DNA from: Pseudomonas delhiensis
GTDB lineage: Bacteria > Pseudomonadota > Gammaproteobacteria > Pseudomonadales > Pseudomonadaceae
Assembly: GCF_900187975.1 (NCBI RefSeq)
Contig: NZ_FZPC01000024.1
Location: 1-64,000, forward strand
Direction: 5' to 3'
DNA length: 64,000 nucleotides
In this document: positions 1 through 64,000 of the stretch, in pieces
Numbering within the stretch: position 1 is the first letter of the stretch
Layout of the letters: each line of letters opens with the position of its first letter
Notes under the pieces: model-generated
Databases searched by the model: none
Told to the model about the DNA's origin: nothing
The model's input: the letters and a program-made list of their open reading frames with translations, nothing else
Position numbers and translations under genes: made by a program

Positions 1-584
1 AGCCGGCCGAGTTCGTCGTACACCCACTGCTGCTGGCGCACCAGGCTGCCGCTGGCGTCCTTCAGCCGTTGCGCCGTGCGGTTGCCCTGGGCGTCCACGT
101 CGTATTCCAGGCGCTCGCCGAGGTTGTTGACGATGGCCACCAGGCGCCGCGCATCGTCGTAGGTGTAGTCCAGCCAGCTGCCGTCGCCGCGGGTCAGGCG
201 GGTGATCTGCCCGACCGCGTCATAGTCGAAGCGGGTGGTGCTGCCGGCGCGGCTGATGGAGGCCAGGCGCGCGTCGATGCCGCTGTAGGTCAGGGTGCTG
301 ACCACGCCGTTAGCGTCGGTGAGGGTACCGGGGTTGCCGCGCTCGTCGTGCCCGCCCAGGCGGGTGACGTGGCCCAGGGCATTGGTCACCGCGGTGAGGT
401 TGCCCTTGGCGTCGTAGCTGTAGCGGGTGACGTCCTGCACGTCGGTGCGCGGGCCATCGGCACTCTCGACCAGGCCCAGGGCGTTGTAGCTATAGGACCA
501 GCTGCGCTCGGCGGCCTGGACACCCAGGCTCAGGAAACAGGCCAGGGCAAGCGCCCCAAGCCGGAAGGTTTGTGGCTTACGCAT
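1..584 (-). CDS. Secreted RHS/YD-repeat protein, N-terminal part (runs off the window edge)
   Basis: About 194 residues are visible. The N-terminus MRKPQTFRLGALALACFLSL reads as a signal peptide ending near VQAAERSW. It is followed by YD-type repeats (YSYNALGLV, YSYDAKGNLTAVTNALG, FDYDAVGQITRL, YTYDDARRLVAIVNNLG), the beta-barrel shell motif of RHS proteins. A good ribosome binding site (AAGGA) lies 8 bases before the ATG. Only 15 bases separate it from the stop of the preceding RHS gene, so the two are probably co-transcribed. Unlike classical rhs genes, this one starts with its own signal peptide in mid-shell. The C-terminus, where any toxin domain would sit, is outside the window. Function beyond a secreted shell protein is unknown. 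Confidence 0.8.
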   Translation of the reverse strand, partial: MRKPQTFRLGALALACFLSLGVQAAERSWSYSYNALGLVESADGPRTDVQDVTRYSYDAKGNLTAVTNALGHVTRLGGHDERGNPGTLTDANGVVSTLTYSGIDARLASISRAGSTTRFDYDAVGQITRLTRGDGSWLDYTYDDARRLVAIVNNLGERLEYDVDAQGNRTAQRLKDASGSLVRQQQWVYDELGR

Positions 585-599
585 GATCGACATCCTTGT

Positions 600-2090
600 T
601 CAGTGAGTGGAGAAGGTCTGGCTGGTCTGCCGACCTTGTTCGTCGTACTGGTAGCGGATGGTTCGTCCGGGCTCCTCCACCTGGCTCGGCAGGTAGAAGC
701 GGGGATGCCACTGCGTGAGGATGGTGCGTTCCTGGGGCGCGCCCAGGGCTTCGCGGCGCGAGGTCTCCAGTCCGCGCTCGTTGTATTCGTAGGTGGTGAC
801 GTTGCCGTTGTTGTCCGTACGACGCTTCAAAAGACCGCGCTCGTCGTAGGCGAAGGTGGAGTTGCTGGCAGGGCAGTTCGGCGAAGGCTCGCCCTCAACG
901 GCTACCAGCTTGCGAATCCCCTGGATCACCTGAAAACGGTAGGTGGCCTTCTTGCCGTATTCGTTGGTGACCGTGGTCGAGCCGTCCTGGTTGTATGCCA
1001 GAACGATTCTCTCGGCGCCATTGGCGTGCTCGCTGGAAATGGCACGCCCCTGGCTGTCGTATGTCCAAGTTGCGTAGCGGACTCCGTTTTCGTCGACGAT
1101 GCCAGTCAGGAATCGGGGATACAGTTTGTTCTCATGGAGATAGCGGCGTTCCCCGGTACTACCCTGGCCGAATCGCTTGACGCCGATCAGGCGCCTGGTC
1201 GAGTCATAGGCATAATCCACTGTCGAATCCGCTGCCACGAAGGACAATGGCTGATACTTCTCGTCCTGGGTGAACCTGAAGCTTTTGCCATGATCATCCG
1301 TGACCGTTATCTCCGCGGCCGAATAATCCAGCGCCACGCCTCTCCCTGATGCGTCCCGCCAGGACAACAGGCGCCCCTGCCCATCGAACGTGCCCTGCTC
1401 CTGGTCAGCCGAGGCGAACAGCCATTTTCCCACCTCATGCTTCAAGCTGCCCAACTCATCGGCCGGAGGTGTGGCCACGTTACCGGCCAGTGCAAATTCG
1501 ACTTCTCTTCCGTCCGCATGGACAAGGCGAATGCTGGTCTTTCCCACGACCAGGCGCGTCGAGAAGTTATGCCGCCAGTATCCGTCGAAGCTGTTGTACG
1601 CTCTGGCGAACTCCATGAGCGGCGAAGACTTGTCGAGATAGTCGACCTCCCGCTGATACTTGTTCCCGACGGCCAGGTTGATCGGATTCCCGATGCAGGC
1701 TTCCGGAGGTGGCGCCCCCTTGTTCTTCGCCTGGGTCACCTCGGGATCGTAGGTCACGGTCATAGTGTCCGATGCGGAACAACTACCCGCGCTACCGCTG
1801 ACGAATAGAAAATTCTGCCCCGGCCTCAGCCTGACCGGCACACCGCGACTCTCGAGAAAGGAAACCGCAGCGGTAAATGAGCCGGAATAACTGAAGAAGG
1901 GGACGCCATTGAGCGTGGCAGTCACCGTTCCCTGATCGCCTTCCTGGGCATTCGCCCCGCCTTGGCCATAGACGGTAATACCCGGACTGCGAACCGTTGC
2001 GCCATCCCCTGGAGAGGTGAAACTCAACGAACAGGCCTGGGCCGTGAACGGCGCCATGACCGCGACCGCAAGCAGAGTGAACCTGTGCAT
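600..2090 (-). CDS. Secreted RHS-family protein with DUF6531 and YD repeats
   Basis: 496 residues. The start at 2090 is chosen because GGAGGT sits 7 bases upstream and the resulting N-terminus (MHRFTLLAVAVMAPFTAQAC) is a signal peptide; an upstream in-frame extension lacks both. After an Ig-like stretch (about 20-110) comes a DUF6531-like region (ACIGNPINLAVGNKYQREVD, about 130-215), then YD repeats (YDSTRRLIGV, YDSQGRAISS, YDERGLLKRR, YNERGLETSR, YDEQGRQTS) up to the C-terminus. It ends abruptly in a repeat with no RHS core and no variable tip, and a second YD-repeat gene follows after 15 bases. Known RHS proteins are usually single long chains, so this looks like a naturally split shell. 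It lies behind an AT-rich spacer, suggesting acquired DNA. Confidence 0.8.
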   Translation of the reverse strand: MHRFTLLAVAVMAPFTAQACSLSFTSPGDGATVRSPGITVYGQGGANAQEGDQGTVTATLNGVPFFSYSGSFTAAVSFLESRGVPVRLRPGQNFLFVSGSAGSCSASDTMTVTYDPEVTQAKNKGAPPPEACIGNPINLAVGNKYQREVDYLDKSSPLMEFARAYNSFDGYWRHNFSTRLVVGKTSIRLVHADGREVEFALAGNVATPPADELGSLKHEVGKWLFASADQEQGTFDGQGRLLSWRDASGRGVALDYSAAEITVTDDHGKSFRFTQDEKYQPLSFVAADSTVDYAYDSTRRLIGVKRFGQGSTGERRYLHENKLYPRFLTGIVDENGVRYATWTYDSQGRAISSEHANGAERIVLAYNQDGSTTVTNEYGKKATYRFQVIQGIRKLVAVEGEPSPNCPASNSTFAYDERGLLKRRTDNNGNVTTYEYNERGLETSRREALGAPQERTILTQWHPRFYLPSQVEEPGRTIRYQYDEQGRQTSQTFSTH

Positions 2091-2474
2091 ACGCCTACCT
2101 CCATGTGCTGAATTGACCGACCACACAGTGGTAAATCCATCAGCCCAAGGAGCGATGTCAGACGCATGTAAAGAAGTATTTCAAGACGAAAGATCAGGCC
2201 ACGCTGAACAGACAATGCTCATTAGAAGGAAAACAGAAGAAAATGATTGAATTGATCTTTCACCAAGAAAGGCAACCAAGGAGAGAGAAATAATTAATTA
2301 CATACGCCAGCAGCAAAGAATTTCCGCATGCACAAAAGAAAAATAAAGAACAGAACGCAACCCTATACATGAGTCGCAAGTATCAAAGGGAACAACAGAT
2401 TTAATCTGTAGGAAACTCCCTCAAATCATATCCATACCTAGAGTAGCGACAGCCCTCTCCTGTTTCGTCCAAAT
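2091..2474. other. AT-rich spacer without a convincing gene
   Basis: This stretch is far richer in A and T than anything else in the window and carries no supportable ORF. It separates the methyltransferase gene from the RHS pair, both on the minus strand, so it should hold the RHS promoter and leader. A perfect 15-bp palindrome ACAGATTTAATCTGT lies at 2395-2409 and could be an operator or a weak terminator hairpin. The composition suggests foreign origin. Confidence 0.5.
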
Positions 2475-3329
2475 TCAAATGCGAGCTTCTATCACCCGCA
2501 CCAGGCTCGGCATGCGCCCGCGCGGCAGGCACAGCTCGGCGCCGTGCACCTGCGGGTCGAGCACCTCTACGCCGCTGAAGCCGCAGCCGCGGAAGGCCGC
2601 GGCTATTTCCGCCTCGCTGCGGTAGTGCAGCGGGTAGCCGCCGCGGGTCAGCCGGCCGATCAGGCCGACGCCCCAGCGGATCTGCCGGTAGCGCGGGTGC
2701 TCGCGCAGGTCGGGGTAGAGTTCGGTGAGGTAGGTGGCCGCCGGGAAGTCGGCCAGGGCCGCCGCCAGGCGCGTCCAGAAGCCCTCGATCAGCGGGCGCT
2801 GGAAGTAGTTCACCAGGCCCTCGGTGATCACCACCAGCGGGCGCTGGCGGTCGAGCTGGGCGAAGAGCGCAGCCAGGGTGTGCGGGCCGTCCTCGGCGAG
2901 GATGTCCACGGGGTGCACCCGGTGCCGTTCATCCAGCCAGCCCTGCTGCCGCAGCAGCGCCGACTTGCGCGCGGCCATGGGCGGCAGGTCCGCCTCCAGG
3001 TAGTCCAGCTGTGGATAACGCTGGCGGAAGCGCCTTCCCCGTGGCGACAGGCCGCAGGCGATCTCCACCACCTGGGTGACGCCGCTCTGCTCGATGGCCT
3101 GGCGCAGGCGCACGTCTATTAGCAGGTGGCGCTGCAGCAGGAAGTCCTCGATGTTCAGCCCGAAGCCCAGGCGCGCCCCCCAGGCGATCGGCGCCACGCA
3201 GCCGTGCACCCAGCGCCCGAAGGTGGTGGCGAAGGCCGGCTCGGCGAGCTTGTGACGGAACCAGACATAACCGGTGTAGTGCGCACTGGGGGTGATGTGC
3301 GCGCTGTCGCTGCGGACGCGTTCAGTCAT
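2475..3329 (-). CDS. Class I SAM-dependent methyltransferase, LCM/Ppm1-like
   Basis: 284 residues. The region VVEIACGLSPRG (about residues 86-97) is the SAM-binding motif I seen in leucine-carboxyl-methyltransferase-type (PF04072) enzymes, followed by YLEADLPPMAARK, where the acidic residue typically contacts the SAM ribose. VVITEGLVNYF matches the later conserved strand. In bacteria such proteins often methylate small-molecule carboxyl or hydroxyl groups, but the substrate here is not predictable. The gene is divergent from the DNA glycosylase gene with 63 bases between starts, and an AAGAGA ribosome binding site precedes the ATG. Confidence 0.72.
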   Translation of the reverse strand: MTERVRSDSAHITPSAHYTGYVWFRHKLAEPAFATTFGRWVHGCVAPIAWGARLGFGLNIEDFLLQRHLLIDVRLRQAIEQSGVTQVVEIACGLSPRGRRFRQRYPQLDYLEADLPPMAARKSALLRQQGWLDERHRVHPVDILAEDGPHTLAALFAQLDRQRPLVVITEGLVNYFQRPLIEGFWTRLAAALADFPAATYLTELYPDLREHPRYRQIRWGVGLIGRLTRGGYPLHYRSEAEIAAAFRGCGFSGVEVLDPQVHGAELCLPRGRMPSLVRVIEARI

Positions 3330-3392
3330 GATTCAGTCTCTTGTTGTTATCATCCGCCAGCCTAAGAGCGTCCTGGTACCCACGACAATCCC

Positions 3393-4112
3393 ATGCCTGC
3401 CGATCCCATCCTTGGTTTGCCCTGGCCCGATGCACGGCCGCTGCCCCACGCCTTCTTCGACCGCGACGCCCTGCTGGTGGCACGCCAGCTGCTGGGCAAG
3501 GTGATCCGCCACCGCGTCGGCGACCTCTGGCTGTCCGCCCGGATCATCGAGACCGAAGCCTATTACCTGGCCGAGAAAGGCAGCCACGCGTCCCTCGGTT
3601 ACACCGAGAAACGAAAGGCCCTGTTCCTCGACGGCGGGCACATCTACATGTACTACGCCCGCGGCGGCGACTCGCTGAACTTCAGCGCCGGCGGCGCCGG
3701 CAACGCGGTGCTGATCAAGTCCGGCCACCCGTGGCTGGACCGCGTCAGCGGCGACGCAGCCCTGGCCCGCATGCGCCAGCTCAACCCCGCCGCCGATGGC
3801 GGCGAGCGCCCGCTGGGCAAGCTCTGCGCCGGCCAGACCCTGCTGTGCAAGGCCATGGGCCTCAAGGTGCCGGACTGGGACGCCCGCCAGTTCGACCCGC
3901 AGCGGCTGTTCGTCGACGACCTCGGCGACACCCCGGCCCAGGTCATCCAGACCACCCGGCTGGGCATCCCCCACGGCCGCGACGAGCACCTGATGTACCG
4001 CTTCGTCGACGCCGCCTTCGCGCCCTTCTGCACGCGAAACCCGCTGCGCCGCGGCCAGGTCGAAGGACGCGACTACTACCTGCTGGACAGCTCGGAAGCC
4101 CACCGCACATGA
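3393..4112 (+). CDS. DNA-3-methyladenine glycosylase (AAG/MPG family)
   Basis: 239 residues, the usual size for bacterial AAG-fold glycosylases (PF02245), which excise alkylated purines and hypoxanthine in base excision repair. Visible hallmarks are FDRDALLVARQLLGKVI near the start, the catalytic glutamate context ARIIETEAYY (about residues 49-58), the HIYMYYARGG segment and the RVGIP-like DNA contact region near TRLGIPHGRDE. Its stop overlaps the start of the downstream DedA-PAP2 gene by four bases (ATGA), so the two are translationally coupled although functionally unrelated. Confidence 0.87.
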   Translation: MPADPILGLPWPDARPLPHAFFDRDALLVARQLLGKVIRHRVGDLWLSARIIETEAYYLAEKGSHASLGYTEKRKALFLDGGHIYMYYARGGDSLNFSAGGAGNAVLIKSGHPWLDRVSGDAALARMRQLNPAADGGERPLGKLCAGQTLLCKAMGLKVPDWDARQFDPQRLFVDDLGDTPAQVIQTTRLGIPHGRDEHLMYRFVDAAFAPFCTRNPLRRGQVEGRDYYLLDSSEAHRT

Positions 4113-5422
4113 GCCTGGAACTCTTCAACCAATGGATCGCCAGCCACCCGCAATGGCTGGGGCTGATCGTCTTCCTCGTGGCCTTCATCGAATGCGCGGC
4201 GGTGGTCGGCCTGGTGCTGCCCGGCGTGGTGATGCTCTTCGCCATCGCCGTGCTGGCCGGCGGCGGCGCCCTGGGCCTGGGGCAGACGCTGCTGCTGGCC
4301 TTCGCCGGCGGGCTGCTGGGCGACCTCTGCTCGTACGGCCTCGGCCGCCGCTTCCACCAGGACATCCGCCGCCTGCCGCTGCTGCGCCACCACCCGGAAT
4401 GGCTGGCCGGCGCCGAGGGCTTCGTCGCCCGCTACGGCGTCGCCAGCCTGCTGGTGGGCCGCTTCATCGGCGCCCTGCGGCCCTTCCTGCCGCTGGTGGC
4501 GGGCATGCTCGACATGCCTTTCGGGCGCTTCCTGGCGGTGTCCATCCTGGCCGCCGCCGGCTGGTCGGTGGCCTACCTGCTGCCCGGCTGGACCACCGGC
4601 GCAGCCCTGCGCCTGCCGCTGCCCGAAGGCTTCTGGCCGGAAATGGCGGTGATCGCCGGCGGCCTGGCGGTGCTCGGCGGTGCGCTGATCCACGCCTGCC
4701 TCAGGCGGCGCCACGGCACCGCGCTGATCGCCGCGGGCCTTAGCGCCGCCCTGCTGCTAGGCATCCTGGTCGGCTGGCCGCACCTGGACGCCCTCGACCA
4801 CGGCCTGATGACGCTGATCCAGCAGGAGCGCAGCCCGCTGCTGAACCACGTCATGGTGGCGGTGACGCGCCTGGGCGACTTCCGCACCCAGGTGATCGTC
4901 GGCGTGATCGTCAGCGTGCTGCTGCTGGGCCTGGGCAAGTGGCGCCACGCGCTGTTCGCCGGTGGCACCCTGCTGGCCACGGCGCTGCTCAACACCACCC
5001 TCAAGCATTTCTTCGGCCGCGCCCGCCCGGAGGTGATCGCCGACCCGCTGAGCGCCTTCAGCATGCCCAGCGGGCACAGCTCGGCCTCCTTCGCCTGCTT
5101 CCTGGTGCTGGGCGTGCTGGCCAGCCGCGAGGGCTCGCCGCGGGTGCGCCTGACCTGGCTGCTGCTGGCCATGCTGCCGGCCGCCTGGATCGCCGGCTCG
5201 CGCCTGTACCTGGGCGCGCACTGGCCCAGCGACGTGATCGCCGGCGCCCTGCTGGCCGCCGCCGTGTGCGCCGCCGTGCTCTGGGCCAGCCAGCTGCGCC
5301 AGCCGCTGCAGGCCCTGCCCGGGCGCGTCTGGTGGTGCCTGGTGCCGGCCCTGCTGCTGGTGTTCTCGGTGTCGGTCGGCTGGGACCTGAGCCACGCGGT
5401 GGCGCGCTACCGTCCGCTCTGA
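4109..5422 (+). CDS. DedA (VTT)-PAP2 phosphatase fusion membrane protein
   Basis: 437 residues. The start at 4109 overlaps the glycosylase stop (ATGA); a longer reading frame upstream only shadows that gene. The N-terminal half (about 20-165) is a DedA/VTT membrane domain (FIECAAVVGLVLPG, GRFIGALRPFLPLVAGMLDM), a family linked to lipid scrambling and undecaprenyl-phosphate recycling. The C-terminal half (about 210-420) is a PAP2 phosphatase with all three signature motifs: KHFFGRARP (about 299), SMPSGHSS (about 320) and SRLYLGAHWPSDV (about 365-377). Inference: one protein both flips and dephosphorylates a polyprenyl or phospholipid phosphate in the inner membrane. It ends three bases from the convergent LysR gene. 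Confidence 0.85.
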   Translation: MSLELFNQWIASHPQWLGLIVFLVAFIECAAVVGLVLPGVVMLFAIAVLAGGGALGLGQTLLLAFAGGLLGDLCSYGLGRRFHQDIRRLPLLRHHPEWLAGAEGFVARYGVASLLVGRFIGALRPFLPLVAGMLDMPFGRFLAVSILAAAGWSVAYLLPGWTTGAALRLPLPEGFWPEMAVIAGGLAVLGGALIHACLRRRHGTALIAAGLSAALLLGILVGWPHLDALDHGLMTLIQQERSPLLNHVMVAVTRLGDFRTQVIVGVIVSVLLLGLGKWRHALFAGGTLLATALLNTTLKHFFGRARPEVIADPLSAFSMPSGHSSASFACFLVLGVLASREGSPRVRLTWLLLAMLPAAWIAGSRLYLGAHWPSDVIAGALLAAAVCAAVLWASQLRQPLQALPGRVWWCLVPALLLVFSVSVGWDLSHAVARYRPL

Positions 5423-5425
5423 GCC

Positions 5426-6328
5426 TCAATGCCAGGGCGCGCCGCGCATGTGCTCGGCGCAGCGCTGCTGGATGAACTCGCGCAGCAGGGTCACCGGCGG
5501 GCTCAGCTGCGCGCGGTGGGTGCAGAACAGGTTCAGCGGCGCCGCCTCGCCCGGGTAGTCGCCCAGGGCCACTTCCAGGCGCCCGGCGCGCACGTCGGCG
5601 GCCACGTCCAGCCAGGACTTGTAGACCAGCCCGCAGCCGGCCACGGCCCAGCGCCGCACCACGTCGGCATCGTCGCAGACACGGTCGCCGCCCACCTCCA
5701 CCGTCTGCTCGCCGAAGCTCCAGCGCTCGTGCACCCGGCCGCCGAGCATGTACAGCAGGCAGTTGTGCCGCGCCAGGTCCTGCGGCTGGCGCGGCCGGCC
5801 GCGGCGCGCGAAGTAGGCCGGCGCGCCGCACAGCACGCGGCGGTTGTCCGCCGCCAGGGGCAGCGCCACCAGGCTGGAGTCCGACGGCAGGCCGAGGCGG
5901 ATGGCCACGTCCACCGGCTGGCGGTAGAGGTCGGCCTGGCGGTCGCTGATCAGCAGGCGCAAGCTCAGCCGCGGGTGCAGCGCCTGGAACTCGTCGAGCC
6001 AGGGCAGCAGCACGTTGCGCCCCAGGTCCGAGGGCGCCGAGACCTGCAGCGGCCCGGCGATCTCGCTGCGCCCGCCGGCCAGTAGCTGGCGGCCCTCCTC
6101 CAGGCTCTGCAGCGAGGCCCGCGCATGGGCCAGGAACAGCTCGCCCTCGGCGGTCAGCCGCAGGCTGCGGGTGGAGCGGGCGAACAGGCGCGCCTGCAGG
6201 GCCGCCTCCAGGCGCTTGAGGGCGGCGCTGGCCACCGCCGGCGAGGCTTCCAGCTCGCGGGCCGCGGCGGACAGGCTGCCCCGCTCGGCGGTACGGACGA
6301 ACAGGCGGAGGTCGTCGAAGCGCAGCAT
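5426..6328 (-). CDS. LysR-family transcriptional regulator
   Basis: 300 residues, standard for the family. Start MLRFDDLRLFVRTAERGSLS is chosen because the winged HTH must begin here; 82 codons of upstream open frame have no homologous character. The HTH spans about 1-60 (SAAARELEASPAVASAALKRLEAAL), followed by the periplasmic-binding-like effector domain (about 90-295). It is divergent from the ABM-domain and quinone-oxidoreductase-like genes, the classical arrangement for a LysR protein controlling its neighbour. A 19-bp perfect inverted repeat directly abuts its start codon and is a candidate operator. Effector unknown; the targets suggest quinone or electrophile stress. Confidence 0.87.
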   Translation of the reverse strand: MLRFDDLRLFVRTAERGSLSAAARELEASPAVASAALKRLEAALQARLFARSTRSLRLTAEGELFLAHARASLQSLEEGRQLLAGGRSEIAGPLQVSAPSDLGRNVLLPWLDEFQALHPRLSLRLLISDRQADLYRQPVDVAIRLGLPSDSSLVALPLAADNRRVLCGAPAYFARRGRPRQPQDLARHNCLLYMLGGRVHERWSFGEQTVEVGGDRVCDDADVVRRWAVAGCGLVYKSWLDVAADVRAGRLEVALGDYPGEAAPLNLFCTHRAQLSPPVTLLREFIQQRCAEHMRGAPWH

Positions 6329-6347
6329 TTTCAAAATTCTTTTGAAA
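6329..6347. promoter_or_regulatory. Inverted repeat, candidate operator between LysR and ABM/ADH genes
   Basis: TTTCAAAA-TTC-TTTTGAAA: two perfect 8-base arms around a 3-base centre, AT-rich in a GC-rich region. It overlaps the last base of the LysR start codon and lies in the divergent promoter region. It does not show the classical LysR T-N11-A spacing, so another regulator or an autoregulatory site is possible. Confidence 0.5.
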
Positions 6348-6431
6348 GAGACTTTCTTCCTACGCGGTTTTTCTTCGCAACGAAAGAGCGGAGGATGCGC
6401 CCATCCCCCACTGCCGCAAGGAAACCTCCCG

Positions 6432-6725
6432 ATGAGCAGCCCCCTCACCCTGATCGCCATCATCCGCGCCAAGCCCGGCCGCGGCGACGCCCTGCAGGCC
6501 CGCCTGGCCGATCTGCGCATCCCCTCGCGGGCCGAACCCGGCTGCATCCAGTACGACCTGCACCGCGACCGCAAGGACGCCGACCTGATCTACATGATCG
6601 AGCAGTGGCGCGACGCGGCCGCCCTCGCCGAGCACGAGGCCAGCGAGCACTTCCAGGCCTTCGTCGCGGCGTCCCGGGCCGACCTGGCCGAACTCGACAT
6701 CCGCCTGATGAACCGCATCGACTGA
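6432..6725 (+). CDS. ABM-domain (antibiotic biosynthesis monooxygenase-like) protein
   Basis: 97 residues. The sequence LIAIIRAKPGRGDALQARL, the central PGCIQYDLHRDRKDADLIYM and IEQWRDAAALAEHEASEHFQ match the dimeric ferredoxin-like ABM fold, which includes small cofactor-free quinone monooxygenases such as YgiN. It precedes the alcohol-dehydrogenase/quinone-oxidoreductase gene by 12 bases and is divergent from the LysR gene. Inference: the pair handles quinones or related electrophiles. Exact substrate unknown. Confidence 0.82.
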   Translation: MSSPLTLIAIIRAKPGRGDALQARLADLRIPSRAEPGCIQYDLHRDRKDADLIYMIEQWRDAAALAEHEASEHFQAFVAASRADLAELDIRLMNRID

Positions 6726-6737
6726 GGAGCCGCCCGC

Positions 6738-7751
6738 ATGAAAGCCATCGGTTACACCCACAGCCGCCCGATCGCCGCCGACGACGCCCTGCTCGACATC
6801 CAGCTGCCGGAGCCCACCCCCGGCCCGCGCGACCTGCTGGTGGAAGTCCGCGCCATTTCCGTCAACCCGGTGGACACCAAGGTGCGCCAGCGCGCGGAGC
6901 CGCAGGCCGGCGAGTACAAGGTGCTGGGCTGGGACGCCGCCGGCGTGGTCCGCGCGGTGGGCAGCGAGGTCAGCCTGTTCCGCCCCGGCGACGAGGTGTT
7001 CTACGCCGGCGACCTGACCCGCCCGGGCAGCAACGCCGAGCTGCAGTTGGTGGACGAACGCATCGTCGGCGCCAAGCCGGCCAGCCTCGACTTCGCCCAG
7101 GCCGCGGCCCTGCCGCTGACCAGCATCACCGCCTGGGAACTGCTGTTCGAGCGCCTGCAGATCGCCGAGGGCCCGGGCAGCACCGGGCAGAGCCTGCTGA
7201 TCGTCGGCGCCGCCGGCGGCATGGGCTCCATCCTCACCCAGCTGGCCCGGCGGCTGACCGGCGCCACCGTGATCGGCACCGCCTCGCGGGCGGACACCCA
7301 GCAATGGGTGCGCGACCTGGGCGCGCACCACGTGATCGACCACGGCAAGCCGCTGAGCGAGGAACTGCAGCGCATCGGCATCGGCCAGGTCACCCACGTG
7401 GCCAGCCTGACGCACACCGACAGCCACCTGGAGCAGATAGTCGCCAGCCTGCGCCCGCAGGGCCGCCTGGGCCTGATCGACGACCCGGCGAGCCTGAACG
7501 TGGGCCTGCTCAAGCAGAAGAGCCTGTCGCTGCACTGGGAGTTCATGTACACCCGCTCGATGTTCCAGACCGACGACATGATCGAGCAGCACCGCCTGCT
7601 GCAGCGCGTGTCGAGCCTGGTCGACCAGGGCGTGCTGCGCACCACCCTGGGTGAGCACTTCGGCCGCATCGACGCCGCCAACCTGCGCCGCGCCCACGCG
7701 CTGCTGGAAAGCGGCAAGGCCAAGGGCAAGATCGTGCTGGAAGGGTTCTGA
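6738..7751 (+). CDS. Zinc-type alcohol dehydrogenase family / quinone oxidoreductase
   Basis: 337 residues, medium-chain dehydrogenase fold. N-terminal GroES-like domain (AISVNPVDTKVRQR, GWDAAGVVRAVGSEVSLFRPGDEV) and Rossmann domain with LIVGAAGGMGSILTQLARRL (about 154-173). The catalytic zinc cysteine is absent at the position where NPVDTK stands, so like other members of the zinc-binding ADH subfamily typified by quinone reductases it probably acts without zinc, reducing quinones or enones with NADPH. Co-transcribed with the ABM gene and probably controlled by the divergent LysR protein. Confidence 0.85.
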   Translation: MKAIGYTHSRPIAADDALLDIQLPEPTPGPRDLLVEVRAISVNPVDTKVRQRAEPQAGEYKVLGWDAAGVVRAVGSEVSLFRPGDEVFYAGDLTRPGSNAELQLVDERIVGAKPASLDFAQAAALPLTSITAWELLFERLQIAEGPGSTGQSLLIVGAAGGMGSILTQLARRLTGATVIGTASRADTQQWVRDLGAHHVIDHGKPLSEELQRIGIGQVTHVASLTHTDSHLEQIVASLRPQGRLGLIDDPASLNVGLLKQKSLSLHWEFMYTRSMFQTDDMIEQHRLLQRVSSLVDQGVLRTTLGEHFGRIDAANLRRAHALLESGKAKGKIVLEGF

Positions 7752-7782
7752 ACGGCGGGACCGCGCCTGGCCGACGGAAACG

Positions 7783-7956
7783 GCGGATAACGCCTGGGGC
7801 GTTATGCGCCCTACGGGCGAACGACGAGGTTGGAGCTGGCGTAGGGCGGATAACCGTTCGCGGTTATCCGCCGCCTGACCTTGGCCCCAGGCGCGCTCCG
7901 CATTCAACCTGAACACCCGCCTCGGCGCATAACGCCTGCGGCGTTATGCGCCCTAC
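7783..7956. repeat. Cluster of three palindromic repeats (GTAGGGCGGATAACC type)
   Basis: Three related palindromes: about 7783-7815 (GGATAACGCC/GGCGTTATGCGC), 7840-7873 (GTAGGGCGGATAACCGTT and its complement) and 7924-7956. Related units recur at 42172-42204, about 46704-46730 and in the tandem array at 53600-53945. The third unit supplies the stop codon of the B12-binding protein gene. Confidence 0.8.
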
Positions 7957-8765
7957 GGGCGGTCAGCCGTCTTCGCGTTGGCGAGCAGGCGGCAGAGCTT
8001 TTCGGTGGCGGCCAGCATGGCGTGGCTCGGCCGCTCCAGGTTGCGGTCCGGCAGCACCCACAGCTGGCCCAGGCGGGTGGCGCTGAGCTGCTTCATGGCC
8101 TGCCATTCCCCGGCCTGCTCGGCGGTGGGCGCCAGTATCACTTCCGGATCGCGTGCCAGCACGGCCTCCAGGCCCACCTGGGGCGCCGGCAGTTGCAGGT
8201 CGTCGAACAGGTTGCGCGCGCCGCAGACCTGCAGGGCGTCGCTCACCACCTGCTGCCCGCCGAGGGTATAGAGCGGGCGGTTCCAGACCTGGTAGAACAG
8301 CCGCAGCGGGCGCTCGCGGGCGTATTCCCGGCGCAGCTCGGCGATCCGCCCGCGGAAGTCCGCGGCCAGCGCAGCCCCCTTCTCCCCGGCGCCCAGCAGC
8401 GCGCCCAGTTCCTCCAGTTGCTTCGGGATGTCGTCCAGCCGGTGCGGCTCGGCGACGTAGAGCGTCAGCCCGAGATTCCTCAACCGCGCCATCTGCGCCT
8501 CGGGAATGCTCCCGGGCCAGACCAGCACCAGGTCCGGCCGCAGGCTGAGCAGGCGTTCCAGGTTCAGTTGCCCGTAGCGCCCCAGCGACGGCAGCGCCGC
8601 CAGTTGCGCCGGGCGCGCGTCGCCGTCGAGCACGCCCACCAGGCGCGCGCCGGCACCCAGCTCCAGGACGCTGTCGGTCATCGAGGGGGCGAGGCTCACC
8701 ACCCGCTGCGCCGCCAGCGAGGGCAGGCCGAGCGCTAGCAGCAGGGCGGCGAGCAGGATGCGCAT
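7953..8765 (-). CDS. btuF: Cobalamin-binding periplasmic protein (BtuF-like)
   Basis: 270 residues. A signal peptide ([20 protein letters not shown]) is followed by RVVSLAPSMTDSVLELGAGARLVGV, the start of a class III periplasmic binding fold, and by DLVLVWPG, LYVAEPHRLDDIP and VGLEAVLARDPEVILAP, typical of B12/haem/siderophore-binding proteins. It lies downstream of ribA and a small membrane gene with a one-base TGATG overlap, matching the P. aeruginosa ribA downstream order. No BtuC/BtuD partner is adjacent, so it must work with a transporter elsewhere. The stop codon falls inside a palindromic repeat, so its last residues derive from the repeat. Confidence 0.8.
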   Translation of the reverse strand: MRILLAALLLALGLPSLAAQRVVSLAPSMTDSVLELGAGARLVGVLDGDARPAQLAALPSLGRYGQLNLERLLSLRPDLVLVWPGSIPEAQMARLRNLGLTLYVAEPHRLDDIPKQLEELGALLGAGEKGAALAADFRGRIAELRREYARERPLRLFYQVWNRPLYTLGGQQVVSDALQVCGARNLFDDLQLPAPQVGLEAVLARDPEVILAPTAEQAGEWQAMKQLSATRLGQLWVLPDRNLERPSHAMLAATEKLCRLLANAKTADRP

Positions 8766-9181
8766 CAGAGCAACTGGCGCGGCAGGCGGTACAGCCAGAG
8801 GATCAGCAGGCTGGTCAGCCCGAGGAGGATCAGCGCCACGCCGGAGAGGTCGGTGAAGCAGGCCAGCGCGCCGATCCAGGCCGGCAGGCTGGCACCGAGG
8901 GCGCCGTTGCGCCGGGTGCGCGCCAGCTTCGCCCAGGCGGCGGGCTCTGCGGCCGTGTCCCGGGCCTTGCCGGCGTCGATCAGGGCGAGCTTGTAGCGGC
9001 GGAACAGCGGCAGGGTGAAGTACATCGAGACCAGCGCGGCGACGTACAGCGGGGTGGCCAGCACGGCCAGGGCATCCACCTCGAAGCCCCACAGCAGCAG
9101 CGCCAGCAGCGGCCCGAGGGCCAGCGCCAGGTGCAGCCACCAGAGCCTGCCCAGGCGGCCGAACTCGGCGGCGCGGTTCAC
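8765..9181 (-). CDS. Small integral membrane protein of unknown function
   Basis: 138 residues from a GTG start that overlaps the ribA stop (GTGA); it ends in a TGATG overlap with the btuF-like gene. At least three hydrophobic segments are visible: [37 protein letters not shown] and [18 protein letters not shown], with a basic cytosolic loop between ([16 protein letters not shown]). No family is recognised beyond its conserved position between ribA and the B12-binding protein in P. aeruginosa-type genomes. The tight coupling suggests co-regulation rather than a defined role. Confidence 0.72.
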
Positions 9182-9801
9182 TGCGCCTCGATCTCCGCCT
9201 CGCCCTGGTGCAGCTCGCCGAGCATGTGCCCGAGCTTGCCGGCCTTGGTCGCCAGGTAGCGCTTGTTGTGCGGGTTCAGGCCCTTCTGCAGGGGTACGCG
9301 CTCGGCCACGGTGAGGCCATAGCCTTCCAGCGCCTTCACCTTGCGCGGGTTGTTGGTCATCAGCTTCAGCGAGCACACGCCCAGGTGCTGCAGCATCGGC
9401 AGGCACATGGCGTAGTCGCGCTGGTCGGCGCCGAAGCCCAGCTTGAGGTTGGCCTCGACGGTGTCCGCGCCTTCGTCCTGCAGGGCATAGGCGCGGATCT
9501 TGTTCAGCAGGCCGATGCCGCGGCCTTCCTGGCGCAGGTAGAGCAGCACGCCGCGGCCCTCGCGGGCGATGGCCGAGAGCGCGCCTTCGAGCTGGAAGCC
9601 GCAGTCGCAGCGCAGGCTGAACAGGGCATCGCCGGTCAGGCATTCGGAATGCAGGCGACCGAGCACCGGCTGGCCGTCGTCGAGGGTGCCCATGGTCAGG
9701 GCGACATGTTCCTTGCCGGTTTCCTCGTCGAGGAAGCCATGCATGGTGAATTCGCCGAAGGGGGTGGGCAGCTTGGAGGCGGCGACGAACACGACGGACA
9801 C
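9178..9801 (-). CDS. ribA: GTP cyclohydrolase II
   Basis: 207 residues. It opens GTP to 2,5-diamino-6-ribosylamino-pyrimidinone phosphate, the first step of riboflavin synthesis. All three zinc cysteines are present: C54, C65 and C67 ([18 protein letters not shown]), followed by [15 protein letters not shown] and [17 protein letters not shown]. It is complete and stand-alone, which matters because the RibB protein encoded nearby carries a GTP-cyclohydrolase-like domain without these cysteines. It is the first gene of a three-gene unit with the membrane protein and btuF-like genes. Confidence 0.95.
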
Positions 9802-9930
9802 CGGAAACTCCTGAAAGTCAGACAGTAGTAAGGAGCCGGCATTGTAACAGCAGTGCCGGGGCGACCGTCATTGCGAAATCCGCAACTTGGCTATCGAAGC
9901 CATCGATAGGTCGATGGCGCGATGACCGGC

Positions 9931-10578
9931 TCAATGCTTGGACTGGATGTACATCATCCCCTGCTCTTCCCGCCAACCCACGCGGTTGAGGAAGCTCATG
10001 CCCAGCAGGATCTCGGTGGGGAACTCGCCTTCCAGCACGCTGGCGTCGACGCCCAGCACCTCGATGCCGCCGAGCTTCACGCTGTTCAGGCTGATGCGCC
10101 AGCCCTTGACGGTGCCGCTGGCGGTGGAGGCGACCATGGGCTTGCCGACCACCCGGTAGTCGATGCCCAGGCGGCGCGCCTGGCCTTCGTTCATCGCCAC
10201 CGTGGTGGCGCCGGTATCGACCAGGAACTGGGCGTTCTGGCCGTTGATCGAGCCGGACACCCAGTAGTGCCCGCCGGTGCCGCGGGCGATGCTCATTTCC
10301 TGCACCGGCGCCGGGGCCGAGTAGCCGCTGGCGTTGTATTCGCGGCTCAGCTCGTAGGTCTTCTCGACGCCGCCCACGCGCAGCACCGCCTTGCGGCTGT
10401 CGGCGCTGACCACCTGCACGCCCTGGGGCCCGGTCTCGCCGACGCGGAGGAACTTGCGCTGGCCGTCGATGTTGACCACCGCGGCGTTGGGGAACAGCCC
10501 CACCACCCACACCTGCGGGGCGGCGAGGGCCACGCTGGCGGCAAGGGCGAGGCTCAGGGCGGACAGCAGGCGCAGCAT
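9931..10578 (-). CDS. Retropepsin-like aspartic protease, secreted
   Basis: 215 residues from an ATG preceded by AAGGAG; 13 upstream in-frame codons are rejected because the signal peptide (MLRLLSALSLALAASVALAA) starts here. The C-terminal half holds FLVDTGATTVAMN with the aspartate at about residue 121, the single DTG motif of TIGR02281-type clan AA proteases, which work as dimers, and the flap-like region WRISLNSVKLGG. Likely periplasmic. Its position between pgpA and ribA is conserved in P. aeruginosa. Confidence 0.83.
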   Translation of the reverse strand: MLRLLSALSLALAASVALAAPQVWVVGLFPNAAVVNIDGQRKFLRVGETGPQGVQVVSADSRKAVLRVGGVEKTYELSREYNASGYSAPAPVQEMSIARGTGGHYWVSGSINGQNAQFLVDTGATTVAMNEGQARRLGIDYRVVGKPMVASTASGTVKGWRISLNSVKLGGIEVLGVDASVLEGEFPTEILLGMSFLNRVGWREEQGMMYIQSKH

Positions 10579-10662
10579 GATGGGGCTCCTTGTCGGCTGG
10601 CGCGAAGGTGGCGCCACGTTACACCGGCGCCGCTGCGCCGTCAGTGATTCAGTCGGCTGTTG

Positions 10663-11187
10663 TCAGACCAGCCAGGTGGCCCAGGCCCAGACCAGCCCCT
10701 GCATGGCCAGCCAGGCGAAGACCCCGGCGAGGACGTCGTCGAGCATGATGCCCACGCCGCCGTGCACGTGGCGGTCGACCCAGCGGATCGGCCAGGGCTT
10801 GAGGATGTCGAAGAAGCGGAACACCAGGAAGCCCACCAGCAGCCACCACCAGCCCTCGGGCACCAGCCAGAGGGTGATCCACATGCCGACCATCTCGTCC
10901 CAGACGATGCCTTCGTGGTCGTGCACGCGCAGGTCGTCGGCGACCTTGCCGCACAGCCAGAAGCCGAACAGCATGGTCAGCCCCAGCATCAGCCAGTAGC
11001 CCCAGTCCGGCAGCAGCTGCCACAGCGGGACGAACGGGATGGCCACCAGCGAGCCCCAGGTGCCGGGGGCCTTGGGCAGGGTCCCGGAGCCGAAGCCGAA
11101 GGCCAGGAAATGCCAGGGGTTGCGCCAGACCGACGGCGGTACGGGCTGGGCGGGGGCTTGGTCGGGATGTTCGGGCACTGCGGTCAC
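10663..11187 (-). CDS. pgpA: Phosphatidylglycerophosphatase A
   Basis: 174 residues from a GTG overlapping the thiL stop by four bases; another GTG three codons later is possible. Removes phosphate from phosphatidylglycerophosphate in the inner membrane. Family hallmarks are GFGSGTLPKAPGTWGSL (about 33-49), the central membrane stretch DWGYWLMLGLTMLFGFWLCG, and the acidic active-site segments HDHEGIVWDEMVGMWITL and FFDILKPWPIRWVDR. It ends the ribC-to-pgpA gene string in which most junctions overlap. Confidence 0.92.
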   Translation of the reverse strand: MTAVPEHPDQAPAQPVPPSVWRNPWHFLAFGFGSGTLPKAPGTWGSLVAIPFVPLWQLLPDWGYWLMLGLTMLFGFWLCGKVADDLRVHDHEGIVWDEMVGMWITLWLVPEGWWWLLVGFLVFRFFDILKPWPIRWVDRHVHGGVGIMLDDVLAGVFAWLAMQGLVWAWATWLV

Positions 11188-12143
11188 TCCGTGAAATGCA
11201 GGTAGCCGCCCTGGCGCGGCGTGATGTCGTGGCCGCCGGCGTCCAGCACGCGCACCCCGCTGCCGGTCTCGACGCGGCCGACGGCCGCCAGCTGCGGCCA
11301 GTGCGCCTGCAGGGCCGGCAACTCGACGGGTGGCAGGGTGAAGGCGATGACGTAGTCGTCGCCGGCGCCGAGCTTGGCCTGCAGCGCGCGCTCGGCGCCC
11401 AGCAGGCGTTCCAGCGGCGCGCTGGCCGGCAGGCGTTCGGCCTCGATGACCAGGGCCACGCCGGAGGCGCGGGCGATGTGGCCGCAGTCGGCGAGCAGGC
11501 CGTCGGACACGTCCAGCGCCGCCGTGGCGCGGCCGCGCAGGGCTTGGCCGAGGGCCAGCTGCGGCTGCGGCGCCCAGTAGCGCGCCAGCAGCGGCTCGGC
11601 CACTTCGGGTTCGGCGGCCAGGCGGCCGAGCACCAGCTCCAGGGCGCCGCCGGCCTCGCCGACCGCGCCGCCGACGCAGAGCAGGTCGCCCGGGCGGGCG
11701 CCGCTGCGGGTCAGCGCCTGGCCGGCGGGGACCTGGCCGAACACGGTGAGGGTCATGCTCAGCGGGCCGCGGGTGGTGTCGCCGCCCACCAGCGCCAGGC
11801 CGCAGGCCGCGGCCATGCGGTTCAGGCCCAGGGCGAAGGCTTCCAGCCAGGCCGGGTCGGCCTCGGGCAGGGTCAGGGCGAGGGTGAAGGCCAGGGGCGT
11901 GGCGCCCATGGCCGCCAGGTCGCTGGCGGAAACCGCCAGGGCACGCTGGCCGAGCAGGAAGGGATCGCACAGCGCGGGGAAATGCACGCCGGCCACCAGG
12001 GTGTCGGTGGACACCGCCAGTTGCTGGCCGGCGGCCGGCGCCAGCAGGGCGCAGTCGTCGCCGATGCCCAGGGCCACGCCATCGGCCGCGGCCGCACAGG
12101 CGGCCGCGGCGAAATAGCGGCGGATCAGTTCGAACTCACCCAT
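11184..12143 (-). CDS. thiL: Thiamine-monophosphate kinase
   Basis: 319 residues, typical length. Phosphorylates thiamine monophosphate to the active diphosphate. Conserved motifs: start MGEFELIRRYF, GIGDDCALL (metal/ATP-binding aspartates), STDTLVAGVHFP, and TAALDVSDGLLADCGHIARASGV. It follows nusB by 14 bases and overlaps pgpA (GTGA). Confidence 0.94.
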   Translation of the reverse strand: MGEFELIRRYFAAAACAAAADGVALGIGDDCALLAPAAGQQLAVSTDTLVAGVHFPALCDPFLLGQRALAVSASDLAAMGATPLAFTLALTLPEADPAWLEAFALGLNRMAAACGLALVGGDTTRGPLSMTLTVFGQVPAGQALTRSGARPGDLLCVGGAVGEAGGALELVLGRLAAEPEVAEPLLARYWAPQPQLALGQALRGRATAALDVSDGLLADCGHIARASGVALVIEAERLPASAPLERLLGAERALQAKLGAGDDYVIAFTLPPVELPALQAHWPQLAAVGRVETGSGVRVLDAGGHDITPRQGGYLHFTE

Positions 12144-12157
12144 GCCTTGCGGCGGGC

Positions 12158-12637
12158 TCAGCGCTTGGCGCCGCGCAGCTCGGCGGCGCGCAGGCGCGGC
12201 GCCAGCTTGTCCAGCACACCGTTGACGAACTTGTGGCCGTCGGTGGCGCCGAAGGTCTTGGCCAGCTCGATGCCTTCGTTGATCACCACCTTGTAGGGCA
12301 CGTCCAGGCGGTTGCGCAGCTCGTAGGTGGCCAGGCGCAGGATGGCCAGCTCGACCGGGTCGATCTCTTCCAGCGGGCGATCCAGGCAGGGGGTGAATGC
12401 CTGGTCCAGCTCGGTCTTCAGGCGCGGCACGCCGTGGAGGATCTCGTGGAAGTAGGCGCCGTCGACGTCGCCGAAGTCGTTGTCGGTGCGGAAGGTCGCC
12501 TCGATCTCGTTCAGCGGCTGGCCGGCCATCTGCCAGGAATACAGGGCCTGCACCGCGAGGCTGCGGGCCTTGCGGCGCATGGCGATCTTGTTGGGCTTGG
12601 CCGGCTTGGACGGGGCGCCGTTGTCGTTGCTGCTCAC
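12158..12637 (-). CDS. nusB: Transcription antitermination factor NusB
   Basis: 159 residues from a GTG overlapping the ribH stop (GTGA), giving the length expected for Pseudomonas NusB; a longer ATG frame only shadows ribH. NusB with NusE/S10 binds boxA RNA in rRNA antitermination. Conserved features: [19 protein letters not shown] (about 20-38) and the C-terminal [19 protein letters not shown] and [12 protein letters not shown]. Confidence 0.94.
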
Positions 12638-13110
12638 TTGGCCTCCAGCTGCGACAGCAGGCTCACCATTTCCAGGGCGGACAGCGCGGCCTCGGCGCCC
12701 TTGTTGCCGGCCTTGGTGCCGGAGCGCTCGATGGCCTGCTCGATGGAGTCCACGGTCAGCACGCCGAAGGCCACCGGCACGCCGAACTGCAGGGAAACCT
12801 GCGCCAGGCCCTTGGTGCACTCGCCGGCAACGTATTCGAAGTGCGGGGTGCCGCCACGGATCACCGCGCCGAGGGCGATGATGGCGTCGAACTCGCCGCG
12901 CTGGGCGACTTTCTGGGCGACCAGGGGGATCTCGAAGGCGCCCGGGGCGCGGATGATGGTGATGTCGCCTTCGGCGACGCCGTGGCGCACCAGCGCATCG
13001 ATGGCGCCTTGCACCAGGCTTTCCACCACGAAGCTGTTGAAGCGGCCAACCACCAGGGCGAAGCGGCCTTTGGGGGCGATGAAGGTACCTTCGATGGTCT
13101 TCAGGGTCAT
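12634..13110 (-). CDS. ribH: 6,7-dimethyl-8-ribityllumazine synthase
   Basis: 158 residues. Condenses the RibB product with the RibD product to lumazine. Conserved features include [54 protein letters not shown] (substrate pocket with the catalytic histidine) and [20 protein letters not shown]. It lies 99 bases after ribB, the only longer gap within this rib string, and overlaps nusB. Confidence 0.95.
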
Positions 13111-13209
13111 GGACAGGTCTCGTCTGTTAAAGAGCTAAAGCGTCGGCGACGCTCCGCGAAATCAGGGTAGAAGAACACTGCCACCGTGCCAGGGCACGGC
13201 GGCGCGGGT

Positions 13210-14304
13210 TCATTCGGCGGGCAGGTATTCTACAACTTCCAGGTCGAAACCGGATATCGCGTTGAAGCGCATCGGCGCCGACATCAGGCGCATCTTGCGC
13301 ACGCCCAGGTCGCGGAGGATCTGCGAACCGGCGCCGACGGTGCTGTAGGTGGTGGTGGGCTTGGGCGCCGGCGCGCTGGCGGCGATCTCGCGCACGTGGG
13401 CCAGCAGGTCCTCGCCGCCGATCTGGTGGCCCAGCAGCAGCACCACGCCGCTGCCGGCCTCGGCCACCTTGGCCATGGCCGCGCGCAGGCTCCAGCGCCC
13501 GGCCTGGTTGACCATCAGCAGGTCGCGCAGCGGGTCCATGTTGTGCACCCGCACCAGGGTCGGCTCTTCCGCGCAGATGCTGCCGAGGGTCAGCGCCAGG
13601 TGCACCTCGCCCTCCACCGAGTCGCGGTAGGTGATCAGGTTGAACTGGCCCAGCTCGGTGTCCAGCGGCTGCTCGGCGAGGCGCTCGACGGTGCGCTCGT
13701 GGATCAGCCGGTAGTGGATCAGGTCGGCGATGGTGCCGATCTTGATGCCGTGCTGCTCGGCGAAGGCTTCCAGTTCCGGGCGGCGGGCCATGCTGCCGTC
13801 GTCGTTCATGATCTCGCAGATCACCCCGGAGGCCTCGAAGCCGCCCATGCGCGCCAGGTCGCAGGCCGCCTCGGTGTGGCCGGCGCGGGCCAGCACGCCG
13901 CCGGGCTGGGCCATCAGCGGGAAGATGTGGCCGGGGCTGACGATGTCGGCGGCCACCGCTTCCTTCGCGGCGGCGGCCTGCACGGTGCGGGCGCGGTCGG
14001 CGGCGGAGATGCCGGTGGTGACGCCCTCGGCGGCCTCGATGGAGACGGTGAACTTGGTGCCGAAGCCCGAGCCGTTGCGCTGCACCATCAGCGACAGGCC
14101 CAGGCGCTCGCAGCGCTCGCGGGTCATCGGCATGCAGATCAGGCCGCGGGCGTACTTGGCCATGAAGTTGATGTCTTCGGTGCGTACGCACTCGGCGGCC
14201 ATGATCAGGTCGCCTTCGTTCTCGCGGTCCTCGTCATCCATGAGGATGACCATCTTGCCTTGGCGGATGTCTTCGACCAGTTCTTCGATGCTGTTGAGTG
14301 CCAT
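13210..14304 (-). CDS. ribB: 3,4-dihydroxy-2-butanone-4-phosphate synthase with degenerate GTP cyclohydrolase II domain
   Basis: 364 residues; start MALNSIEELVEDIRQGK is chosen for the AGGAG 9 bases upstream. The N-terminal domain (about 1-200) is a complete DHBP synthase: MVILMDDEDRENEGDL (acidic metal site), CMPMTRERCERLGL and SPGHIFPLMAQPGGVLARAGHTEAACDL. The C-terminal domain (about 205-360) resembles GTP cyclohydrolase II but lacks the zinc-binding C-x10-C-x-C pattern seen in the RibA of this window, so it is predicted inactive for that reaction (the RibBX-type arrangement). Riboflavin synthase lies 14 bases upstream. Confidence 0.93.
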   Translation of the reverse strand: MALNSIEELVEDIRQGKMVILMDDEDRENEGDLIMAAECVRTEDINFMAKYARGLICMPMTRERCERLGLSLMVQRNGSGFGTKFTVSIEAAEGVTTGISAADRARTVQAAAAKEAVAADIVSPGHIFPLMAQPGGVLARAGHTEAACDLARMGGFEASGVICEIMNDDGSMARRPELEAFAEQHGIKIGTIADLIHYRLIHERTVERLAEQPLDTELGQFNLITYRDSVEGEVHLALTLGSICAEEPTLVRVHNMDPLRDLLMVNQAGRWSLRAAMAKVAEAGSGVVLLLGHQIGGEDLLAHVREIAASAPAPKPTTTYSTVGAGSQILRDLGVRKMRLMSAPMRFNAISGFDLEVVEYLPAE

Positions 14305-14318
14305 CTGGGCAGCTCCTG

Positions 14319-14981
14319 TCAATGCTTCATGAAGCCGTTTTCGGCCAGGAATGCTTCGGTGATGCCGCTGGCGGCGGGCTCGGCGGCCTTGTCGCCGAGC
14401 AGCAGGCGCTCCAGGTAGCGCGCCAGCAGGTCGACTTCGAGGTTCACCTGATGGCCCGCGCGGTAGTCGCCCATGATGGTCTCGCCCAGGGTGTGCGGGA
14501 CTATGGTCAGCTCGAACTCGGCGCCGTTCACCGCGTTCACCGTGAGGCTGGTGCCGTCGACGGTGATCGACCCCTTGAGGGCGATGTACCTGGCCAGCTC
14601 GCGCGGCGCGCGCACGGTGAACTGGATGGCGCGGGCGTTGTCCTCGCGCTTGACGATCTCGCCGACGCCGTCGACGTGGCCGCTGACCAGGTGGCCGCCC
14701 AGGCGGGTGGTGGGGGTCAGGGCCTTCTCCAGGTTGACGCGGCTGCCGACCTTGAGCTGGGCGAAGGCGGTGCGCGCCAGGGTCTCGCGGCTGACGTCGG
14801 CCCAGAAGCCGTCGCCGGGCAGCTCCACGGCGGTCAGGCAGATGCCGTTGACGGCGATGCTGTCGCCGAGCTTGACGTCGGAAAGGTCGAGCTTGCCGGT
14901 CTGGACGTAGAGGCGCACGTCACCGCCCTTGGGGGTGATCGAGCGGATGCTGCCGATGGCTTCGATTATGCCGGTGAACAT
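14319..14981 (-). CDS. ribC: Riboflavin synthase (alpha chain)
   Basis: 220 residues starting MFTGIIEAIGSIRS, the universal start of this family; the longer open frame upstream is riboswitch leader. It dismutates two lumazines into riboflavin. Two tandem lumazine-binding repeats are visible (about 1-95 and 98-195), each with a GDSIAVNGICLT / GSITVDGTSLTVN element. It is the first gene after the FMN riboswitch, so riboswitch control reaches ribC and probably ribB, ribH, nusB, thiL and pgpA behind it. Also called ribE in some nomenclatures. Confidence 0.94.
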   Translation of the reverse strand: MFTGIIEAIGSIRSITPKGGDVRLYVQTGKLDLSDVKLGDSIAVNGICLTAVELPGDGFWADVSRETLARTAFAQLKVGSRVNLEKALTPTTRLGGHLVSGHVDGVGEIVKREDNARAIQFTVRAPRELARYIALKGSITVDGTSLTVNAVNGAEFELTIVPHTLGETIMGDYRAGHQVNLEVDLLARYLERLLLGDKAAEPAASGITEAFLAENGFMKH

Positions 14982-15159
14982 GGGGCCTCCCGGACGGCGC
15001 AATGCGGTTGCGCGCAGGCGTGCCGGCCGGCGTGAGCCAGCGCAGTGGAAACGAAGGGGTGATGCATGGTGCTGAAACTCCTGTTTTGGGAAAAACAGGG
15101 CATACCGATCGAAGGGACACGACGCGCAGGCGTGCAGACGCACCTTGCGCAGGTTCATC

Positions 15160-15320
15160 CCGTTCTCTCTTCATCCGGACTGTTACCGTCGGCCCCGGAA
15201 TCGCACCGGGTCTGCTGACCTTGCCGCTGCGGCGGTGGCCGGTCGTGGCAAGCGCTCGCGGGCTAGACGCATTGCGCGCCATCACCGCCGGTGGGGACTT
15301 GCACCCCGCCCTGAGAACGT
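15160..15320 (-). ncRNA. FMN riboswitch (RFN element)
   Basis: Read on the minus strand, the conserved core blocks appear in order: GGGCGGGGTGCAAGTCCCCA, CCGGCGGT, AGCCCGCGAGC, GTCAGCAGACCCGGTG, ATTCCGGGGCCGACGGT and AGTCCGGATGAAGAGA. The closing P1 helix pairs GTTCTC near 15313-15318 with GAGAAC near 15162-15168. It lies 180 bases before ribC and after ribD on the same strand. FMN binding should reduce ribC operon expression. An 8-bp hairpin with a 4-base loop at 15080-15099 lies in the expression platform but lacks a clear U tail, so control may be translational or Rho-linked. Confidence 0.93.
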
Positions 15321-15435
15321 CAATCGCGGTCATTACAGCGTTGACCGCGTGTGGCGTTTTACCACAGGCCGGCGCAAGTCGGAAGGTTCAGTTTGCCACC
15401 CCGTCGCATTCGCAAGGGGGGCACAGTCCATTCCG

Positions 15436-16536
15436 TCAGACCGGCCGCGCCGTGACCAGCCAGTCGTCGCCCACGGCGCGGATGTCGGCGATCTTCAGCG
15501 CGCGGGCCTCGGCCATCTTCTCCAGCGGCAGCTCCAGCAGCGGGCGGGCACTGGAACCCAACAGCTTGGGTGCGATGAAGATCAGGTATTCATCCACCAG
15601 CCCAAGGCGGGCGAAAGCCCCGGCCAGGCGCGGGCCGGCTTCCACCAGCACCTCGTTGGCGCCGCGCGCGCCCAGCTCGGCGAGCAGCTTCGCCAGGTCG
15701 ACGTGGCCGTCGGCACCGGGCAGCACCAGCAGTTCGCGGCCCTCGCCGGCGAAGCCGTCGCGTTCGGCGCAACTGGCCACCAGCGCCGGGCCGGCCTGGT
15801 AGAAGGCGGCGCCAAGCGGCACCCGCAGGCGGCCGTCCACCAGCACGCGCAGCGGCTGGCGCGCGGCGGCCAGGGCGGTCTGCTCGGCGTCCAGGCCCAG
15901 CTCGTCGGGGCGCACGGTCAGGCGGGCAGCGTCCAGCAGCACGGTATCCGCGCCGGAAAGCACCACGCTGGAGCGCGCGCGCAGGCGCTGCACGGCGCGG
16001 CGCGCGGCGGCGCCGGTGATCCACTGGCTTTCGCCGCTGGCCATGGCGGTGCGCCCGTCCAGGCTCATCGCCAGCTTGACGCGGACGAACGGCAGGCCGG
16101 TCTCCATGCGCTTGATGAAGCCGCCGTTGACCTCGCGGGCCTCGGCCTCCAGCACGCCGCAGGCCACCTCGATGCCGGCCTCGGCCAGGCGCCGCAGCCC
16201 CTGCCCGGCGACCTGCGGGTTGGGGTCCTGCATGGCCGCCACCACGCGGGCGACGCCGGCTTTCACCAGGGCATCGGCGCAGGGCGGGGTGCGGCCGAAG
16301 TGGCTGCAGGGTTCCAGGGTGACGTAGGCGGTGGCGCCGCGGGCGGCGTCGCCAGCCTGGCGCAGCGCGTGGACCTCGGCATGGGGTTCGCCGGCGCGTA
16401 CGTGCCAGCCCTCGCCGATCACCTGGCCGTCCTTGACGATCACGCAGCCGACGCGGGGGTTGGGGTGGGTGGAGTACAGCCCCTTGCGCGCCAGCTCCAG
16501 GGCGCGGGCCATGTGGGCCTGGTCGACGGCGCTCAT
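15436..16536 (-). CDS. ribD: Bifunctional pyrimidine deaminase/reductase
   Basis: 366 residues from an ATG overlapping the nrdR stop (ATGA). The N-terminal deaminase domain carries the zinc motif [11 protein letters not shown] (about 53) and [15 protein letters not shown] (about 77-91). The C-terminal reductase (about 150-360) has [21 protein letters not shown] and [20 protein letters not shown]. Catalyses steps 2 and 3 of riboflavin synthesis. It is upstream of, and therefore not controlled by, the FMN riboswitch, and shares a unit with nrdR. Confidence 0.94.
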
Positions 16537-16997
16537 TCCTTGGACGGCTCCCGGGCCAGGCGCTCGATCTCCTCGCGGAACTCGTTGAGGTCCTGGAAGC
16601 GCCGGTACACCGAGGCGAAGCGGATGTAGGCCACCTCGTCGAGCTTCTGCAGCTCGCCCATCACCAGCTCGCCCAGCACCCGCGACTTCACCTCGCGCTC
16701 GCCGGTGGCGCGCAGCTTGTGCTTGATGTGGGCGATGGCCTCCTCCAGGCGCTCGACGCTGACCGGGCGCTTCTCCAGCGCGCGCTGCATGCCGGCGCGC
16801 AGCTTGTCCTCGTCGAACGGCTGGCGGCTGCCGTCCTGCTTGATCAGCCGCGGCATGACCAGCTCGGCGGTCTCGAAGGTGGTGAAGCGCTCGCCGCAGG
16901 CCAGGCACTCGCGGCGGCGGCGGACCTGGTCGCCCTCGGCGACCAGGCGCGAATCGATGACTTTGGTGTCGTGGGCACCGCAGAAGGGACAATGCAT
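16533..16997 (-). CDS. nrdR: Transcriptional repressor NrdR
   Basis: 154 residues, exactly the usual size. Zinc ribbon C3-x2-C6 ... C31-x2-C34 ([30 protein letters not shown]), then an ATP-cone domain (about 49-139, [20 protein letters not shown]). It senses ATP/dATP and represses ribonucleotide reductase genes. The start at 16997 is chosen because the zinc ribbon begins there. Divergent from the lipoprotein gene and translationally coupled to ribD. Confidence 0.95.
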
Positions 16998-17118
16998 GGC
17001 AGGGAATGGCCCGACGAAATGGATGTCAATGGTAGCCCATCCGCCCCTCCCCGAGACAAGCCGCACGCTTTAGGCTATACAGGCGCCGCCCTGGAACCCG
17101 TCGCGAGGGATTTCGCCC

Positions 17119-17565
17119 ATGCCGCTCCGCCTTCTCTGCCTGTTCGCCCTGGCCCTGCTGGCCGCCTGTTCGAGCAAGCAACCCGCTCCGCAGCCGCCTT
17201 CCGCCAGCGCCCCGGCCAAGGCCGCCGTGGCGCCCCTGCCGGCCAACCAGCGCGAGCTGTCCGGGGTGCTCACCAGCAGCCGCGGCGCCCTGCCCGACGG
17301 CGCCGAGGTGGAACTGGCGCTGCTGCTGATGGACGAGCGCGACCGCCCGCAGCGCGCCCTGGCCAGCCTGGAGCTGGTGGGCAACGGCGGCGCCCTGCCC
17401 TTCAGCCTGCGCTACGACCCCAGCGACTTTCCCAGCGGCGGCCGCATCGAACTGCACGTGCGGGTGGCACAGAACGGCCAGCTGGCCTGGCGCCTGCGCC
17501 CGCTGACCATCGCCCCCGGGCAGTCCCGGGCCCTGGGCGAGCTGCGCCTGGAGCCGGCGCCGTGA
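17119..17565 (+). CDS. YbaY-family lipoprotein
   Basis: 148 residues. Lipoprotein signal with lipobox LAAC (C16), then a low-complexity linker rich in Ala and Pro, then a beta-rich domain (about 50-145) of the YbaY/META type ([25 protein letters not shown]). Residue +2 after the lipidated cysteine is serine, which predicts outer-membrane sorting. The stop overlaps the following methyltransferase start (GTGA). Function in the family is poorly known. Confidence 0.82.
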
Positions 17566-18221
17566 AGGCCCCGCACGCCCTGCAGCAGGCCCTGGGCGAG
17601 CTGCTCGGCGACGCCCGCCTGGGCGCCGAGCGCCTGCCCGGCACCGACATCGCCCTGTGGCTGATCGATGCGCAGAACATGGACCGCCAGTTCAGCCCCG
17701 ACGAGACCCGCCGCATCCTCGAGGAGCCGCCCTACTGGTGCTTCTGCTGGGCCAGCGGCCTGGCCCTGGCGCGCTGGCTGGCCGAACGCCCGCAGTGGGT
17801 GGCCGGCAAGCGCGTGCTGGACTTCGGCGCCGGCTCCGGCATCGCCGCCATCGCCGCGGCCAGGGCCGGCGCCGCCGAGGTGGTGGCCTGCGACCTGGAC
17901 CCGCTGGCCCTGGCCGCCAGCCGCGCCAACGCCGAGCTGAACGGCGTGCGGCTGAGCTACTCGGAAGACTTCTTCGGCGAAGAGGACCGCTACGACCTGA
18001 TCCTGGTGGCCGACGTGCTCTACGACCGCGCCAACCTGCCGCTGCTCGACGCCTTCCTCGGCAAGGGCCGCGAGGCGCTGGTGGCCGACTCGCGGGTGCG
18101 CGACTTCCAGCACCCGCTGTACCGGCGCCTGGACATCCTCGACGCCTGCACCTGGCCGGACCTGGCCGAGCCCCACGAATTCCGCAAGGTCAGCCTCTAC
18201 CACGCCAATCGCCCCTTGTAG
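17562..18221 (+). CDS. Class I SAM-dependent methyltransferase (ETFB-lysine/METTL-like)
   Basis: 219 residues from a GTG coupled to the lipoprotein stop. Motif [21 protein letters not shown] (about 88-107), then [22 protein letters not shown] and [12 protein letters not shown]. The early [17 protein letters not shown] segment resembles the protein-lysine methyltransferase group that includes ETFB methyltransferase, suggesting a protein substrate. The stop codon lies within a REP palindrome. Confidence 0.8.
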
Positions 18222-18264
18222 GAGCGGGCCCTGCCCGCGATTCGCGCGCAGGGCGCGCTCCTAC
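18218..18264. repeat. REP palindrome (GTAGGAGCGGG type)
   Basis: Inverted repeat GTAGGAGCGGGCCCTGCCCGC ... GCAGGGCGCGCTCCTAC with an inner spacer. It overlaps the stop codon of the methyltransferase gene and lies upstream of the cnoX promoter region, where a TATAGT -10-like element occurs at about 18320. Confidence 0.8.
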
Positions 18265-18366
18265 AGGAACCCAGGGCGCGGCGCGGCATTGCCTTGTTTC
18301 CGTCCGCCGCGCCCCCACTTATAGTGACCAGCATCCTTTCGCCCCTTTCGCCCGACGAGAGCCCCC

Positions 18367-19236
18367 ATGAGCGACACGCCCTACATCTTCGACGTCACCA
18401 GCGCCGACTTCGACCAGTTGGTGATCCAGAACTCCTTCCACAAGCCGGTGCTGGTCGACTTCTGGGCCGACTGGTGCGCGCCCTGCAAGGCGCTGATGCC
18501 GATGCTGGCGCAGGTCACCGAGTCCTACCAGGGCGAGCTGCTGCTGGCCAAGGTCAACTGCGACGTCGAGCAGGACATCGTCATGCGCTTCGGCATCCGC
18601 AGCCTGCCCACCGTGGTGCTGTTCCGCGACGGCCAGCCGGTCGACGGCTTCGCCGGCGCGCAACCCGAATCGGCGGTGCGGCAGATGCTGGAGCAGCACG
18701 TGCAGCCGCCGGCGGCCCCCGCCGGCAACCCGCTGGACGCCGCCGAGGCCGCCTTCGCCGAGGGCCGCTTCGCCGAGGCCGAGTCGCAGCTCAAGGCCCT
18801 GCTGGGCGAAGACAACAGCAACGCCGCGGCGCTGATCCTCTACGCCCGCTGCCTGGCCGAGCGCGGCGAACTGGGCGAAGCCGAGACGGTGCTGGACGCG
18901 GTGAAGAGCGACGAGCACAAGGCCGCCCTGGCCGCCGCCCGCGCCCAGCTGACCTTCCTCCGCCAGGCCGCCGACCTGCCCGACGCCGCCACCCTGAAGA
19001 GCCGCCTTGCGGCCGACGCCGGCGACGACGAGGCGGCCTACCAGTTGGCCGTGCAGCAACTGGCCCGGCAGCAGTACGAGGCGGCGATGGACGGCCTGCT
19101 GCGCCTGTTCCAGCGCAACCGCGGCTATGGCGAGGACCTGCCGCGCAAGACCCTGGTGCAGGTGTTCGACCTGCTGGGCAACGAGCATCCGCTGGTGATT
19201 GCCTATCGGCGGAAGCTGGCCAATCTGCTGTATTGA
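18367..19236 (+). CDS. cnoX: CnoX/YbbN-type chaperedoxin (thioredoxin-TPR protein)
   Basis: 289 residues. The N-terminal thioredoxin fold (about 1-110) carries WCAPC at 36-40, so both redox cysteines are present, unlike E. coli CnoX, which has lost one. The C-terminal part (about 120-285) is an all-alpha TPR-like region (AEAAFAEGRFAEAESQLKAL, AVQQLARQQYEAAMDGLLRL). Members bind unfolding proteins under oxidative stress and hand them to GroEL/DnaK. The presence of CXXC suggests real thioredoxin activity as well. Confidence 0.88.
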   Translation: MSDTPYIFDVTSADFDQLVIQNSFHKPVLVDFWADWCAPCKALMPMLAQVTESYQGELLLAKVNCDVEQDIVMRFGIRSLPTVVLFRDGQPVDGFAGAQPESAVRQMLEQHVQPPAAPAGNPLDAAEAAFAEGRFAEAESQLKALLGEDNSNAAALILYARCLAERGELGEAETVLDAVKSDEHKAALAAARAQLTFLRQAADLPDAATLKSRLAADAGDDEAAYQLAVQQLARQQYEAAMDGLLRLFQRNRGYGEDLPRKTLVQVFDLLGNEHPLVIAYRRKLANLLY

Positions 19237-19295
19237 GTGGCGGGGTTCGTGCGAACGGTGCCAACCGGCTGCTCCGATGCTGGGCTTGGCGCCTT

Positions 19296-19515
19296 TCCCT
19301 CTCCCCAGCCCTCTCCCTGAAGGGAGAGGGGGCTTGTCCGTGCCGGTTGGAAGTAAGGTTTCAGTCGGCTATCACAGTGCCCGGCTAACGCCGAATTATC
19401 AGAAGACTCCGAACGGTTCCCTCTCCCTTCAGGGAGAGGGTTAGGGAGAGGGCGCTCTCATGCCTGGCATCGGCATGGCCGGGAAACTCCGTTCGCGAGC
19501 AAGCTCGCTCCTACG
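19296..19515. repeat. Composite palindromic repeat element (partial)
   Basis: Starts with hairpin CCCTCTCCCTGAAGGGAGAG near 19310-19332. About 100 bases later comes the inverted copy CCCTCTCCCTTCAGGGAGAG near 19421-19442, and then a REP unit TTCGCGAGCAAGCTCGCTCC at about 19492-19513. The same modular layout recurs at 34965-35178 (opposite orientation), 41763-42160 and 55505-55803. Confidence 0.85.
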
Positions 19516-19538
19516 AAAAGCAAAAATCCAAAAGCCCC

Positions 19539-19895
19539 CTATTCCCCGACCCAGGTGAACACCTGGGTCCCCTCTCGCACCTCGATCTTCACGTTCGGGC
19601 TGTGCCGCAAGCGCACCAGCAGTCCCTTGGCCGCGCCGGCGCTGCCGGCCAGGGCGGCCAGTTCGTCCAGCAGTTGCGGGCCTTCGCGGCTGCCAGCCTG
19701 GCGCAGCAGGTCGCGGGCCGACTGCCAGAGGCGGTCGGCGCCGCTGGGCATGGCCGCCGGCGGGGTTTCCACGGGGGCGGCCGCGGCCGTTTGCGGCGCA
19801 TGGCGCAACGCCACGCCCAGGCGCTGCCATTCCGCCTCGTCCAGTTCCAGGGTCAGGTCCACCGGCCAGTCGCCGATGCTTCCACGGATTCGCAT
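19539..19895 (-). CDS. Conserved hypothetical protein
   Basis: 118 residues; start MRIRGSIGDWPVDLTLELDE is chosen for the GGAGGAG just upstream. No signal peptide or membrane segment. A Pro/Ala-rich linker (about 37-52) separates an N-terminal beta-rich part from a helical part (LLDELAALAGSAGAAKGLLVRL) ending in KIEVREGTQVFTWVGE. No recognised domain. It is divergent from the zinc-type operon, as in P. aeruginosa, and the candidate Zur box lies between the two. Confidence 0.65.
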   Translation of the reverse strand: MRIRGSIGDWPVDLTLELDEAEWQRLGVALRHAPQTAAAAPVETPPAAMPSGADRLWQSARDLLRQAGSREGPQLLDELAALAGSAGAAKGLLVRLRHSPNVKIEVREGTQVFTWVGE

Positions 19896-19982
19896 GGTGG
19901 TCTCCTCCTGCATGGCGGCATGCTCCCATGCCGGCGCGGCCGCGCCAATCTCCCCGGGGACCTCTAGCCAGCGGCAATATTT

Positions 19983-19997
19983 CGTTATAACGTAACG
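19983..19997. promoter_or_regulatory. Candidate Zur box
   Basis: CGTTATAACGTAACG lies 30 bases upstream of the DUF2796 gene and contains GTTA-N5-TAAC, resembling the GTTATNNNATAAC core bound by the zinc uptake repressor Zur. The homologous P. aeruginosa operon is known to be zinc-regulated. Inference from motif plus context. Confidence 0.6.
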
Positions 19998-20027
19998 CAC
20001 CCTCGATTTCCCCACCGGAGAACGTCC

Positions 20028-20588
20028 ATGCGCCCGCTGTTGCTCGCCCTCGCCCTGATCCCCTTCGCTGCCGCCCAGGCCCACGACGAACACGAGCACG
20101 GCAGCCTCGGCAAGCACGAGCATAGCGTGGCCCAGCTCAACGTCGCGCTGGACGGCAGCACCCTGGAGCTGGAAGTGGACAGCCCGGCGATGAACTTCGT
20201 CGGCTTCGAGCACCCGGCCAGCAGCGCCGCCGACCAGGCCACCGTGGCCGCCGCCCGCGCCCAGCTGGGCAAGCCGCTGGAACTGGTCCAGGCACCGGCC
20301 GCGGCCAAGTGCGGCGTCGCCGAGGTGGAGCTGGAAAGCCCGCTGTTCGGCAACGCCAAGGCCCATGACCACGACGACGATGGCGACGAGCACGAAGGCC
20401 ACCAGCACAGCGACATCAACGCCCACTACAAGCTGACCTGCGCCGCACCCGAGGCCCTGACTAGCCTCGACTTCGCCCCGCTGTTCAAGCGCTTCCCCGG
20501 TACCCAGAAGCTGGTGGTGCAGTTGATCGGCCCGAATGGCCAGCAGGGCGCCGAACTGACCCCGGCCAGCAGCCTGCTGAAGTTCTGA
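20028..20588 (+). CDS. DUF2796 periplasmic histidine-rich protein (zinc uptake)
   Basis: 186 residues with a signal peptide (MRPLLLALALIPFAAAQAH). Histidine- and acid-rich clusters sit right after cleavage (HDEHEHGSLGKHEHS) and in the middle (AHDHDDDGDEHEGHQHSD), consistent with zinc binding. It is first in a four-gene unit with an ABC ATPase, a FtsX-type permease and a DUF3299 protein. Known: the equivalent P. aeruginosa operon is induced by zinc starvation. Inferred role: periplasmic zinc capture for the transporter. Confidence 0.85.
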   Translation: MRPLLLALALIPFAAAQAHDEHEHGSLGKHEHSVAQLNVALDGSTLELEVDSPAMNFVGFEHPASSAADQATVAAARAQLGKPLELVQAPAAAKCGVAEVELESPLFGNAKAHDHDDDGDEHEGHQHSDINAHYKLTCAAPEALTSLDFAPLFKRFPGTQKLVVQLIGPNGQQGAELTPASSLLKF

Positions 20589-20596
20589 CGCGCCCC

Positions 20597-21304
20597 ATGG
20601 ACACCCTGCTCGAACTCCGCGACCTCGGCTTCGCCTGGCCCGGCCAGGCGGAGCTGCTGGACATTCCGCAGTTCACCCTCGGCCGCGGCGAGACGCTGTT
20701 CCTCAAGGGCCCCTCCGGCAGTGGCAAGACCACCCTGCTCGGCCTGCTGGGCGGCGTGCAGAGGCCGCAGCGCGGCAGCATCCGCCTGCTCGGCGAGGAC
20801 CTGGCGCAGCTTTCCGCCGCGCGCCGCGACCACTTCCGCGTCGACCACACCGGCTACATCTTCCAGCAGTTCAACCTGCTGCCGTTCCTCTCGGTGCGGG
20901 AGAACGTCGAGCTGCCCTGCCACTTCTCGCGCAGCCGCGCGGCGCGCGCCCGCGAGCGCCACGGCAGCGTCGACGAGGCCGCCCGCGCCCTGCTCGCGCA
21001 CCTGGGCCTGGGCGACGCCGGCCTGCTGCAGCGGCGCGCCGACAACCTCTCCATCGGCCAGCAGCAACGCGTCGCCGCGGCCCGCGCGCTGATCGGCCAG
21101 CCGGAGCTGGTGATCGCCGACGAGCCGACCTCGGCGCTGGACGCCGACGCCCGCGAAGCCTTCCTCCAACTGCTGTTCGCCGAGTGCCGCGCGGCCGGCG
21201 CCAGCCTGCTGTTCGTCAGCCATGACCAGGGCCTGGCGCCGCTGTTCGACCGCAGCCTGTCGCTGGCCGACCTCAACCGCGCCGCCACCGCCCCCGGGAT
21301 CTGA
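20597..21304 (+). CDS. ABC transporter ATP-binding protein (LolD/MacB-like)
   Basis: 235 residues. Walker A GPSGSGKT (38-45), signature LSIGQQQRVAAARAL (isoleucine in place of the usual first glycine of LSGGQ) and Walker B ELVIADEPTSALD. It belongs to the LolD/MacB/FtsE branch that pairs with FtsX-fold permeases, matching its neighbour two bases downstream. Predicted to power the zinc-linked system of this operon. Confidence 0.88.
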   Translation: MDTLLELRDLGFAWPGQAELLDIPQFTLGRGETLFLKGPSGSGKTTLLGLLGGVQRPQRGSIRLLGEDLAQLSAARRDHFRVDHTGYIFQQFNLLPFLSVRENVELPCHFSRSRAARARERHGSVDEAARALLAHLGLGDAGLLQRRADNLSIGQQQRVAAARALIGQPELVIADEPTSALDADAREAFLQLLFAECRAAGASLLFVSHDQGLAPLFDRSLSLADLNRAATAPGI

Positions 21305-21306
21305 GC

Positions 21307-22572
21307 ATGTACCTGTTGCGCCTGGCCCTGGCCAGCCTTTCCAACCGCCGTTTCACCGCGTTGCTCACGGTCTTCGCCATCGCCCTCTCGGCCTGCCTGC
21401 TGCTGGCCGTGGAACGGGTGCGCAGCGAGGCCCGCGCCAGCTTCGCCAGCACCATCTCCGGCACCGACCTGATCGTCGGCGCGCGCTCGGGCTCGATCAA
21501 CCTGCTGCTGTACTCGGTGTTCCGCATCGGCAACGCCACCAACAACATCCGCTGGGAGAGTTTCCAGACGGTCAAGGCCAGCCCGCTGGTGAAGTGGGCC
21601 ATCCCCATCTCCCTGGGCGACTCGCACCGCGGCTACCGGGTGATGGGCACCGACACCGGCTACTTCGAGCACTACCGCTACGGCCGCGACCAGCAACTGC
21701 AGCTGGCCGAGGGCCGGCCCTTCGGCCAGGACCTGTTCGACGTGGTGCTCGGCGCCGAGGTGGCCGAGGCGCTGCACTACAAGCTCGGCGACCCTATCGT
21801 GCTCAGCCACGGCGTCAGCACCATCAGCCTGGTGCAGCACGACGACAAGCCGTTCACCGTGGTCGGCATCCTCAGGCGCACCGGCACCCCGGTGGACCGC
21901 ACCCTGCACATCTCCCTGGCCGGCATGGAGGCGCTGCACGTCGACTGGAAGAACGGCGTGCCGGCCCGCGGCGCCGGCCGCATCAGCGCCGACCAGGCGC
22001 GCCACATGGACCTGCAGCCGACCGCCATCACCGCCTTCCTGCTCGGCCTGAAGAGCAAGGTGGCGACCTTCGCCCTGCAGCGGCAGATCAACGAATACGA
22101 CGGCGAACCGCTGCTGGCGATCCTCCCCGGGGTGGCCCTGCAGGAACTCTGGGGGCTGATGGGCACGGCGGAGAAGGCGCTGTTCGTGGTCTCGCTGTTC
22201 GTCGTGCTGACCGGCCTGATCGGCATGCTCACCGCCATCCTCACCAGCCTCAACGAGCGCCGCCGCGAGATGGCCATCCTGCGCTCGGTGGGCGCGCGGC
22301 CCTGGCACGTGTTCAGCCTGCTGCTGGCCGAGGCCTTCGCCCTGGCGCTGGCCGGCGTGGCCCTCGGCCTGGGCCTGCTGTACGCCGGCATCGCCGCGGC
22401 CCAGGGCTACGTGCAGGCCAACTACGGCATCTTCCTGCCGCTGGCGGCGCCAAGCGCCTATGAGTGGTCGCTGCTGGGCGGCATACTGCTGGCCGCCCTA
22501 CTGATCGGCTGCGTGCCGGCCTGGCGCGCGTACCGCCAGTCGCTGGCCGACGGCCTGTCGATCCGAATCTGA
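21307..22572 (+). CDS. FtsX-family ABC transporter permease
   Basis: 421 residues. One N-terminal membrane helix (FTALLTVFAIALSACLLLAV), a large periplasmic domain (about 40-280), then three C-terminal helices of the FtsX domain (LFVVSLFVVLTGLIGMLTAI, LLLAEAFALALAGVALGLGL, LLGGILLAALLIGC) with the cytosolic coupling segment NERRREMAILRSVGA. This MacB/LolC topology does mechanical work on periplasmic partners rather than simple import, so the mechanism in zinc uptake is not obvious. Confidence 0.87.
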   Translation: MYLLRLALASLSNRRFTALLTVFAIALSACLLLAVERVRSEARASFASTISGTDLIVGARSGSINLLLYSVFRIGNATNNIRWESFQTVKASPLVKWAIPISLGDSHRGYRVMGTDTGYFEHYRYGRDQQLQLAEGRPFGQDLFDVVLGAEVAEALHYKLGDPIVLSHGVSTISLVQHDDKPFTVVGILRRTGTPVDRTLHISLAGMEALHVDWKNGVPARGAGRISADQARHMDLQPTAITAFLLGLKSKVATFALQRQINEYDGEPLLAILPGVALQELWGLMGTAEKALFVVSLFVVLTGLIGMLTAILTSLNERRREMAILRSVGARPWHVFSLLLAEAFALALAGVALGLGLLYAGIAAAQGYVQANYGIFLPLAAPSAYEWSLLGGILLAALLIGCVPAWRAYRQSLADGLSIRI

Positions 22573-22580
22573 GTAGCCCC

Positions 22581-23108
22581 ATGAAAACCACCGTCTCCGC
22601 CTTCCTCGCCCTGCTCCTGCTCGCCGCCGGCGCGGCCTGGGCCGGCACGCCGCAGACCCTGACCTGGCCGCAGCTGATCCCCGAGGGCGCGCCGCCGCCC
22701 CCGCCGCCGGTGCCGCTGCACGACATTTCCCAACTGAGCGACGCGCTCAACGCCGAAAGCGGCCCGGCGGCAAGGCAACAATCACCGGCGGCCCCGGTGG
22801 TCCAGGCGCTGGATGGCAAGGAGGTGAAGCTGCCCGGCTACATAGTGCCGCTGGACGTGGGCCAGGACGGCGAGGTCAACGAGTTCCTCCTGGTGCCCTA
22901 CTACGGCGCCTGCATCCACGTGCCGCCGCCGCCTTCCAACCAGATCGTCTACGTGCACCAGGCCCGCGGCGTGAAGATGGACGAGCTGTACCAGCCCTAC
23001 TGGGTGACCGGGCGCCTGCAGGTGAAGCACATCGACAGCGACCTGGCCCAGGCCGGCTACCAGCTCAAGGCCGACGAAGTGACGCCGTACGAATACGAAG
23101 GCGAGTAG
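22581..23108 (+). CDS. DUF3299 secreted protein of the zinc-type operon
   Basis: 175 residues with a signal peptide (MKTTVSAFLALLLLAAGAAWA), a proline-rich stretch GAPPPPPPVPLHD, and a DUF3299 core: VKLPGYIVPLDVGQDGEVNEFLLVPYYGACIHVPPPPSNQIVYV. The conserved YYGACIHVPPPP holds a cysteine and histidine suited to metal binding. Last gene of the operon; likely a periplasmic or lipoprotein-like metal partner of the transporter. Confidence 0.83.
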   Translation: MKTTVSAFLALLLLAAGAAWAGTPQTLTWPQLIPEGAPPPPPPVPLHDISQLSDALNAESGPAARQQSPAAPVVQALDGKEVKLPGYIVPLDVGQDGEVNEFLLVPYYGACIHVPPPPSNQIVYVHQARGVKMDELYQPYWVTGRLQVKHIDSDLAQAGYQLKADEVTPYEYEGE

Positions 23109-23158
23109 CCTGCGACCATCCGCCGCAGGTATTACCCCTACGGCTCAGGGGGGCTTTA

Positions 23159-23172
23159 TTGAGCTGAATCAA
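23159..23172 (+). promoter_or_regulatory. ANR/FNR-type box upstream of oprG
   Basis: TTGAGCTGAATCAA differs from the TTGAT-N4-ATCAA consensus at one position. A TACCAT -10-like element at 23194-23199 puts the box near -41, the classic activator position. Known: oprG of P. aeruginosa is induced by ANR at low oxygen. Confidence 0.65.
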
Positions 23173-23243
23173 GAAGAATCGCTTAGCGCTGTCTACCATG
23201 ATGCTCACCAACGCTTATTCCAAAATCATGGAGCATCACCATC

Positions 23244-23948
23244 ATGCGCAAGTCCTGGCTCACCGCCTCCCTGCTCGCCGCCGCCGTCGCCACGCCGTTC
23301 GCCGTACAGGCTGCGGACATCCAGGGCCACAAGGCCGGTGACTTCATCGTCCGCGGCGGCTTCGCCACCGTCGACCCCAACGACGACAGCGGCAACCTCA
23401 AGCTCGACGGCGCCAAGGTCGGCGGCACCAAGGCCACCGTGGACAGCGACACCCAGCTGGGCCTGACCTTCAGCTACCTGCTCACCGACAAGATCGGCGT
23501 CGAGCTGGTGGCCGCCACCCCGTTCAACCACCAGGTCGACGTCAAGGGCCTCGGCCCGGGCCTGGACGGCAAGCTGGCCGACATCAAGCAACTGCCGCCG
23601 ACCGTGCTGCTGCAGTACTACCCCATGGGCGGCACCAACTCCGCCTTCCAGCCCTACGGCGGCCTGGGCGTGAACTACACCACCTTCTTCGACGAAGACC
23701 TCGCCGGCTTCCGCAAGGACCAGGGCTTCAGCAACCTGAAGCTGCAGGACTCCTGGGGCCTGGCCGCGGAACTGGGCATGGACTACATGCTCAACGAACA
23801 CGCGCTGGTCAACGTCGCCGTGTGGTACATGGACATCGACACCAAGGCCAGCGTCGACGGCCCCGGTGCTCTGGGCATCCAGAAAACCAAGGTCGACGTC
23901 GACGTCGACCCCTGGGTGTACATGATCGGTTTCGGCTACAAGTTCTAA
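23244..23948 (+). CDS. oprG: OmpW-family outer membrane protein OprG
   Basis: 234 residues. Signal peptide (MRKSWLTASLLAAAVATPFAVQA), then an eight-stranded barrel with typical OmpW elements: GDFIVRGGFATVDPND, LGLTFSYLLTDKIGVELVAATPF, a YPMGGTNSAFQPYGGLGVNYT stretch with one unbroken barrel strand, and terminal VYMIGFGYKF ending in Phe. Known members allow diffusion of small hydrophobic molecules or amino acids. GGAG 8 bases before the ATG; ANR-type box upstream and an intrinsic terminator downstream, so a monocistronic unit. Confidence 0.93.
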   Translation: MRKSWLTASLLAAAVATPFAVQAADIQGHKAGDFIVRGGFATVDPNDDSGNLKLDGAKVGGTKATVDSDTQLGLTFSYLLTDKIGVELVAATPFNHQVDVKGLGPGLDGKLADIKQLPPTVLLQYYPMGGTNSAFQPYGGLGVNYTTFFDEDLAGFRKDQGFSNLKLQDSWGLAAELGMDYMLNEHALVNVAVWYMDIDTKASVDGPGALGIQKTKVDVDVDPWVYMIGFGYKF

Positions 23949-23962
23949 GTCGGAAGTTCCAC

Positions 23963-23997
23963 AAAAAGCCCTCGGCAATTGCCGGGGGCTTTTTTAT
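23963..23997 (+). terminator. Intrinsic terminator after oprG
   Basis: AAAAAGCCCTCGGCAATTGCC followed by GGGGGCTTTTTT: a GC-rich stem with flanking A and T runs, 15 bases after the oprG stop. Confidence 0.88.
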
Positions 23998-24226
23998 TTC
24001 CATCTTTCATCAAGCACCGATCGGAATATCAAGGCCTGTTTCATGGAAACTTCTCCGCCCGAAATTTTCCCACCCCTATTTTCTTTGAAGAAATAACAAA
24101 TTTTATCCGTTACCTACCCCACTGATAAGAATTGGCCTACGCCCCATCAGAAGATTCCTAATATTCGAAAACTCAGGAAGCAAGGAGAATTCACCTACCG
24201 AAAAACCTGCAACAAAGGAAAGCACC

Positions 24227-24757
24227 ATGAAAAAACTCACTCTTCCCGCAACCGTCTTCCTCGCCCTGGTGGCCGGCGGCGCCCAGGCGGCAACCGGCGG
24301 CCAGATCAGCTTCACCGGCCACGTCCTGGAAGACACCTGCGACGTCAGCGTGAACGGCGGCGGCGCCGATGCCTCCATCAACCTGCCGTCGATCTCCACC
24401 AGCGAATTCGACACCGTCGGCTCCACCGCCGGCGAGCAGCGCTTCACCATCACCCTCAACGGCTGCTCCGTCGGCCAGACCTACAAGGTCGATTTCGGCT
24501 CGGCCAACATCAACCCGGGCACCGGCAACCTCACCTTCAACGGCGAAGCCCTGAGCATGTCCGGCATCGAGCTGCAGATCGCCAACGAGGAGCTGGAAGC
24601 CATCGACCTGCGTACCAATGACAACAGCACCAGCAAGCTCCTCGAAGAGGCCGGCCCGCTGGAGTTCGCCTACTACGCCCGTTACGTCCAGACCTCGGAG
24701 ATCGTATCGGCCGGTACCGCCGACACCGCCCTGCTGTACTCCATCCGTTACGACTGA
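24227..24757 (+). CDS. Fimbrial major subunit (chaperone-usher pilin)
   Basis: 176 residues. Signal peptide (MKKLTLPATVFLALVAGGAQA), then a mature start GGQISFTGHVLEDTCDVSVNG, where the Cys pairs with the Cys of TLNGCSVGQ (disulfide of pilin Ig folds). Ends LLYSIRYD, a donor-strand-accepting subunit C-terminus with penultimate aromatic. AAAGGA lies ahead of the ATG. First gene of the fimbrial locus, separated from the chaperone gene by 217 bases carrying a strong hairpin, which would allow pilin to be made in excess. Confidence 0.9.
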   Translation: MKKLTLPATVFLALVAGGAQAATGGQISFTGHVLEDTCDVSVNGGGADASINLPSISTSEFDTVGSTAGEQRFTITLNGCSVGQTYKVDFGSANINPGTGNLTFNGEALSMSGIELQIANEELEAIDLRTNDNSTSKLLEEAGPLEFAYYARYVQTSEIVSAGTADTALLYSIRYD

Positions 24758-24764
24758 CGGCCGC

Positions 24765-24803
24765 CCGGGTGCATCCCCCTCCCCCATCGGGGGATGCACC
24801 CGG
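24765..24803 (+). promoter_or_regulatory. Intercistronic hairpin between pilin and chaperone genes
   Basis: A perfect 15-bp stem, CCGGGTGCATCCCCC paired with GGGGGATGCACCCGG, around a 9-base loop, 8 bases after the pilin stop. No T-run follows, so it is more likely an mRNA-stabilising or partially terminating element than a classic terminator. Confidence 0.7.
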
Positions 24804-24941
24804 CCTATCCATCACGCGCATGAACCTATCCACAGAAGTCCATACGCGGGTTGAATAAAGAACCGCACTTACAAGTTCCCCCGGCAACTTCGCCGAACGA
24901 AACTTGCCAGTACCCCGGCCCCGCCTAGACTCCACCGAAAG

Positions 24942-24963
24942 TCCTTCTTTATATGGAGAAGGA
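24942..24963 (+). promoter_or_regulatory. Hairpin overlapping the chaperone ribosome binding site
   Basis: TCCTTCT (24942-24948) is complementary to AGAAGGA (24957-24963), which is part of the AGAAGGAGG ribosome binding site. The 8-base loop is AT-rich. A sigma-70-like promoter (TTGCCA at 24904, 16-base spacer, TAGACT at 24926) lies just upstream. Confidence 0.45.
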
Positions 24964-24974
24964 GGTTGACCCCG

Positions 24975-25733
24975 ATGCGTCCCGCTACCCACTTAGTTCT
25001 GCTGATCGGTATTTGCCTGCTGGCCCTGCAGGCCAACGCCAGCATCGTCATCACCGGCACCCGCGTGGTCTATCCGGCCAGCGAGCGGGACATCACCGTC
25101 AATATCCGCAACACCGGCAAGACGCCCTCGCTGATCAAGGCCTGGGTGGACCACGGCAAGGGCACGCCGGGCGCCGACAGCCCGGGGCGCTCGCCCTTCA
25201 TCGTCACGCCGCCGGTATCGCGGGTGGACCCGGACAAGGGCCTGCTGCTGCGCATCGCCAATATCGACCGGACGCTGCCCCAGGACCGCGAGTCGGTGTT
25301 CTGGCTGAACGTCCTGGAAGTGCCCTCCAGCAGCCCGGACAAGGCCGGCGCGGCCGCCAGCGGCAACAGCGCGGGCAAGCTGCAGGTGGCCTTCCGTTCG
25401 CAGCTCAAGCTGTTCTACCGCCCCGCGGCGCTCAAGGGCGCGGCCGCCGATGCGGCGCAGCAACTGAAGTGGCGCATCGCCGCCGAAGGCGGCAAGCGCG
25501 TCCTGCGCGCGGTCAACGACCAGCCCTACTCGGTGTCCCTGGCCCGCCTGCACCTGCGCTCGGGGGCCAGGCAATACGCCAACGACGACCTGGACATGGT
25601 CCCGGCCAAGGGCAGCTACGGCATCCCCCTGCCCGCGGACGCGGCGGCCTGGGCCAGGGCCGGCGCCAAGCTCCGCTACACCTGGATCAACGATTTCGGC
25701 GGCCTGATCGAGACCGAAGCCACCGTCGAGTAA
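24975..25733 (+). CDS. Fimbrial periplasmic chaperone (PapD-like)
   Basis: 252 residues from an ATG 8 bases after a very strong AAGGAGG. Signal peptide ending ALQANA, then IVITGTRVVYPASERDITVNIRN and the first Ig domain, with FIVTPPVSRVDPDKGLLLRI and ESVFWLNVLEVP: the conserved Pro-rich subunit-binding region and the WLNV strand of PapD-type chaperones. Second domain about 145-250. Donates a strand to pilin subunits in the periplasm and delivers them to the usher encoded next. Confidence 0.92.
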   Translation: MRPATHLVLLIGICLLALQANASIVITGTRVVYPASERDITVNIRNTGKTPSLIKAWVDHGKGTPGADSPGRSPFIVTPPVSRVDPDKGLLLRIANIDRTLPQDRESVFWLNVLEVPSSSPDKAGAAASGNSAGKLQVAFRSQLKLFYRPAALKGAAADAAQQLKWRIAAEGGKRVLRAVNDQPYSVSLARLHLRSGARQYANDDLDMVPAKGSYGIPLPADAAAWARAGAKLRYTWINDFGGLIETEATVE

Positions 25734-25754
25734 CCCTCCTGCGCGAGGTCCATC

Positions 25755-28286
25755 GTGTTCCCTTCGATACTGTCCCGCACCCTGCGCCTCGGCTGCCTGG
25801 GAGGGCTCTGCTGCGCCCTGCTGCCGGCCCCGGCGCTGGCCGCCGAAGGCCCCGGCGAGGTGCATTTCGACCGCGGCCTGCTGGAGACGCTGGGCATGAG
25901 CACCGACGTTTCCGGGTTCGAGAAGAACCCCTCGGCGCTGCCGCCGGGCACCTACTCGCTGGACCTGACGCTGAACAAGGTGTACTTCGGCCAGCAGGAA
26001 GTGCGCATCGTGCACACCGCCGAGCAGCGCCAGGTCTACTGCTTCGGGCCGGAGCAGCTGGAACAGTGGGGCGTGCTGCTGCCCGGGCCCGCTCCCGGCG
26101 CCGAGCCCGCCGGCGGCGACTGCATCGACCTGCTCGAACGCGTCCCGCAGAGCCGCGTGGACCTGGACGGCGCCAGCGGGGCCATCCACCTCACCCTGCC
26201 CCAGGCCTACGTGAAGCAGCGCCCGCGCAACTACGCGCCGCCGTCGAGCTGGGATTCGGGGATCAACGCCGGCTTCCTCAGCTACACTGGCAACCTCGAC
26301 CGCTCCAGCAACAGCCAGGACACCCGCAACGACCTGTTCCTCGGCCTCAACGGCGGCCTCAACCTGCTGGACTGGCGCCTGCGCCACAACGCCAGCTTCA
26401 GCCATGGCGACACCACCCGCCAGGGCAGCCACTACCGCACGCTGAACAACTACGCCCAGCGCGACCTCACCGGGCTTTCCTCGCAGCTGACCCTCGGCCA
26501 GCACTTCACCGCCGGCGAGATGTTCGACAGCATCCCCTTCACCGGCGTGCAGCTGGAGAGCGACGAACGCATGCTGCCGGAGAGCGAGCGCGGCTTCGCC
26601 CCGGTGGTGCGCGGCATCGCCGACAGCAACGCCACCGTGAAGATCCACCAGGGCCAGCAGCTGATCCACCAGGTCAGCGTCCCGCCCGGCCCCTTCGTCA
26701 TCGACGACCTGTACAACACCGGCTACACCGAGGACCTGCAGGTCACGGTGATCGAGGCCGACGGCCGCGAGAAGACCTTCAGCGTGCCCTACTCCTACGC
26801 CGCCGAACTGCTCAGGCCCGGCGCCTCGCGCTACCAGGTCGCCTCGGGCAGCTATCGCGGCGAGGACGTCGGCAACCCGCTGAAATTCGTCCAGGGCGGC
26901 TACCGCCGGGGCCTGAGCAACAACCTCAGCGCCTATTCCGGCGCGGTGCTCGCCGACAGCTACATGGCCTCGCTGATCGGCGCCGCGCTGAACACCTCGC
27001 TGGGCGCCTTCTCGGTGGACGCCACCGTCTCGCGCTTCGACGCGCTGCCCGGCGAGGCCGGCGCCCAGGGCATGCCCGACAATGGCGAAAGCTACCGCCT
27101 GGCCTACAACAAGAGCTTCGGCGGCACCCACCTGCAACTGTCCTACCGCCGCTCGGACAAGGGCTACCTGGGGCTGGCCGCCGCGGCCGACGCCCTGGAC
27201 ACCGACAACGCCAACCTGTTCCGCGAACGCGACCGCGTCCAGCTCAACCTCAGCCAGGCGCTGGGCGGCGGCAGCCTGTACCTGTCCGGCGTGGGGCAGA
27301 CCTACTGGACCGGGGAGAACCGCAGCCTGACCTTCAGCGGCGGCTTCAGCCGGACCTTCGGCTGGGGCAGCCTGGGCCTGTCGGCGACGCGCTTCCAGAG
27401 CGTCGACGGCTACGACAACCAGTACCTGCTGAGCGTCAGCGTCCCGCTGGGCCGCGAGGCCGGCGCGCCGCGCCTGAGCAGCACCCTGTCGCTGCAGGAC
27501 GCGCGCAACCGCTCGCTGCAGACCAGCCTCAGCGGCATCGCCGGCGAGCAGGGCCAGTGGAACTACAACCTGTACGGCAACGACAGCCAGGCCGAAGACG
27601 GCAACAGCCAGTCCTATGGCGGCAACCTCAACCTGCGCACCGCCGCCAGCTCGCTGGGCGCCAGCCTGGCGCGGGGCGACGGCTTCAGCCGCGAGTCCCT
27701 GTCCGCCCGCGGCAGCCTGGTCGCCTATTCCGGCGGCGTGGCGCTGTCGCCGAACCAGGGCGAGACCATGGCCATAGTCGAGGCCGAAGGCGCGGCGGGC
27801 GCCCTGCTGCCGCGCGGGCGCGTGCATCTGGACGGCGACGGCAAGGCCCTGCTCACCGGGCTGACGCCCTACCGCCACAACGAGATAGTGCTGGACGCCA
27901 AGAGCGCCATCGACGACGTCGAGATCCGCGAGAACATCCAGAAGACCGCGCCGCGCTACGGCGCCATCGTGCGGGTGCCCTACCGCACCCGCAGCGGCAT
28001 CTCGGTGCTGCTCGAGCTGCGCCGCGCCGGCGGCCAGGAGGTGCCCTTCGGCGCCGAGGTCGGCGGCGACGGCGAGGTGCTGGCCTACGTCGGCCAGGAC
28101 AACCTGGTCTACCTGTACCTGGAAAAGGGCCGCGACAGCTACCGGGTATCCTGGGGCGAGGCGGACGAGCAGCAATGCAGCTTCACTTACGCCATGCCCG
28201 CGAAGAAGGACAAGCAAGACACCTACCGGGCCATCCCGGTCGACTGCCAGGCCGCCAGCGGCCAGCCCCGCAAGGAGGAAGCATGA
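25755..28286 (+). CDS. Fimbrial outer-membrane usher (FimD-like)
   Basis: 843 residues from a GTG start, a normal usher length. After the signal peptide comes the N-terminal chaperone-binding domain (VHFDRGLLETLGMSTDVSGF), then the 24-strand barrel with typical motifs (YGGNLNLRTAASSLGASL, RGFAPVVRGIADSNATVKI, PPGPFVIDDLY, GDLQVTV-like EDLQVTVIEADGREK). The C-terminal plug-like domains end with a Cys pair (C near SFTYAMP and the VDC near the end). Overlaps the adhesin start by four bases. Confidence 0.94.
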   Translation: MFPSILSRTLRLGCLGGLCCALLPAPALAAEGPGEVHFDRGLLETLGMSTDVSGFEKNPSALPPGTYSLDLTLNKVYFGQQEVRIVHTAEQRQVYCFGPEQLEQWGVLLPGPAPGAEPAGGDCIDLLERVPQSRVDLDGASGAIHLTLPQAYVKQRPRNYAPPSSWDSGINAGFLSYTGNLDRSSNSQDTRNDLFLGLNGGLNLLDWRLRHNASFSHGDTTRQGSHYRTLNNYAQRDLTGLSSQLTLGQHFTAGEMFDSIPFTGVQLESDERMLPESERGFAPVVRGIADSNATVKIHQGQQLIHQVSVPPGPFVIDDLYNTGYTEDLQVTVIEADGREKTFSVPYSYAAELLRPGASRYQVASGSYRGEDVGNPLKFVQGGYRRGLSNNLSAYSGAVLADSYMASLIGAALNTSLGAFSVDATVSRFDALPGEAGAQGMPDNGESYRLAYNKSFGGTHLQLSYRRSDKGYLGLAAAADALDTDNANLFRERDRVQLNLSQALGGGSLYLSGVGQTYWTGENRSLTFSGGFSRTFGWGSLGLSATRFQSVDGYDNQYLLSVSVPLGREAGAPRLSSTLSLQDARNRSLQTSLSGIAGEQGQWNYNLYGNDSQAEDGNSQSYGGNLNLRTAASSLGASLARGDGFSRESLSARGSLVAYSGGVALSPNQGETMAIVEAEGAAGALLPRGRVHLDGDGKALLTGLTPYRHNEIVLDAKSAIDDVEIRENIQKTAPRYGAIVRVPYRTRSGISVLLELRRAGGQEVPFGAEVGGDGEVLAYVGQDNLVYLYLEKGRDSYRVSWGEADEQQCSFTYAMPAKKDKQDTYRAIPVDCQAASGQPRKEEA

Positions 28287-29287
28287 TCCGCCGCCCCGCC
28301 ACCCTGCTCCACGGCCTCGCCCTGGCCGCCTGCCTGCTGCAGGCGCTCCCGGCCCGGGCCGACGAATGCCCGGTGGAGCCCAACCAGTGCTACTTCACCA
28401 ACCAGCAGTTCACCTACGACGGCGAGCGCTACATCAGCGCCGGGCTGCCGGTGGGCAGCGTGCTGGGCACCCTGAACCTGTCCCTGGACTATGCCTGCCG
28501 CCTGCAGGAGTACCTGGCCGGCGAGGCCGGGCGCTACATAGTGCTGGGCATCGCCAGCGAGGCCAGCCACCGGCAGGGCAACGACTTCGCCACCAACATC
28601 GACGGCCTGGTCTACCGCGTCATCCCCTCCGGCCAGGACGGCGTCGGGGTGAAGCAGGTCGGCGGGGTGGAAAAGCGCATCCAGCTGGGCGTCGTCGGCG
28701 ACCGCAGCCTGGGCCCCAGCCAGTGCGTCAGCGGCTCGCTGTCCAACAGCTTCATCGAGGTGCTGAAGAACGGCAACATCGACACGCCCGGGACCTACCC
28801 GGTCAACTTCCGCGAGCCGGCCCTGTTCGTCGGCTCGCGTTGGAACAACACGCCGCCGGCCTACCCCATCGACCCCTTCCCGGACGTCGCCCTGACCTTC
28901 CTGCCCACCACCTGCGAGATGACCGACGCCCCCACCCGCGTGGATTTCGGCAGCTTCAGCAAGAACCAGTTGCCGCTGCAGCGCCGCTTCGAGTTCCATT
29001 GGCAGTGCGACGGCGGCGCGGTCATCCGCACCACCCTGTCGCCGGCCAGCGGCGTGCTCGCGGAAAACGGCAGCGCGCTGCTGCATGAAAGCGCCGGTTT
29101 GCTGTTGAAGATCAAGGACCTGCTGAACGAGCAGTACGTAGTCTTCAACCAGCCCGTCGAGCACGTGGTACGCTCGCCGCGCTCGCTGAGCTTCGACACC
29201 ACCTTCGAGGCCGAGCTGCTGGCGGGCGCCGAGGTCCGGCCGGGGCCCTTCGAGTTCGTCGTGCTCTACACCACCGAATACAAGTGA
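28283..29287 (+). CDS. Fimbrial tip adhesin (two-domain)
   Basis: 334 residues, start overlapping the usher stop (ATGA). Signal peptide ending LPARADE. The N-terminal half (about 25-205) begins CPVEPNQCYFTNQQFTY with a close Cys pair and has no obvious similarity to FimH or PapG lectins. The C-terminal half (about 210-334) is pilin-like: TFLPTTCEMTDAPTRVDFG ... FHWQCDGG gives the pilin disulfide and VVLYTTEY the terminal strand. Size and position (last gene, behind the usher) mark it as the receptor-binding tip protein; ligand unknown. Confidence 0.82.
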   Translation: MIRRPATLLHGLALAACLLQALPARADECPVEPNQCYFTNQQFTYDGERYISAGLPVGSVLGTLNLSLDYACRLQEYLAGEAGRYIVLGIASEASHRQGNDFATNIDGLVYRVIPSGQDGVGVKQVGGVEKRIQLGVVGDRSLGPSQCVSGSLSNSFIEVLKNGNIDTPGTYPVNFREPALFVGSRWNNTPPAYPIDPFPDVALTFLPTTCEMTDAPTRVDFGSFSKNQLPLQRRFEFHWQCDGGAVIRTTLSPASGVLAENGSALLHESAGLLLKIKDLLNEQYVVFNQPVEHVVRSPRSLSFDTTFEAELLAGAEVRPGPFEFVVLYTTEYK

Positions 29288-29294
29288 GCCGCCC

Positions 29295-29651
29295 ATGTAC
29301 CTCTGGCTGAAGCACCTGCACATCACCCTGGCGATCCTCAGCAGCCTGCTGTTCCTCTGGCGCCTGGGGCTGAACTGGCTGGGCCGGCGCCTGGCCGGCT
29401 GGCAGCGCTGGGCGCCGCACCTGGTGGACAGCCTGCTGCTGCTCAGCGCCCTGGGCCTGGTGCACCTGGCCATGCCCTGGCCGCTGCCGCTGTGGCTGCA
29501 GGCCAAGCTGGGGCTGCTGCTGGGCTACATCGTGCTCGCCGCCTTCGCCATGCGCAGCGCCGCGCGCGGGCCCAAGGCGCTGCTCAGCGCCCTGGCCCTG
29601 GCGTGCCTGGGCGGCATCTTCTACCTGGCGCTGAACAAGCCCTGGTGGTGA
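29295..29651 (+). CDS. SirB2-family membrane protein
   Basis: 118 residues with four hydrophobic segments (LKHLHITLAILSSLLFLWRL, LVDSLLLLSALGLVHLAM, LGLLLGYIVLAAFAM, LALACLGGIFYLAL). The H-x2-H of LKHLHIT is typical of SirB2 proteins, whose function is not established. It starts 7 bases after the adhesin stop, so it may be read with the fimbrial genes, though it is usually unrelated to fimbriae. Convergent with the epimerase gene. Confidence 0.82.
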   Translation: MYLWLKHLHITLAILSSLLFLWRLGLNWLGRRLAGWQRWAPHLVDSLLLLSALGLVHLAMPWPLPLWLQAKLGLLLGYIVLAAFAMRSAARGPKALLSALALACLGGIFYLALNKPWW

Positions 29652-30590
29652 TCAGCGCCCGAGCAGGCGCGCCAGCCCCTCGCCGATCGGCGTCGGCCGC
29701 TCCAGGCGGTAGTGCGCCAGCAGGCGGACGTTGTCGGCACGGGAATGGCGGATGTCGCCGGGGCGCGCCTCGGCGTGGCTCACCGGCGGCAGGCCGCCGA
29801 CCAGCGTGTCTATCTCGCCGAGCAGCTGGTTCAGGCTGGTCACCTGGTTCAGCCCGACGTTGACCGCCCCTTCCGGCACCTGCCGCGCCTCCAGCGCCTG
29901 CACCAGCAGTTGCACCAGGTCGGCGACGTAGATGAAGTCGCGGGTCTGCTCGCCGTCGCCGAACACGGTGATCGGCTGCCCGTTCAGGGCCCGCTGGGTG
30001 AAGATGCTGATCACCCCGGAATAGGGCGAGGACGGGTCCTGGCGCGGGCCATAGACGTTGAAGAATCGGAATACCGCCGGCTCCAGGCCATGCTGGCGGC
30101 GGTAGAAGTCGAGGTAGTACTCGCCGGCCAGCTTATCCGCGGCATAGGGCGTCAGCGGCGCCTTCGGCAGGTCCTCGACTATCGCCGTGCCCTGGCCGTT
30201 CTGGCCGTAGACGGCGGCGCTGGAGGCGTACAGCACGCGCCGGATGCCGGCTTCGCGCAGCGCCTCGCAGAGGTTCAGGGTGCCGATGAAGTTGCTCTGG
30301 TGGGTGGCCACCGGGTCGTCCACCGAGGCTTGCACCGAGGCCACCGCGGCCAGGTGCACCACCGCCTGGCAGCCGTCCAGGGCACGGCGGACCAGCGCCG
30401 CGTCGGCGACGTCGCCGACCAGCAGCTCCACCGCCGCGTCGAGGTTCTCGCGCTTGCCGGTGGACAGGTTGTCCAGCACGCGCACGCGGTAGCCGCGCGC
30501 CAGCAGCGCGTCGGCCAGGTGCGAGCCGATGAAGCCCGCGCCGCCGGTGATGAGGACGGGCTGGGCGCAGGTGGGGGAGATGTCAGCCAT
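29652..30590 (-). CDS. NAD-dependent epimerase/dehydratase (UDP-glucose 4-epimerase-like)
   Basis: 312 residues. N-terminal Rossmann motif GGAGFIGSHLADALL (about 16-30), YASSAAVYG serine site, PYAADKLAGEYY catalytic Tyr-x3-Lys, RFFNVYGPRQDPSSPYSGVI nucleotide-sugar loop. Extended SDR enzyme acting on UDP-sugars for surface polysaccharide. Its start lies 8 bases inside the end of the upstream RmlD-like gene. The pair follows oprG directly in P. aeruginosa; here the fimbrial locus sits between. Confidence 0.87.
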   Translation of the reverse strand: MADISPTCAQPVLITGGAGFIGSHLADALLARGYRVRVLDNLSTGKRENLDAAVELLVGDVADAALVRRALDGCQAVVHLAAVASVQASVDDPVATHQSNFIGTLNLCEALREAGIRRVLYASSAAVYGQNGQGTAIVEDLPKAPLTPYAADKLAGEYYLDFYRRQHGLEPAVFRFFNVYGPRQDPSSPYSGVISIFTQRALNGQPITVFGDGEQTRDFIYVADLVQLLVQALEARQVPEGAVNVGLNQVTSLNQLLGEIDTLVGGLPPVSHAEARPGDIRHSRADNVRLLAHYRLERPTPIGEGLARLLGR

Positions 30591-31467
30591 GACGGTAGTA
30601 ACGGTCCAGTAGGGTCGGCAGCGCGGCGCGCCAGGCGCGCGGCTTGATGCCGAAGGTGTGGAGGATCTTCTTGCAGGCGAGCACCGCGTGCTGCGGTTCC
30701 TCGCTGGCATCCGGGCGCGCCGCGTGGGCCTGGGCGACGGGGTCGCGCAGGGCCTGGCCGGCGAGGGTCCGGGCCTCGGCGACGATCACCTGGCCCAGGG
30801 CCAGGGTGGTGGTGGCCTCGAGGCCGCCGTAATGGTAGGTGCCCCACAGCGGCGCCTGGCAGTCCAGCTGCTTGAGCACCGAGAGGATCACCCGCGCGGC
30901 GTCGTCCACCGGGGTGGGGTTGCCGCGGCGGTCGTCCGCCAGGTACAGCTCCTCCTCGCCCAGGGCGCGGCTGAGGAAGCGGTCCAGGCTGCCGCCCGGG
31001 CTGTCGTCCAGCAGCCAGCCGAAGCGCAGCAGCACGTGGCGCGGGCAGGTGGCGCGGACCCACTGCTCCATGCGCCACAGCGCCTGGCCGCGGCGGCCCA
31101 GGGGCAGCGGCTCGTCCTTCTCGCTGTAGGCGGTGGCGCGGGCGCCGTCGAACACCCGGTAGCTGGAAGGCTGCAGCAGGAGGATCTCGTAGTGCTGGCA
31201 GAGCTCGGCCAGGCGCTCCACGGCGCGTTCCTGGGCGGCCAGGCGGGCGTCGTCGACCTGCTCGGCCTGGAACCAGTCGTGGTAGTAGGCGAGGTTGATC
31301 ACCGCGTCGGGGCGGGTCTCGTCCAGCAGCAGGGTCAGGCTGGAGGCATCCCAGCCCTGCTCGGGCGGGCGCGGGGCGAGGAAGCCGATGTCTTCCTCGG
31401 CTCCCAGGCGGATCAGCGCCTGTCCCAGGGCATTACCGCCACCCAACAGCATCAGGCGCATACGCAT
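30583..31467 (-). CDS. RmlD-like sugar-nucleotide reductase/epimerase
   Basis: 294 residues; start MRMRLMLLGGGNALGQALIR is chosen because the nucleotide-binding strand begins here (a GTG 10 codons upstream is possible). Extended SDR fold of the dTDP-4-dehydrorhamnose reductase type: TRPDAVINLAYYHDW, LLLQPSSYRVFDGARATAYSEKDEPLP and LLRFGWLLDD. The usual Tyr-x3-Lys is not cleanly visible, so catalytic activity is uncertain. Overlaps the epimerase gene and likely acts in the same glycan pathway. Confidence 0.78.
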   Translation of the reverse strand: MRMRLMLLGGGNALGQALIRLGAEEDIGFLAPRPPEQGWDASSLTLLLDETRPDAVINLAYYHDWFQAEQVDDARLAAQERAVERLAELCQHYEILLLQPSSYRVFDGARATAYSEKDEPLPLGRRGQALWRMEQWVRATCPRHVLLRFGWLLDDSPGGSLDRFLSRALGEEELYLADDRRGNPTPVDDAARVILSVLKQLDCQAPLWGTYHYGGLEATTTLALGQVIVAEARTLAGQALRDPVAQAHAARPDASEEPQHAVLACKKILHTFGIKPRAWRAALPTLLDRYYRHG

Positions 31468-31810
31468 CTTCAGGGGGTCACTCGAATCGTGGGCCACGGC
31501 CGGCGGCGTTTCGCCGACGCTTTGCCGGCATTTTTCCTGCGCACCGGAACAGCGTCAAGCACGGCGCCACGCGCGGCGCGGCCTGGGCGTCCGAAAAAGC
31601 GCGGGCTGCGGCGGCGGGGACGGCCAGCGGAAAACCGGCCCGACAGCCGCGGCGGCCCCCTGCGACCGCTTGTCACGTCCCGGCGCCACACCGCATGGAA
31701 TAGCGGCCACGGCCCATCTGATATGGTTTTTTCCGGCGGACCTGAAGCTGTTTCGGCCAGCAGCCCCTTCCTATAGTCGCGGCGCATCCCCAGCCTGATG
31801 GGCCACGACA
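31468..31810. other. Divergent spacer between RmlD-like gene and ccoG
   Basis: No supportable gene. It should hold the ccoG promoter; a TATAGT -10-like hexamer lies at 31772-31777 without a good -35. I see no clear ANR box here, although ccoG-type genes are often oxygen-regulated. Confidence 0.4.
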
Positions 31811-33226
31811 ATGAGCCAGAGAATCCCCGCGAAGATCGTCGAGATCGCCGCCCCGCACGCCTTCACCCCGCCGCCCAGGCCGCTCTCGGCGGTCACCCCG
31901 ACGGTCTACACCAAGCGTTTCAGCGGGCGCTTCCGCGACCTGCGGCGGCTCGGCGGCGCGCTGCTGTTCGCGCTGTTCTTCGGCACCCTGTGGCTGCAGT
32001 GGAACGGCCGCCAGGCGGTGCTCTGGGACCTGCCCGAGCGCAAGTTCTACATCTTCGGCGCGACCTTCTGGCCGCAGGACCTGATCCTGCTCTCGGCGCT
32101 ACTGATCATCGCCGCCTTCGGCCTGTTCTTCATCACCGTGCTGGCCGGCCGCGTGTGGTGCGGCTACACCTGCCCGCAGAGCGTGTGGACCTGGATCTTC
32201 ATGTGGGCCGAGCAGGTCACCGAGGGCGACCGCAACCAGCGCATGAAGCTGGACAAGGCCCCGCCCAGCGCCGCCAAGTACCTGCGCAAGGGAGCCAAGC
32301 ACGGGCTCTGGCTGCTGGTCAGCCTGGCCACGGCGCTGACCTTCGTCGGCTACTTCACCCCGGTGCGGCCGCTGGTGGCGGACCTCTTCACCCTGAACCT
32401 GGACCTGGAAAGCGCCTTCTGGGTGGCCTTCTTCGCCGCCGCCACCTACGCCAACGCCGGCTGGCTGCGCGAGCAGGTGTGCATCCACATGTGCCCCTAC
32501 TCGCGCTTCCAGAGCGTGATGTTCGACAAGGACACCCTGACCGTTTCCTACGACGCCGCCCGCGGCGAAACCCGTGGCGCGCGCAAGAAGGACGCCGCGC
32601 CCAGGGCCCTCGGCCTGGGCGACTGCATCGACTGCCAGCAATGCGTGCAGGTCTGCCCCACCGGCATCGACATCCGCGACGGCCTGCAGATAGCCTGCAT
32701 CGGCTGCGCCGCCTGCGTCGACGCCTGCGACTCGGTGATGGACAAGATGGGCTACGCCCGCGGCCTGGTGCGCTACACCTCCGAACGCGCCCTGGAAGGC
32801 GGCCGCACCCACCTGCTGCGGCCGCGCCTGGTCGGCTACGCGGCGGTGCTGCTGGCCATGTTCGGCGCCTTCGCATGGGCCCTGCAGGCGCGCCCGCTGA
32901 TCGCCCTGGACGTGGCCCGCGACCGCGGCCTGTTCCGCGAGAACGCCGAAGGCCTGATCGAGAACGTCTACAACCTCAAGCTGATCAACAAGACGCAGCA
33001 GGCGCAGCGCTACCGCCTGAGCCTGGCCGAGGCCGGCGGCTACCGCCTGCAGGGCGCCGTCGAACAGCGCCTGGAGCCGGGCGAGATCCGCGACTTCGCC
33101 GTCTCGGTGGCGCGCCTCGAAGCGGGCGGCAGCGGCGGCCCAGCGCCCCTGCACTTCCGCGTGACGGCGCAGCAGGGCGGCGAACAGGTCGAGGCGGCCA
33201 GCACCTTCGTCGCGCCGAGGCGCTGA
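31811..33226 (+). CDS. ccoG: Cytochrome c oxidase accessory protein CcoG (FixG-type Fe-S membrane protein)
   Basis: 471 residues. N-terminal membrane region with VWCGYTCPQSVW (about 113-124) and ICIHMCPYSRFQ-like Cys motif (about 220), then a ferredoxin domain with two 4Fe-4S motifs: CIDCQQCVQVCPTG and CIGCAACVDACDSVM (about 271-305). The C-terminal periplasmic Ig-like domain spans about 355-470. Known role: copper handling (Cu(II) reduction) during assembly of cbb3 oxidases. Followed by the MocR gene, as in P. aeruginosa. Confidence 0.93.
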   Translation: MSQRIPAKIVEIAAPHAFTPPPRPLSAVTPTVYTKRFSGRFRDLRRLGGALLFALFFGTLWLQWNGRQAVLWDLPERKFYIFGATFWPQDLILLSALLIIAAFGLFFITVLAGRVWCGYTCPQSVWTWIFMWAEQVTEGDRNQRMKLDKAPPSAAKYLRKGAKHGLWLLVSLATALTFVGYFTPVRPLVADLFTLNLDLESAFWVAFFAAATYANAGWLREQVCIHMCPYSRFQSVMFDKDTLTVSYDAARGETRGARKKDAAPRALGLGDCIDCQQCVQVCPTGIDIRDGLQIACIGCAACVDACDSVMDKMGYARGLVRYTSERALEGGRTHLLRPRLVGYAAVLLAMFGAFAWALQARPLIALDVARDRGLFRENAEGLIENVYNLKLINKTQQAQRYRLSLAEAGGYRLQGAVEQRLEPGEIRDFAVSVARLEAGGSGGPAPLHFRVTAQQGGEQVEAASTFVAPRR

Positions 33227-33301
33227 GCGATGGCCCCGCGGCATGGCGGCGGCGCCGCGCAACGCCTAGAGTGGGAGCTCCCCAACGGCCCCCGGGACAC
33301 G

Positions 33302-34711
33302 ATGAAGCGCTACGAGAAATTCGCCGACGAGATCGCCGAGCTGATCCGCAGCGGGGTGCTCGCCCCCGGGCAGAAGGTGCCCTCGGTGCGGCACGCCAGC
33401 CGCACCTACGGGGTCAGCGCCTCCACCGTGTTCCAGGCCTACTACCTGCTGGAGGATCGCGGCCTGATCGTGGCCCGCGCGCGTTCCGGCTACTTCGTCC
33501 GCGAGCACGTGCGCCGCGCCCTGGCCGAACCGGAGATCGCCCGCCACGCGGCGCAGACCACCGAGGTGGACGTCAGCGAGCTGGTGTTCTCGGTGCTCGG
33601 CTCGATCAAGGACCCGGACACCGTGCCCTTCGGCTCGGCCTTCCCGGCCCCCGAGCTGTTCCCCCTGCCGCGCCTGGCGCGCTCCATGGCCCACGCCGTG
33701 CGCGACATGGAGCCGCGCGCCGCGGTGGCCGACATGACCCCGGGCAGCCATGCCCTGCGCCGGCAGATCGCCCTGCGCTACAGGGTCAACGGCACGCCGC
33801 TGCCGGTGGAAGAACTGGTCGTGACCAACGGCGCGCTGGAGGCGCTGAACCTGTGCCTGCAGGTGGTCACCCAGCCCGGCGACCTGGTGGCCATCGAGGC
33901 GCCGGCCTTCTACGCCACCCTGCAGGTGCTGGAGCGGCTCAAGCTCAAGGCCGTGGAAATCCCCGTGCACCCGCGCGAGGGCATCGACCTGCAGGTGCTG
34001 GCCGACAGCCTGGAGCGCCTGCCGATCAAGGCCTGCTGGTTCATGAGCAACTTCCAGAACCCGCTGGGCGCGAGCATGGGCGAGGACCGCAAGCGCGCCC
34101 TCGCCGGCCTGCTGGCCCGGCACCAGGTGCCGCTGATCGAGGACGACGTGTACGCCGAGCTGTACTTCGCCCGGCAGGCGCCCAGGCCGGTGAAGGCCTA
34201 CGACACCGAGGGCCTGGTGATGCACTGCGGCAGCTTCTCCAAGAGCCTGGCGCCGGGCTACCGCGTCGGCTGGGTGGCCGGCGGGCGCTTCCACGCGCAG
34301 GTCGAGCGGCTCAAGCTGATGACCAGCCTGTCGGCCTCGGTGCCGGCCCAGGCGGCCATCGCCGACTACCTGCTGCACGGCGGCTACGACCGCCACCTGC
34401 GCAAGCTGCGCCACGCCCTGGAAAGCCAGCAGCACGCCATGCTCGCCGCGGTGGCCCGGCACTTCCCCGAGCAGACGCGGGTGACGCGCCCCGGCGGCGG
34501 CTACTTCCTCTGGCTGGAGCTGCCCGAGCGGGTCGACGCCCTGAAGCTGTTCCAGCTGGCCCACGCCCAGGGCATCAGCATCGCCCCGGGGCCGATCTTC
34601 TCCGCCACCCGCGGCTTCCGCAACTGCCTGCGGCTGAACTACGGCCACCCCTGGACGGTGCGCAGCGAGAAGGCCATGGCGACGCTCGGGCGGATCATCC
34701 AGTCGCTGTAG
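33302..34711 (+). CDS. MocR-family regulator (GntR HTH fused to PLP aminotransferase)
   Basis: 469 residues; start MKRYEKFADEIAELIRSGVL begins the GntR winged helix (about 1-70, PSVRHASRTYGVSASTVFQAYYLLEDRGLI). The fold-type-I aminotransferase domain (about 110-465) has the PLP lysine in SFSKSLAPGYRVGW (about 312) and FMSNFQNPLGASM. Position behind ccoG matches P. aeruginosa PA4132 (MpaR, described as a regulator affecting PQS and anr); orthology is inferred from context. Ligand unknown. Confidence 0.88.
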   Translation: MKRYEKFADEIAELIRSGVLAPGQKVPSVRHASRTYGVSASTVFQAYYLLEDRGLIVARARSGYFVREHVRRALAEPEIARHAAQTTEVDVSELVFSVLGSIKDPDTVPFGSAFPAPELFPLPRLARSMAHAVRDMEPRAAVADMTPGSHALRRQIALRYRVNGTPLPVEELVVTNGALEALNLCLQVVTQPGDLVAIEAPAFYATLQVLERLKLKAVEIPVHPREGIDLQVLADSLERLPIKACWFMSNFQNPLGASMGEDRKRALAGLLARHQVPLIEDDVYAELYFARQAPRPVKAYDTEGLVMHCGSFSKSLAPGYRVGWVAGGRFHAQVERLKLMTSLSASVPAQAAIADYLLHGGYDRHLRKLRHALESQQHAMLAAVARHFPEQTRVTRPGGGYFLWLELPERVDALKLFQLAHAQGISIAPGPIFSATRGFRNCLRLNYGHPWTVRSEKAMATLGRIIQSL

Positions 34712-34806
34712 CACTGCTCCGTACATTCGGACACGATCTGTATCTGTGCGACGGATTGCCGCAGGCATACGCTGTCAGACCAGACCCCGGACGAAGGACA
34801 GCGACC

Positions 34807-34929
34807 ATGGATGCGGAAACCCTGACGATCCTGCTGACAGTGGGCACCGCCCTGGGCCTGCACCTGGGCGTGCGCTGGTACATCCGCCACGGCCTGCCCG
34901 GGCGCGGGTCGGATGACTGGATGGCTTGA
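34807..34929 (+). CDS. Small predicted membrane protein (40 residues)
   Basis: A short ORF starting MDAETLTILLTVGTALGLHL and ending GRGSDDWMA, with GAAGGA 8 bases before its ATG. One membrane-length hydrophobic segment (about 5-24) is followed by the basic VRWYIRHGLPGR and an acidic tail. It lies 95 bases after the MocR gene and before a repeat cluster. Codon usage matches the genome. Its position near ccoG invites comparison with small cbb3-oxidase subunits, but the sequence does not prove it. Confidence 0.55.
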   Translation: MDAETLTILLTVGTALGLHLGVRWYIRHGLPGRGSDDWMA

Positions 34930-34964
34930 TGGTGGGTGGCGGGTTTGAGAGCCCCTCTCCCTAA

Positions 34965-35178
34965 CCCTCTCCCTGAAGGGAGAGGGGACCGTTGGGCAGA
35001 CGCTGATGTTCTGGAGTCAGCCGGCTAACACAGAGATTGCCGGCTGAAACCGGGCCTCCTCTCGGCACGGACAAGCCCCCTCTCCCTTCAGGGAGAGGGC
35101 TGGGGAGAGGGAGCGGAGTCGACCTGATGCACCGATGCATCCGGCAAGCACCATTCGCGAGCAAGCTCGCTCCTACAA
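34965..35178. repeat. Composite palindromic repeat element
   Basis: Hairpin CCCTCTCCCTGAAGGGAGAG near 34964-34986, a spacer with GTCAGCCGGCTAAC, the inverted hairpin CCCTCTCCCTTCAGGGAGAG near 35078-35100, and REP unit TTCGCGAGCAAGCTCGCTCC near 35155-35177. Same module order as the other copies. It fills the gap up to cobM, in which I see no gene. Confidence 0.85.
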
Positions 35179-35199
35179 ACAACCCCCAGCCATCTGCCG

Positions 35200-35949
35200 T
35201 CAGCCCGGCCGGTAAAGATGCCCATGCCCCGCGCTATACAACGACGACTCCCCAAACCCCTCCGCCGCCAGCACCCGCCCGACCAGGATCAGCGCCGTCC
35301 GCTTGAACCCCTTGGCGCGGGCCTTGGGCAGTATGTCGCCAAGGGTGCCGCTGACCCGGTCCTGGTCCGGCCAACTGGCGCGGTGGATCACCGCGATCGG
35401 GCAGTCCGCGCCGTAGTGCGGCACCAGCTCCGCGACTATCTTCTCCAGCTGGCCCACGCCCAGGTGGATGGCCATGCTCGCCCGGTGCCGCGCCAGGTCG
35501 CCCAGGGATTCCCCCTCGGGCATCTTCGTGCGGCTGGCGTAGCGGGTGAGGATCAGCGTCTGCGACACCTCCGGCAGCGTCAGCTCGCAGCCCAGCAGCG
35601 CGGCGCAGGCGGCGGTGGCGGTGACCCCGGGGACGATCTCGTAGGGAATGCCGAGCCGGCGCAGGTGCTGGATCTGCTCACCGATGGCGCCGTACAGCGA
35701 AGGGTCGCCGGAATGCACGCGGGCCACGTCCTGGCCTTTCGCATGGGCCTCCGCCAGCAGCGCGACTATCTGCTCCAGATGCAGCTCGGCGGTGTTCACC
35801 ACCACCTCGGCGCTGTGCCCTTCGAGCACCGCCTCGGGCACCAGCGAGCCGGCGTAGAGGATCACCGGGCAGCTGCGCAGCAGGCGCTGGCCCTTGACCG
35901 TGATGAGCTCGGGATCGCCGGGGCCGGCGCCGATGAAATAGACCGTCAT
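35200..35949 (-). CDS. cobM: Precorrin-4 C11-methyltransferase
   Basis: 249 residues. Uroporphyrin-III-methylase superfamily: [44 protein letters not shown] and YEIVPGVTATAACAALLG, all characteristic of CobM/CbiF. It methylates C11 in corrin ring synthesis. Paired with cobE on the minus strand, divergent from cobW. Confidence 0.93.
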   Translation of the reverse strand: MTVYFIGAGPGDPELITVKGQRLLRSCPVILYAGSLVPEAVLEGHSAEVVVNTAELHLEQIVALLAEAHAKGQDVARVHSGDPSLYGAIGEQIQHLRRLGIPYEIVPGVTATAACAALLGCELTLPEVSQTLILTRYASRTKMPEGESLGDLARHRASMAIHLGVGQLEKIVAELVPHYGADCPIAVIHRASWPDQDRVSGTLGDILPKARAKGFKRTALILVGRVLAAEGFGESSLYSAGHGHLYRPG

Positions 35950-35983
35950 GGGCGTTTCGCTTCGGATCGGGAAAGGCGCAAGT

Positions 35984-36388
35984 CTACCCCAGCCCGTAGG
36001 GAGCCATGGCCAGCGCGCAGGTAGCGTTGGCGCTGCGCCGCTTGGGCACGACCAGCCGCGCCGGGCCTTCAGCCAGCGCTTCGGCCAGTGCCAGGGCGGC
36101 AGCCTCAGCCACGCCAGCGCTGCCGGTGACCTGGCGAGCCCGCTCGGAAGTGGAAGTCAGGCGCTGCTCGTAAGGCGCCAGGCGCTGCGCATCCAGCAGT
36201 TCCAGGGGCAGACGAAGTTGCCGCGACAGGTCGCGCAGGCCACCTTCCAGGGCCTTGGCCTCGCTGCTGGCCAGAGCGTTCAGCGCCGCCTCATCGAGGC
36301 CGGCCTCGCGCAGGCAGGCGCGCAGCAGGGCGAGCAGTTCGTCGGCGCCGCATCCACGGCGGCACCCCAGTCCGGCAACCAGTATCAC
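35984..36388 (-). CDS. cobE: Cobalamin biosynthesis protein CobE (CbiG C-terminal-like)
   Basis: 134 residues from a GTG preceded by AGGAAGGA; an upstream ATG in frame lacks such a site. VILVAGLGCRRGCGADELLALL, NALASSEAKALEGGLRDL and TGSAGVAEAAALALAE match the CobE/CbiG_C domain. Known to bind corrin intermediates; role is accessory. Upstream of cobM on the same strand with 34 bases between. The CobJ protein encoded further along carries the N-terminal part of CbiG, so the CbiG functions are split between two proteins. Confidence 0.87.
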   Translation of the reverse strand: MILVAGLGCRRGCGADELLALLRACLREAGLDEAALNALASSEAKALEGGLRDLSRQLRLPLELLDAQRLAPYEQRLTSTSERARQVTGSAGVAEAAALALAEALAEGPARLVVPKRRSANATCALAMAPYGLG

Positions 36389-36464
36389 GCGGGCGATCCT
36401 TCCTCGGGCAATCGCCGGGCAGCACAGCACGGCCCAGGCAGAGCGTCAACCGGCCCGGTGGCGA

Positions 36465-36493
36465 TTGACCACCCGCCGGGCACTGCGTAGCCT
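36465..36493 (+). promoter_or_regulatory. Candidate sigma-70 promoter of the cobW riboswitch transcript
   Basis: TTGACC (36465-36470), 17-base spacer, TAGCCT (36488-36493). Transcription would start near 36500, exactly at the beginning of the cobalamin riboswitch. Confidence 0.55.
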
Positions 36494-36499
36494 TTGCCG

Positions 36500-36665
36500 C
36501 TTCGAGGTTCTCCGGCCCGGCGCCGGAGCTAAGAGGGAACGTGGTCAAGGCCACGGCTGCCCCCGCAACTGTGAATGATCCAAACCCCTTCGAATGCCAC
36601 TGCCCACGGGCGGGAAGGCGAAGGCCAGGCGCAAGCCGGATCGTGAGCCAGGAGACCTGCCTCGA
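36500..36665 (+). ncRNA. Cobalamin riboswitch upstream of cobW
   Basis: Core blocks in order: GCCGGAGCTAAGAGGGAA, GGCCACGGCTGCCCCCGCAA CTGTGA (B12 box region), GGGCGGGAAGGC and GAGCCAGGAGACCTGCC. It ends about 105 bases before the cobW start. Adenosylcobalamin binding should shut down cobW and possibly cobN. Confidence 0.92.
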
Positions 36666-36770
36666 ACCAGCATTACCACAACCGGGCGGGGTGATCCGGT
36701 GGCGGCTTCCGACGCGCGGAACCTCCGTGCGCGCGCCTCTGCCTCCCGCCATCGCAGCGCAGAGGCGACC

Positions 36771-37823
36771 ATGCAAACCCTGGCCAAGCTCCCCGTCACC
36801 ATCGTCACCGGCTTCCTCGGCGCCGGCAAAACCACCCTGCTCCGGCACATGCTCGACAACGCCGAAGGCCGCCGCATCGCGGTGATCGTCAACGAGTTCG
36901 GCGAACTGGGTATCGACGGCGAAATCCTCAAGCAATGCTCCATCGGCTGCAGCGAAGAAGAAGCCGTCGGGCGCGTCTTCGAACTGGCCAACGGCTGCCT
37001 GTGCTGCACCGTGCAGGAAGAGTTCTTCCCGGTGATGCGCGAACTGGTGGCGCGCCGCGGCGAGCTGGACCAGATCCTCATCGAGACCTCCGGCCTGGCC
37101 CTGCCCAAGCCCCTGGTGCAGGCCTTCCAGTGGCCGGAAATCCGCAACGCCTGCACGGTGGATGCGGTGATCACCGTGGTCGACAGCCCGGCGGTGGCCG
37201 CCGGAACCTTCGCCGCCCACCCCGAGCAGGTCGACGAGCAACGCAGGCAGGACCCGAACCTGGACCACGAATCGCCGCTGCACGAACTGTTCGAAGACCA
37301 GTTGGCCAGCGCCGACCTGGTGGTGCTGAACAAGGCCGACCTGCTCGACGCCGACACCCTCGCGCAAGTGCGCACCCACGTCGCCGAGGAACTGCCGCCG
37401 GCGGTGAAGATCATCGAGGCCAGCGCCGGCAAGCTGCCGCTGTCGGTGCTGCTGGGGCTGAACGCCGAGGCCGAGCTGCACATCGACAGCCGCCCGACCC
37501 ACCACGACCATGAAGGGCACGAGGACCACGACCACGACGAGTTCGACTCCTTCCACGTCGACCTGCCGGAAGTGGAAGAGCGCGCCCTGCTCGACGCCCT
37601 CGAACAACTGGTAGAGCGCCACGCGGTGCTGCGCATCAAGGGCTTCGCGGCCATTCCCGGCAAGCCCATGCGCCTGCTGGTGCAGGGCGTCGGCAAGCGC
37701 TTCGACAAACACTTCGACCGCAAGTGGCTGGCGGACGAACAGCGCGCCACCCGCCTGGTGGTGATCGGCCAGGAACTGGACCAGGCCAGCATCGCCAACG
37801 AACTGCGCACCGCGCTGGCGTGA
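36771..37823 (+). CDS. cobW: Cobalamin biosynthesis GTPase CobW (COG0523 metallochaperone)
   Basis: 350 residues. GTPase Walker A GFLGAGKTTLL (about 13-23), the metal-binding CxCC in NGCLCCTVQEE (about 75-85), NKAD (LNKADLLD), and a histidine/acid-rich loop THHDHEGHEDHDHDEF (about 243-258) before the C-terminal CobW domain. Believed to deliver cobalt to CobN. Directly behind a cobalamin riboswitch and followed by cobN. Confidence 0.93.
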   Translation: MQTLAKLPVTIVTGFLGAGKTTLLRHMLDNAEGRRIAVIVNEFGELGIDGEILKQCSIGCSEEEAVGRVFELANGCLCCTVQEEFFPVMRELVARRGELDQILIETSGLALPKPLVQAFQWPEIRNACTVDAVITVVDSPAVAAGTFAAHPEQVDEQRRQDPNLDHESPLHELFEDQLASADLVVLNKADLLDADTLAQVRTHVAEELPPAVKIIEASAGKLPLSVLLGLNAEAELHIDSRPTHHDHEGHEDHDHDEFDSFHVDLPEVEERALLDALEQLVERHAVLRIKGFAAIPGKPMRLLVQGVGKRFDKHFDRKWLADEQRATRLVVIGQELDQASIANELRTALA

Positions 37824-37829
37824 ATACCC

Positions 37830-37992
37830 TCACCCCCAACCCCTCTCCCGGAGGGAGAGGGAGGCTGATCCGGCGCTTCGCCGATAGGCCGGCGCACGAG
37901 CACGGGCCGTGCCCATCGGTAAGCACAATGTCCGCGCGCACACCGAACCGGCCCTCTCTCCCTTCAGGGAGAGGGCTGGGGAGAGGGCGCTC
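37830..37992. repeat. Divergent copy of the CCCTCTCCC hairpin pair between cobW and cobN
   Basis: A variant hairpin (CCCTCTCCCGGAGGGAGAGG) near 37842-37862 and an inverted CTCTCCCTTCAGGGAGAG near 37955-37975, about 115 bases apart. No flanking REP unit is seen, so this is a degenerate or shorter copy. Confidence 0.75.
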
Positions 37993-38016
37993 CTGACCGA
38001 GCGAAAGAGGTCCCCC

Positions 38017-41000
38017 ATGCACCTGCTGCGCACCCAACCCGGCGGCTTCGTCCCCGACGACGGCATCGCCCACCTGGCCCAGACGCCCGCCGAGCTGGTC
38101 ATCCTCTGCAGCGGCGATTCGCACCTGGCGCTGCTCGCCGAGGCCGCCCGCGAACTGCCGGCGGACTACCCGAGCCTGCGCCTGGCCAACCCCATGCAGC
38201 TGCAGAACCATGCCTCGGTGGACCTCTACGTCGACGAGGTGCTGCGGCACGCGAAGGTCATCCTGATCTCGGTGCACGGCGGCGTCGGCTACTGGCGCTA
38301 CGGCATCGAGCAACTGGTGGCCCTGGCCGAGCGCGGCGCCACCCTGGTCCTGGTCCCCGGCGACGACAAGCCCGACCCCGAACTGACCACGCTGTGCACG
38401 GTTCCCGCCGCCGAGGCCGAGCGCCTCTGGCAGTACCTGCGCCAGGGCGGCCTGGACAACGCCCGGCAGCTCTTCGCCAACCTGGCCAGCCGCTACCTGG
38501 GCCGCGCCTATCCCTGGAACGAACCGCGCGCCCTGCCCCGCGTGGCGCTGCACCATCCCCGGCACGCCAGCGCCGGGCTCGGCCACTGGCAGGCCGAGTG
38601 GAACCCCGACTGGCCGGTGGCGGCGCTGCTGTTCTACCGCACCCACCTGCAGGCGGCGAACACCGGTTTCATCGATGTCTTCTGCGAGCGCCTGGGGGCC
38701 CAAGGCCTCAACCCCCTGCCGATCGCCGTGGCCAGCCTCAAGGAAACGGCCTGCCTGGAGCAGGTCGAGGCACTGCTGGACGCCGCCTGCGCCGAGCTGG
38801 TCATCAACACCACCGGCTTCGCCCAGTCCAACCCGGAGGCGCCCCAGGCCCGCCCGTTCCGCCGCGACGTGCCGGTGCTGCAGGCCATCTGCTCGCTGGA
38901 CAACATCGAGCAGTGGCGCGCCAACGCCCAGGGCCTGGGCCCGCGCGACCTGGCCATGCACGTGGCGCTGCCGGAACTGGACGGCCGCCTGATCACCCGG
39001 CCGGTCAGCTTCAAGGGCCTGGCCTGGCGCAGCGAGCGCAGCCAGAGCGACGTGGTCTGCTACCTGGCGCACCGCCCGGGCATGGACTTCGTCGCCGAGC
39101 TGGCGCGGCGCTGGGTGCTGCTGGCGCGCAAGGCCAACGCCGACAAGCGCGTGGCGCTGATCCTGGCCAACTACCCGACCCGCGACGGCCGCATCGGCAA
39201 CGGCGTCGGCCTGGATACGCCGGCGGCGGCGCTGAACATCCTGCGCGCCCTGGAGGCCTCGGGCTACCCGGTGGCCGGCCTGCCAGAGACTGGCGATGCG
39301 CTTATCCACAGCCTGCTCGGCGGCGTGAGCAACGACCTCGACAGCCTCGACCTGCGCCCCTGCGCCCAGAGCCTGGAGCTGGCCGACTACCTGGCCTGCT
39401 TCGCGCGCCTGCCCGAGGCCAACCAGCGCGCCGTGCGCGAGCGCTGGGGCGAGCCCGAGCAGGACCCGATGTGCCGTGGCGGGCGGATGATGGTCGCCGG
39501 CCTGCGCCTGGGCCTGGCCTTCGTCGGCATCCAGCCGGCGCGCGGCTACCAGCTCGACCCGGCGGCCATCTACCACGACCCGGCGCTGGTCCCGCCCCAC
39601 GGCTACCTGGCCTTCTACTTCTGGCTGCGCGAGGCCTTCGGCGCCGACGCGGTGATCCACGTCGGCAAGCACGGCAACCTCGAATGGCTGCCGGGCAAGG
39701 GCGTGGGCCTGTCCGAGGAATGCTGGCCGGACGCGATCCTCGGCCCGCTGCCGAACCTCTACCCGTTCATCGTCAACGACCCCGGCGAGGGCGCCCAGGC
39801 CAAGCGCCGCAGCCAGGCGCTGATCATCGACCACCTGATGCCGCCGCTGACCCGCGCCGAGAACTACGGCCCGCTGCGCGACCTGGAGCGCCTGGCCGAC
39901 GAGTACTACGACGCCTCGCTGCTGGACCCGCGCCGCGCCGTGCAACTGCGCGGGGAAATCCTCGACGCGGTGCGCGCCGCCGCCCTCGACCGCGAACTGG
40001 GCCTGCAACTCAACGATGACCAAGACAGTTGGCTGCCACAACTGGATGCCTACCTCTGCGACCTCAAGGAATCGCAGATCCGCGACGGCCTGCACGTGTT
40101 CGGCGAATCGCCGGAGGGCCAACTGCGCCGCGACACCCTGCTGTCGCTGGTGCGCATCCCGCGCGGCGACGGCAAGGGCGGCAACGCCAGCCTGCTGCGC
40201 GCCCTGGCCGAGGACCTGCGCCTGGGCCGCGACCCGCTGGACAGCAACTTCGCCGAGCCCTGGGACGGCCCGCGCCCCGAGTCGCTGCTGGCCGTCAGCG
40301 ACGAACCCTGGCGCAGCAACGGCGACACCCGCGAACGCCTGGAACTGCTCGCCCTGCACCTGATCGAGGACGGCCTCGACGGCCCCGGCCCGGCCAGCGC
40401 GCTGGTCCTGCAGCAACTGCGCGAAAACGTGGCGCCGCTGCTCGACGCCTGCGGCGCCAACGAGACCGGCCAGTTGCTGGCCGGGCTCAACGGCCGCTTC
40501 GTCCCCGCCGGCCCCAGCGGTGCGCCCAGCCGCGGGCGGCTGGACGTGCTGCCCACCGGGCGCAACTTCTTCACCGTCGACGTACGCAACCTGCCCACGC
40601 CCACCGCCTACCGCCTGGGCTTCCAGTCCGCCAGCCGGTTGCTGGAACGGCACCTGCAGGACCACGGCGACCACCTGCGCCAGCTCGGCCTCTCGGTGTG
40701 GGGCACGGCGACCATGCGCAGCGGCGGCGACGACGTCGCCCAGGCCCTGGCGCTGCTCGGCGTGCGCCCGGTGTGGCAGGCCGGCAGCCAGCGCGTGGAA
40801 GACTTCGAGATACTGCCGCTGAGCCTGCTCGACCGCCCGCGGGTGGACGTGACCCTGCGCGTGTCCGGCTTCTTCCGCGACGCCTTCGCCAACCTCATCC
40901 GCCTGTTCGACGCGGCGGTGCAGGCGGTGGCGGCGCTGGACGAGCCGGACGACATGAACCCGCTGGCCACCCGCGTGCGCGCCGAAAGCGCCCAGTTGCA

Positions 41001-41748
41001 GGCCAACGGTGTGGCGGCGGAAGAAGCCCGGCGCCAGGCCGGCTGGCGCATCTTCGGCGCCCAGCCTGGCGCCTATGGCGCCGGCGTGCAGGGGGTGATC
41101 GAGGAACGCAGCTGGGAGAACCGCGCCGACCTCGCCGCGGCCTACCTGAACTGGGGCGGCTACGCCTACGGCGCCGGCGACGACGGCACCCCGGCCCGCG
41201 AGCGCTTCGCCCGGCGCCTGGACGGCCTGCAGGCGGTGCTGCACAACCAGGACAACCGCGAGCACGACATCCTCGATTCCAACGACTACTACCAGTTCCA
41301 GGGCGGCATGCTGGCCGCCGCCGAGGTCATCCAGGAGCGCCGCGTGGCCAGCTACCACGGCGACCACAGCCAGCCGGACAACCCGCGCATCCGCACGCTG
41401 AAGGAAGAACTCGGCCGCGTGCTGCGCGCCCGCGCGGTGAACCCGAAATGGATCGCCGGCATGAAGCGCCACGGCTACAAGGGCGCCTTCGAGATGGCGG
41501 CGACCGTGGACTACCTGTTCGCCTTCGACGCCACCAGCGAACTGGTGGAAGACCACCAGTACCAGCTACTGGCCGACGCCTACCTGCTGGACGACGACAC
41601 CCGCGAGTTCATCCGCCAGCACAACCCCGAGGCCCTGCGCGACATGGCCGAGAGGCTGCTGGAAGCGCAGCAGCGCGGGCTCTGGCAGGAGCCTGGGGAG
41701 TACCGCGAGACGCTGGAGAACATCCTGGTGGACAGCGAGGAGCAGTGA
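38017..41748 (+). CDS. cobN: Cobaltochelatase subunit CobN
   Basis: 1243 residues, typical length. Large ATP-dependent chelatase subunit inserting Co2+ into hydrogenobyrinic acid a,c-diamide. Visible family segments: LISVHGGVGYWRYGIEQL (about 87-104), FYFWLREAFGADAVIHVGKHGNLEWLPGKG (broken here only by the family's single insertion points), LTRAENYGPLRDLERLADEY, and the C-terminal YHGDHSQPDNPRIRTLKEEL. Start is set at ATG 38017 because the upstream frame is repeat-derived. Its likely AAA and VWA partners are encoded 2.2 kb downstream. Confidence 0.95.
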   Translation: MHLLRTQPGGFVPDDGIAHLAQTPAELVILCSGDSHLALLAEAARELPADYPSLRLANPMQLQNHASVDLYVDEVLRHAKVILISVHGGVGYWRYGIEQLVALAERGATLVLVPGDDKPDPELTTLCTVPAAEAERLWQYLRQGGLDNARQLFANLASRYLGRAYPWNEPRALPRVALHHPRHASAGLGHWQAEWNPDWPVAALLFYRTHLQAANTGFIDVFCERLGAQGLNPLPIAVASLKETACLEQVEALLDAACAELVINTTGFAQSNPEAPQARPFRRDVPVLQAICSLDNIEQWRANAQGLGPRDLAMHVALPELDGRLITRPVSFKGLAWRSERSQSDVVCYLAHRPGMDFVAELARRWVLLARKANADKRVALILANYPTRDGRIGNGVGLDTPAAALNILRALEASGYPVAGLPETGDALIHSLLGGVSNDLDSLDLRPCAQSLELADYLACFARLPEANQRAVRERWGEPEQDPMCRGGRMMVAGLRLGLAFVGIQPARGYQLDPAAIYHDPALVPPHGYLAFYFWLREAFGADAVIHVGKHGNLEWLPGKGVGLSEECWPDAILGPLPNLYPFIVNDPGEGAQAKRRSQALIIDHLMPPLTRAENYGPLRDLERLADEYYDASLLDPRRAVQLRGEILDAVRAAALDRELGLQLNDDQDSWLPQLDAYLCDLKESQIRDGLHVFGESPEGQLRRDTLLSLVRIPRGDGKGGNASLLRALAEDLRLGRDPLDSNFAEPWDGPRPESLLAVSDEPWRSNGDTRERLELLALHLIEDGLDGPGPASALVLQQLRENVAPLLDACGANETGQLLAGLNGRFVPAGPSGAPSRGRLDVLPTGRNFFTVDVRNLPTPTAYRLGFQSASRLLERHLQDHGDHLRQLGLSVWGTATMRSGGDDVAQALALLGVRPVWQAGSQRVEDFEILPLSLLDRPRVDVTLRVSGFFRDAFANLIRLFDAAVQAVAALDEPDDMNPLATRVRAESAQLQANGVAAEEARRQAGWRIFGAQPGAYGAGVQGVIEERSWENRADLAAAYLNWGGYAYGAGDDGTPARERFARRLDGLQAVLHNQDNREHDILDSNDYYQFQGGMLAAAEVIQERRVASYHGDHSQPDNPRIRTLKEELGRVLRARAVNPKWIAGMKRHGYKGAFEMAATVDYLFAFDATSELVEDHQYQLLADAYLLDDDTREFIRQHNPEALRDMAERLLEAQQRGLWQEPGEYRETLENILVDSEEQ

Positions 41749-41762
41749 CGCTGAGGCTCTTC

Positions 41763-42160
41763 GTAGGAGCGAGCTTGCTCGCGAACGGAGTTTCCAAGTG
41801 GCTTAGGTGTCTAGGTTTGGCTCCGTCCCCTCTCCCCAACCCTCTCCCTGAAGGGAGAGGGGGCTAGTCCGTGCCGAGAATGGATTTGGCGTCAGCCGGC
41901 AACTTCGTACTAGCCGGCTAGCTCCGAAATACCCGAGCACTCCGAACAGCCCCTCTCCCTTCAGGGAGAGGGGCTTGTCCGTGCCGAGAATGGATTTGGC
42001 GTCAGCCGGCAACTTCGTACTAGCCGGCTAACTCAGGAATACCCACGCACTCCGAACGGTCCCCTCTCCCTTCAGGGAGAGGGTTAGGGAGAGGGTGCTC
42101 TCATCCCTGGCACCGGCATGGCCGGGAAACTCCCTTCGCGAGCAAGCTCGCGCCTACAGA
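41763..42160. repeat. Full composite REP/CCCTCTCCC element with an internal 110-bp duplication
   Basis: Left REP GTAGGAGCGAGCTTGCTCGC (41763-), GGAGTTTCCA-type linker, hairpin CCCTCTCCCTGAAGGGAGAG (about 41840-41861). Then a unit starting TCCGTGCCGAGAATGG occurs at 41868 and again at 41978, each ending in CCCTCTCCCTTCAGGGAGAG. The right REP is TTCGCGAGCAAGCTCGCGCC near 42136-42157. Same outer layout as 55505-55803. Confidence 0.87.
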
Positions 42161-42171
42161 CATCCAGCAAC

Positions 42172-42204
42172 GTAGGGCGTATAACCGTTCGCGGTTATAC
42201 GCCG
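42172..42204. repeat. GTAGGGCGTATAACC-type palindrome
   Basis: GTAGGGCGTATAACCGTT followed by its complement CGGTTATACGCCGC. Same family as 7783-7956 and 53600-53945. The rest of the stretch to the DAHP synthase gene (42205-42335) shows only a degenerate unit near 42300-42315 and no gene. Confidence 0.75.
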
Positions 42205-42335
42205 CTACACCCACCTCATGCCCGGCTTCCCGGTCGAACCCGAAGCGCCCCCAAACAGCGACTCCGTGACAGGCCCCGGAGCACACGGAAACGTCGGATG
42301 AACGGCGTATGACGCGGAGCCCGCCATCGTTGCGA

Positions 42336-43433
42336 TTACCCCCGCCGCAACCGCCCCGCCGCATCCAGCAACAACGCCTCGGTCCCACTCCACCCCAGGC
42401 AGCCATCGGTAATGGAAACCCCATAGCGCAGCTCGCCCTTCAGCGGCTGGCAGCCGTCGAACAGGTGGCTCTCCAGCATCACCCCGCGCAGCGACGCATC
42501 GCCGCCCAGGCGCTGGTCGAGCACGCTGGCCAGCACCGCCGGCTGGCGCAGCGGGTCCTTGCTGCTGTTGGCGTGGCTGCAGTCGACCATGATCCGCGCC
42601 GGGATGCCCTGCTGCTCCAATCCCTCGCGGGCCGCGCGCACGCTGGCCACGTCGTAGTTCGGGCCGCCGTGGCCGCCGCGCAGCACCAGGTGGGTGTCCG
42701 GGTTGCCGAGGGTCTGCACCAGCGCCGGGCGGCCCAGGCCGTCGATGCCGAAGTGCTGGTGCGGGTGCGCCGCCGAGCGCATGGCGTCGCAGGCGATGCC
42801 CAGGCTGCCGTCGGTGCCGTTCTTGAAGCCCACCGGCAGGTCCAAGCCGCTGACCATCTCGCGGTGCACCTGGGATTCGCTGGTGCGCGCGCCGATGGCC
42901 GCCCAGCCCAGCAGGTCGTCGAGGTAGCCGGCCACCAGCGGCTGCAGCAGTTCGGTGGCCACCGGCAGGCCGCGTTCGAGCATGCCCAGCATCAGCCGCC
43001 GCGACAGCGCCAGACCCTCGGCCATGTCACCGCTGCCGTCCAGGTGCGGGTCGTACACCAGGCCCTTCCAGCCGATGGTGGTGCGCGGTTTCTCGACGTA
43101 GGCGCGCATCACCAGCAGCAGCTGGTCGCTCACTTCGGGGGCCAGGGCGGCGAGGCGCTCGGCGTAGTCGAGGGCGGCATCGGCGTCGTGCAGGGAACAG
43201 GGGCCGACCACCACCAGCAGGCGCGGGTCGCGGCCGTCGAGGATGGCGCGGATGGCCTGGCGGTCGTGCTGCACGCGTTCGGCCAGGGCGGCGGAAAGCG
43301 GCAGGCGCTGGCGCAGTTCGGCGGGGCTCGGCAGCGGCTGTTCGCGGCGGCGGAGGCTGGGGCGCGGCAGTTCGAGGACTTCGGCGGACTGCGGCAGGTC
43401 GTTGCGGATCAGGGCGGAAACGGAGGAATTCAT
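42336..43433 (-). CDS. 3-deoxy-7-phosphoheptulonate (DAHP) synthase, class I
   Basis: 365 residues; start at 43433 (MNSSVSALIRNDLPQ) is preceded by sequence with no other good start. Condenses PEP and erythrose-4-phosphate, the first step of aromatic amino acid synthesis. Motifs: VVVGPCSLHDADAALDYAERL (PEP/metal site), MRAYVEKPRTTIGWKGLVYDP, GWAAIGARTSESQVHREMVSG, VQTLGNPDTHLVLRGGHGGP, DCSHANSSKDPLRQ. AroF/G/H type. The N-terminal inhibitor-binding extension is present, but which amino acid inhibits it cannot be told. A transcription attenuator-like leader lies upstream. Confidence 0.93.
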   Translation of the reverse strand: MNSSVSALIRNDLPQSAEVLELPRPSLRRREQPLPSPAELRQRLPLSAALAERVQHDRQAIRAILDGRDPRLLVVVGPCSLHDADAALDYAERLAALAPEVSDQLLLVMRAYVEKPRTTIGWKGLVYDPHLDGSGDMAEGLALSRRLMLGMLERGLPVATELLQPLVAGYLDDLLGWAAIGARTSESQVHREMVSGLDLPVGFKNGTDGSLGIACDAMRSAAHPHQHFGIDGLGRPALVQTLGNPDTHLVLRGGHGGPNYDVASVRAAREGLEQQGIPARIMVDCSHANSSKDPLRQPAVLASVLDQRLGGDASLRGVMLESHLFDGCQPLKGELRYGVSITDGCLGWSGTEALLLDAAGRLRRG

Positions 43434-43476
43434 GGACTGGCATCCTTGGCCGGCGCGGTCGTGGCCGCGCGCGGCG

Positions 43477-43578
43477 CTATCTGAGTGTTCGACTGAGGTG
43501 TTCGGGTGTGGCAGCGGCACGGCTGCTAAATCGCCAGTCGGAGGTGCGGTAATAGCGGTAGGTGGTGTAGGCGGTCAT
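43477..43578 (-). CDS. Aromatic-rich mini-ORF between terminator and DAHP synthase gene
   Basis: 33 codons, starting MTAYTTYRYYRTSDWRF, preceded by AGAGGA 8 bases before the ATG and ending 43 bases before the DAHP synthase start. The first 17 residues include four Tyr, one Trp and one Phe, an extreme enrichment. It lies after the intrinsic terminator, so it is translated only when transcription reads through. Inference: a second, translational or coupling, leader peptide; it could also be a small protein. Confidence 0.55.
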   Translation of the reverse strand: MTAYTTYRYYRTSDWRFSSRAAATPEHLSRTLR

Positions 43579-43620
43579 GTTTCGATCCTCTGGTTGAAGT
43601 GCTTTGGCCTTGTGGGCCGG

Positions 43621-43658
43621 AAAAACAAAAACCCCGGTCGGGTTGCCGACCGGGGTTT
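43621..43658 (-). terminator. Intrinsic terminator in the DAHP synthase leader (attenuator)
   Basis: On the minus strand, AAACCCCGGTCGG-CAAC-CCGACCGGGGTTT forms a 13-bp perfect stem with a 4-base loop, followed directly by TTGTTTTT. It lies 51 bases after the stop of the upstream aromatic leader peptide and about 190 bases before the structural gene. A second hairpin, GGCGCCCT/AGGGTCGCC (43676-43699), precedes it, giving alternative pairing partners. Confidence 0.88.
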
Positions 43659-43708
43659 CGTGAAGCTGTCTGGTTGGCGACCCTGCTTGCTAGGGCGCCT
43701 GTGGGGTA

Positions 43709-43843
43709 TCAGGCGCGCCTGTGGCTAAACCAATACCCATGGAAGAAATAACCGGCGGCAGCGGCCAGCACCCGCGCGCGCGCGACCGCGGAGCCGAGGG
43801 CACCGGGGCGGGCGAGGGACTGGATGGACAGGCTGGACGGCAT
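43709..43843 (-). CDS. Aromatic leader peptide of the DAHP synthase attenuator
   Basis: 44 codons, ATG with GGAG 7 bases upstream. The first 31 residues are ordinary (MPSSLSIQSLARPGALGS...), but residues 31-41 read GYFFHGYWFSH: six aromatics of nine at positions 32-39 plus flanks, then the stop after RRA. A run of Phe/Tyr/Trp codons just before an intrinsic terminator is the architecture of amino-acid-sensing attenuators (as in E. coli pheA, trp). Ribosome stalling at these codons under aromatic starvation would favour read-through into the DAHP synthase gene. Confidence 0.75.
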   Translation of the reverse strand: MPSSLSIQSLARPGALGSAVARARVLAAAAGYFFHGYWFSHRRA

Positions 43844-44000
43844 GGTTATCTCCACAAGATGCCGGCCAAGCTACCGCATCGGCGCCGGGCTTTCAATCAT
43901 CCTTTCCTATCGCCTTCATCGATGGCGCCTCGCCCGCCCGCGCCGGCTTCGCTACCATTCGCCGTTCAAGCCCACCCAGGCACGCAGCAGGTAACGCCCC

Positions 44001-45002
44001 ATGCAACCGCATTTCCCCCTCGCCGCCGTGGTCGCCGCCGACGACCTGAAACTGGCGCTGTGCCTGGCCGCCATCGACCCGGCCATCGGCGGGGTGCTGA
44101 TCGAGGGCCCGCGCGGCATGGCCAAGTCGACCCTGGCCCGCGGCGTGGCCGACCTGCTCGACGGCGGGCGCTTCGTCACCCTGCCCCTGGGCGCCAGCGA
44201 GGAACGCATCGTCGGTACCCTCGACCTCGACGCCGCCCTGGGCGAGGGCCGCGCGCGCTTCTCCCCGGGCATCCTGGCCAATGCCGACGGCGGCGTACTC
44301 TACGTCGACGAAGTGAACCTGCTGCCCGACCACCTGGTGGACCTGCTGCTGGACGTGGCCGCCAGCGGCGTCAACCACGTCGAGCGCGACGGCCTGTCCC
44401 ACAGCCACCCGGCGCGCTTCGTGCTGATCGGCACCATGAACCCCGAGGAAGGCGAGCTGCGCCCGCAGCTGCTTGACCGCTTCGGCCTGAAGGTCGAGCT
44501 GGGCGGCACGCCGGCGCCGGCCGAGCGCGCCGAGATCGTCCGCCGCCGCCTGGCCTTCGACGCCGACCCACAGGCCTTCCTCGGCCACTGGCAGGCCGAA
44601 CGGGACGCCCTGCGCCAGCGCTGCGCCCAGGCCCGCCAGCGTCTTCCCGGCATCCCCCTGGACGACGCCGCGCTGCAGGCCATCGCCGAGCGCTGCTACG
44701 CCGCCGGGGTGGACGGCCTGCGCGCCGACCTGGTCTGGCTGCGCGGCGCCCGCGCCCATGCCGCCTGGCGCGGCGCCGAGCGCATCGAGAAGGAGGATAT
44801 CGACGCCCTGGAGCCCTTCGCCCTCGCCCACCGCCGCCGCCATGCACCGCCCCCACCGGCACAGCCGCACGCACCTCAGGCCCCTGCCGCCAACCAACCC
44901 GAACAAGGCACACAGAACGAAGGCCAGTGGGGCGAACTGCCGCCCCGCGCCGTGCCCGCCGGCGCCGCCCGCGAACTGCCGCGCTGGCCAAAAAAGCCCT
45001 GA
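44001..45002 (+). CDS. ChlI-like AAA ATPase (magnesium chelatase family, likely cobaltochelatase partner)
   Basis: 333 residues. Walker A is [16 protein letters not shown] (about 34-49), Walker [21 protein letters not shown], sensor [20 protein letters not shown]: a ChlI/BchI-type AAA+ module. No chlorophyll genes are present and CobN is encoded just upstream, so the inferred role is to energise cobalt insertion by CobN in place of CobS. A Pro/Ala/Gln-rich linker forms the C-terminus (about 275-333). The next gene encodes the VWA partner. Confidence 0.85.
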
Positions 45003-45682
45003 GCATCCGCCCGCGCCCGGCCCCAGGCGCGGATGCCAGCCCCACACCCGGCCAGTCCGCCGGCGGCCGCAGCGGCGCCCGCCGGCAAGGCGCGCAGTCG
45101 CGCGTCGACTGGCCTGCCAGCTTCCTGCACGGGCGCCCGAAGAAGCGTGACGAACTGGTGCTGCGCGCCCGCAGCGCCAGGCCCCGCGAGCTCTGGCTGG
45201 TAATCGTCGACGCTTCGGCCAGCACCCGCCGGCATGGCGCCCTGGGCCAGGCCAAGGGCCTGCTGGCGGAGGTCTTCGAACAGGCCTACCGGCAACGCGC
45301 GCGCCTGGCCGTGCTGCATGCCGCGGGGCAGCAGCCGCGCTGGCTGTGGCAGGGGCAGAAGGCTTCGGCGCAACTGCGCGACTGGCTGCGCGACCTGGGC
45401 GCCGGCGGCGGCACGCCGCTGTTCGATGCGCTGGCCCAGGCCGCCGACTGGTTGCAACGGCGCCAGCGGCACAAGCCCGGCGAGCGCCAGCGCCTGCTGA
45501 TCGTCACCGACGGCCGCCTGAGCGACTGCCCTCCCCTGGCGCCCCTGCCCTGCGCCAGCCTGCTGGTGGACATCGAGAGCGGCCCCGTGCGCCTGGGCCG
45601 TGCGCAACACCTGGCCGCGGAACTGGAAGCGGATTACCGGCACATCAGCGAACTTCCCTGGAAGACCCAGCTACCCTCGTAA
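44927..45682 (+). CDS. VWA-domain protein (ChlD C-terminal-like chelatase partner)
   Basis: 251 residues if started at GTG 44927, overlapping the ChlI-like gene by 76 bases. The only nearer coupled alternative is a CTG at 44999 (CTGA overlap, 227 residues), and there is no ATG, so the start is uncertain. The VWA domain (about 88-250) has a complete [20 protein letters not shown] and VTDGRLSDC. The N-terminus is basic and Pro/Arg-rich. With the AAA protein it would form the ChlI/ChlD-type motor for CobN. Confidence 0.82.
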
Positions 45683-45714
45683 ACCCACATATTCCAGCGC
45701 CCAGGAAGACCATC

Positions 45715-46053
45715 ATGACGACAGTAGCGATTCTCTACCGGGAAACCGATATCGAGGAAATATCCGAACTGTTACGCAAGCATCAGCTATTGATGCTGCC
45801 CGCAGTGATGCGCAGCGAAGGCCGACGACTGGCCGCGACATTGGACGGCGAGCGCGACGAGAATGGCAATGGCGTACTGCTGCTGGAAATTCCAGTGCAG
45901 ACGCGTGAGTACGGCGAAGACTTCGTCGCCGTCTTCTTCCATAGCAGTCGCTACGACTACCGCAGCCAGGGACAGCTGCAAGCCACCATGCAAAGGGCCC
46001 AGGATGCCTGGGAAGATGCGGGTGGGCCGAACGAGTTCTTCGTCGAAACCTAG
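45715..46053 (+). CDS. Hypothetical protein, 112 residues
   Basis: Starts MTTVAILYRETDIEEISELL with AGGAAG ahead of the ATG. Predicted alpha/beta soluble protein with no signal peptide or cysteine; acidic, with VLLLEIPVQTREYGEDFVAVFF and a helical C-terminus. GC content of the first 100 bases is lower than that of its neighbours. Not recognised. It follows the VWA gene by 32 bases and converges with the GST gene, overlapping it by four bases. Confidence 0.65.
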   Translation: MTTVAILYRETDIEEISELLRKHQLLMLPAVMRSEGRRLAATLDGERDENGNGVLLLEIPVQTREYGEDFVAVFFHSSRYDYRSQGQLQATMQRAQDAWEDAGGPNEFFVET

Positions 46054-46673
46054 GGCAAGCCGTTGCGCCCGTGCTCGCGGAACCCCGGGCGCCGGCCCAG
46101 CCGCTCGTAGTAGGCGGCCACGGCCGGCAGCCCGGGGCGCTGCATCGGCGTCATGAACCAGCGCTGCACCGACAGGCCGATGGCGACGTCGGCCAGGCTG
46201 AAACGCTCGCCGGCGACATAGGCGCCGGTGCGCTCCAACTGGCGGTCGAGCAGCGCCATCAGCCGGCTCCACTCGCGTTCGCTCGCGACGATGGCCGCGG
46301 CATCGGCATGCGCCGGGCTGTTGCGCACCCGCGCCATGAACACGTAGCGCCAGGCATTGTTCAGCTCGGTGGCCTGCCAGCCCATCCACTGCTCCACCCG
46401 CGCCCGCTCGCGGGGCGCGGAAGGCAGCAGGTCGTCGCGCGGGTACTGGCTGGCCAGGTAGCTGCAGATGGCGTTGCTCTCCCACAGCACGAAGTCGCCG
46501 TCCACCAGCACCGGCACCAGCGCATTGGGATTGAGCGCGAGGAATTCGGGCGCGTCGGTGGCGCGAAAGCCGCTGCCCCAGTCTTCCCTATGGTAGGGAA
46601 GCTGCAGCTCGGCGCAGGTCCACAGCACCTTGCGCACGTTGATCGATGAGGCCTTGCCGAGGATTCGCAACAT
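46050..46673 (-). CDS. Glutathione S-transferase family protein
   Basis: 207 residues; start MLRILGKASSINVRKVLWTC begins the thioredoxin-like N-domain (SSINVRKVLW with the catalytic Ser region). NPNALVPVLVDGDFVLWESNAIC is the conserved cis-Pro/ESNAI glutathione site (about 52-74); the all-alpha C-domain has GERFSLADVAIGLSVQRWF. The substrate is not predictable. Convergent with the 112-residue hypothetical gene. Confidence 0.9.
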   Translation of the reverse strand: MLRILGKASSINVRKVLWTCAELQLPYHREDWGSGFRATDAPEFLALNPNALVPVLVDGDFVLWESNAICSYLASQYPRDDLLPSAPRERARVEQWMGWQATELNNAWRYVFMARVRNSPAHADAAAIVASEREWSRLMALLDRQLERTGAYVAGERFSLADVAIGLSVQRWFMTPMQRPGLPAVAAYYERLGRRPGFREHGRNGLP

Positions 46674-46703
46674 TCCGCCACTCCCTGTTCGCGTCGTGCG
46701 CAT

Positions 46704-46964
46704 GACCGTTCTCGGTTATACGCCGGCGCCCCCCGCCGCGTCGATCGCGCCGGCTGACGCCGGACAAGCCGCCCACGCCGACCGGCCCCCTCTCCCGCTT
46801 GCGGGAGAGGGTTGGGGAGAGGGGCTCTCATGCGCCAATCGGCGCTATCGATCCACCTCGGACAGCTCCAGCTTCGGCAATGTGTCGGCGAGCGGTTCGC
46901 GAGCAAGCTCGCTCCTACAGGCGATGCACCTGTGCTTTTCGTAGGAGCGAGCTGGCTCGCGAAC
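46704..46964. repeat. Mixed palindromic repeats between GST gene and cobK
   Basis: A half unit with CGGTTATACGCCGGCG at about 46714-46729, hairpin CCCTCTCCCGCTTGCGGGAG (46789-46810), and two opposed REP units, TTCGCGAGCAAGCTCGCTCC near 46895-46919 and GTAGGAGCGAGCTGGCTCGC near 46940-46962. Fills the intergenic region; no gene seen. Confidence 0.78.
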
Positions 46965-46970
46965 CCCGCC

Positions 46971-47699
46971 CTACAGAAGCGGCGCCAACGCCGCCCACAA
47001 CGCCTCGACGCTGTCGAACTGCCGATCCACCTCGGGCAATTCCGGCCGCGCCAGGATCAACACCGGCACACCCCGCTCGCGCGCCACCTGTAGCTTCGGC
47101 TCGGTGGCCTGGCTGCCGCTGTTCTTGCTCACCAGCACATCGGTGCCCCGGCGCGCGAACAGCTCGCGCTCGCCCTCCAGGCTGAAGGGTCCACGGGCAC
47201 CCAGCACCTCGGCGCGCTCGGTGCCCGGCAGGCTCTGCAGGCAGCGCAGGGTCCAGAACTGATGTTCGGGAATTTCACCGAGGTGTTCCAGCGGCTCGCG
47301 GCCCAGGGTAAACAGCGGCCGCTCGAACGGCGCCAGCGCCGCGATCAGCGCCGGCCAGTCGGCCACCTCGCGCCAGTCGTCACCAGGCCCGGGCTGCCAG
47401 CCGGGGCGGCGCAGGGCCCAGCAGGGCACGCCAGCCAGCTGCGCCGCGCGGACGGCGTTGCGGCTGATCCGCGCGGCATAGGGATGGGTGGCGTCGAGCA
47501 ACAGGTCATAGCCCTGCGCGGTGATGAACGCCGCCAGGCCCTCGGCGCCGCCGTAGCCGCCCACGCGCACCTGGCAGGCGAGGTCGTCGGGCACCTTGCC
47601 CAGGCCGGCCAGGCTGTACAGGTGCCGCGGGCCGAGGCGGCGGGCGATGGCCAGGGCCTCGCCGATGCCGCCCAGCAGCAGGATGCGCTTGCCGCTCAC
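46971..47699 (-). CDS. cobK: Precorrin-6A reductase
   Basis: 242 residues from a GTG overlapping the cobL stop (GTGA). [37 protein letters not shown] (about 65-83) and [21 protein letters not shown] are CobK/CbiJ hallmarks. NADPH-dependent reduction of precorrin-6A. Its stop sits directly at the end of a REP cluster. Confidence 0.93.
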
Positions 47700-48898
47700 G
47701 GCTTGCGCACCGCCAGCAGGGTGATCGGCAGGGCGGCGCGCCAGGTGTCGAAGCCGCCCAGGGGCTGCGCCTGGGCCACCTGCAGGCGCACCAGCTCGCC
47801 GCCGTGGCGCTCGCGCCAGGCGACCAGGGCCGCCTCGCTCTGCAGGGTCACGGCATTGGCCAGCAGGCGCCCGCCGGGCTTGAGGTTGTCCCAGCACAGC
47901 GCCAGCACGCCGGGCACGGTGACGCCGCCGCCGATGAAGATGGCGTCCGGCGCCTCCAGGCCTTCCAGGGCCTGGGGCGCGTGCCCGGCCACCAGTTGCA
48001 GGCCGGGCACGCCAAGGGCGTCGCGGTTGTGGGCGATGTGCCCGAGGCGGCCCTCGTCGGCCTCGATGGCGATGGCCCGGCACGCGGGGTGCGCGCGCAT
48101 CCACTCGATGCCGATGGAGCCGCAGCCGGCGCCGACGTCCCAGAGCAGTTCACCCGGCTCCGGGGCCAGGCGCGCGAGGGTCACGGCGCGCACGTCGCGC
48201 TTGGTCAGTTGGCCGTCGTGGCGGTAGGCGTCGTCGGCCAGGCCGGGGGTCAGCGGCAGGCGCCGGGCATCGGCGCCAGCCACGCAATCGATGGCCAGCA
48301 CGTTGAGCGCGGCGGCCTCCTCCAGCGACCAGTCGGCGGCCAGGCCGTCGATGCGCCGCTCGCGCTCGCCGCCCAGGTGCTCCAGCACGCTCAGCCGGCT
48401 CGGCGCGAAACCGCGTTCGCGCAACAGCGCGGCGACCGCCGCCGGGCTGCGCCCATCGGCGCTCAGCACCAGCAGCCGGCGCCCCGGGTGCAGGCGCAGG
48501 TTCAGCGCCGCCAGCGGCCGGCCCACCAGCGACAGCAGCTCGACGTCCTGCAGCGCCCAACCCAGCCGCGCCGCGGCCAGGCTCACCGAGGACGGCGCCG
48601 GCAGCACGCGCATTTCCGCCGCCGGCAGTTGCCGCGCCAGGCTCGCGCCCACGCCGAAGAACAGCGGGTCGCCGCTGGCCAGCACGCAGGTCGGGGTGCC
48701 GCGCCGCGCCAGCAGCGGGGCCATGTCGAAGGGGCTCGGCCAGCGCGTGCGCTGCGCGCCGATGCATGGCGGCAGCAGGTCCAGCTGGCGCTCGCCGCCG
48801 AACACTTCGCTGGCCGCCAGCAGGGCGCGGCGGGCGGTCTTGCCGAGGCCGGGGTAGCCGTCCTCGCCGATGCCGACGATGGTCAGCCAGGGCGTCAT
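47696..48898 (-). CDS. cobL: Precorrin-6Y C5,15-methyltransferase (decarboxylating)
   Basis: 400 residues. The N-terminal CbiE half ([40 protein letters not shown]) and C-terminal CbiT half ([20 protein letters not shown], about 245-265) are fused, as in aerobic pathways. GAGGA precedes the ATG. Divergent from cobG, with the cobalamin riboswitch on the other strand. Confidence 0.94.
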
Positions 48899-48984
48899 GG
48901 GAAGTCCTCGCAGGTTGCGACACCGCGCCGCCGGCGTTCCGACGGGCAGGGTTTTCAAGGGGTCGGGCAAAGCGGGCATAATAC

Positions 48985-49150
48985 AGCCTTCGTCGGTGCC
49001 CATCAGGGCCGAAGAGGGAACGCGCAGGAGCCATCCAAGCGCGGCTGCCCCCGCAACTGTAAGCAGCGAGTCCACGCGTCATTGGCCACTGGGAGACCGG
49101 GAAGGCCGCGTCGGGCGACGACCTGCCAGCCAGGAGACCTGCCGACGGGA
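48985..49150 (+). ncRNA. Cobalamin riboswitch upstream of cobG
   Basis: Blocks in order: TCGGTGCCCATCAGGGCCGA AGAGGGAA, GCGCGGCTGCCCCCGCAACT (B12 box), CCACTGGGAGACCGGGAAGG and CAGCCAGGAGACCTGCC. A CATAAT -10-like element lies at 48977-48982. Predicted to repress cobG-cobH-cobI-cobJ when adenosylcobalamin is abundant. Confidence 0.92.
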
Positions 49151-49252
49151 CCAGTCGCGCGTGCAAGCATCGAGCGGGGTGTATCGATGTTGTAGGTCTT
49201 CCCATATGTGGGGCGATCCGCAAGGTCACCGCGACCCAGCCATGGTGACCCT

Positions 49253-50581
49253 GTGCCGAGCCAGCCGCCCGTCCCCCCTGTCGAAATCCGTCCGTCGCCC
49301 TGCCCGGGGCTGTTGCGCGTGGTCGCCTCCGGCGATGGCGGCATCTGCCGCATCAAGCTGCCCGGCGGGCGCCTCGACGCCACCGGCGCCAGGGCCATCG
49401 CCCGCGCCGCCGAGCGCCATGCCGACGGCGTGCTGGAGGCGACCAACCGCGCCAACCTGCAGATCCGCGGCGTGCACGCAGGCGTCGGCGCGGCGCTGTC
49501 CACCGAGCTGCTGCAGGCCGGGCTGGGCCCGCGGGTCGCCGCCGCCGATGACGTGCGCAACCTGCTGCTGAGCCCCGCCGCCGGCCTCGACCCGGCCCAA
49601 ACCCTGGACGTCTCGCCGCTGGCCGCCACGCTGCTCGACCTGCTGCAGGACAAGCCGCGCTTCCATGGCCTGTCGCCCAAGTTCGCCCTGCAGTTGGATG
49701 GCGGCGAGTCCCTGGCGATGCTCGAACACCCCCACGACATCTGGCTGTCGGTCATGGACGCCGGGCGCTTCGCCTTCGGCCTGGCCGGCTGCCCGCCGGT
49801 GCGCGCGCAGGACAGACCCGCGCTCGCCGCCATCGCCAGCGAACAGGTGCCGGCCCTGGTCGAGGCGCTGCTGAACCTGTTCCTCGACCTGGCCGGCGAA
49901 GGCGTCTCGCGCATGCGCCAGTTGCTGACAAGCCTTCCCGCCGAGGATCTGCTGGCGCGCCTCGACCTGCCACTGCAACAGGACGTGGCCGACTGGCGCC
50001 GCCCCGCCGTCGCGCCCTTCGCCCATCTGGGTATCCGCCCGCAGCGCCAGCACGGCCTGTGCAGCGTCGGCGCCGGCTTCGTCCTCGGCCGCCTGCACGC
50101 CGGGCTGCTGCGCGAACTGGCCGGCCTCGCCGAACGCGAAGGCGACGGCGCCCTGCGCCTGACACCCTGGCAGGGCCTGCTGCTGCCCAACGTGCCGCGC
50201 GAGCGAGCCGACGCCGTGCTCGCCGCCCTGGCCGGCCTGGGCCTGGCCACCTCGGCGGAGCAGCCGCTGTCCCGGCTGGTCGCCTGCAGCGGCTCCAGCG
50301 GCTGTGCCCGCGGCCTGGCCGACACCAAGGCCGACGCCCTGCGCCTGGCCCAGCGCCTGGGCGCGCCGCTGCCGCCCGGCGTGCACCTGTGCGGCTGCCC
50401 GCGCTCCTGCGCCGCCGCCCAGGTGGCGCCCCTGACGCTGCTGGCCGTCGCCGACGGCCGCTACGACCTCTACCGCCGCGCCCCCGGCCACGCCGGCTTC
50501 GGCCAGCCGCTGGCGCGCGACCTGTCCCTCGACGCCGCGGCCGACCGGCTGCGCGACCCCGGAGTCTTCCCCGATGCTTGA
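49253..50581 (+). CDS. cobG: Precorrin-3B synthase
   Basis: 442 residues from GTG 49253; another GTG at 49208 would add 15 residues, and neither has a clear ribosome binding site. Sulfite/nitrite-reductase fold: PGLLRVVASGDGGICRIKLP, TNRANLQIRGV, and the 4Fe-4S/siroheme motif CSGSSGCARGLAD ... CGCPRSC. An oxygen-dependent enzyme, so the pathway is the aerobic one. Its end overlaps the cobH start by 8 bases. Confidence 0.88.
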   Translation: MPSQPPVPPVEIRPSPCPGLLRVVASGDGGICRIKLPGGRLDATGARAIARAAERHADGVLEATNRANLQIRGVHAGVGAALSTELLQAGLGPRVAAADDVRNLLLSPAAGLDPAQTLDVSPLAATLLDLLQDKPRFHGLSPKFALQLDGGESLAMLEHPHDIWLSVMDAGRFAFGLAGCPPVRAQDRPALAAIASEQVPALVEALLNLFLDLAGEGVSRMRQLLTSLPAEDLLARLDLPLQQDVADWRRPAVAPFAHLGIRPQRQHGLCSVGAGFVLGRLHAGLLRELAGLAEREGDGALRLTPWQGLLLPNVPRERADAVLAALAGLGLATSAEQPLSRLVACSGSSGCARGLADTKADALRLAQRLGAPLPPGVHLCGCPRSCAAAQVAPLTLLAVADGRYDLYRRAPGHAGFGQPLARDLSLDAAADRLRDPGVFPDA

Positions 50582-51200
50582 CTACATCCGCGACGGCCAG
50601 GCGATCTACCGCCAGTCCTTCGCCACCATCCGCGCCGAGGCCGACCTCTCGGCCATCCCCGCCGACCTGGAGAAGCTCGCCGTGCGGGTGATCCACGCCT
50701 GCGGCATGGTCGACGTGGTGCAGGACCTGCGCTTCTCCGCCGGCGCCGGCAGCGCCGGCCGCGCGGCCCTGGCGGCCGGCGCGCCGATCCTCTGCGACGC
50801 GTGCATGGTCGCCGAGGGCATCACCCGCGCGCGCCTGCCGGCGCACAACGAAGTCATCTGCACCCTCAACGAGGCGGACGTCCCGGCCCTGGCACGCGAG
50901 CGGGGCAACACCCGCTCGGCGGTGGCCCTGGAGCACTGGCGCCAGCACCTGGAAGGCAGCGTGGTGGTGATCGGCAACGCCCCCACCGCGCTGTTCTACC
51001 TGCTGGAAATGCTCGACGCCGGCGCGCCGAAGCCGGCGCTGATCCTCGGCTTCCCGGTGGGCTTCGTCGGCGCCGCCGAATCCAAGGAGCTGCTGGCCGC
51101 CGACAGCCGCGGCGTGCCCTACGTGATCGTCCGTGGCCGCCGCGGCGGCAGCGCCATGGCCGCCGCCGCGGTGAACGCCCTGGCCACGGAGGTGGAATGA
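50574..51200 (+). CDS. cobH: Precorrin-8X methylmutase
   Basis: 208 residues. [33 protein letters not shown] (catalytic histidine), [20 protein letters not shown] and [16 protein letters not shown] are CobH/CbiC signatures. Moves the methyl group from C11 to C12. Overlaps cobG by 8 and cobI by 4 bases. Confidence 0.95.
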
Positions 51201-51940
51201 TGGGCGGCCGCCTGCTCGGCCTGGGCGTCGGCCCCGGCGACCCCGAGCTGATCACCCTCAAGGCCCTGCGCCTGCTGCAGTCGGCCCCCGTGGTCGCCTA
51301 CTTCGTGGCCAAGGCCAAGCACCACGCGGGCCAGGGCGGCAACGCCTTCGGCATCATCGAGCAGCACCTGGGGCAGGCCCAGGAACGCCTGCCGCTGGTG
51401 TACCCGGTGACCACCGAGAAGCTGGAGCCGCCGCTGACCTACGAGACCGTCATCAGCGACTTCTACGACACCGCCGCCGAGCAGGTGGCCCGGCACCTGG
51501 ACGCCGGCCGAGACGTCGCGGTGATCTGCGAAGGCGACCCCTTCTTCTACGGCTCCTACATGTACCTGCACGACCGCCTGGCCGAACGCTACCCGAGCGA
51601 AGTGGTGCCCGGCGTGTGCTCCATGCTGGGCAGCGCGGCGGTGCTCGGCGTACCGCTGGTGTACCGCAACCAGAGCCTCTCGGTGCTCTCCGGCGTGCTG
51701 CCGGAAGACGAGCTGAAGCAGCGCCTGGCCAGCGCCGACGCGGCGGTGGTGATGAAGCTCGGGCGCAACTTCGACAAGGTCCGCCGCGTGCTCCGCGCGC
51801 TGGGCCGCGACGGCGGCGCGCACTACGTGGAGCGGGCGACCATGCGCGAGCAGCGCATCGTGCCGCTGGACGAGGTGGACCCGATGGCTTCGCCCTACTT
51901 CTCCATGGTGGTGATCCCCGGGCAGAGGTGGCGCGGTTGA
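51197..51940 (+). CDS. cobI: Precorrin-2 C20-methyltransferase
   Basis: 247 residues from ATG 51197; ATG 51200 is equally possible, with GGAGGT just upstream. [75 protein letters not shown]: CobI/CbiL family. TGATG overlap with cobJ. Confidence 0.94.
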
Positions 51941-53592
51941 TGAACGCCTCCCCCGCCATCGTCATCCTCGGCGCCAGCGCCCTGGCCACCGCCCGGCGCG
52001 TGCAGGCGCTTTATCCACGGGCGCGCATCCACGGCCTGCAGGGCCGCGTCGAGGGTGCCGACGAGCCCTACCAGGATTTCGGCGACACCCTGCGCGCGCT
52101 CTACCGCGCCGGCACGCCGATCATCGCCCTGTGCGCCGCGGGCATCGTCATCCGCAGCCTGGCCCCGGCGCTGCAGGAAAAAGGCGCCGAGCCGCCGGTG
52201 CTGGCCGTGGCCGAGGACGGCAGCGCGGTGGTGCCGCTGCTCGGCGGCCTGGCCGGGGTCAACCGTCTGGCCCGCGAGATCGCCACCGCCCTGGAGGTGG
52301 CGCCGGCCATCACCACCAGCGGCGAGTTGCGCTTCGGCGCCTGCCTGCTGGAGCCGCCACAAGGCTATGCCCTGGCCGACATCGAGCAGGGCAAGCGCTT
52401 CGTCGCCGACCTGCTCGGCGGCGAGAGCCTGCGCATCGAAGGCGACGCCCCCTGGCTGGCCGCGGCGCGCCTGCCGCTGGCCGAGGATGCCCGGCGCCGC
52501 GTGCGGGTGACCTGCGAGGCACGCCCGGCACAGCGCGACGAACTGCTGATCCACCCGCGCCAGGTCCTGGCCGAAGTGCAGGCGCCGGTCGACGACCTCG
52601 CCGCACTTGTCCACAAGGCATTGGCGCACGCCCACCTGGCCCCGGCCGCCCTCGCCGCCCTGCTCGCCCCGCGCCGGCACATGGCCGACGCGCGCCTGGC
52701 GGAAGCCGCCCGGGCCCTCGGGGTGCCGCTGCGCTTCGTCGCCGGTGAACCACTGCCACCCGTGCATGGCGCGCACGAGGGCATCCACCTGCGCCTCGCC
52801 GAATCCCCCGCGCAGGCCGCCGCCATCGGCCGCCCGCGCGGGCGCCTGAGCGTGATAGGCCTCGGCCCCGGCGCCGCCGAGCACATGACCCCGGCCGTGC
52901 GCCGCGCCCTGGACGAAGCCCAGGACCTGCTCGGCTACGAGACCTACGTGAAGATGGCCGAGCCGTTGCGCGCCGACCAGGTGCGCCACTGCAGCGACAA
53001 CCGCGAAGAGATGCAGCGCGCCCGCCATGCCTTCGAGCTGGCGGCCGGCGGCCGGCGCGTGGTAGTGGTGTCGTCCGGCGACCCGGGGGTGTTCGCCATG
53101 GCCGCGGCGGTCATCGAGGCCCTGCACGAAAGCGCCGATGCCGAGTGGCACAACGTCGAGCTGGAGGTGCTGCCCGGAGTCTCCGCCGCCCTGGCCGCCG
53201 CGGCCAGGGCCGGTGCGCCCCTGGGCCACGACTTCTGCCTGATCTCGCTGTCGGACAACCTCAAGCCCTGGGAGGTGATCGAAAAACGCCTCGACCACGC
53301 CGGCGCCGCCGACCTGGCCATGGCCTTCTACAACCCCATCTCCAGGGCCCGCCCCTGGCAACTGGGCCGCGCCCTGGAGATCGTCCGCCAGCACCGCGCG
53401 GCGGAAACGCTGGTGGTGCTCGGCCGCGACATCGGCCGCCCGGCCGAGGCGCTGCGCAGCCTCACCCTCGGCGAACTGCAGCCGGAGATGGTGGACATGC
53501 GCACCCTGGTGATCATCGGCTCGTCGCTCACCCGCCGCTTCCCCCGCGCCGGCGGTGGCGACTGGGTGTACACGCCGCGCTGGTATCGCTGA
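51940..53592 (+). CDS. cobJ: CbiG-CobJ fusion: precorrin-3B C17-methyltransferase
   Basis: 550 residues. The first 300 or so residues resemble CbiG N-terminal and middle regions (ALCAAGIVIRSLAPALQEKG, VVPLLGGLAGVNRLAREIA, TTSGELRFGACLLEPPQGYA). From about 298 a full CobJ methyltransferase follows (GRLSVIGLGPGAAEHMTPAV, LLGYETYVKM, VVVSSGDPGVFAMAAAV, LPGVSAALAAAARAGAP). The fusion is known in Pseudomonas. The missing CbiG C-terminal domain is supplied separately by CobE. Last gene of the riboswitch-led operon, followed by a tandem repeat array. Confidence 0.92.
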   Translation: MNASPAIVILGASALATARRVQALYPRARIHGLQGRVEGADEPYQDFGDTLRALYRAGTPIIALCAAGIVIRSLAPALQEKGAEPPVLAVAEDGSAVVPLLGGLAGVNRLAREIATALEVAPAITTSGELRFGACLLEPPQGYALADIEQGKRFVADLLGGESLRIEGDAPWLAAARLPLAEDARRRVRVTCEARPAQRDELLIHPRQVLAEVQAPVDDLAALVHKALAHAHLAPAALAALLAPRRHMADARLAEAARALGVPLRFVAGEPLPPVHGAHEGIHLRLAESPAQAAAIGRPRGRLSVIGLGPGAAEHMTPAVRRALDEAQDLLGYETYVKMAEPLRADQVRHCSDNREEMQRARHAFELAAGGRRVVVVSSGDPGVFAMAAAVIEALHESADAEWHNVELEVLPGVSAALAAAARAGAPLGHDFCLISLSDNLKPWEVIEKRLDHAGAADLAMAFYNPISRARPWQLGRALEIVRQHRAAETLVVLGRDIGRPAEALRSLTLGELQPEMVDMRTLVIIGSSLTRRFPRAGGGDWVYTPRWYR

Positions 53593-53599
53593 GGCAGGT

Positions 53600-53945
53600 G
53601 TATCGGCGGATAACCGCGAACGGTTATTCGCCCTACGTCATGGTCGGGCCTGGCGTAGGGCGCATAACGCCTACGGCGTTATCCGCCGTTTGACTGTGAT
53701 CCTCGGCGGCTCCGGGATTGACCTGGGCATTGACTGTGGCCCCGGCGTATCGGCGGATAACCGCGGACGGTTATTCGCCCTACGTCATGGTCGGGCCTGG
53801 CGTAGGGCGCATAACGCCTACGGCGTTATCCGCCGTTTGACCGTGATCCTCGGCGGCTCCGGGGTTGGGCTGGGCATTGGCTATGACCCCGGCGTATCGG
53901 CGGATAACCGCGGACGGTTATTCGCCCTACGCCCCTGGACGTTCG
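53600..53945. repeat. Tandem array, 147-bp period, of GTAGGGCGC/GGATAACC palindromes
   Basis: GTATCGGCGGATAACCGC occurs at 53600, 53747 and 53894, exactly 147 bases apart. Each complete period holds two palindromes (GCGGATAACC.../GTAGGGCGCATAACGCC...) and a 50-base GC-rich linker (TCCTCGGCGGCTCCGGG). The third copy is truncated at about 53937. Because 147 is divisible by three it creates a long open frame that is not a gene. Confidence 0.92.
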
Positions 53946-53974
53946 GCCCCGCTTGCAAATGGCCATTGCGTTGA

Positions 53975-54000
53975 TGAAAATGCGACGAATTATCATTCTT
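53975..54000. promoter_or_regulatory. Candidate Fur box upstream of the ECF sigma gene
   Basis: AATGCGACGAATTATCATTC, 18-40 bases before the ATG; the right half ATTATCATT fits the GATAATGATAATCATTATC consensus well and the left half poorly. Expected for an iron-starvation sigma factor. Confidence 0.55.
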
Positions 54001-54017
54001 CATATTTCCCGGCGCCC

Positions 54018-54518
54018 ATGGCCTCCTCCACCCTCGACATCGACCGGCTGTATAGCGACCACCACGGCTGGCTGCACGGTTGGCTGCGCAGCCGCCTGGG
54101 CAACGCCGCGGATGCCGCCGACCTGGCCCAGGACACCTTCCTGCGCCTGCTGCTCAAGCAGGAGCTGCTGGAGCTGCGCACCCCGCGCGCCTTCCTGCGC
54201 ACCATCGCCCGCGGCCTGGTGATCGACCACTGGCGCCGCGAGGAACTGGAGCGCGCCTACCTGGAATCCATCGCCCACCTGCCGGAAGCGGAAGCCCCCT
54301 CGGCGGAAACCCGCGAAATGCTCCTGCAACTGCTGGAAAGCATCGCCCGCCTGCTCGACGGCCTGAAACCCAGGGTGCGCACCGCCTTCCTCCTGGCCCA
54401 GTGCGAAGGCCTGCCCCATGCCCAGGTCGCCGAACGGCTCGGCGTCTCCGTGCGTTCGGTGGAGCGCTACGTGGCCGAGGCGCTGTTCCACTGCTACCAG
54501 GCGCGCTACGCCGGATGA
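54018..54518 (+). CDS. ECF sigma factor, FecI/iron-starvation type
   Basis: 166 residues. Region 2 is YSDHHGWLHGWLRSRLGNAADAADLAQDTFLRLL (given here as one family block split at GN), with LRTIARGLVIDHWRREELE; region 4 is LKPRVRTAFLLAQCEGLPHAQVAERLGVSVRSVERYV. This is the FecI class, released by a FecR regulator on siderophore uptake. ATGA overlap with fecR; Fur-like box upstream. Confidence 0.92.
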   Translation: MASSTLDIDRLYSDHHGWLHGWLRSRLGNAADAADLAQDTFLRLLLKQELLELRTPRAFLRTIARGLVIDHWRREELERAYLESIAHLPEAEAPSAETREMLLQLLESIARLLDGLKPRVRTAFLLAQCEGLPHAQVAERLGVSVRSVERYVAEALFHCYQARYAG

Positions 54519-55492
54519 ACGCCACCGCCGAACTGCAGCCCGACGCCCGGGTGGTCAAGCAGGCCATCCAGTGGACGCTGCGCCTGGCCGGCGGCGCCGA
54601 CCCGCAGCTGCAGGAAGCCTGCGCCCGCTGGCGCGCCCAGCGCGCCGAACACGAACTGGCCTGGCAGCGCGTGCAGTCGCTGAACCAGGAACTGCGCAGC
54701 GGCCTGCAGAGCGTGCCGGGCAGCCGCGTGGCCCTGGAAACCCTGGAGAAGGGCAGCCAGCGCCTGCAACGGCGCCAGGCCCTGAAGCTACTGTCGCTGG
54801 TCGCCCTGGGCGGCTCGGCGCTGTGGCTGAGCCGAGACCTCGGCCCCTGGCAGCGCTGGAGCGCCGACTACGCCAGCGGCGTCGGCGAGCGCAAGCGCTT
54901 CGTCCTGGCCGACGGCAGCAAACTGCTGCTGAACACCGACACCGCCGTCGACGTCTTCTTCGCCCCGCAACAGCGCCTGCTGGTCCTGCAGCGTGGCGAA
55001 ATCCTCGTCAGCACCGCCAGGGACCCCGCCCGGCCACTGCGCGTGCGCAACCGCGATGGCCTGTTCGAAGCACTGGGCACCCGCTTCGTGCTGCGCCAGG
55101 ACGCGCACGACAGCCTGCTCAGCGTGCAGCAGGGCGCCGTGGCCATCGCCCCGCGCCGCCTCGGCCTGGCCCGCACGGTGGTCGAGGCCGGCCATCGCTA
55201 CCGCGTCGACGCCGACGGCGCCACGCCCCTGGCCGCCACCGGCATGGACAGCAGCGCCTGGGCCGAGGGCCTGATCGTCAGCCGCGACATGCGCCTGGCC
55301 GACTTCCTCGCCGAGGTCGCCCGCTACCGCCACGGCCACCTAGGCTGCGACCCGCTGGTGGCCGACCTGCGCCTGTCCGGCGTGTTCCGCCTGGACGACA
55401 CCGACAAGCTGCTCGACCTGCTGCCGCGCACTCTGCCGGTACGCGTCATGCGCCGCAGCGACTGGTGGGTGACCGTCGAGGCCCGCGCCTGA
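54515..55492 (+). CDS. FecR-type transmembrane anti-sigma/regulator
   Basis: 325 residues. Cytosolic DUF4880-like N-terminus (AIQWTLRLAGGADPQLQEAC, WRAQRAEHELAWQRV), one membrane helix (about 89-106, ALKLLSLVALGGSALWL), FecR domain (about 112-210, GERKRFVLADGSKLLLNTDT), and a C-terminal STN-like domain (LADFLAEVARYRHGHLG). Relays the signal from the receptor encoded downstream to the FecI-type sigma factor. Confidence 0.92.
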   Translation: MNATAELQPDARVVKQAIQWTLRLAGGADPQLQEACARWRAQRAEHELAWQRVQSLNQELRSGLQSVPGSRVALETLEKGSQRLQRRQALKLLSLVALGGSALWLSRDLGPWQRWSADYASGVGERKRFVLADGSKLLLNTDTAVDVFFAPQQRLLVLQRGEILVSTARDPARPLRVRNRDGLFEALGTRFVLRQDAHDSLLSVQQGAVAIAPRRLGLARTVVEAGHRYRVDADGATPLAATGMDSSAWAEGLIVSRDMRLADFLAEVARYRHGHLGCDPLVADLRLSGVFRLDDTDKLLDLLPRTLPVRVMRRSDWWVTVEARA

Positions 55493-55504
55493 ACCGGACT
55501 CCCC

Positions 55505-55803
55505 TGTAGGAGCGAGCTTGCTCGCGAACGGAGTTTCCAGGTGGCTTAGGTGTTTTGGTTTGACTCCGTCCCCTCTCCCCAGCCCTCTCCCTGAAGGGAG
55601 AGGGGGCTTGTCCGTGCCGAGAAAGGGAATGGTTTCAACTGGAAACCTTCGGTGTTGCCGGTTAACTCTGGAATACCCACGCGCTCCGAACGGTCCCCTC
55701 TCCCTTCAGGGCGGGGCGCGCAGTCGAGGGTTAGGGAGAGGGCGCTCTCATGCCTGGCACCGCCACGACCGGGGAGCTCCATTCGCGAGCAAGCTCGCTC
55801 CTA
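55505..55803. repeat. Full composite REP/CCCTCTCCC element
   Basis: Left REP GTAGGAGCGAGCTTGCTCGC (55505-55527), linker AACGGAGTTTCCAGGTGGC, hairpin CCCTCTCCCTGAAGGGAGAG (about 55581-55603), about 100-base core, inverted hairpin arm CCCTCTCCCTTCAGGG at 55695-55710 interrupted by CGGGGCGCGCAGTC, then the right REP TTCGCGAGCAAGCTCGCTCC (about 55780-55803). Lies between fecR and the receptor gene. Confidence 0.87.
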
Positions 55804-55841
55804 CGAAGAGCCGCATGGGCGCCATCGGAAACATTTTTCGC

Positions 55842-55860
55842 GGATGAGAATTATTTTTGT
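55842..55860. promoter_or_regulatory. Candidate Fur or FecI-target site before the receptor gene
   Basis: GATGAGAATTATTTTTGTCG: GAGAATTATTTTT partly fits a Fur box half. It lies about 70 bases before the receptor start. Could also overlap the sigma-factor target promoter. Confidence 0.45.
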
Positions 55861-55928
55861 CGGGTTTTCCGCGCTGGCCCGGCATGGAGATAAACCCTCC
55901 CATTCCTCGCCCTGACGGATACCTCTCC

Positions 55929-58370
55929 ATGCGTGCAGTCCCGGCTCGATCATCCGCCCCGAACTCCCCCGCCAGCCGCCTCGCCACCGCCGTGCGCGGT
56001 GCCCTGCTCTGCGCCGCCCTGGGTAGCGCCCTGCCCCTGACCGGCTTGGCCGCCGACGCCGCCGGCATCACCCGCAGCCGCGCCTACGCCATCCCCGCCG
56101 GCCCCCTGGGCGAGGTGCTCAACAGCTTCGCCCGCGAAGCCGGCATCACCCTCTCCACCACCCCGCAGCAGACCGCCGGCCTGCAGTCCGAGGGCCTCAA
56201 CGGCACCTACTCGGTGGACCAGGGCCTGACCCGCCTGCTCGCCGACACCCCGCTGCAGGCCGAGGACCAGGGCGACGGCAGCTACGTGCTGCGTGCCGCC
56301 GGGCCCAAGGACGCCCTGGCCCTGCCCGCCACCAGCGTGTTCGCCCTGGGCAACGCGCTGGGCAGCGAGGACGGCTACCTGGCTACCCATAGCCAGATCG
56401 CCACCAAGACCTCCAAGGCCCTGCTGGAAACCAGCCAGAGCGTCTCGGTGGTGACCCGCGAGCAGATCGACGACCAGGGCTCGAAGACCGTGCAGCAGGC
56501 CATCCGCTACACCCCGGGCATCTTCACCGGCCAGGTCGGCGCCTCCAACCGCTACGACTACATCGTCATGCGCGGCTTCGCCGACAACAGCGTGGACAAC
56601 ATCTACCTGGACGGCCTCAAGGCCATGGGCGACAGCGGCACCTTCAGCTCGATGCAGATCGACCCGTACTTCCTCGAACGCATCGACGTGCTCAAGGGCC
56701 CGTCCTCGGTGCTCTACGGCCGCAGCCTGCCCGGCGGCCTGGTGGCGCTGACCAGCAAGAAGCCGCTGTACGAGGACTACCACCAGGTCACCGCCAGCGT
56801 CGGCAACATGCAGCAGAAGGAACTGGGCTTCGACTTCAGCGGCCCGCTGGACGACGAGAAGCGCATCGCCTACCGCCTGGTTGGCCTGGGCAAGGGCGCC
56901 GACACCCAGTTCGACCACACCAAGGAAGAGCGCTACGCCATCGCCCCGAGCCTGGCCATCGACTTCAGCGACGACACCACCCTGACCCTCCAGGGCTACC
57001 TGCAGCACGACCCCAACGGCGGCTACCACAGCGGCGTGCCGGCCGACGGCGCGCTGTACCACCACAACGGCCGCAAGATCGACCGCGAGTTCTTCGACGG
57101 CGAACCCGACGTCGACGACTTCGACCGCACCCAGCGCATGTTCGGCTACCAGTTGGAGCACCGCATCGACGACACCTGGTCGGCGCGGCAGAACTTCCGC
57201 TACCTGCAGTCCGACGTGAGCCTGGCGCAGGTCTACGGCTACGGCTGGACCGCGCCGGACAGCAACGAGCTGACCCGCTACTTCTCCGGCGCCCGCGAGC
57301 GCCTGGAGGCCTACATCATCGACAACATGGCCCAGGCCGAATTCGCCACCGGCGCGGCCCGCCACACCCTGCTGATGGGCCTGGACTACCAGCGCCGGCA
57401 CACCTCGGTGGACTGGTCCTCGGGCTCGGTGGCGCCCATCGACGCCTTCGACCCGGTGTACGGCGACAGCGCCATCAGCTACTACCCGGACGACAACCAC
57501 ACCCGCCGCCTGGAACAGACCGGCGTCTACGCCCAGGACCTGATCGACCTGGACAACTGGCGCTTCTCCCTGGGCATGCGCCAGGACTGGGTGACGGTGG
57601 AAGACAAGAACCGCAGCACCGGCAGCAAGGCCGACGACGACTGGAAGAAATTCACCGGCCGCGCCGGCGTGCTCTACCTGTTCGACAACGGCGTGGCGCC
57701 CTACGTCAGCTACTCCGAGTCGTTCAACCCCAACGCCTACTCCGACCAGGACGGCACCCCGCTGGCGCCCACCGAGGGCAAGCAGTGGGAACTGGGCCTG
57801 AAGTACCAGCCGCCGGGCAGCGCCAGCCTGTACACCGCCTCGCTGTTCCACATCACCCAGGAGAACGTGGCGACCAAGGAGCCGCAGGACAACTTCTACA
57901 CCTCGGTGGGCGAGATCCGCTCCCAGGGCCTGGAACTGGAAGCGCACATCCAGGCGACGCGGAACCTCAAGGTGCTCGGCAGCTACACCTACACCGACAT
58001 CACCTACACCAAGTCGCTGGACGGCAACCAGGGCCACACCCCGAACCAGGCGCCCAAGCACATGGCCTCCATCTGGGCCGACTACGCCTTCGACGCCGGC
58101 CCGCTGGACGGCCTGAGCATCGGCAGCGGCGCCCGCTACGTCGGCGAGACCTGGGCGGACAAGGAAAACACCCTGCGCGTGCCCGACTACACCCTGGTCG
58201 ACGCCCGCATCGGCTACGACCTCGGCAAGCTCGGCATGAAGGGCCTGGACGTCAGCCTCAACGCCAACAACCTGCTGGACAAGGACTACGTGGCCTCCTG
58301 CTACAACCTCGACTACTGCTACTTCGGCGAGAAGCGCAACGTCACCGCCACGGTCAACTACCAGTTCTGA
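55929..58370 (+). CDS. TonB-dependent siderophore receptor with signalling (STN) domain
   Basis: 813 residues from ATG 55929; an ATG at 55884 is possible. The long signal peptide ends near LTGLAADA. The STN domain (about 50-120, AYAIPAGPLGEVLNSFAREA and YSVDQGLTRLLADTPL) is the N-terminal signalling extension that contacts FecR. The plug (about 160-290) has TSKALLETSQSVSVVTREQI and VLKGPSSVLYGRSLPGGLV; the barrel ends VNYQF. Fits the FpvA/FoxA-type ferric-siderophore receptors; which siderophore cannot be read from sequence. A REP hairpin follows the stop. Confidence 0.93.
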   Translation: MRAVPARSSAPNSPASRLATAVRGALLCAALGSALPLTGLAADAAGITRSRAYAIPAGPLGEVLNSFAREAGITLSTTPQQTAGLQSEGLNGTYSVDQGLTRLLADTPLQAEDQGDGSYVLRAAGPKDALALPATSVFALGNALGSEDGYLATHSQIATKTSKALLETSQSVSVVTREQIDDQGSKTVQQAIRYTPGIFTGQVGASNRYDYIVMRGFADNSVDNIYLDGLKAMGDSGTFSSMQIDPYFLERIDVLKGPSSVLYGRSLPGGLVALTSKKPLYEDYHQVTASVGNMQQKELGFDFSGPLDDEKRIAYRLVGLGKGADTQFDHTKEERYAIAPSLAIDFSDDTTLTLQGYLQHDPNGGYHSGVPADGALYHHNGRKIDREFFDGEPDVDDFDRTQRMFGYQLEHRIDDTWSARQNFRYLQSDVSLAQVYGYGWTAPDSNELTRYFSGARERLEAYIIDNMAQAEFATGAARHTLLMGLDYQRRHTSVDWSSGSVAPIDAFDPVYGDSAISYYPDDNHTRRLEQTGVYAQDLIDLDNWRFSLGMRQDWVTVEDKNRSTGSKADDDWKKFTGRAGVLYLFDNGVAPYVSYSESFNPNAYSDQDGTPLAPTEGKQWELGLKYQPPGSASLYTASLFHITQENVATKEPQDNFYTSVGEIRSQGLELEAHIQATRNLKVLGSYTYTDITYTKSLDGNQGHTPNQAPKHMASIWADYAFDAGPLDGLSIGSGARYVGETWADKENTLRVPDYTLVDARIGYDLGKLGMKGLDVSLNANNLLDKDYVASCYNLDYCYFGEKRNVTATVNYQF

Positions 58371-58404
58371 CCCCACGCCGCCCGCCCCGCGGGCAGGCAT
58401 TCCC

Positions 58405-58473
58405 TGCAGGAGCGAGCTTGCTCGCGAACGGGCCCCGCTGCGGGAGCGGTTCGCGAGCAAGCTCGCTCCTGCA
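58405..58473. repeat. Long inverted REP pair after the receptor gene
   Basis: TGCAGGAGCGAGCTTGCTCG and its complement CGAGCAAGCTCGCTCCTGCA flank about 25 bases. It can form a stable stem 35 bases after the receptor stop, likely protecting the mRNA end or acting as a terminator. Confidence 0.83.
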
Positions 58474-58623
58474 AAATCCCCTCGCGTCACCAGCCGCCTC
58501 TCCCGCCAATCCCTCGCCTTTCCCCCGCGTCCCCTGATGGCGCACTGATAGGTAGCACCCGCAGCCGATCTGCTACCTCGCTGTGCAGAAATTTCCCAAT
58601 GCTGCGTAAAAACCATTCCACAG

Positions 58624-58645
58624 GTGAAACAAGCGGGCGTTTCAC
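58624..58645. promoter_or_regulatory. Inverted repeat, candidate upstream activator site
   Basis: GTGAAAC-AAGCGGGC-GTTTCAC: two perfect 7-base arms with an 8-base spacer, 65 bases upstream of the sigma-54-like -24 element. Typical size and position for an enhancer-binding protein site; an IclR site is the alternative. Confidence 0.5.
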
Positions 58646-58709
58646 ACCGGGAACGCACAACTATTTGATTAATAAGGAATAAACAAAACTCTTCGAAAGA
58701 AAAATCACG

Positions 58710-58725
58710 TGGCATTGTTCATGCA
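58710..58725 (+). promoter_or_regulatory. Candidate sigma-54 promoter of the ABC/SDR/cupin operon
   Basis: TGGCATTGTTCATGCA compares with consensus TGGCACGN4TTGCW: GG at 58711-58712 and GC at 58723-58724 with the required 10-base spacing, and 5' TGGCA and 3' TGCA intact. Transcription would start near 58736, 32 bases before the chosen start codon. Confidence 0.6.
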
Positions 58726-58767
58726 TAAATCAACGCACCGTATATGAAACAAGGTGAGATGAATTAC

Positions 58768-59628
58768 ATGGCTGCCACCCAAGAGCTGTACGCCGTCGTC
58801 GAACCGGGAAACCCCGCCTTGCAGGCCCGGGAAGGTGCGCGGCCGGCCGACGTGGAGATCGTCTTCGAGAACGTCGGCAAGTGCTTCCCCAAGAAGGGCG
58901 AGCGCGATGCGCCCTTCGCCGTGCGCGGGCTCAACTTCAGCATCCGCAAGGGCGAGGTGGTGTCCATCATCGGCCCGTCCGGCTGCGGCAAGAGCACCCT
59001 GCTGAACATGGGCAGCGGGCTCTACACGCCCAGCGAGGGCGCCGTGTTCGTCGGCGGCGAGCGCGTCGTCAAGCCGGTGGCCAAGGTCGCCTTCATGCTG
59101 CAGAAGGACCTGCTGATGCCCTGGCGCAGCATCCGCCGCAACGTCGAGCTGGGCCTGGAGATCCAGGGCGTGCCGGCGGCGCGGCGGCGGCCGGTGGCCG
59201 AGCGGCTGATCGAGAAGTGCCACCTGGCCGGCTTCGGCGACCACTACCCGTTCCAGCTCTCCGGCGGCATGCGCCAGCGCGCGGCCCTGGCCCGCACCCT
59301 GGCCATCGACCCGCAGGTGCTGTTCCTCGACGAGCCGTTCTCGGCCCTCGACGCCCAGACCAAGATGATCCTCCAGCAGGACCTGGCGCAGACGCTTTAC
59401 GAGCAGCGCAAGACCGCGCTGTTCATCACCCACGACCTGATGGAAGCCATCGCCCTCTCCGACCGCATCCTGGTCATGAGCGCCCGCCCCGGCAACATCA
59501 TCGAGGAAATCGAGGTCGACCTGCCGCACCGCGACAACCCCCTGGAACGCCGCAAGCTGCCCGGCGCCGGCCCCCTGGTCGGGCGCCTGATGGACCTGCT
59601 GAAAGTCGGCGACGACCCCCTCCACTGA
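58768..59628 (+). CDS. ABC importer ATP-binding protein (NitT/TauT type)
   Basis: 286 residues from ATG 58768, which has AGGTGAG at 58752-58758; ATGs at 58744 and 58759 are in frame but badly placed relative to that site and to the predicted transcription start. Walker A IIGPSGCGKSTLLN (about 67-80), signature LSGGMRQRAALARTL, Walker B VLFLDEPFSALDAQT. Belongs to the SsuB/TauB/NrtD group. First gene of an importer followed by its binding protein and permease. Confidence 0.9.
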   Translation: MAATQELYAVVEPGNPALQAREGARPADVEIVFENVGKCFPKKGERDAPFAVRGLNFSIRKGEVVSIIGPSGCGKSTLLNMGSGLYTPSEGAVFVGGERVVKPVAKVAFMLQKDLLMPWRSIRRNVELGLEIQGVPAARRRPVAERLIEKCHLAGFGDHYPFQLSGGMRQRAALARTLAIDPQVLFLDEPFSALDAQTKMILQQDLAQTLYEQRKTALFITHDLMEAIALSDRILVMSARPGNIIEEIEVDLPHRDNPLERRKLPGAGPLVGRLMDLLKVGDDPLH

Positions 59629-59648
59629 CCCCGCACGAGGACCCACTC

Positions 59649-60647
59649 ATGCGCAAGACCCTGCTCTCCCGCCTCGCCGGGCCGCTGCTCGCCCTCTGTG
59701 CCTTCGGTGCCAGCGCCGCACCCACCGAAGTCACCTACCTGCTGCCGGCGCCGCCCAGCTCGCCGGCCTTCGCGCCCTGGATCATCGCCCAGCAGAAGGG
59801 CTACTACGCCCGGGAGAACCTCAAGGTGACCTTCCTCGCCGGCAAGGGCGGCGTCGACGTGGCCAAGCAGATCGGCTCGGGCAACGCCCTGGTCGGCGGC
59901 GCCATCGGCGACACGCCCATCGTGGTGCGCGCCAACGGCGTGCCGGTGAAGGCCGTGGCGGTGCTCGGCGGCGGCGGCGTGACCCTGCTGGCGGCCCGTG
60001 GCGACAGCGGCATCGACTCGGTGAAGGCGCTCAAGGGCAAGACCATGACGGTGATGTCCTACTCCGACACCACCTACTACGCCCTGCTCGCCTCGCTGCG
60101 CAAGGCCGGCCTGGGGCGCGACGACGTGGACATCCAGGCCGCCGGCCCGGCCGGCGTCTGGCAGCTGTTCTCCGCCGGCAAGGCCCAGGCCATGGCCGGG
60201 GTGCCGGACTGGGTGGTCAACGCCGAGGACGCCGGATTGGAGGCGAAGCTGCTGCCCCAGGACCAGGTGTTCGAGAGCATGGCCCAGGCCATCCTCGCCT
60301 CCGACGACGCCATCGCCAACCACCCGGAGGTGGTCCAGGGCGTGGTCAGCGCCACCCTCAGGGGCATGGCCGACATCATGGCCGACCCCAGGGGCGCCGC
60401 CGCCACCTTCGCCGCCGCGGTACCGGCCTACAAGGGCAAGGAAGCCTCGCTGGAGCGCATCTTCCAGCTCTACGACGAGCACGTGTACCCGGGCCAGGCG
60501 GTCCCCGGGCAGATCGACGAGCAGCGCCTGGCCAGCGTCGCCCGCTTCTACGTCGAGGAGAAGATAGTGCCGCGCGCCACCCCGCTGGCCGAGCTCTACA
60601 CCAACCGCTTCGTCGAGGCCAACGCCGCCCGCCTGGCGCAACAGTGA
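59649..60647 (+). CDS. ABC importer substrate-binding protein (NitT/TauT type)
   Basis: 332 residues. Signal peptide (MRKTLLSRLAGPLLALCAFG, cut near ASAAP). The SsuA/THI5-like fold has SPAFAPWIIAQQKGYYARENLKV, IGSGNALVGGAIGDTPIVVRA and KGKTMTVMSYSDTTYYALLASL. Such proteins bind sulfonates, aromatic carboxylates or pyrimidines; the ligand here is not assignable. Confidence 0.9.
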   Translation: MRKTLLSRLAGPLLALCAFGASAAPTEVTYLLPAPPSSPAFAPWIIAQQKGYYARENLKVTFLAGKGGVDVAKQIGSGNALVGGAIGDTPIVVRANGVPVKAVAVLGGGGVTLLAARGDSGIDSVKALKGKTMTVMSYSDTTYYALLASLRKAGLGRDDVDIQAAGPAGVWQLFSAGKAQAMAGVPDWVVNAEDAGLEAKLLPQDQVFESMAQAILASDDAIANHPEVVQGVVSATLRGMADIMADPRGAAATFAAAVPAYKGKEASLERIFQLYDEHVYPGQAVPGQIDEQRLASVARFYVEEKIVPRATPLAELYTNRFVEANAARLAQQ

Positions 60648-60663
60648 TCCCCCGGAGTCCGAC

Positions 60664-61437
60664 ATGACGCTTTCCCGTTCGAGCGCCGGCAGCCTGGTGC
60701 TGCTGGTGCTGTTCCTCGCCCTCTGGCAATGGGGCCCCGGCCTGCTCGGCATGCCCGAGTTCGTCCTGCCCAACCTCACCCGCGTGGCCCAGGAAGCGGT
60801 GGCCATGTGGCAGACCGGCAACCTGCTGGAGCACACCCTGATCACCACCCTGGAGATCATCGTCGGCTTCGCCCTGGGCGCCCTGCTGGGCATCGTCATC
60901 GGCGTCGCCCTGGGCCTGTCGCCGGCCGCCGAGGCCATGCTCTCGCCCTACATCCTGGCGCTGCAGATCGCCCCCAAGGTGGCCTTCGCCCCACTGTTCG
61001 TGATGTGGCTGGGCTACACCGTGTACCCGAAGATCCTCATCGCCATCCTCATCGTGTTCTTCCCGGTGATGATCAACGTGCTCTCGGCGATCCGCACCGT
61101 CGACCCGGACATGATCAACCTGGTGCGCGCCCTCAGCGCCACCCGCTGGCAGCTGTTCCGCCTGGTGGAGTTCCCCTCGGCCATGAGCGCCCTGTTCTCC
61201 GGCCTGCGCATCGCCTCCACCCTGGCGGTCATCGGCGTCACCGTCGGCGAGCTGGTGGGCGGCAACAAGGGCCTGGGCTTCCTGCTGGTGGACGCCGAGG
61301 GCCAGGGCAACACCGCCGGGGTGTTCGTCACCATAGTCGCGCTGACCGTCATCGGCGTGCTCGCCTATGCCGCCGTGGTCTGGGCCGAGAAGCGCGTCCT
61401 CCACTACCTGCCCAAGGCCAACCTGGCCACGGCCTGA
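60664..61437 (+). CDS. ABC importer permease (NitT/TauT type)
   Basis: 257 residues with six hydrophobic helices and the EAA-like coupling segment VRALSATRWQLFRLVEFPSAM (split after RW by the family loop). LVLLVLFLALWQWGPGLLG opens the protein; TLAVIGVTVGELVGGNKGLG is the conserved C-terminal motif. Completes the importer with the two upstream genes. Confidence 0.9.
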   Translation: MTLSRSSAGSLVLLVLFLALWQWGPGLLGMPEFVLPNLTRVAQEAVAMWQTGNLLEHTLITTLEIIVGFALGALLGIVIGVALGLSPAAEAMLSPYILALQIAPKVAFAPLFVMWLGYTVYPKILIAILIVFFPVMINVLSAIRTVDPDMINLVRALSATRWQLFRLVEFPSAMSALFSGLRIASTLAVIGVTVGELVGGNKGLGFLLVDAEGQGNTAGVFVTIVALTVIGVLAYAAVVWAEKRVLHYLPKANLATA

Positions 61438-61447
61438 GGACGCGAAC

Positions 61448-62209
61448 ATGAGCACCGATACCCTCCTGCAAGGCCGCCGCATCCTCATCACCGGCGGCGC
61501 TGGCGGCCTCGGCCTGGCCTTCGCCGAGGCCGCGGCACGGGCCGGCGCCCGGGTGGCGATCGCCGACGTCCGCGACGCCGAGGTCCAGGCGGCCGCCGCC
61601 GGCCTGCGCGAACAGGGCCTCGCGGTCGACGGCCTGGCCCTCGACCTGCGCGAGCCGCAATCCATTTCCACCTGCGTGGCCCGGGCCGTGGAACGCCTCG
61701 GCGGCCTCGACGGCCTGGTCAACAACGCCGCGGTGACCCACTCCGGCGGCAAGCCCGCGCAAGCGCTGGACATCGCCACCTGGGACCTGGTCATGCAGGT
61801 CAACGTGCGCGGCACCTGGCTGATGACCAACGCCTGCCTGCCGGCGCTGCGCGAAAGCGGCCGTGGCGCCGTCGTCAACCTGGCCTCCGACACCCCGCTG
61901 TGGGGCGCCCCCAACCTGCTCGCCTACACCGCCAGCAAGGGCGCGCTCATCGCCATGACCCGCAGCCTGGCGCGGGAGCTGGGCGCCGACGGCATCACCG
62001 TCAACGCCATCGCCCCCGGCCTGGTGGAGGTCGAGGCCACCGCCTACGTCCCCGCCGAGCGCCACGCGCTGTACCGCCGGCAGCGCGCCATTTCCCGAGC
62101 GCAGCTGCCGGCGGACGTGACCGGCGCCGTGCTCTTCGCCCTGTCCGACCTGTCCCGCTTCGTCACTGGCCAGACCCTGCCGGTCAACGGCGGGTTCGTC
62201 ATGCTCTGA
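61448..62209 (+). CDS. Short-chain dehydrogenase/reductase (classical SDR)
   Basis: 253 residues. Cofactor motif TGGAGGLGLAFAEAA (about 15-29), IADVRDAEVQ (acidic end of strand 2, favouring NAD), NNAAVTHSGG, catalytic Ser in NLASDTPLW and YTASK (about 160-164). Probably oxidises or reduces an alcohol intermediate of the compound taken up by the importer encoded upstream. Confidence 0.9.
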   Translation: MSTDTLLQGRRILITGGAGGLGLAFAEAAARAGARVAIADVRDAEVQAAAAGLREQGLAVDGLALDLREPQSISTCVARAVERLGGLDGLVNNAAVTHSGGKPAQALDIATWDLVMQVNVRGTWLMTNACLPALRESGRGAVVNLASDTPLWGAPNLLAYTASKGALIAMTRSLARELGADGITVNAIAPGLVEVEATAYVPAERHALYRRQRAISRAQLPADVTGAVLFALSDLSRFVTGQTLPVNGGFVML

Positions 62210-62221
62210 GGAGAAAAACCG

Positions 62222-62755
62222 ATGACCGATCTCAACGCGCAACAACAGCCCCGCACCTGGGACCGCCCCGAAGGCGCCAGCTTCGAGCAGTGGTGCAACT
62301 CGCGCATCGCCCGCTATTCCACCCGCCAGTACGACTGGAACGCGCTGAAGTTCCAGGCCGACTACGACCCCAAGTACCGCCGCGCGCAGATGCGCTACAT
62401 CGGCACCGGCGGCACCGGCGTCAGCGCCGACAACAACACCATCCCGTCCGAGCACTTCACCTTTTCCACCATGGTCATCCCGGCCGGCCATGAGGGGCCG
62501 CCGCACCTGCACGTCGACGTCGAGGAGGTCTTCTTCGTGCTGCGCGGCAAGCTCAAGGTGATCCTGGAAAAGGACGGCGAGCGCTTCGAGACCATCCTCG
62601 GCGACCGCGACGTGATCTCGGTGCCGCCGGGCGTGTACCGCGAGGAAATCAACATCGGCGACGAGGACGCGCTGATGTGCGTGATGCTCGGGGCGAAGAA
62701 GCCGGTCACCCCGACCTACCCGCCGCAGCATCCGCTGGCCAGCATCAAGCGCTGA
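62222..62755 (+). CDS. Cupin-domain protein
   Basis: 177 residues. The single cupin core has the metal motif PPHLHVDVEEVFFVLRGKLK (about 92-111: two His plus Glu) and second motif DVISVPPGVYREEINIG, in which the usual His is replaced, so the fourth ligand is uncertain. The N-terminal DRPEGASFEQWCNSRIARYS is unusual and helical. Could be a dioxygenase or isomerase step in the same pathway; no precise family recognised. Confidence 0.83.
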   Translation: MTDLNAQQQPRTWDRPEGASFEQWCNSRIARYSTRQYDWNALKFQADYDPKYRRAQMRYIGTGGTGVSADNNTIPSEHFTFSTMVIPAGHEGPPHLHVDVEEVFFVLRGKLKVILEKDGERFETILGDRDVISVPPGVYREEINIGDEDALMCVMLGAKKPVTPTYPPQHPLASIKR

Positions 62756-62765
62756 GGGCCGGACG

Positions 62766-63626
62766 ATGACGGCGATGACCGCGGCGGCCGCCTGGCAGGC
62801 CGACCTGGAACGCGACTTCCCGCAGCGCCTGGTGCGCCACGGCGAAACCGTCGCCGCTGTGCGCGAGGCCGGCGCAACCGACGCACCGGCGCTGGTGCTG
62901 CTGCATGGCATCGGCTCCGGCGCGGCCTCCTGGCTGCCGCTGGCGCAACGCCTGAAGGACCGCGCGCGGATCATCGCCTGGGACGCCCCCGGCTACGGCG
63001 AGTCGACGCCGCTGGCCGAGGCCGCGCCGCGGGCGGAGGCCTACATGGGCCGCCTGCGCGAACTGCTGGATGCGCTGGGTGTGCGGCGTTGCCTGCTGCT
63101 CGGCCATTCCCTGGGCGCGATGGCCGCCCTGGCCCTGGCCAATGCCGAGCCGCAGCGCGTGGCCCGCCTGGTGCTGCTCAGCCCCGCGCGCGGCTACGGC
63201 GCACGCCCGGGCGAAGGCGAGGCGGTACGCAGCCGGCGCCTCGCCGGGCTGGCCAGCGAAGGCATCGCCGGCCTCGCCGAGCGCCGCGCGCCGGCCATGC
63301 TCGGCGCCAACCCGGGCGCCGCGGCGCTGGCCTGGGTGCGCTGGAACATGGCGCGGCTCAGGCCCCACGGCTACCGCCAGGCGGTGGAGCTGCTGTGCGG
63401 CGACGACCTGCTGCGCCTGGGCCGCCCGCCCGTGCCCAGCGAGGTGCTGTGCGGCAGCGAGGACGGCATCACCCCGCCCGCCGCCTGCCGCGAAGTCGCC
63501 GAAGCGCTGGCGGCGCCCTTCCAGCTCATACCCGGGGCCGGCCACGCCAGCCCCATCGAATGCCCCGAAGCCCTGGCCGGGCTGCTTGCCCGGCTTCTCG
63601 AGCACTGCCAAGGACTGAAACCATGA
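62766..63626 (+). CDS. Alpha/beta hydrolase
   Basis: 286 residues (ATG 62775 also possible). Oxyanion motif LHGIGSGAASWLPLA, nucleophile elbow GHSLGAMAALALAN (Ser about 114), acid region CGSEDGITPP and terminal histidine GAGHASPIECPEAL. Resembles MhpC-like C-C hydrolases or ester/lactone hydrolases of catabolic pathways. ATGA overlap with the regulator gene. Confidence 0.9.
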   Translation: MTAMTAAAAWQADLERDFPQRLVRHGETVAAVREAGATDAPALVLLHGIGSGAASWLPLAQRLKDRARIIAWDAPGYGESTPLAEAAPRAEAYMGRLRELLDALGVRRCLLLGHSLGAMAALALANAEPQRVARLVLLSPARGYGARPGEGEAVRSRRLAGLASEGIAGLAERRAPAMLGANPGAAALAWVRWNMARLRPHGYRQAVELLCGDDLLRLGRPPVPSEVLCGSEDGITPPAACREVAEALAAPFQLIPGAGHASPIECPEALAGLLARLLEHCQGLKP

Positions 63627-64000
63627 GTACCGACACCCTCAACGAACCCCAGGAACGCTACATGGTTCCGGGGCTGGAGCGCGGCCTGACGCTGCTGGGC
63701 GAGTTCACCCGCCACGACCGCACCCTCACCGCCCCGGAGCTGGCGCGCCGCCTGCAGTTGCCGCGCACCACCATCTTCCGCCTGCTGGCCACCCTCGAGG
63801 CCCTGGGCTTCGTCACCCGCAGCGGCAACGAATACCGCCTGGGCATGGCGGTGCTGCGCCTGGGCTTCGAGTACCTGGCCTCGCTGGAACTCACCGAGCT
63901 GGGCCAGCCGATCCTGCGGCGCCTGTGCGACGCCATCGGCTACTCCTGCAACCTGGTGGTACGCGACGGGCGCAACATCGTCTACGTGGCGAAGATCTCG
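63623..64000 (+). CDS. IclR-family transcriptional regulator (C-terminus beyond window)
   Basis: 126 residues visible. The N-terminal winged HTH (YMVPGLERGLTLLGEFTRHD, LTAPELARRLQLPRTTIFRL, ALGFVTRSGNEYRLG) spans about 14-80, followed by the start of the effector domain (LGQPILRRLCDAIGYSCNLV). Translationally coupled to the hydrolase gene, so it probably senses a substrate or intermediate of this operon. Confidence 0.9.
   Translation, partial: MSTDTLNEPQERYMVPGLERGLTLLGEFTRHDRTLTAPELARRLQLPRTTIFRLLATLEALGFVTRSGNEYRLGMAVLRLGFEYLASLELTELGQPILRRLCDAIGYSCNLVVRDGRNIVYVAKIS

Follow-up and report, generated by a model that had tools for sequence, protein, structure and literature searches.

The window, the whole stretch of 64,000 nucleotides of Pseudomonas delhiensis DNA analysed here, carries on its minus strand a gene for a class I DAHP synthase that matches the models NF009395 (506.6 bits) and TIGR00034 (429.6 bits), both above cut-off. 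The gene is flanked by cobN (37909-41748, + strand) and by a chelatase ATPase-like gene (44001-45002, + strand), from which its leader is divergent. We take PA2943, between cobN and the chelatase gene, to be the P. aeruginosa counterpart; PA1750, judged by gene order, is presumably the wrong paralogue. The leader holds a probable promoter, a first short reading frame (ORF1), a series of hairpins ending in an intrinsic terminator, a match to the Rfam family P15 and, between the terminator and the DAHP synthase gene, a second short reading frame, ORF2, which is Tyr-rich and contains UGGCGAUUUAGC (table 1).

Table 1. Features of the DAHP synthase gene and its leader, with positions in the window.
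Feature	Position	Strand	Remarks
probable sigma-70-type promoter	43868..43896	-	TTGAAA 43896-43891, 17 nt, TAGCTT 43873-43868
ORF1, first leader peptide, 44 aa	43709..43843	-	MPSSLSIQSLARPGALGSAVARARVLAAAAGYFFHGYWFSHRRA; core kept in 107/107 loci
Rfam RF00627 match (P15, 'Pseudomonas sRNA P15')	43631..43751	-	102.4 bits, E 4.8e-21
segment 1 (GGGUAU)	43733..43738	-	within the ORF1 Gly-Tyr codons; partner 43709-43704
segment 2 (GGCGCGCCUGAUACCC)	43704..43719	-	overlaps ORF1 stop; partner segment 1 or 3
segment 3 (CAGGCGCCC)	43693..43701	-	partner segment 2 or 4
segment 4 (GGGUCGCCAACCAG)	43670..43683	-	partner segment 3 or, as antiterminator, 43651-43640
segment 5 (GGUCGGCAACCC)	43640..43651	-	last part of terminator 5' arm, the loop and first part of 3' arm; pairs with segment 4 in the antiterminator
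intrinsic terminator (5:6)	43621..43659	-	T-run 43631-43621; 555/578 cells paired
ORF2, second leader peptide, 33 aa	43477..43578	-	MTAYTTYRYYRTSDWRFSSRAAATPEHLSRTLR; SD GAGGA 43590-43586
conserved element TGGCGATTTAGC (codons W-R-F-S) in ORF2	43525..43536	-	exact in 77/100 anchored loci
GC-rich hairpin (GCGCGG...CCGCGC)	43453..43470	-	between ORF2 stop and DAHP synthase SD
class I DAHP synthase gene, regulated gene	42336..43433	-	SD AAGGA 43447-43443

The original prediction had placed upstream of this gene a 44-codon reading frame with a ribosome binding site and an aromatic cluster, followed by hairpins and a terminator with a T-run, and this anatomy is borne out. ORF1 starts at ATG 43843 behind an SD sequence GGAGA (43853-43849) and stops at TGA 43711-43709; the C-terminal end of its peptide reads GYFFHGYWFSHRRA (Y-F-F-H-G-Y-W-F), with the aromatic codons at 43750-43727. 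The terminator (43659-43628), its stem predicted at 13 pairs and counted here as 14, has a loop of 4 (CAAC) and the tail TGTTTTTCCG. Of the five terminator-like sites that a scan listed over 3.5 kb, where shuffles gave a mean of 1.4, it has the longest stem, and the hairpin folds at -25.9 kcal/mol (z -6.1). From the promoter boxes we infer a transcript start at about 43861.

The leader RNA belongs to a catalogued family, which the original prediction had missed. In an Rfam scan, P15 (RF00627, Rfam type 'Gene') was the sole match of the region above a gathering score, which for this family is 70; its consensus, translated by hand in the frame of ORF1, gives SYYFGYWLSHWRA followed by a stop. P15 has a single match in this genome. 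It is present in all 25 genomes of the genus, in 200 of the family's 248, in 27 of 293 genomes in a sample of the order (12 from the same family) and in 5 of 274 in a sample of the class. Three of these five were already known; one is taken as a new true member outside the loci examined below (L149; 69.8 bits, DAHP synthase present, peptide ...YFYGYWFSRYGV) and one as a false match (L150; 28.4 bits, no DAHP synthase). The 107 loci examined are the best-scoring matches together with a chosen diverse set, not all matches; a weak match lacking a DAHP synthase (L026; 30.3 bits, second in a genome with a true one) and a 10-base dummy (L057) were excluded.

A DAHP synthase gene lies downstream on the same strand in all 107 loci examined. 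Twenty of the 48 P15-negative genomes of the family were tested: 19 have a DAHP synthase paralogue 50-54% identical, with an additional 63% fragment in G059, and the 70% complete G071 has no match. The P. delhiensis genome carries both types of enzyme; its second class I DAHP synthase (G000:C81:34915-35898) is 53% identical, and that locus has neither leader motif. Among 80 named loci, 21 have a synthase at least 63% identical (Pseudomonas, Stutzerimonas, Halopseudomonas, Chromohalobacter, Salinicola, Halomonas and Modicisalibacter) and 59 have paralogues. When up to 650 nt upstream of each were searched (a few stretches being shorter, that of L187 only 30 nt), the 21 loci gave the ORF1 motif in 18, and the motif or the peptide in 21 (L169 motif only); for ORF2 the corresponding figures were 19 and 20. 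The 59 paralogues gave one loose ORF1 match (TGGTTTAT in L172) and no ORF2 motif, with one stray WRFS string (L202). By these counts P15 goes with one DAHP synthase subfamily.

The aromatic cluster, whose conservation in relatives was at issue, is encoded at every P15 locus examined. With codons anchored on the Trp (107/107), the preceding Tyr is kept in 105 and the following Phe in 104. At codons -5 to -3, 92 loci have aromatic residues throughout, 14 have two and a single locus has one; these codons interchange TAT, TAC, TTT and TTC, with a nearly constant first base, so that Phe and Tyr replace each other before the core. The core itself, GGG TAT TGG TTT AGC, is kept codon by codon in 96, 101, 107, 103 and 103 of the 107 loci. 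In three neighbouring genes TTT occurs 0 times (TTC 45) and TAT 3 times (TAC 39), so the core does not reflect ordinary codon use; its invariance at the level of bases is explained in part by segment 1, which sits in GGG TAT. An ATG with an SD sequence stands in phase in 51 of the 53 nonredundant loci, and that filter found none in the other 2. TTGAA(A/C) boxes with TAAGCT- or TATGGT-like partners at similar spacing precede ORF1 in many of 45 upstream regions (of the 53) inspected by eye; a stricter promoter scan of the region listed no promoter. Among three peptides tried, none matched Pfam, and NCBIfam returned a single match, to ORF1, at E 0.13, far under the cut-off. The pattern of substitution indicates that ORF1 is selected as a peptide.

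The original prediction also foresaw mutually exclusive pairings, and these are found: helices 2:3 and 4:5 compete with 3:4 and 5:6, and covariation is seen in 2:3, 4:5 and 5:6. Over the whole mixed alignments, indels left RNAalifold with hardly any structure or none at all, and the helices were therefore counted on the coordinates of one leader (L001), over 53 nonredundant leaders of the 107 and against 500 shuffles, which ignore shared ancestry. Helix 1:2 is paired in 265/312 cells, with no double changes and no column covariation among the 53 leaders; visual inspection showed compensatory changes in L102 and L109. Helix 2:3 (306/369 paired) has 10 double-change cells where shuffles give 3.8, a number reached by 0/500, and the core of 4:5 (359/424) has 15 against 5.8, also reached by 0/500. 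The terminator helix 5:6 has 23 against 6.9, again reached by 0/500, and is the only helix whose pair-type count lies above the shuffles; those of 2:3 and 4:5 do not, being reached by 437/500 and 152/500. Covariation in 3:4 (345/423 paired) is weak: its 8 double-change cells compare with 5.0 in shuffles, and 36/500 shuffles reach that number. Extending 4:5 on its 3' side (ACC with GGU) gives pairing in 168/197 cells and no covariation. On these counts the leader is a six-segment switch, in which 1:2, 3:4 and the terminator 5:6 alternate with 2:3 and the antiterminator 4:5.

Helix 4:5 is best paired in its own register, since sliding the partner by 1-3 positions lowers the 359 paired cells of 424 to 93-299. 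The partners of its two middle positions lie in the terminator loop, under no demand from the terminator, and these positions pair in 44/106 cells, where permutation gives 30.3 and reaches 44 in 0/5000 trials. With controls that ignore shared ancestry, the middle of 4:5 is the strongest single argument for a predicted antiterminator. A distant member of the family (L079; 28.8 bits) matches perfectly in altered sequence, GTGCTGCC with GGCAGCAC. In the window, the predicted hairpins fold at -15.8 kcal/mol for 1:2 (z -2.5), -16.3 for 2:3 (z -4.4) and -13.2 for 3:4 (z -3.1); the 4:5 fold, at -13.1 kcal/mol (z -1.4), does not stand out in stability given its composition.

Modelled folding of the 53 leaders shows how ribosome position could set the switch. 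With RNA made to just beyond segment 4 and a ribosome on the Trp codon, 2:3 is predicted in 33/53 and 3:4 in 11/53, while 3:4 forms in 45/53 with the ribosome on the stop codon (10-nt mask) and in 41/53 with no ribosome. Once segment 5 has been made, a ribosome on Trp gives 4:5 in 47/53 and 2:3 in 42/53; at equilibrium, 4:5 still wins in 32/53 leaders free of ribosomes and, when a ribosome occupies the stop codon (13-nt mask), in 29/53. Because 4:5 wins at equilibrium even without a stall, termination must rest, in this model, on the order of folding, with 3:4 formed first.

By sequence and folding, the leader thus has the parts of an attenuator: a reading frame with an SD sequence, conserved codons for the end products, an intrinsic terminator and an exclusive antiterminator. 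These are laid out in the his manner (1:2, 3:4 and 5:6 against 2:3 and 4:5), with 3:4 weak and 1:2 entering by hairpin stability only. P15 is very likely the terminated leader of a ribosome-mediated transcription attenuator upstream of the DAHP synthase gene. The original prediction of an attenuator is to that extent upheld, and incomplete in that it overlooked both P15 and ORF2. RNA polymerase would start near 43861 and a ribosome would translate ORF1. Were Phe-, Tyr- or Trp-tRNA short, the ribosome would stall on the F/Y-Y-W-F codons and cover segment 1, so that 2 could pair with 3 and segment 4 would be left free to pair with the terminator loop and 5' arm, allowing readthrough into ORF2 and the DAHP synthase gene. 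With ample aminoacyl-tRNAs, or with ORF1 untranslated, 3:4 would form and the terminator would fold, and termination at about 43621 would leave the short RNA catalogued as P15. The sensing of tRNA, the kinetics and the transcript ends at this site are our inference.

Other readings of P15 and ORF1 fit the same observations less well. P15 might be a trans-acting sRNA, with its position ahead of a DAHP synthase gene being incidental or secondary, as its Rfam type 'Gene' would suggest, and attenuator RNAs can gain trans roles, as did rnTrpL of Sinorhizobium. An sRNA alone, however, needs no leader ORF, and all 107 loci examined precede the same gene and retain the aromatic frame, with Phe/Tyr codon exchanges that preserve the class of amino acid and alternative pairings that covary; such a reading is improbable. 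On the side of the sRNA reading, P15 is also named among detected sRNAs in print, in the available part of PMC2375449. Still less probable, to the point of being nearly negligible, is a ligand-binding riboswitch, which Livny (2008) proposed from a synteny shared with the TPP riboswitch (PMC2527527, as far as its accessible text goes): the seven Rfam matches listed, to a limit of E 5, include no riboswitch, the segments form short helices and the conserved part is a run of aromatic codons within a reading frame. Nor does ORF1 look like a sensor working by nascent-peptide arrest, in the manner of TnaC, rather than by hungry codons, although G-Y-W-F-S is nearly invariant, beyond the demands of codon hunger. 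Phe and Tyr exchange freely in the preceding codons, which an arrest peptide would tolerate badly, and third bases are invariant too (TTT in 103/107), which a peptide does not explain and segment 1 explains in part; we give arrest little credence, if marginally more than the sRNA reading.

Beyond the terminator, an equivalent of ORF2 could be anchored in 100/107 loci, a few of them by a looser pattern and one (L068) misplaced; some of the loci where none was anchored (L065, L069-L073 and L102) have another aromatic-rich short ORF there. The conserved element of ORF2 occurs as TGGCGATTTACC in 12 more of the 100 anchored loci, and TGGCGATTT is kept in 95; by codon, TGG is found in 98, CGA in 97, TTT in 97 and AGC in 80. 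CGA is used once in 1980 codons of nearby genes, and the genome holds one exact copy of TGGCGATTTAGC, that of ORF2. To avoid circularity, the DNA motif TGGCGNTTTA was searched alone. It is present in 92/107 loci, and in 92/92 an ATG with an SD sequence stands in phase with it (in one locus additionally out of phase); aromatic codons make up, on average, 32% of the 11 that precede it in this frame, compared with 1% and 4% in the other frames. ORF2 is thus very probably a translated, conserved and aromatic-rich second leader, judged from its sequence, and it probably serves as a further regulatory leader peptide once transcription has passed the terminator.

The ORF2 stop lies 44-49 nt from the estimated DAHP synthase start in 61/100 loci and overlaps it in 7; in the window the gap is 43 nt. 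Of the gaps of 25-80 nt (30/47 nonredundant), 29/30 fold below -8 kcal/mol (median -20.3), values that have no shuffled control. In two clades (L027, L074-L078 and relatives) ORF2 is longer, reading WRFSxxRSxQxAxSDRxxxGG, with the interleaved complements GCCACC:GGTGGC and CGGTCGG:CCGACCG, which may perhaps form alternative hairpins or a pseudoknot. ORF1 (43732-43724) and ORF2 (43536-43525), both on the minus strand, share the conserved TGG(CGA)TTTAGC, a likeness that possibly marks a common origin or a common signal.

How ORF2 might act was approached through several candidates. As a translational attenuator, ORF2 would work through CUGGCG, which would mask the DAHP synthase ribosome-binding site unless covered by a stalled ribosome, and the consensus folds of two clade alignments, of 16 and 17 loci, do pair CUGGCG with UGCCAG or CGCCAG between SD and ATG. 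This pairing is not universal among the loci, and modelled folding of 46 leaders gave a mean SD accessibility of 0.40 free, 0.43 with a stall on Trp and 0.47 on the stop, the modelled stall raising it by more than 0.1 in 9 leaders and lowering it in 7. Since accessibility responds so inconsistently, unlike a switch of the erm or anti-TRAP type, ORF2 was rejected as a simple translational attenuator, and we regard the reading as unlikely. An RNA partner of the ORF2 core was also rejected: 6-base complements lie in the stretch between the core and the DAHP synthase gene in 22/47 loci against 20.2 for shuffled cores, near the start of that gene in 20 against 11.4, in early coding sequence in 38 against 29.1 and upstream in 46 against 46.7. 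The ORF1 core exceeds its shuffles in all three downstream regions (38 against 22.7, 34 against 13.3 and 43 against 29.5), the 34 being of 47 loci near the DAHP synthase start, and we therefore read core complementarity as unspecific. A Rho-type bubble of C over G is not particular to ORF2 (C 0.40, G 0.22), which resembles the DAHP synthase coding control (0.43, 0.26), with C above 1.5 G in 34/46 and 40/53, respectively. A repeated genomic element was likewise set aside, as 1 exact and 16 one-mismatch copies make 17 against 11 for the reversed control. We tentatively consider a further reading, somewhat short of an even chance as a whole, in which two aromatic sensors act in series in the Pseudomonadaceae and Halomonas-type bacteria, a his-type attenuator and then a UGGCGAUUUAGC leader with a mechanism unlike known ones, ORF2 either encoding an arrest peptide coupled to a signal in the RNA or depending on a trans factor. 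Its conserved bases use CGA and TTT, codons almost absent nearby, and so pose a testable puzzle.

The reading of P15 as an attenuated leader offers a role for an Rfam sRNA family for which we found no mechanism in print. On this reading, translation of Phe, Tyr and Trp codons would directly control the entry step of aromatic synthesis in pseudomonads, and annotation and sRNA studies that take P15 as a trans regulator would need correction. In the available part of PMC2375449, P15 is listed among the sRNAs 'detected by Livny et al.' in P. aeruginosa, as would be expected if transcription ends early here. A 3'-end study of the same species reports premature ends at trpGDC (PMC8297930); its main text, in the part available, does not contain 'PA2943', 'P15' or 'DAHP', nor does the available main text of a survey of premature terminators (PMC2965389) contain 'DAHP', 'aroF' or 'P15'. 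Within the open-access literature searched, PA2943 turned up once, in a single paper, among listed values. That literature, as far as its accessible text goes and with older subscription papers outside it, yielded no paper that treats P15 as an attenuator or describes a Pseudomonas DAHP synthase leader peptide. The reassignment of P15, the mixed Phe/Tyr/Trp sensor and the tandem architecture therefore appear undescribed in searchable papers.

The closest parallel in layout is the enteric his leader, a six-segment attenuator in which 1:2, 3:4 and 5:6 alternate with 2:3 and 4:5. The two share alternating pairings, a leader peptide enriched in the amino acid under control and an intrinsic terminator; they differ in that Phe, Tyr and Trp together are proposed to be sensed here, before a different gene and with a second leader ORF, and the region has no match to Rfam His_leader in a scan up to E 5. 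In E. coli, pheL/pheA and trpL/trpE each respond to a single amino acid through a four-segment layout, and the DAHP synthases are under repressor control. Within the genus, Olekhnovich and Gussin (2001) reportedly described attenuators at trpE and trpGDC of P. putida, which are other genes. The control proposed here would resemble that of E. coli pheL/pheA and trpL/trpE, where the availability of charged Phe- or Trp-tRNA acts via the leader peptide (PMC11802643, in its accessible text). The principle of a leader peptide for a DAHP synthase is not new: in Corynebacterium glutamicum, aroR encodes a peptide with Phe-Tyr-Phe before the aroF DAHP synthase gene (PMC4046766, PMC11802643). This arrangement, an aromatic-codon leader before a DAHP synthase gene, is like that of Pseudomonas in its described layout; in the portions of those papers available, aroR, from the Actinobacteria, is unlike it in having no Trp in the quoted cluster, a reported lack of response to Tyr and no mention of a second peptide. 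With Rfam P15 the kinship is one of sequence family itself, an sRNA gene in Rfam and, in our reading, the leader of a DAHP synthase gene.
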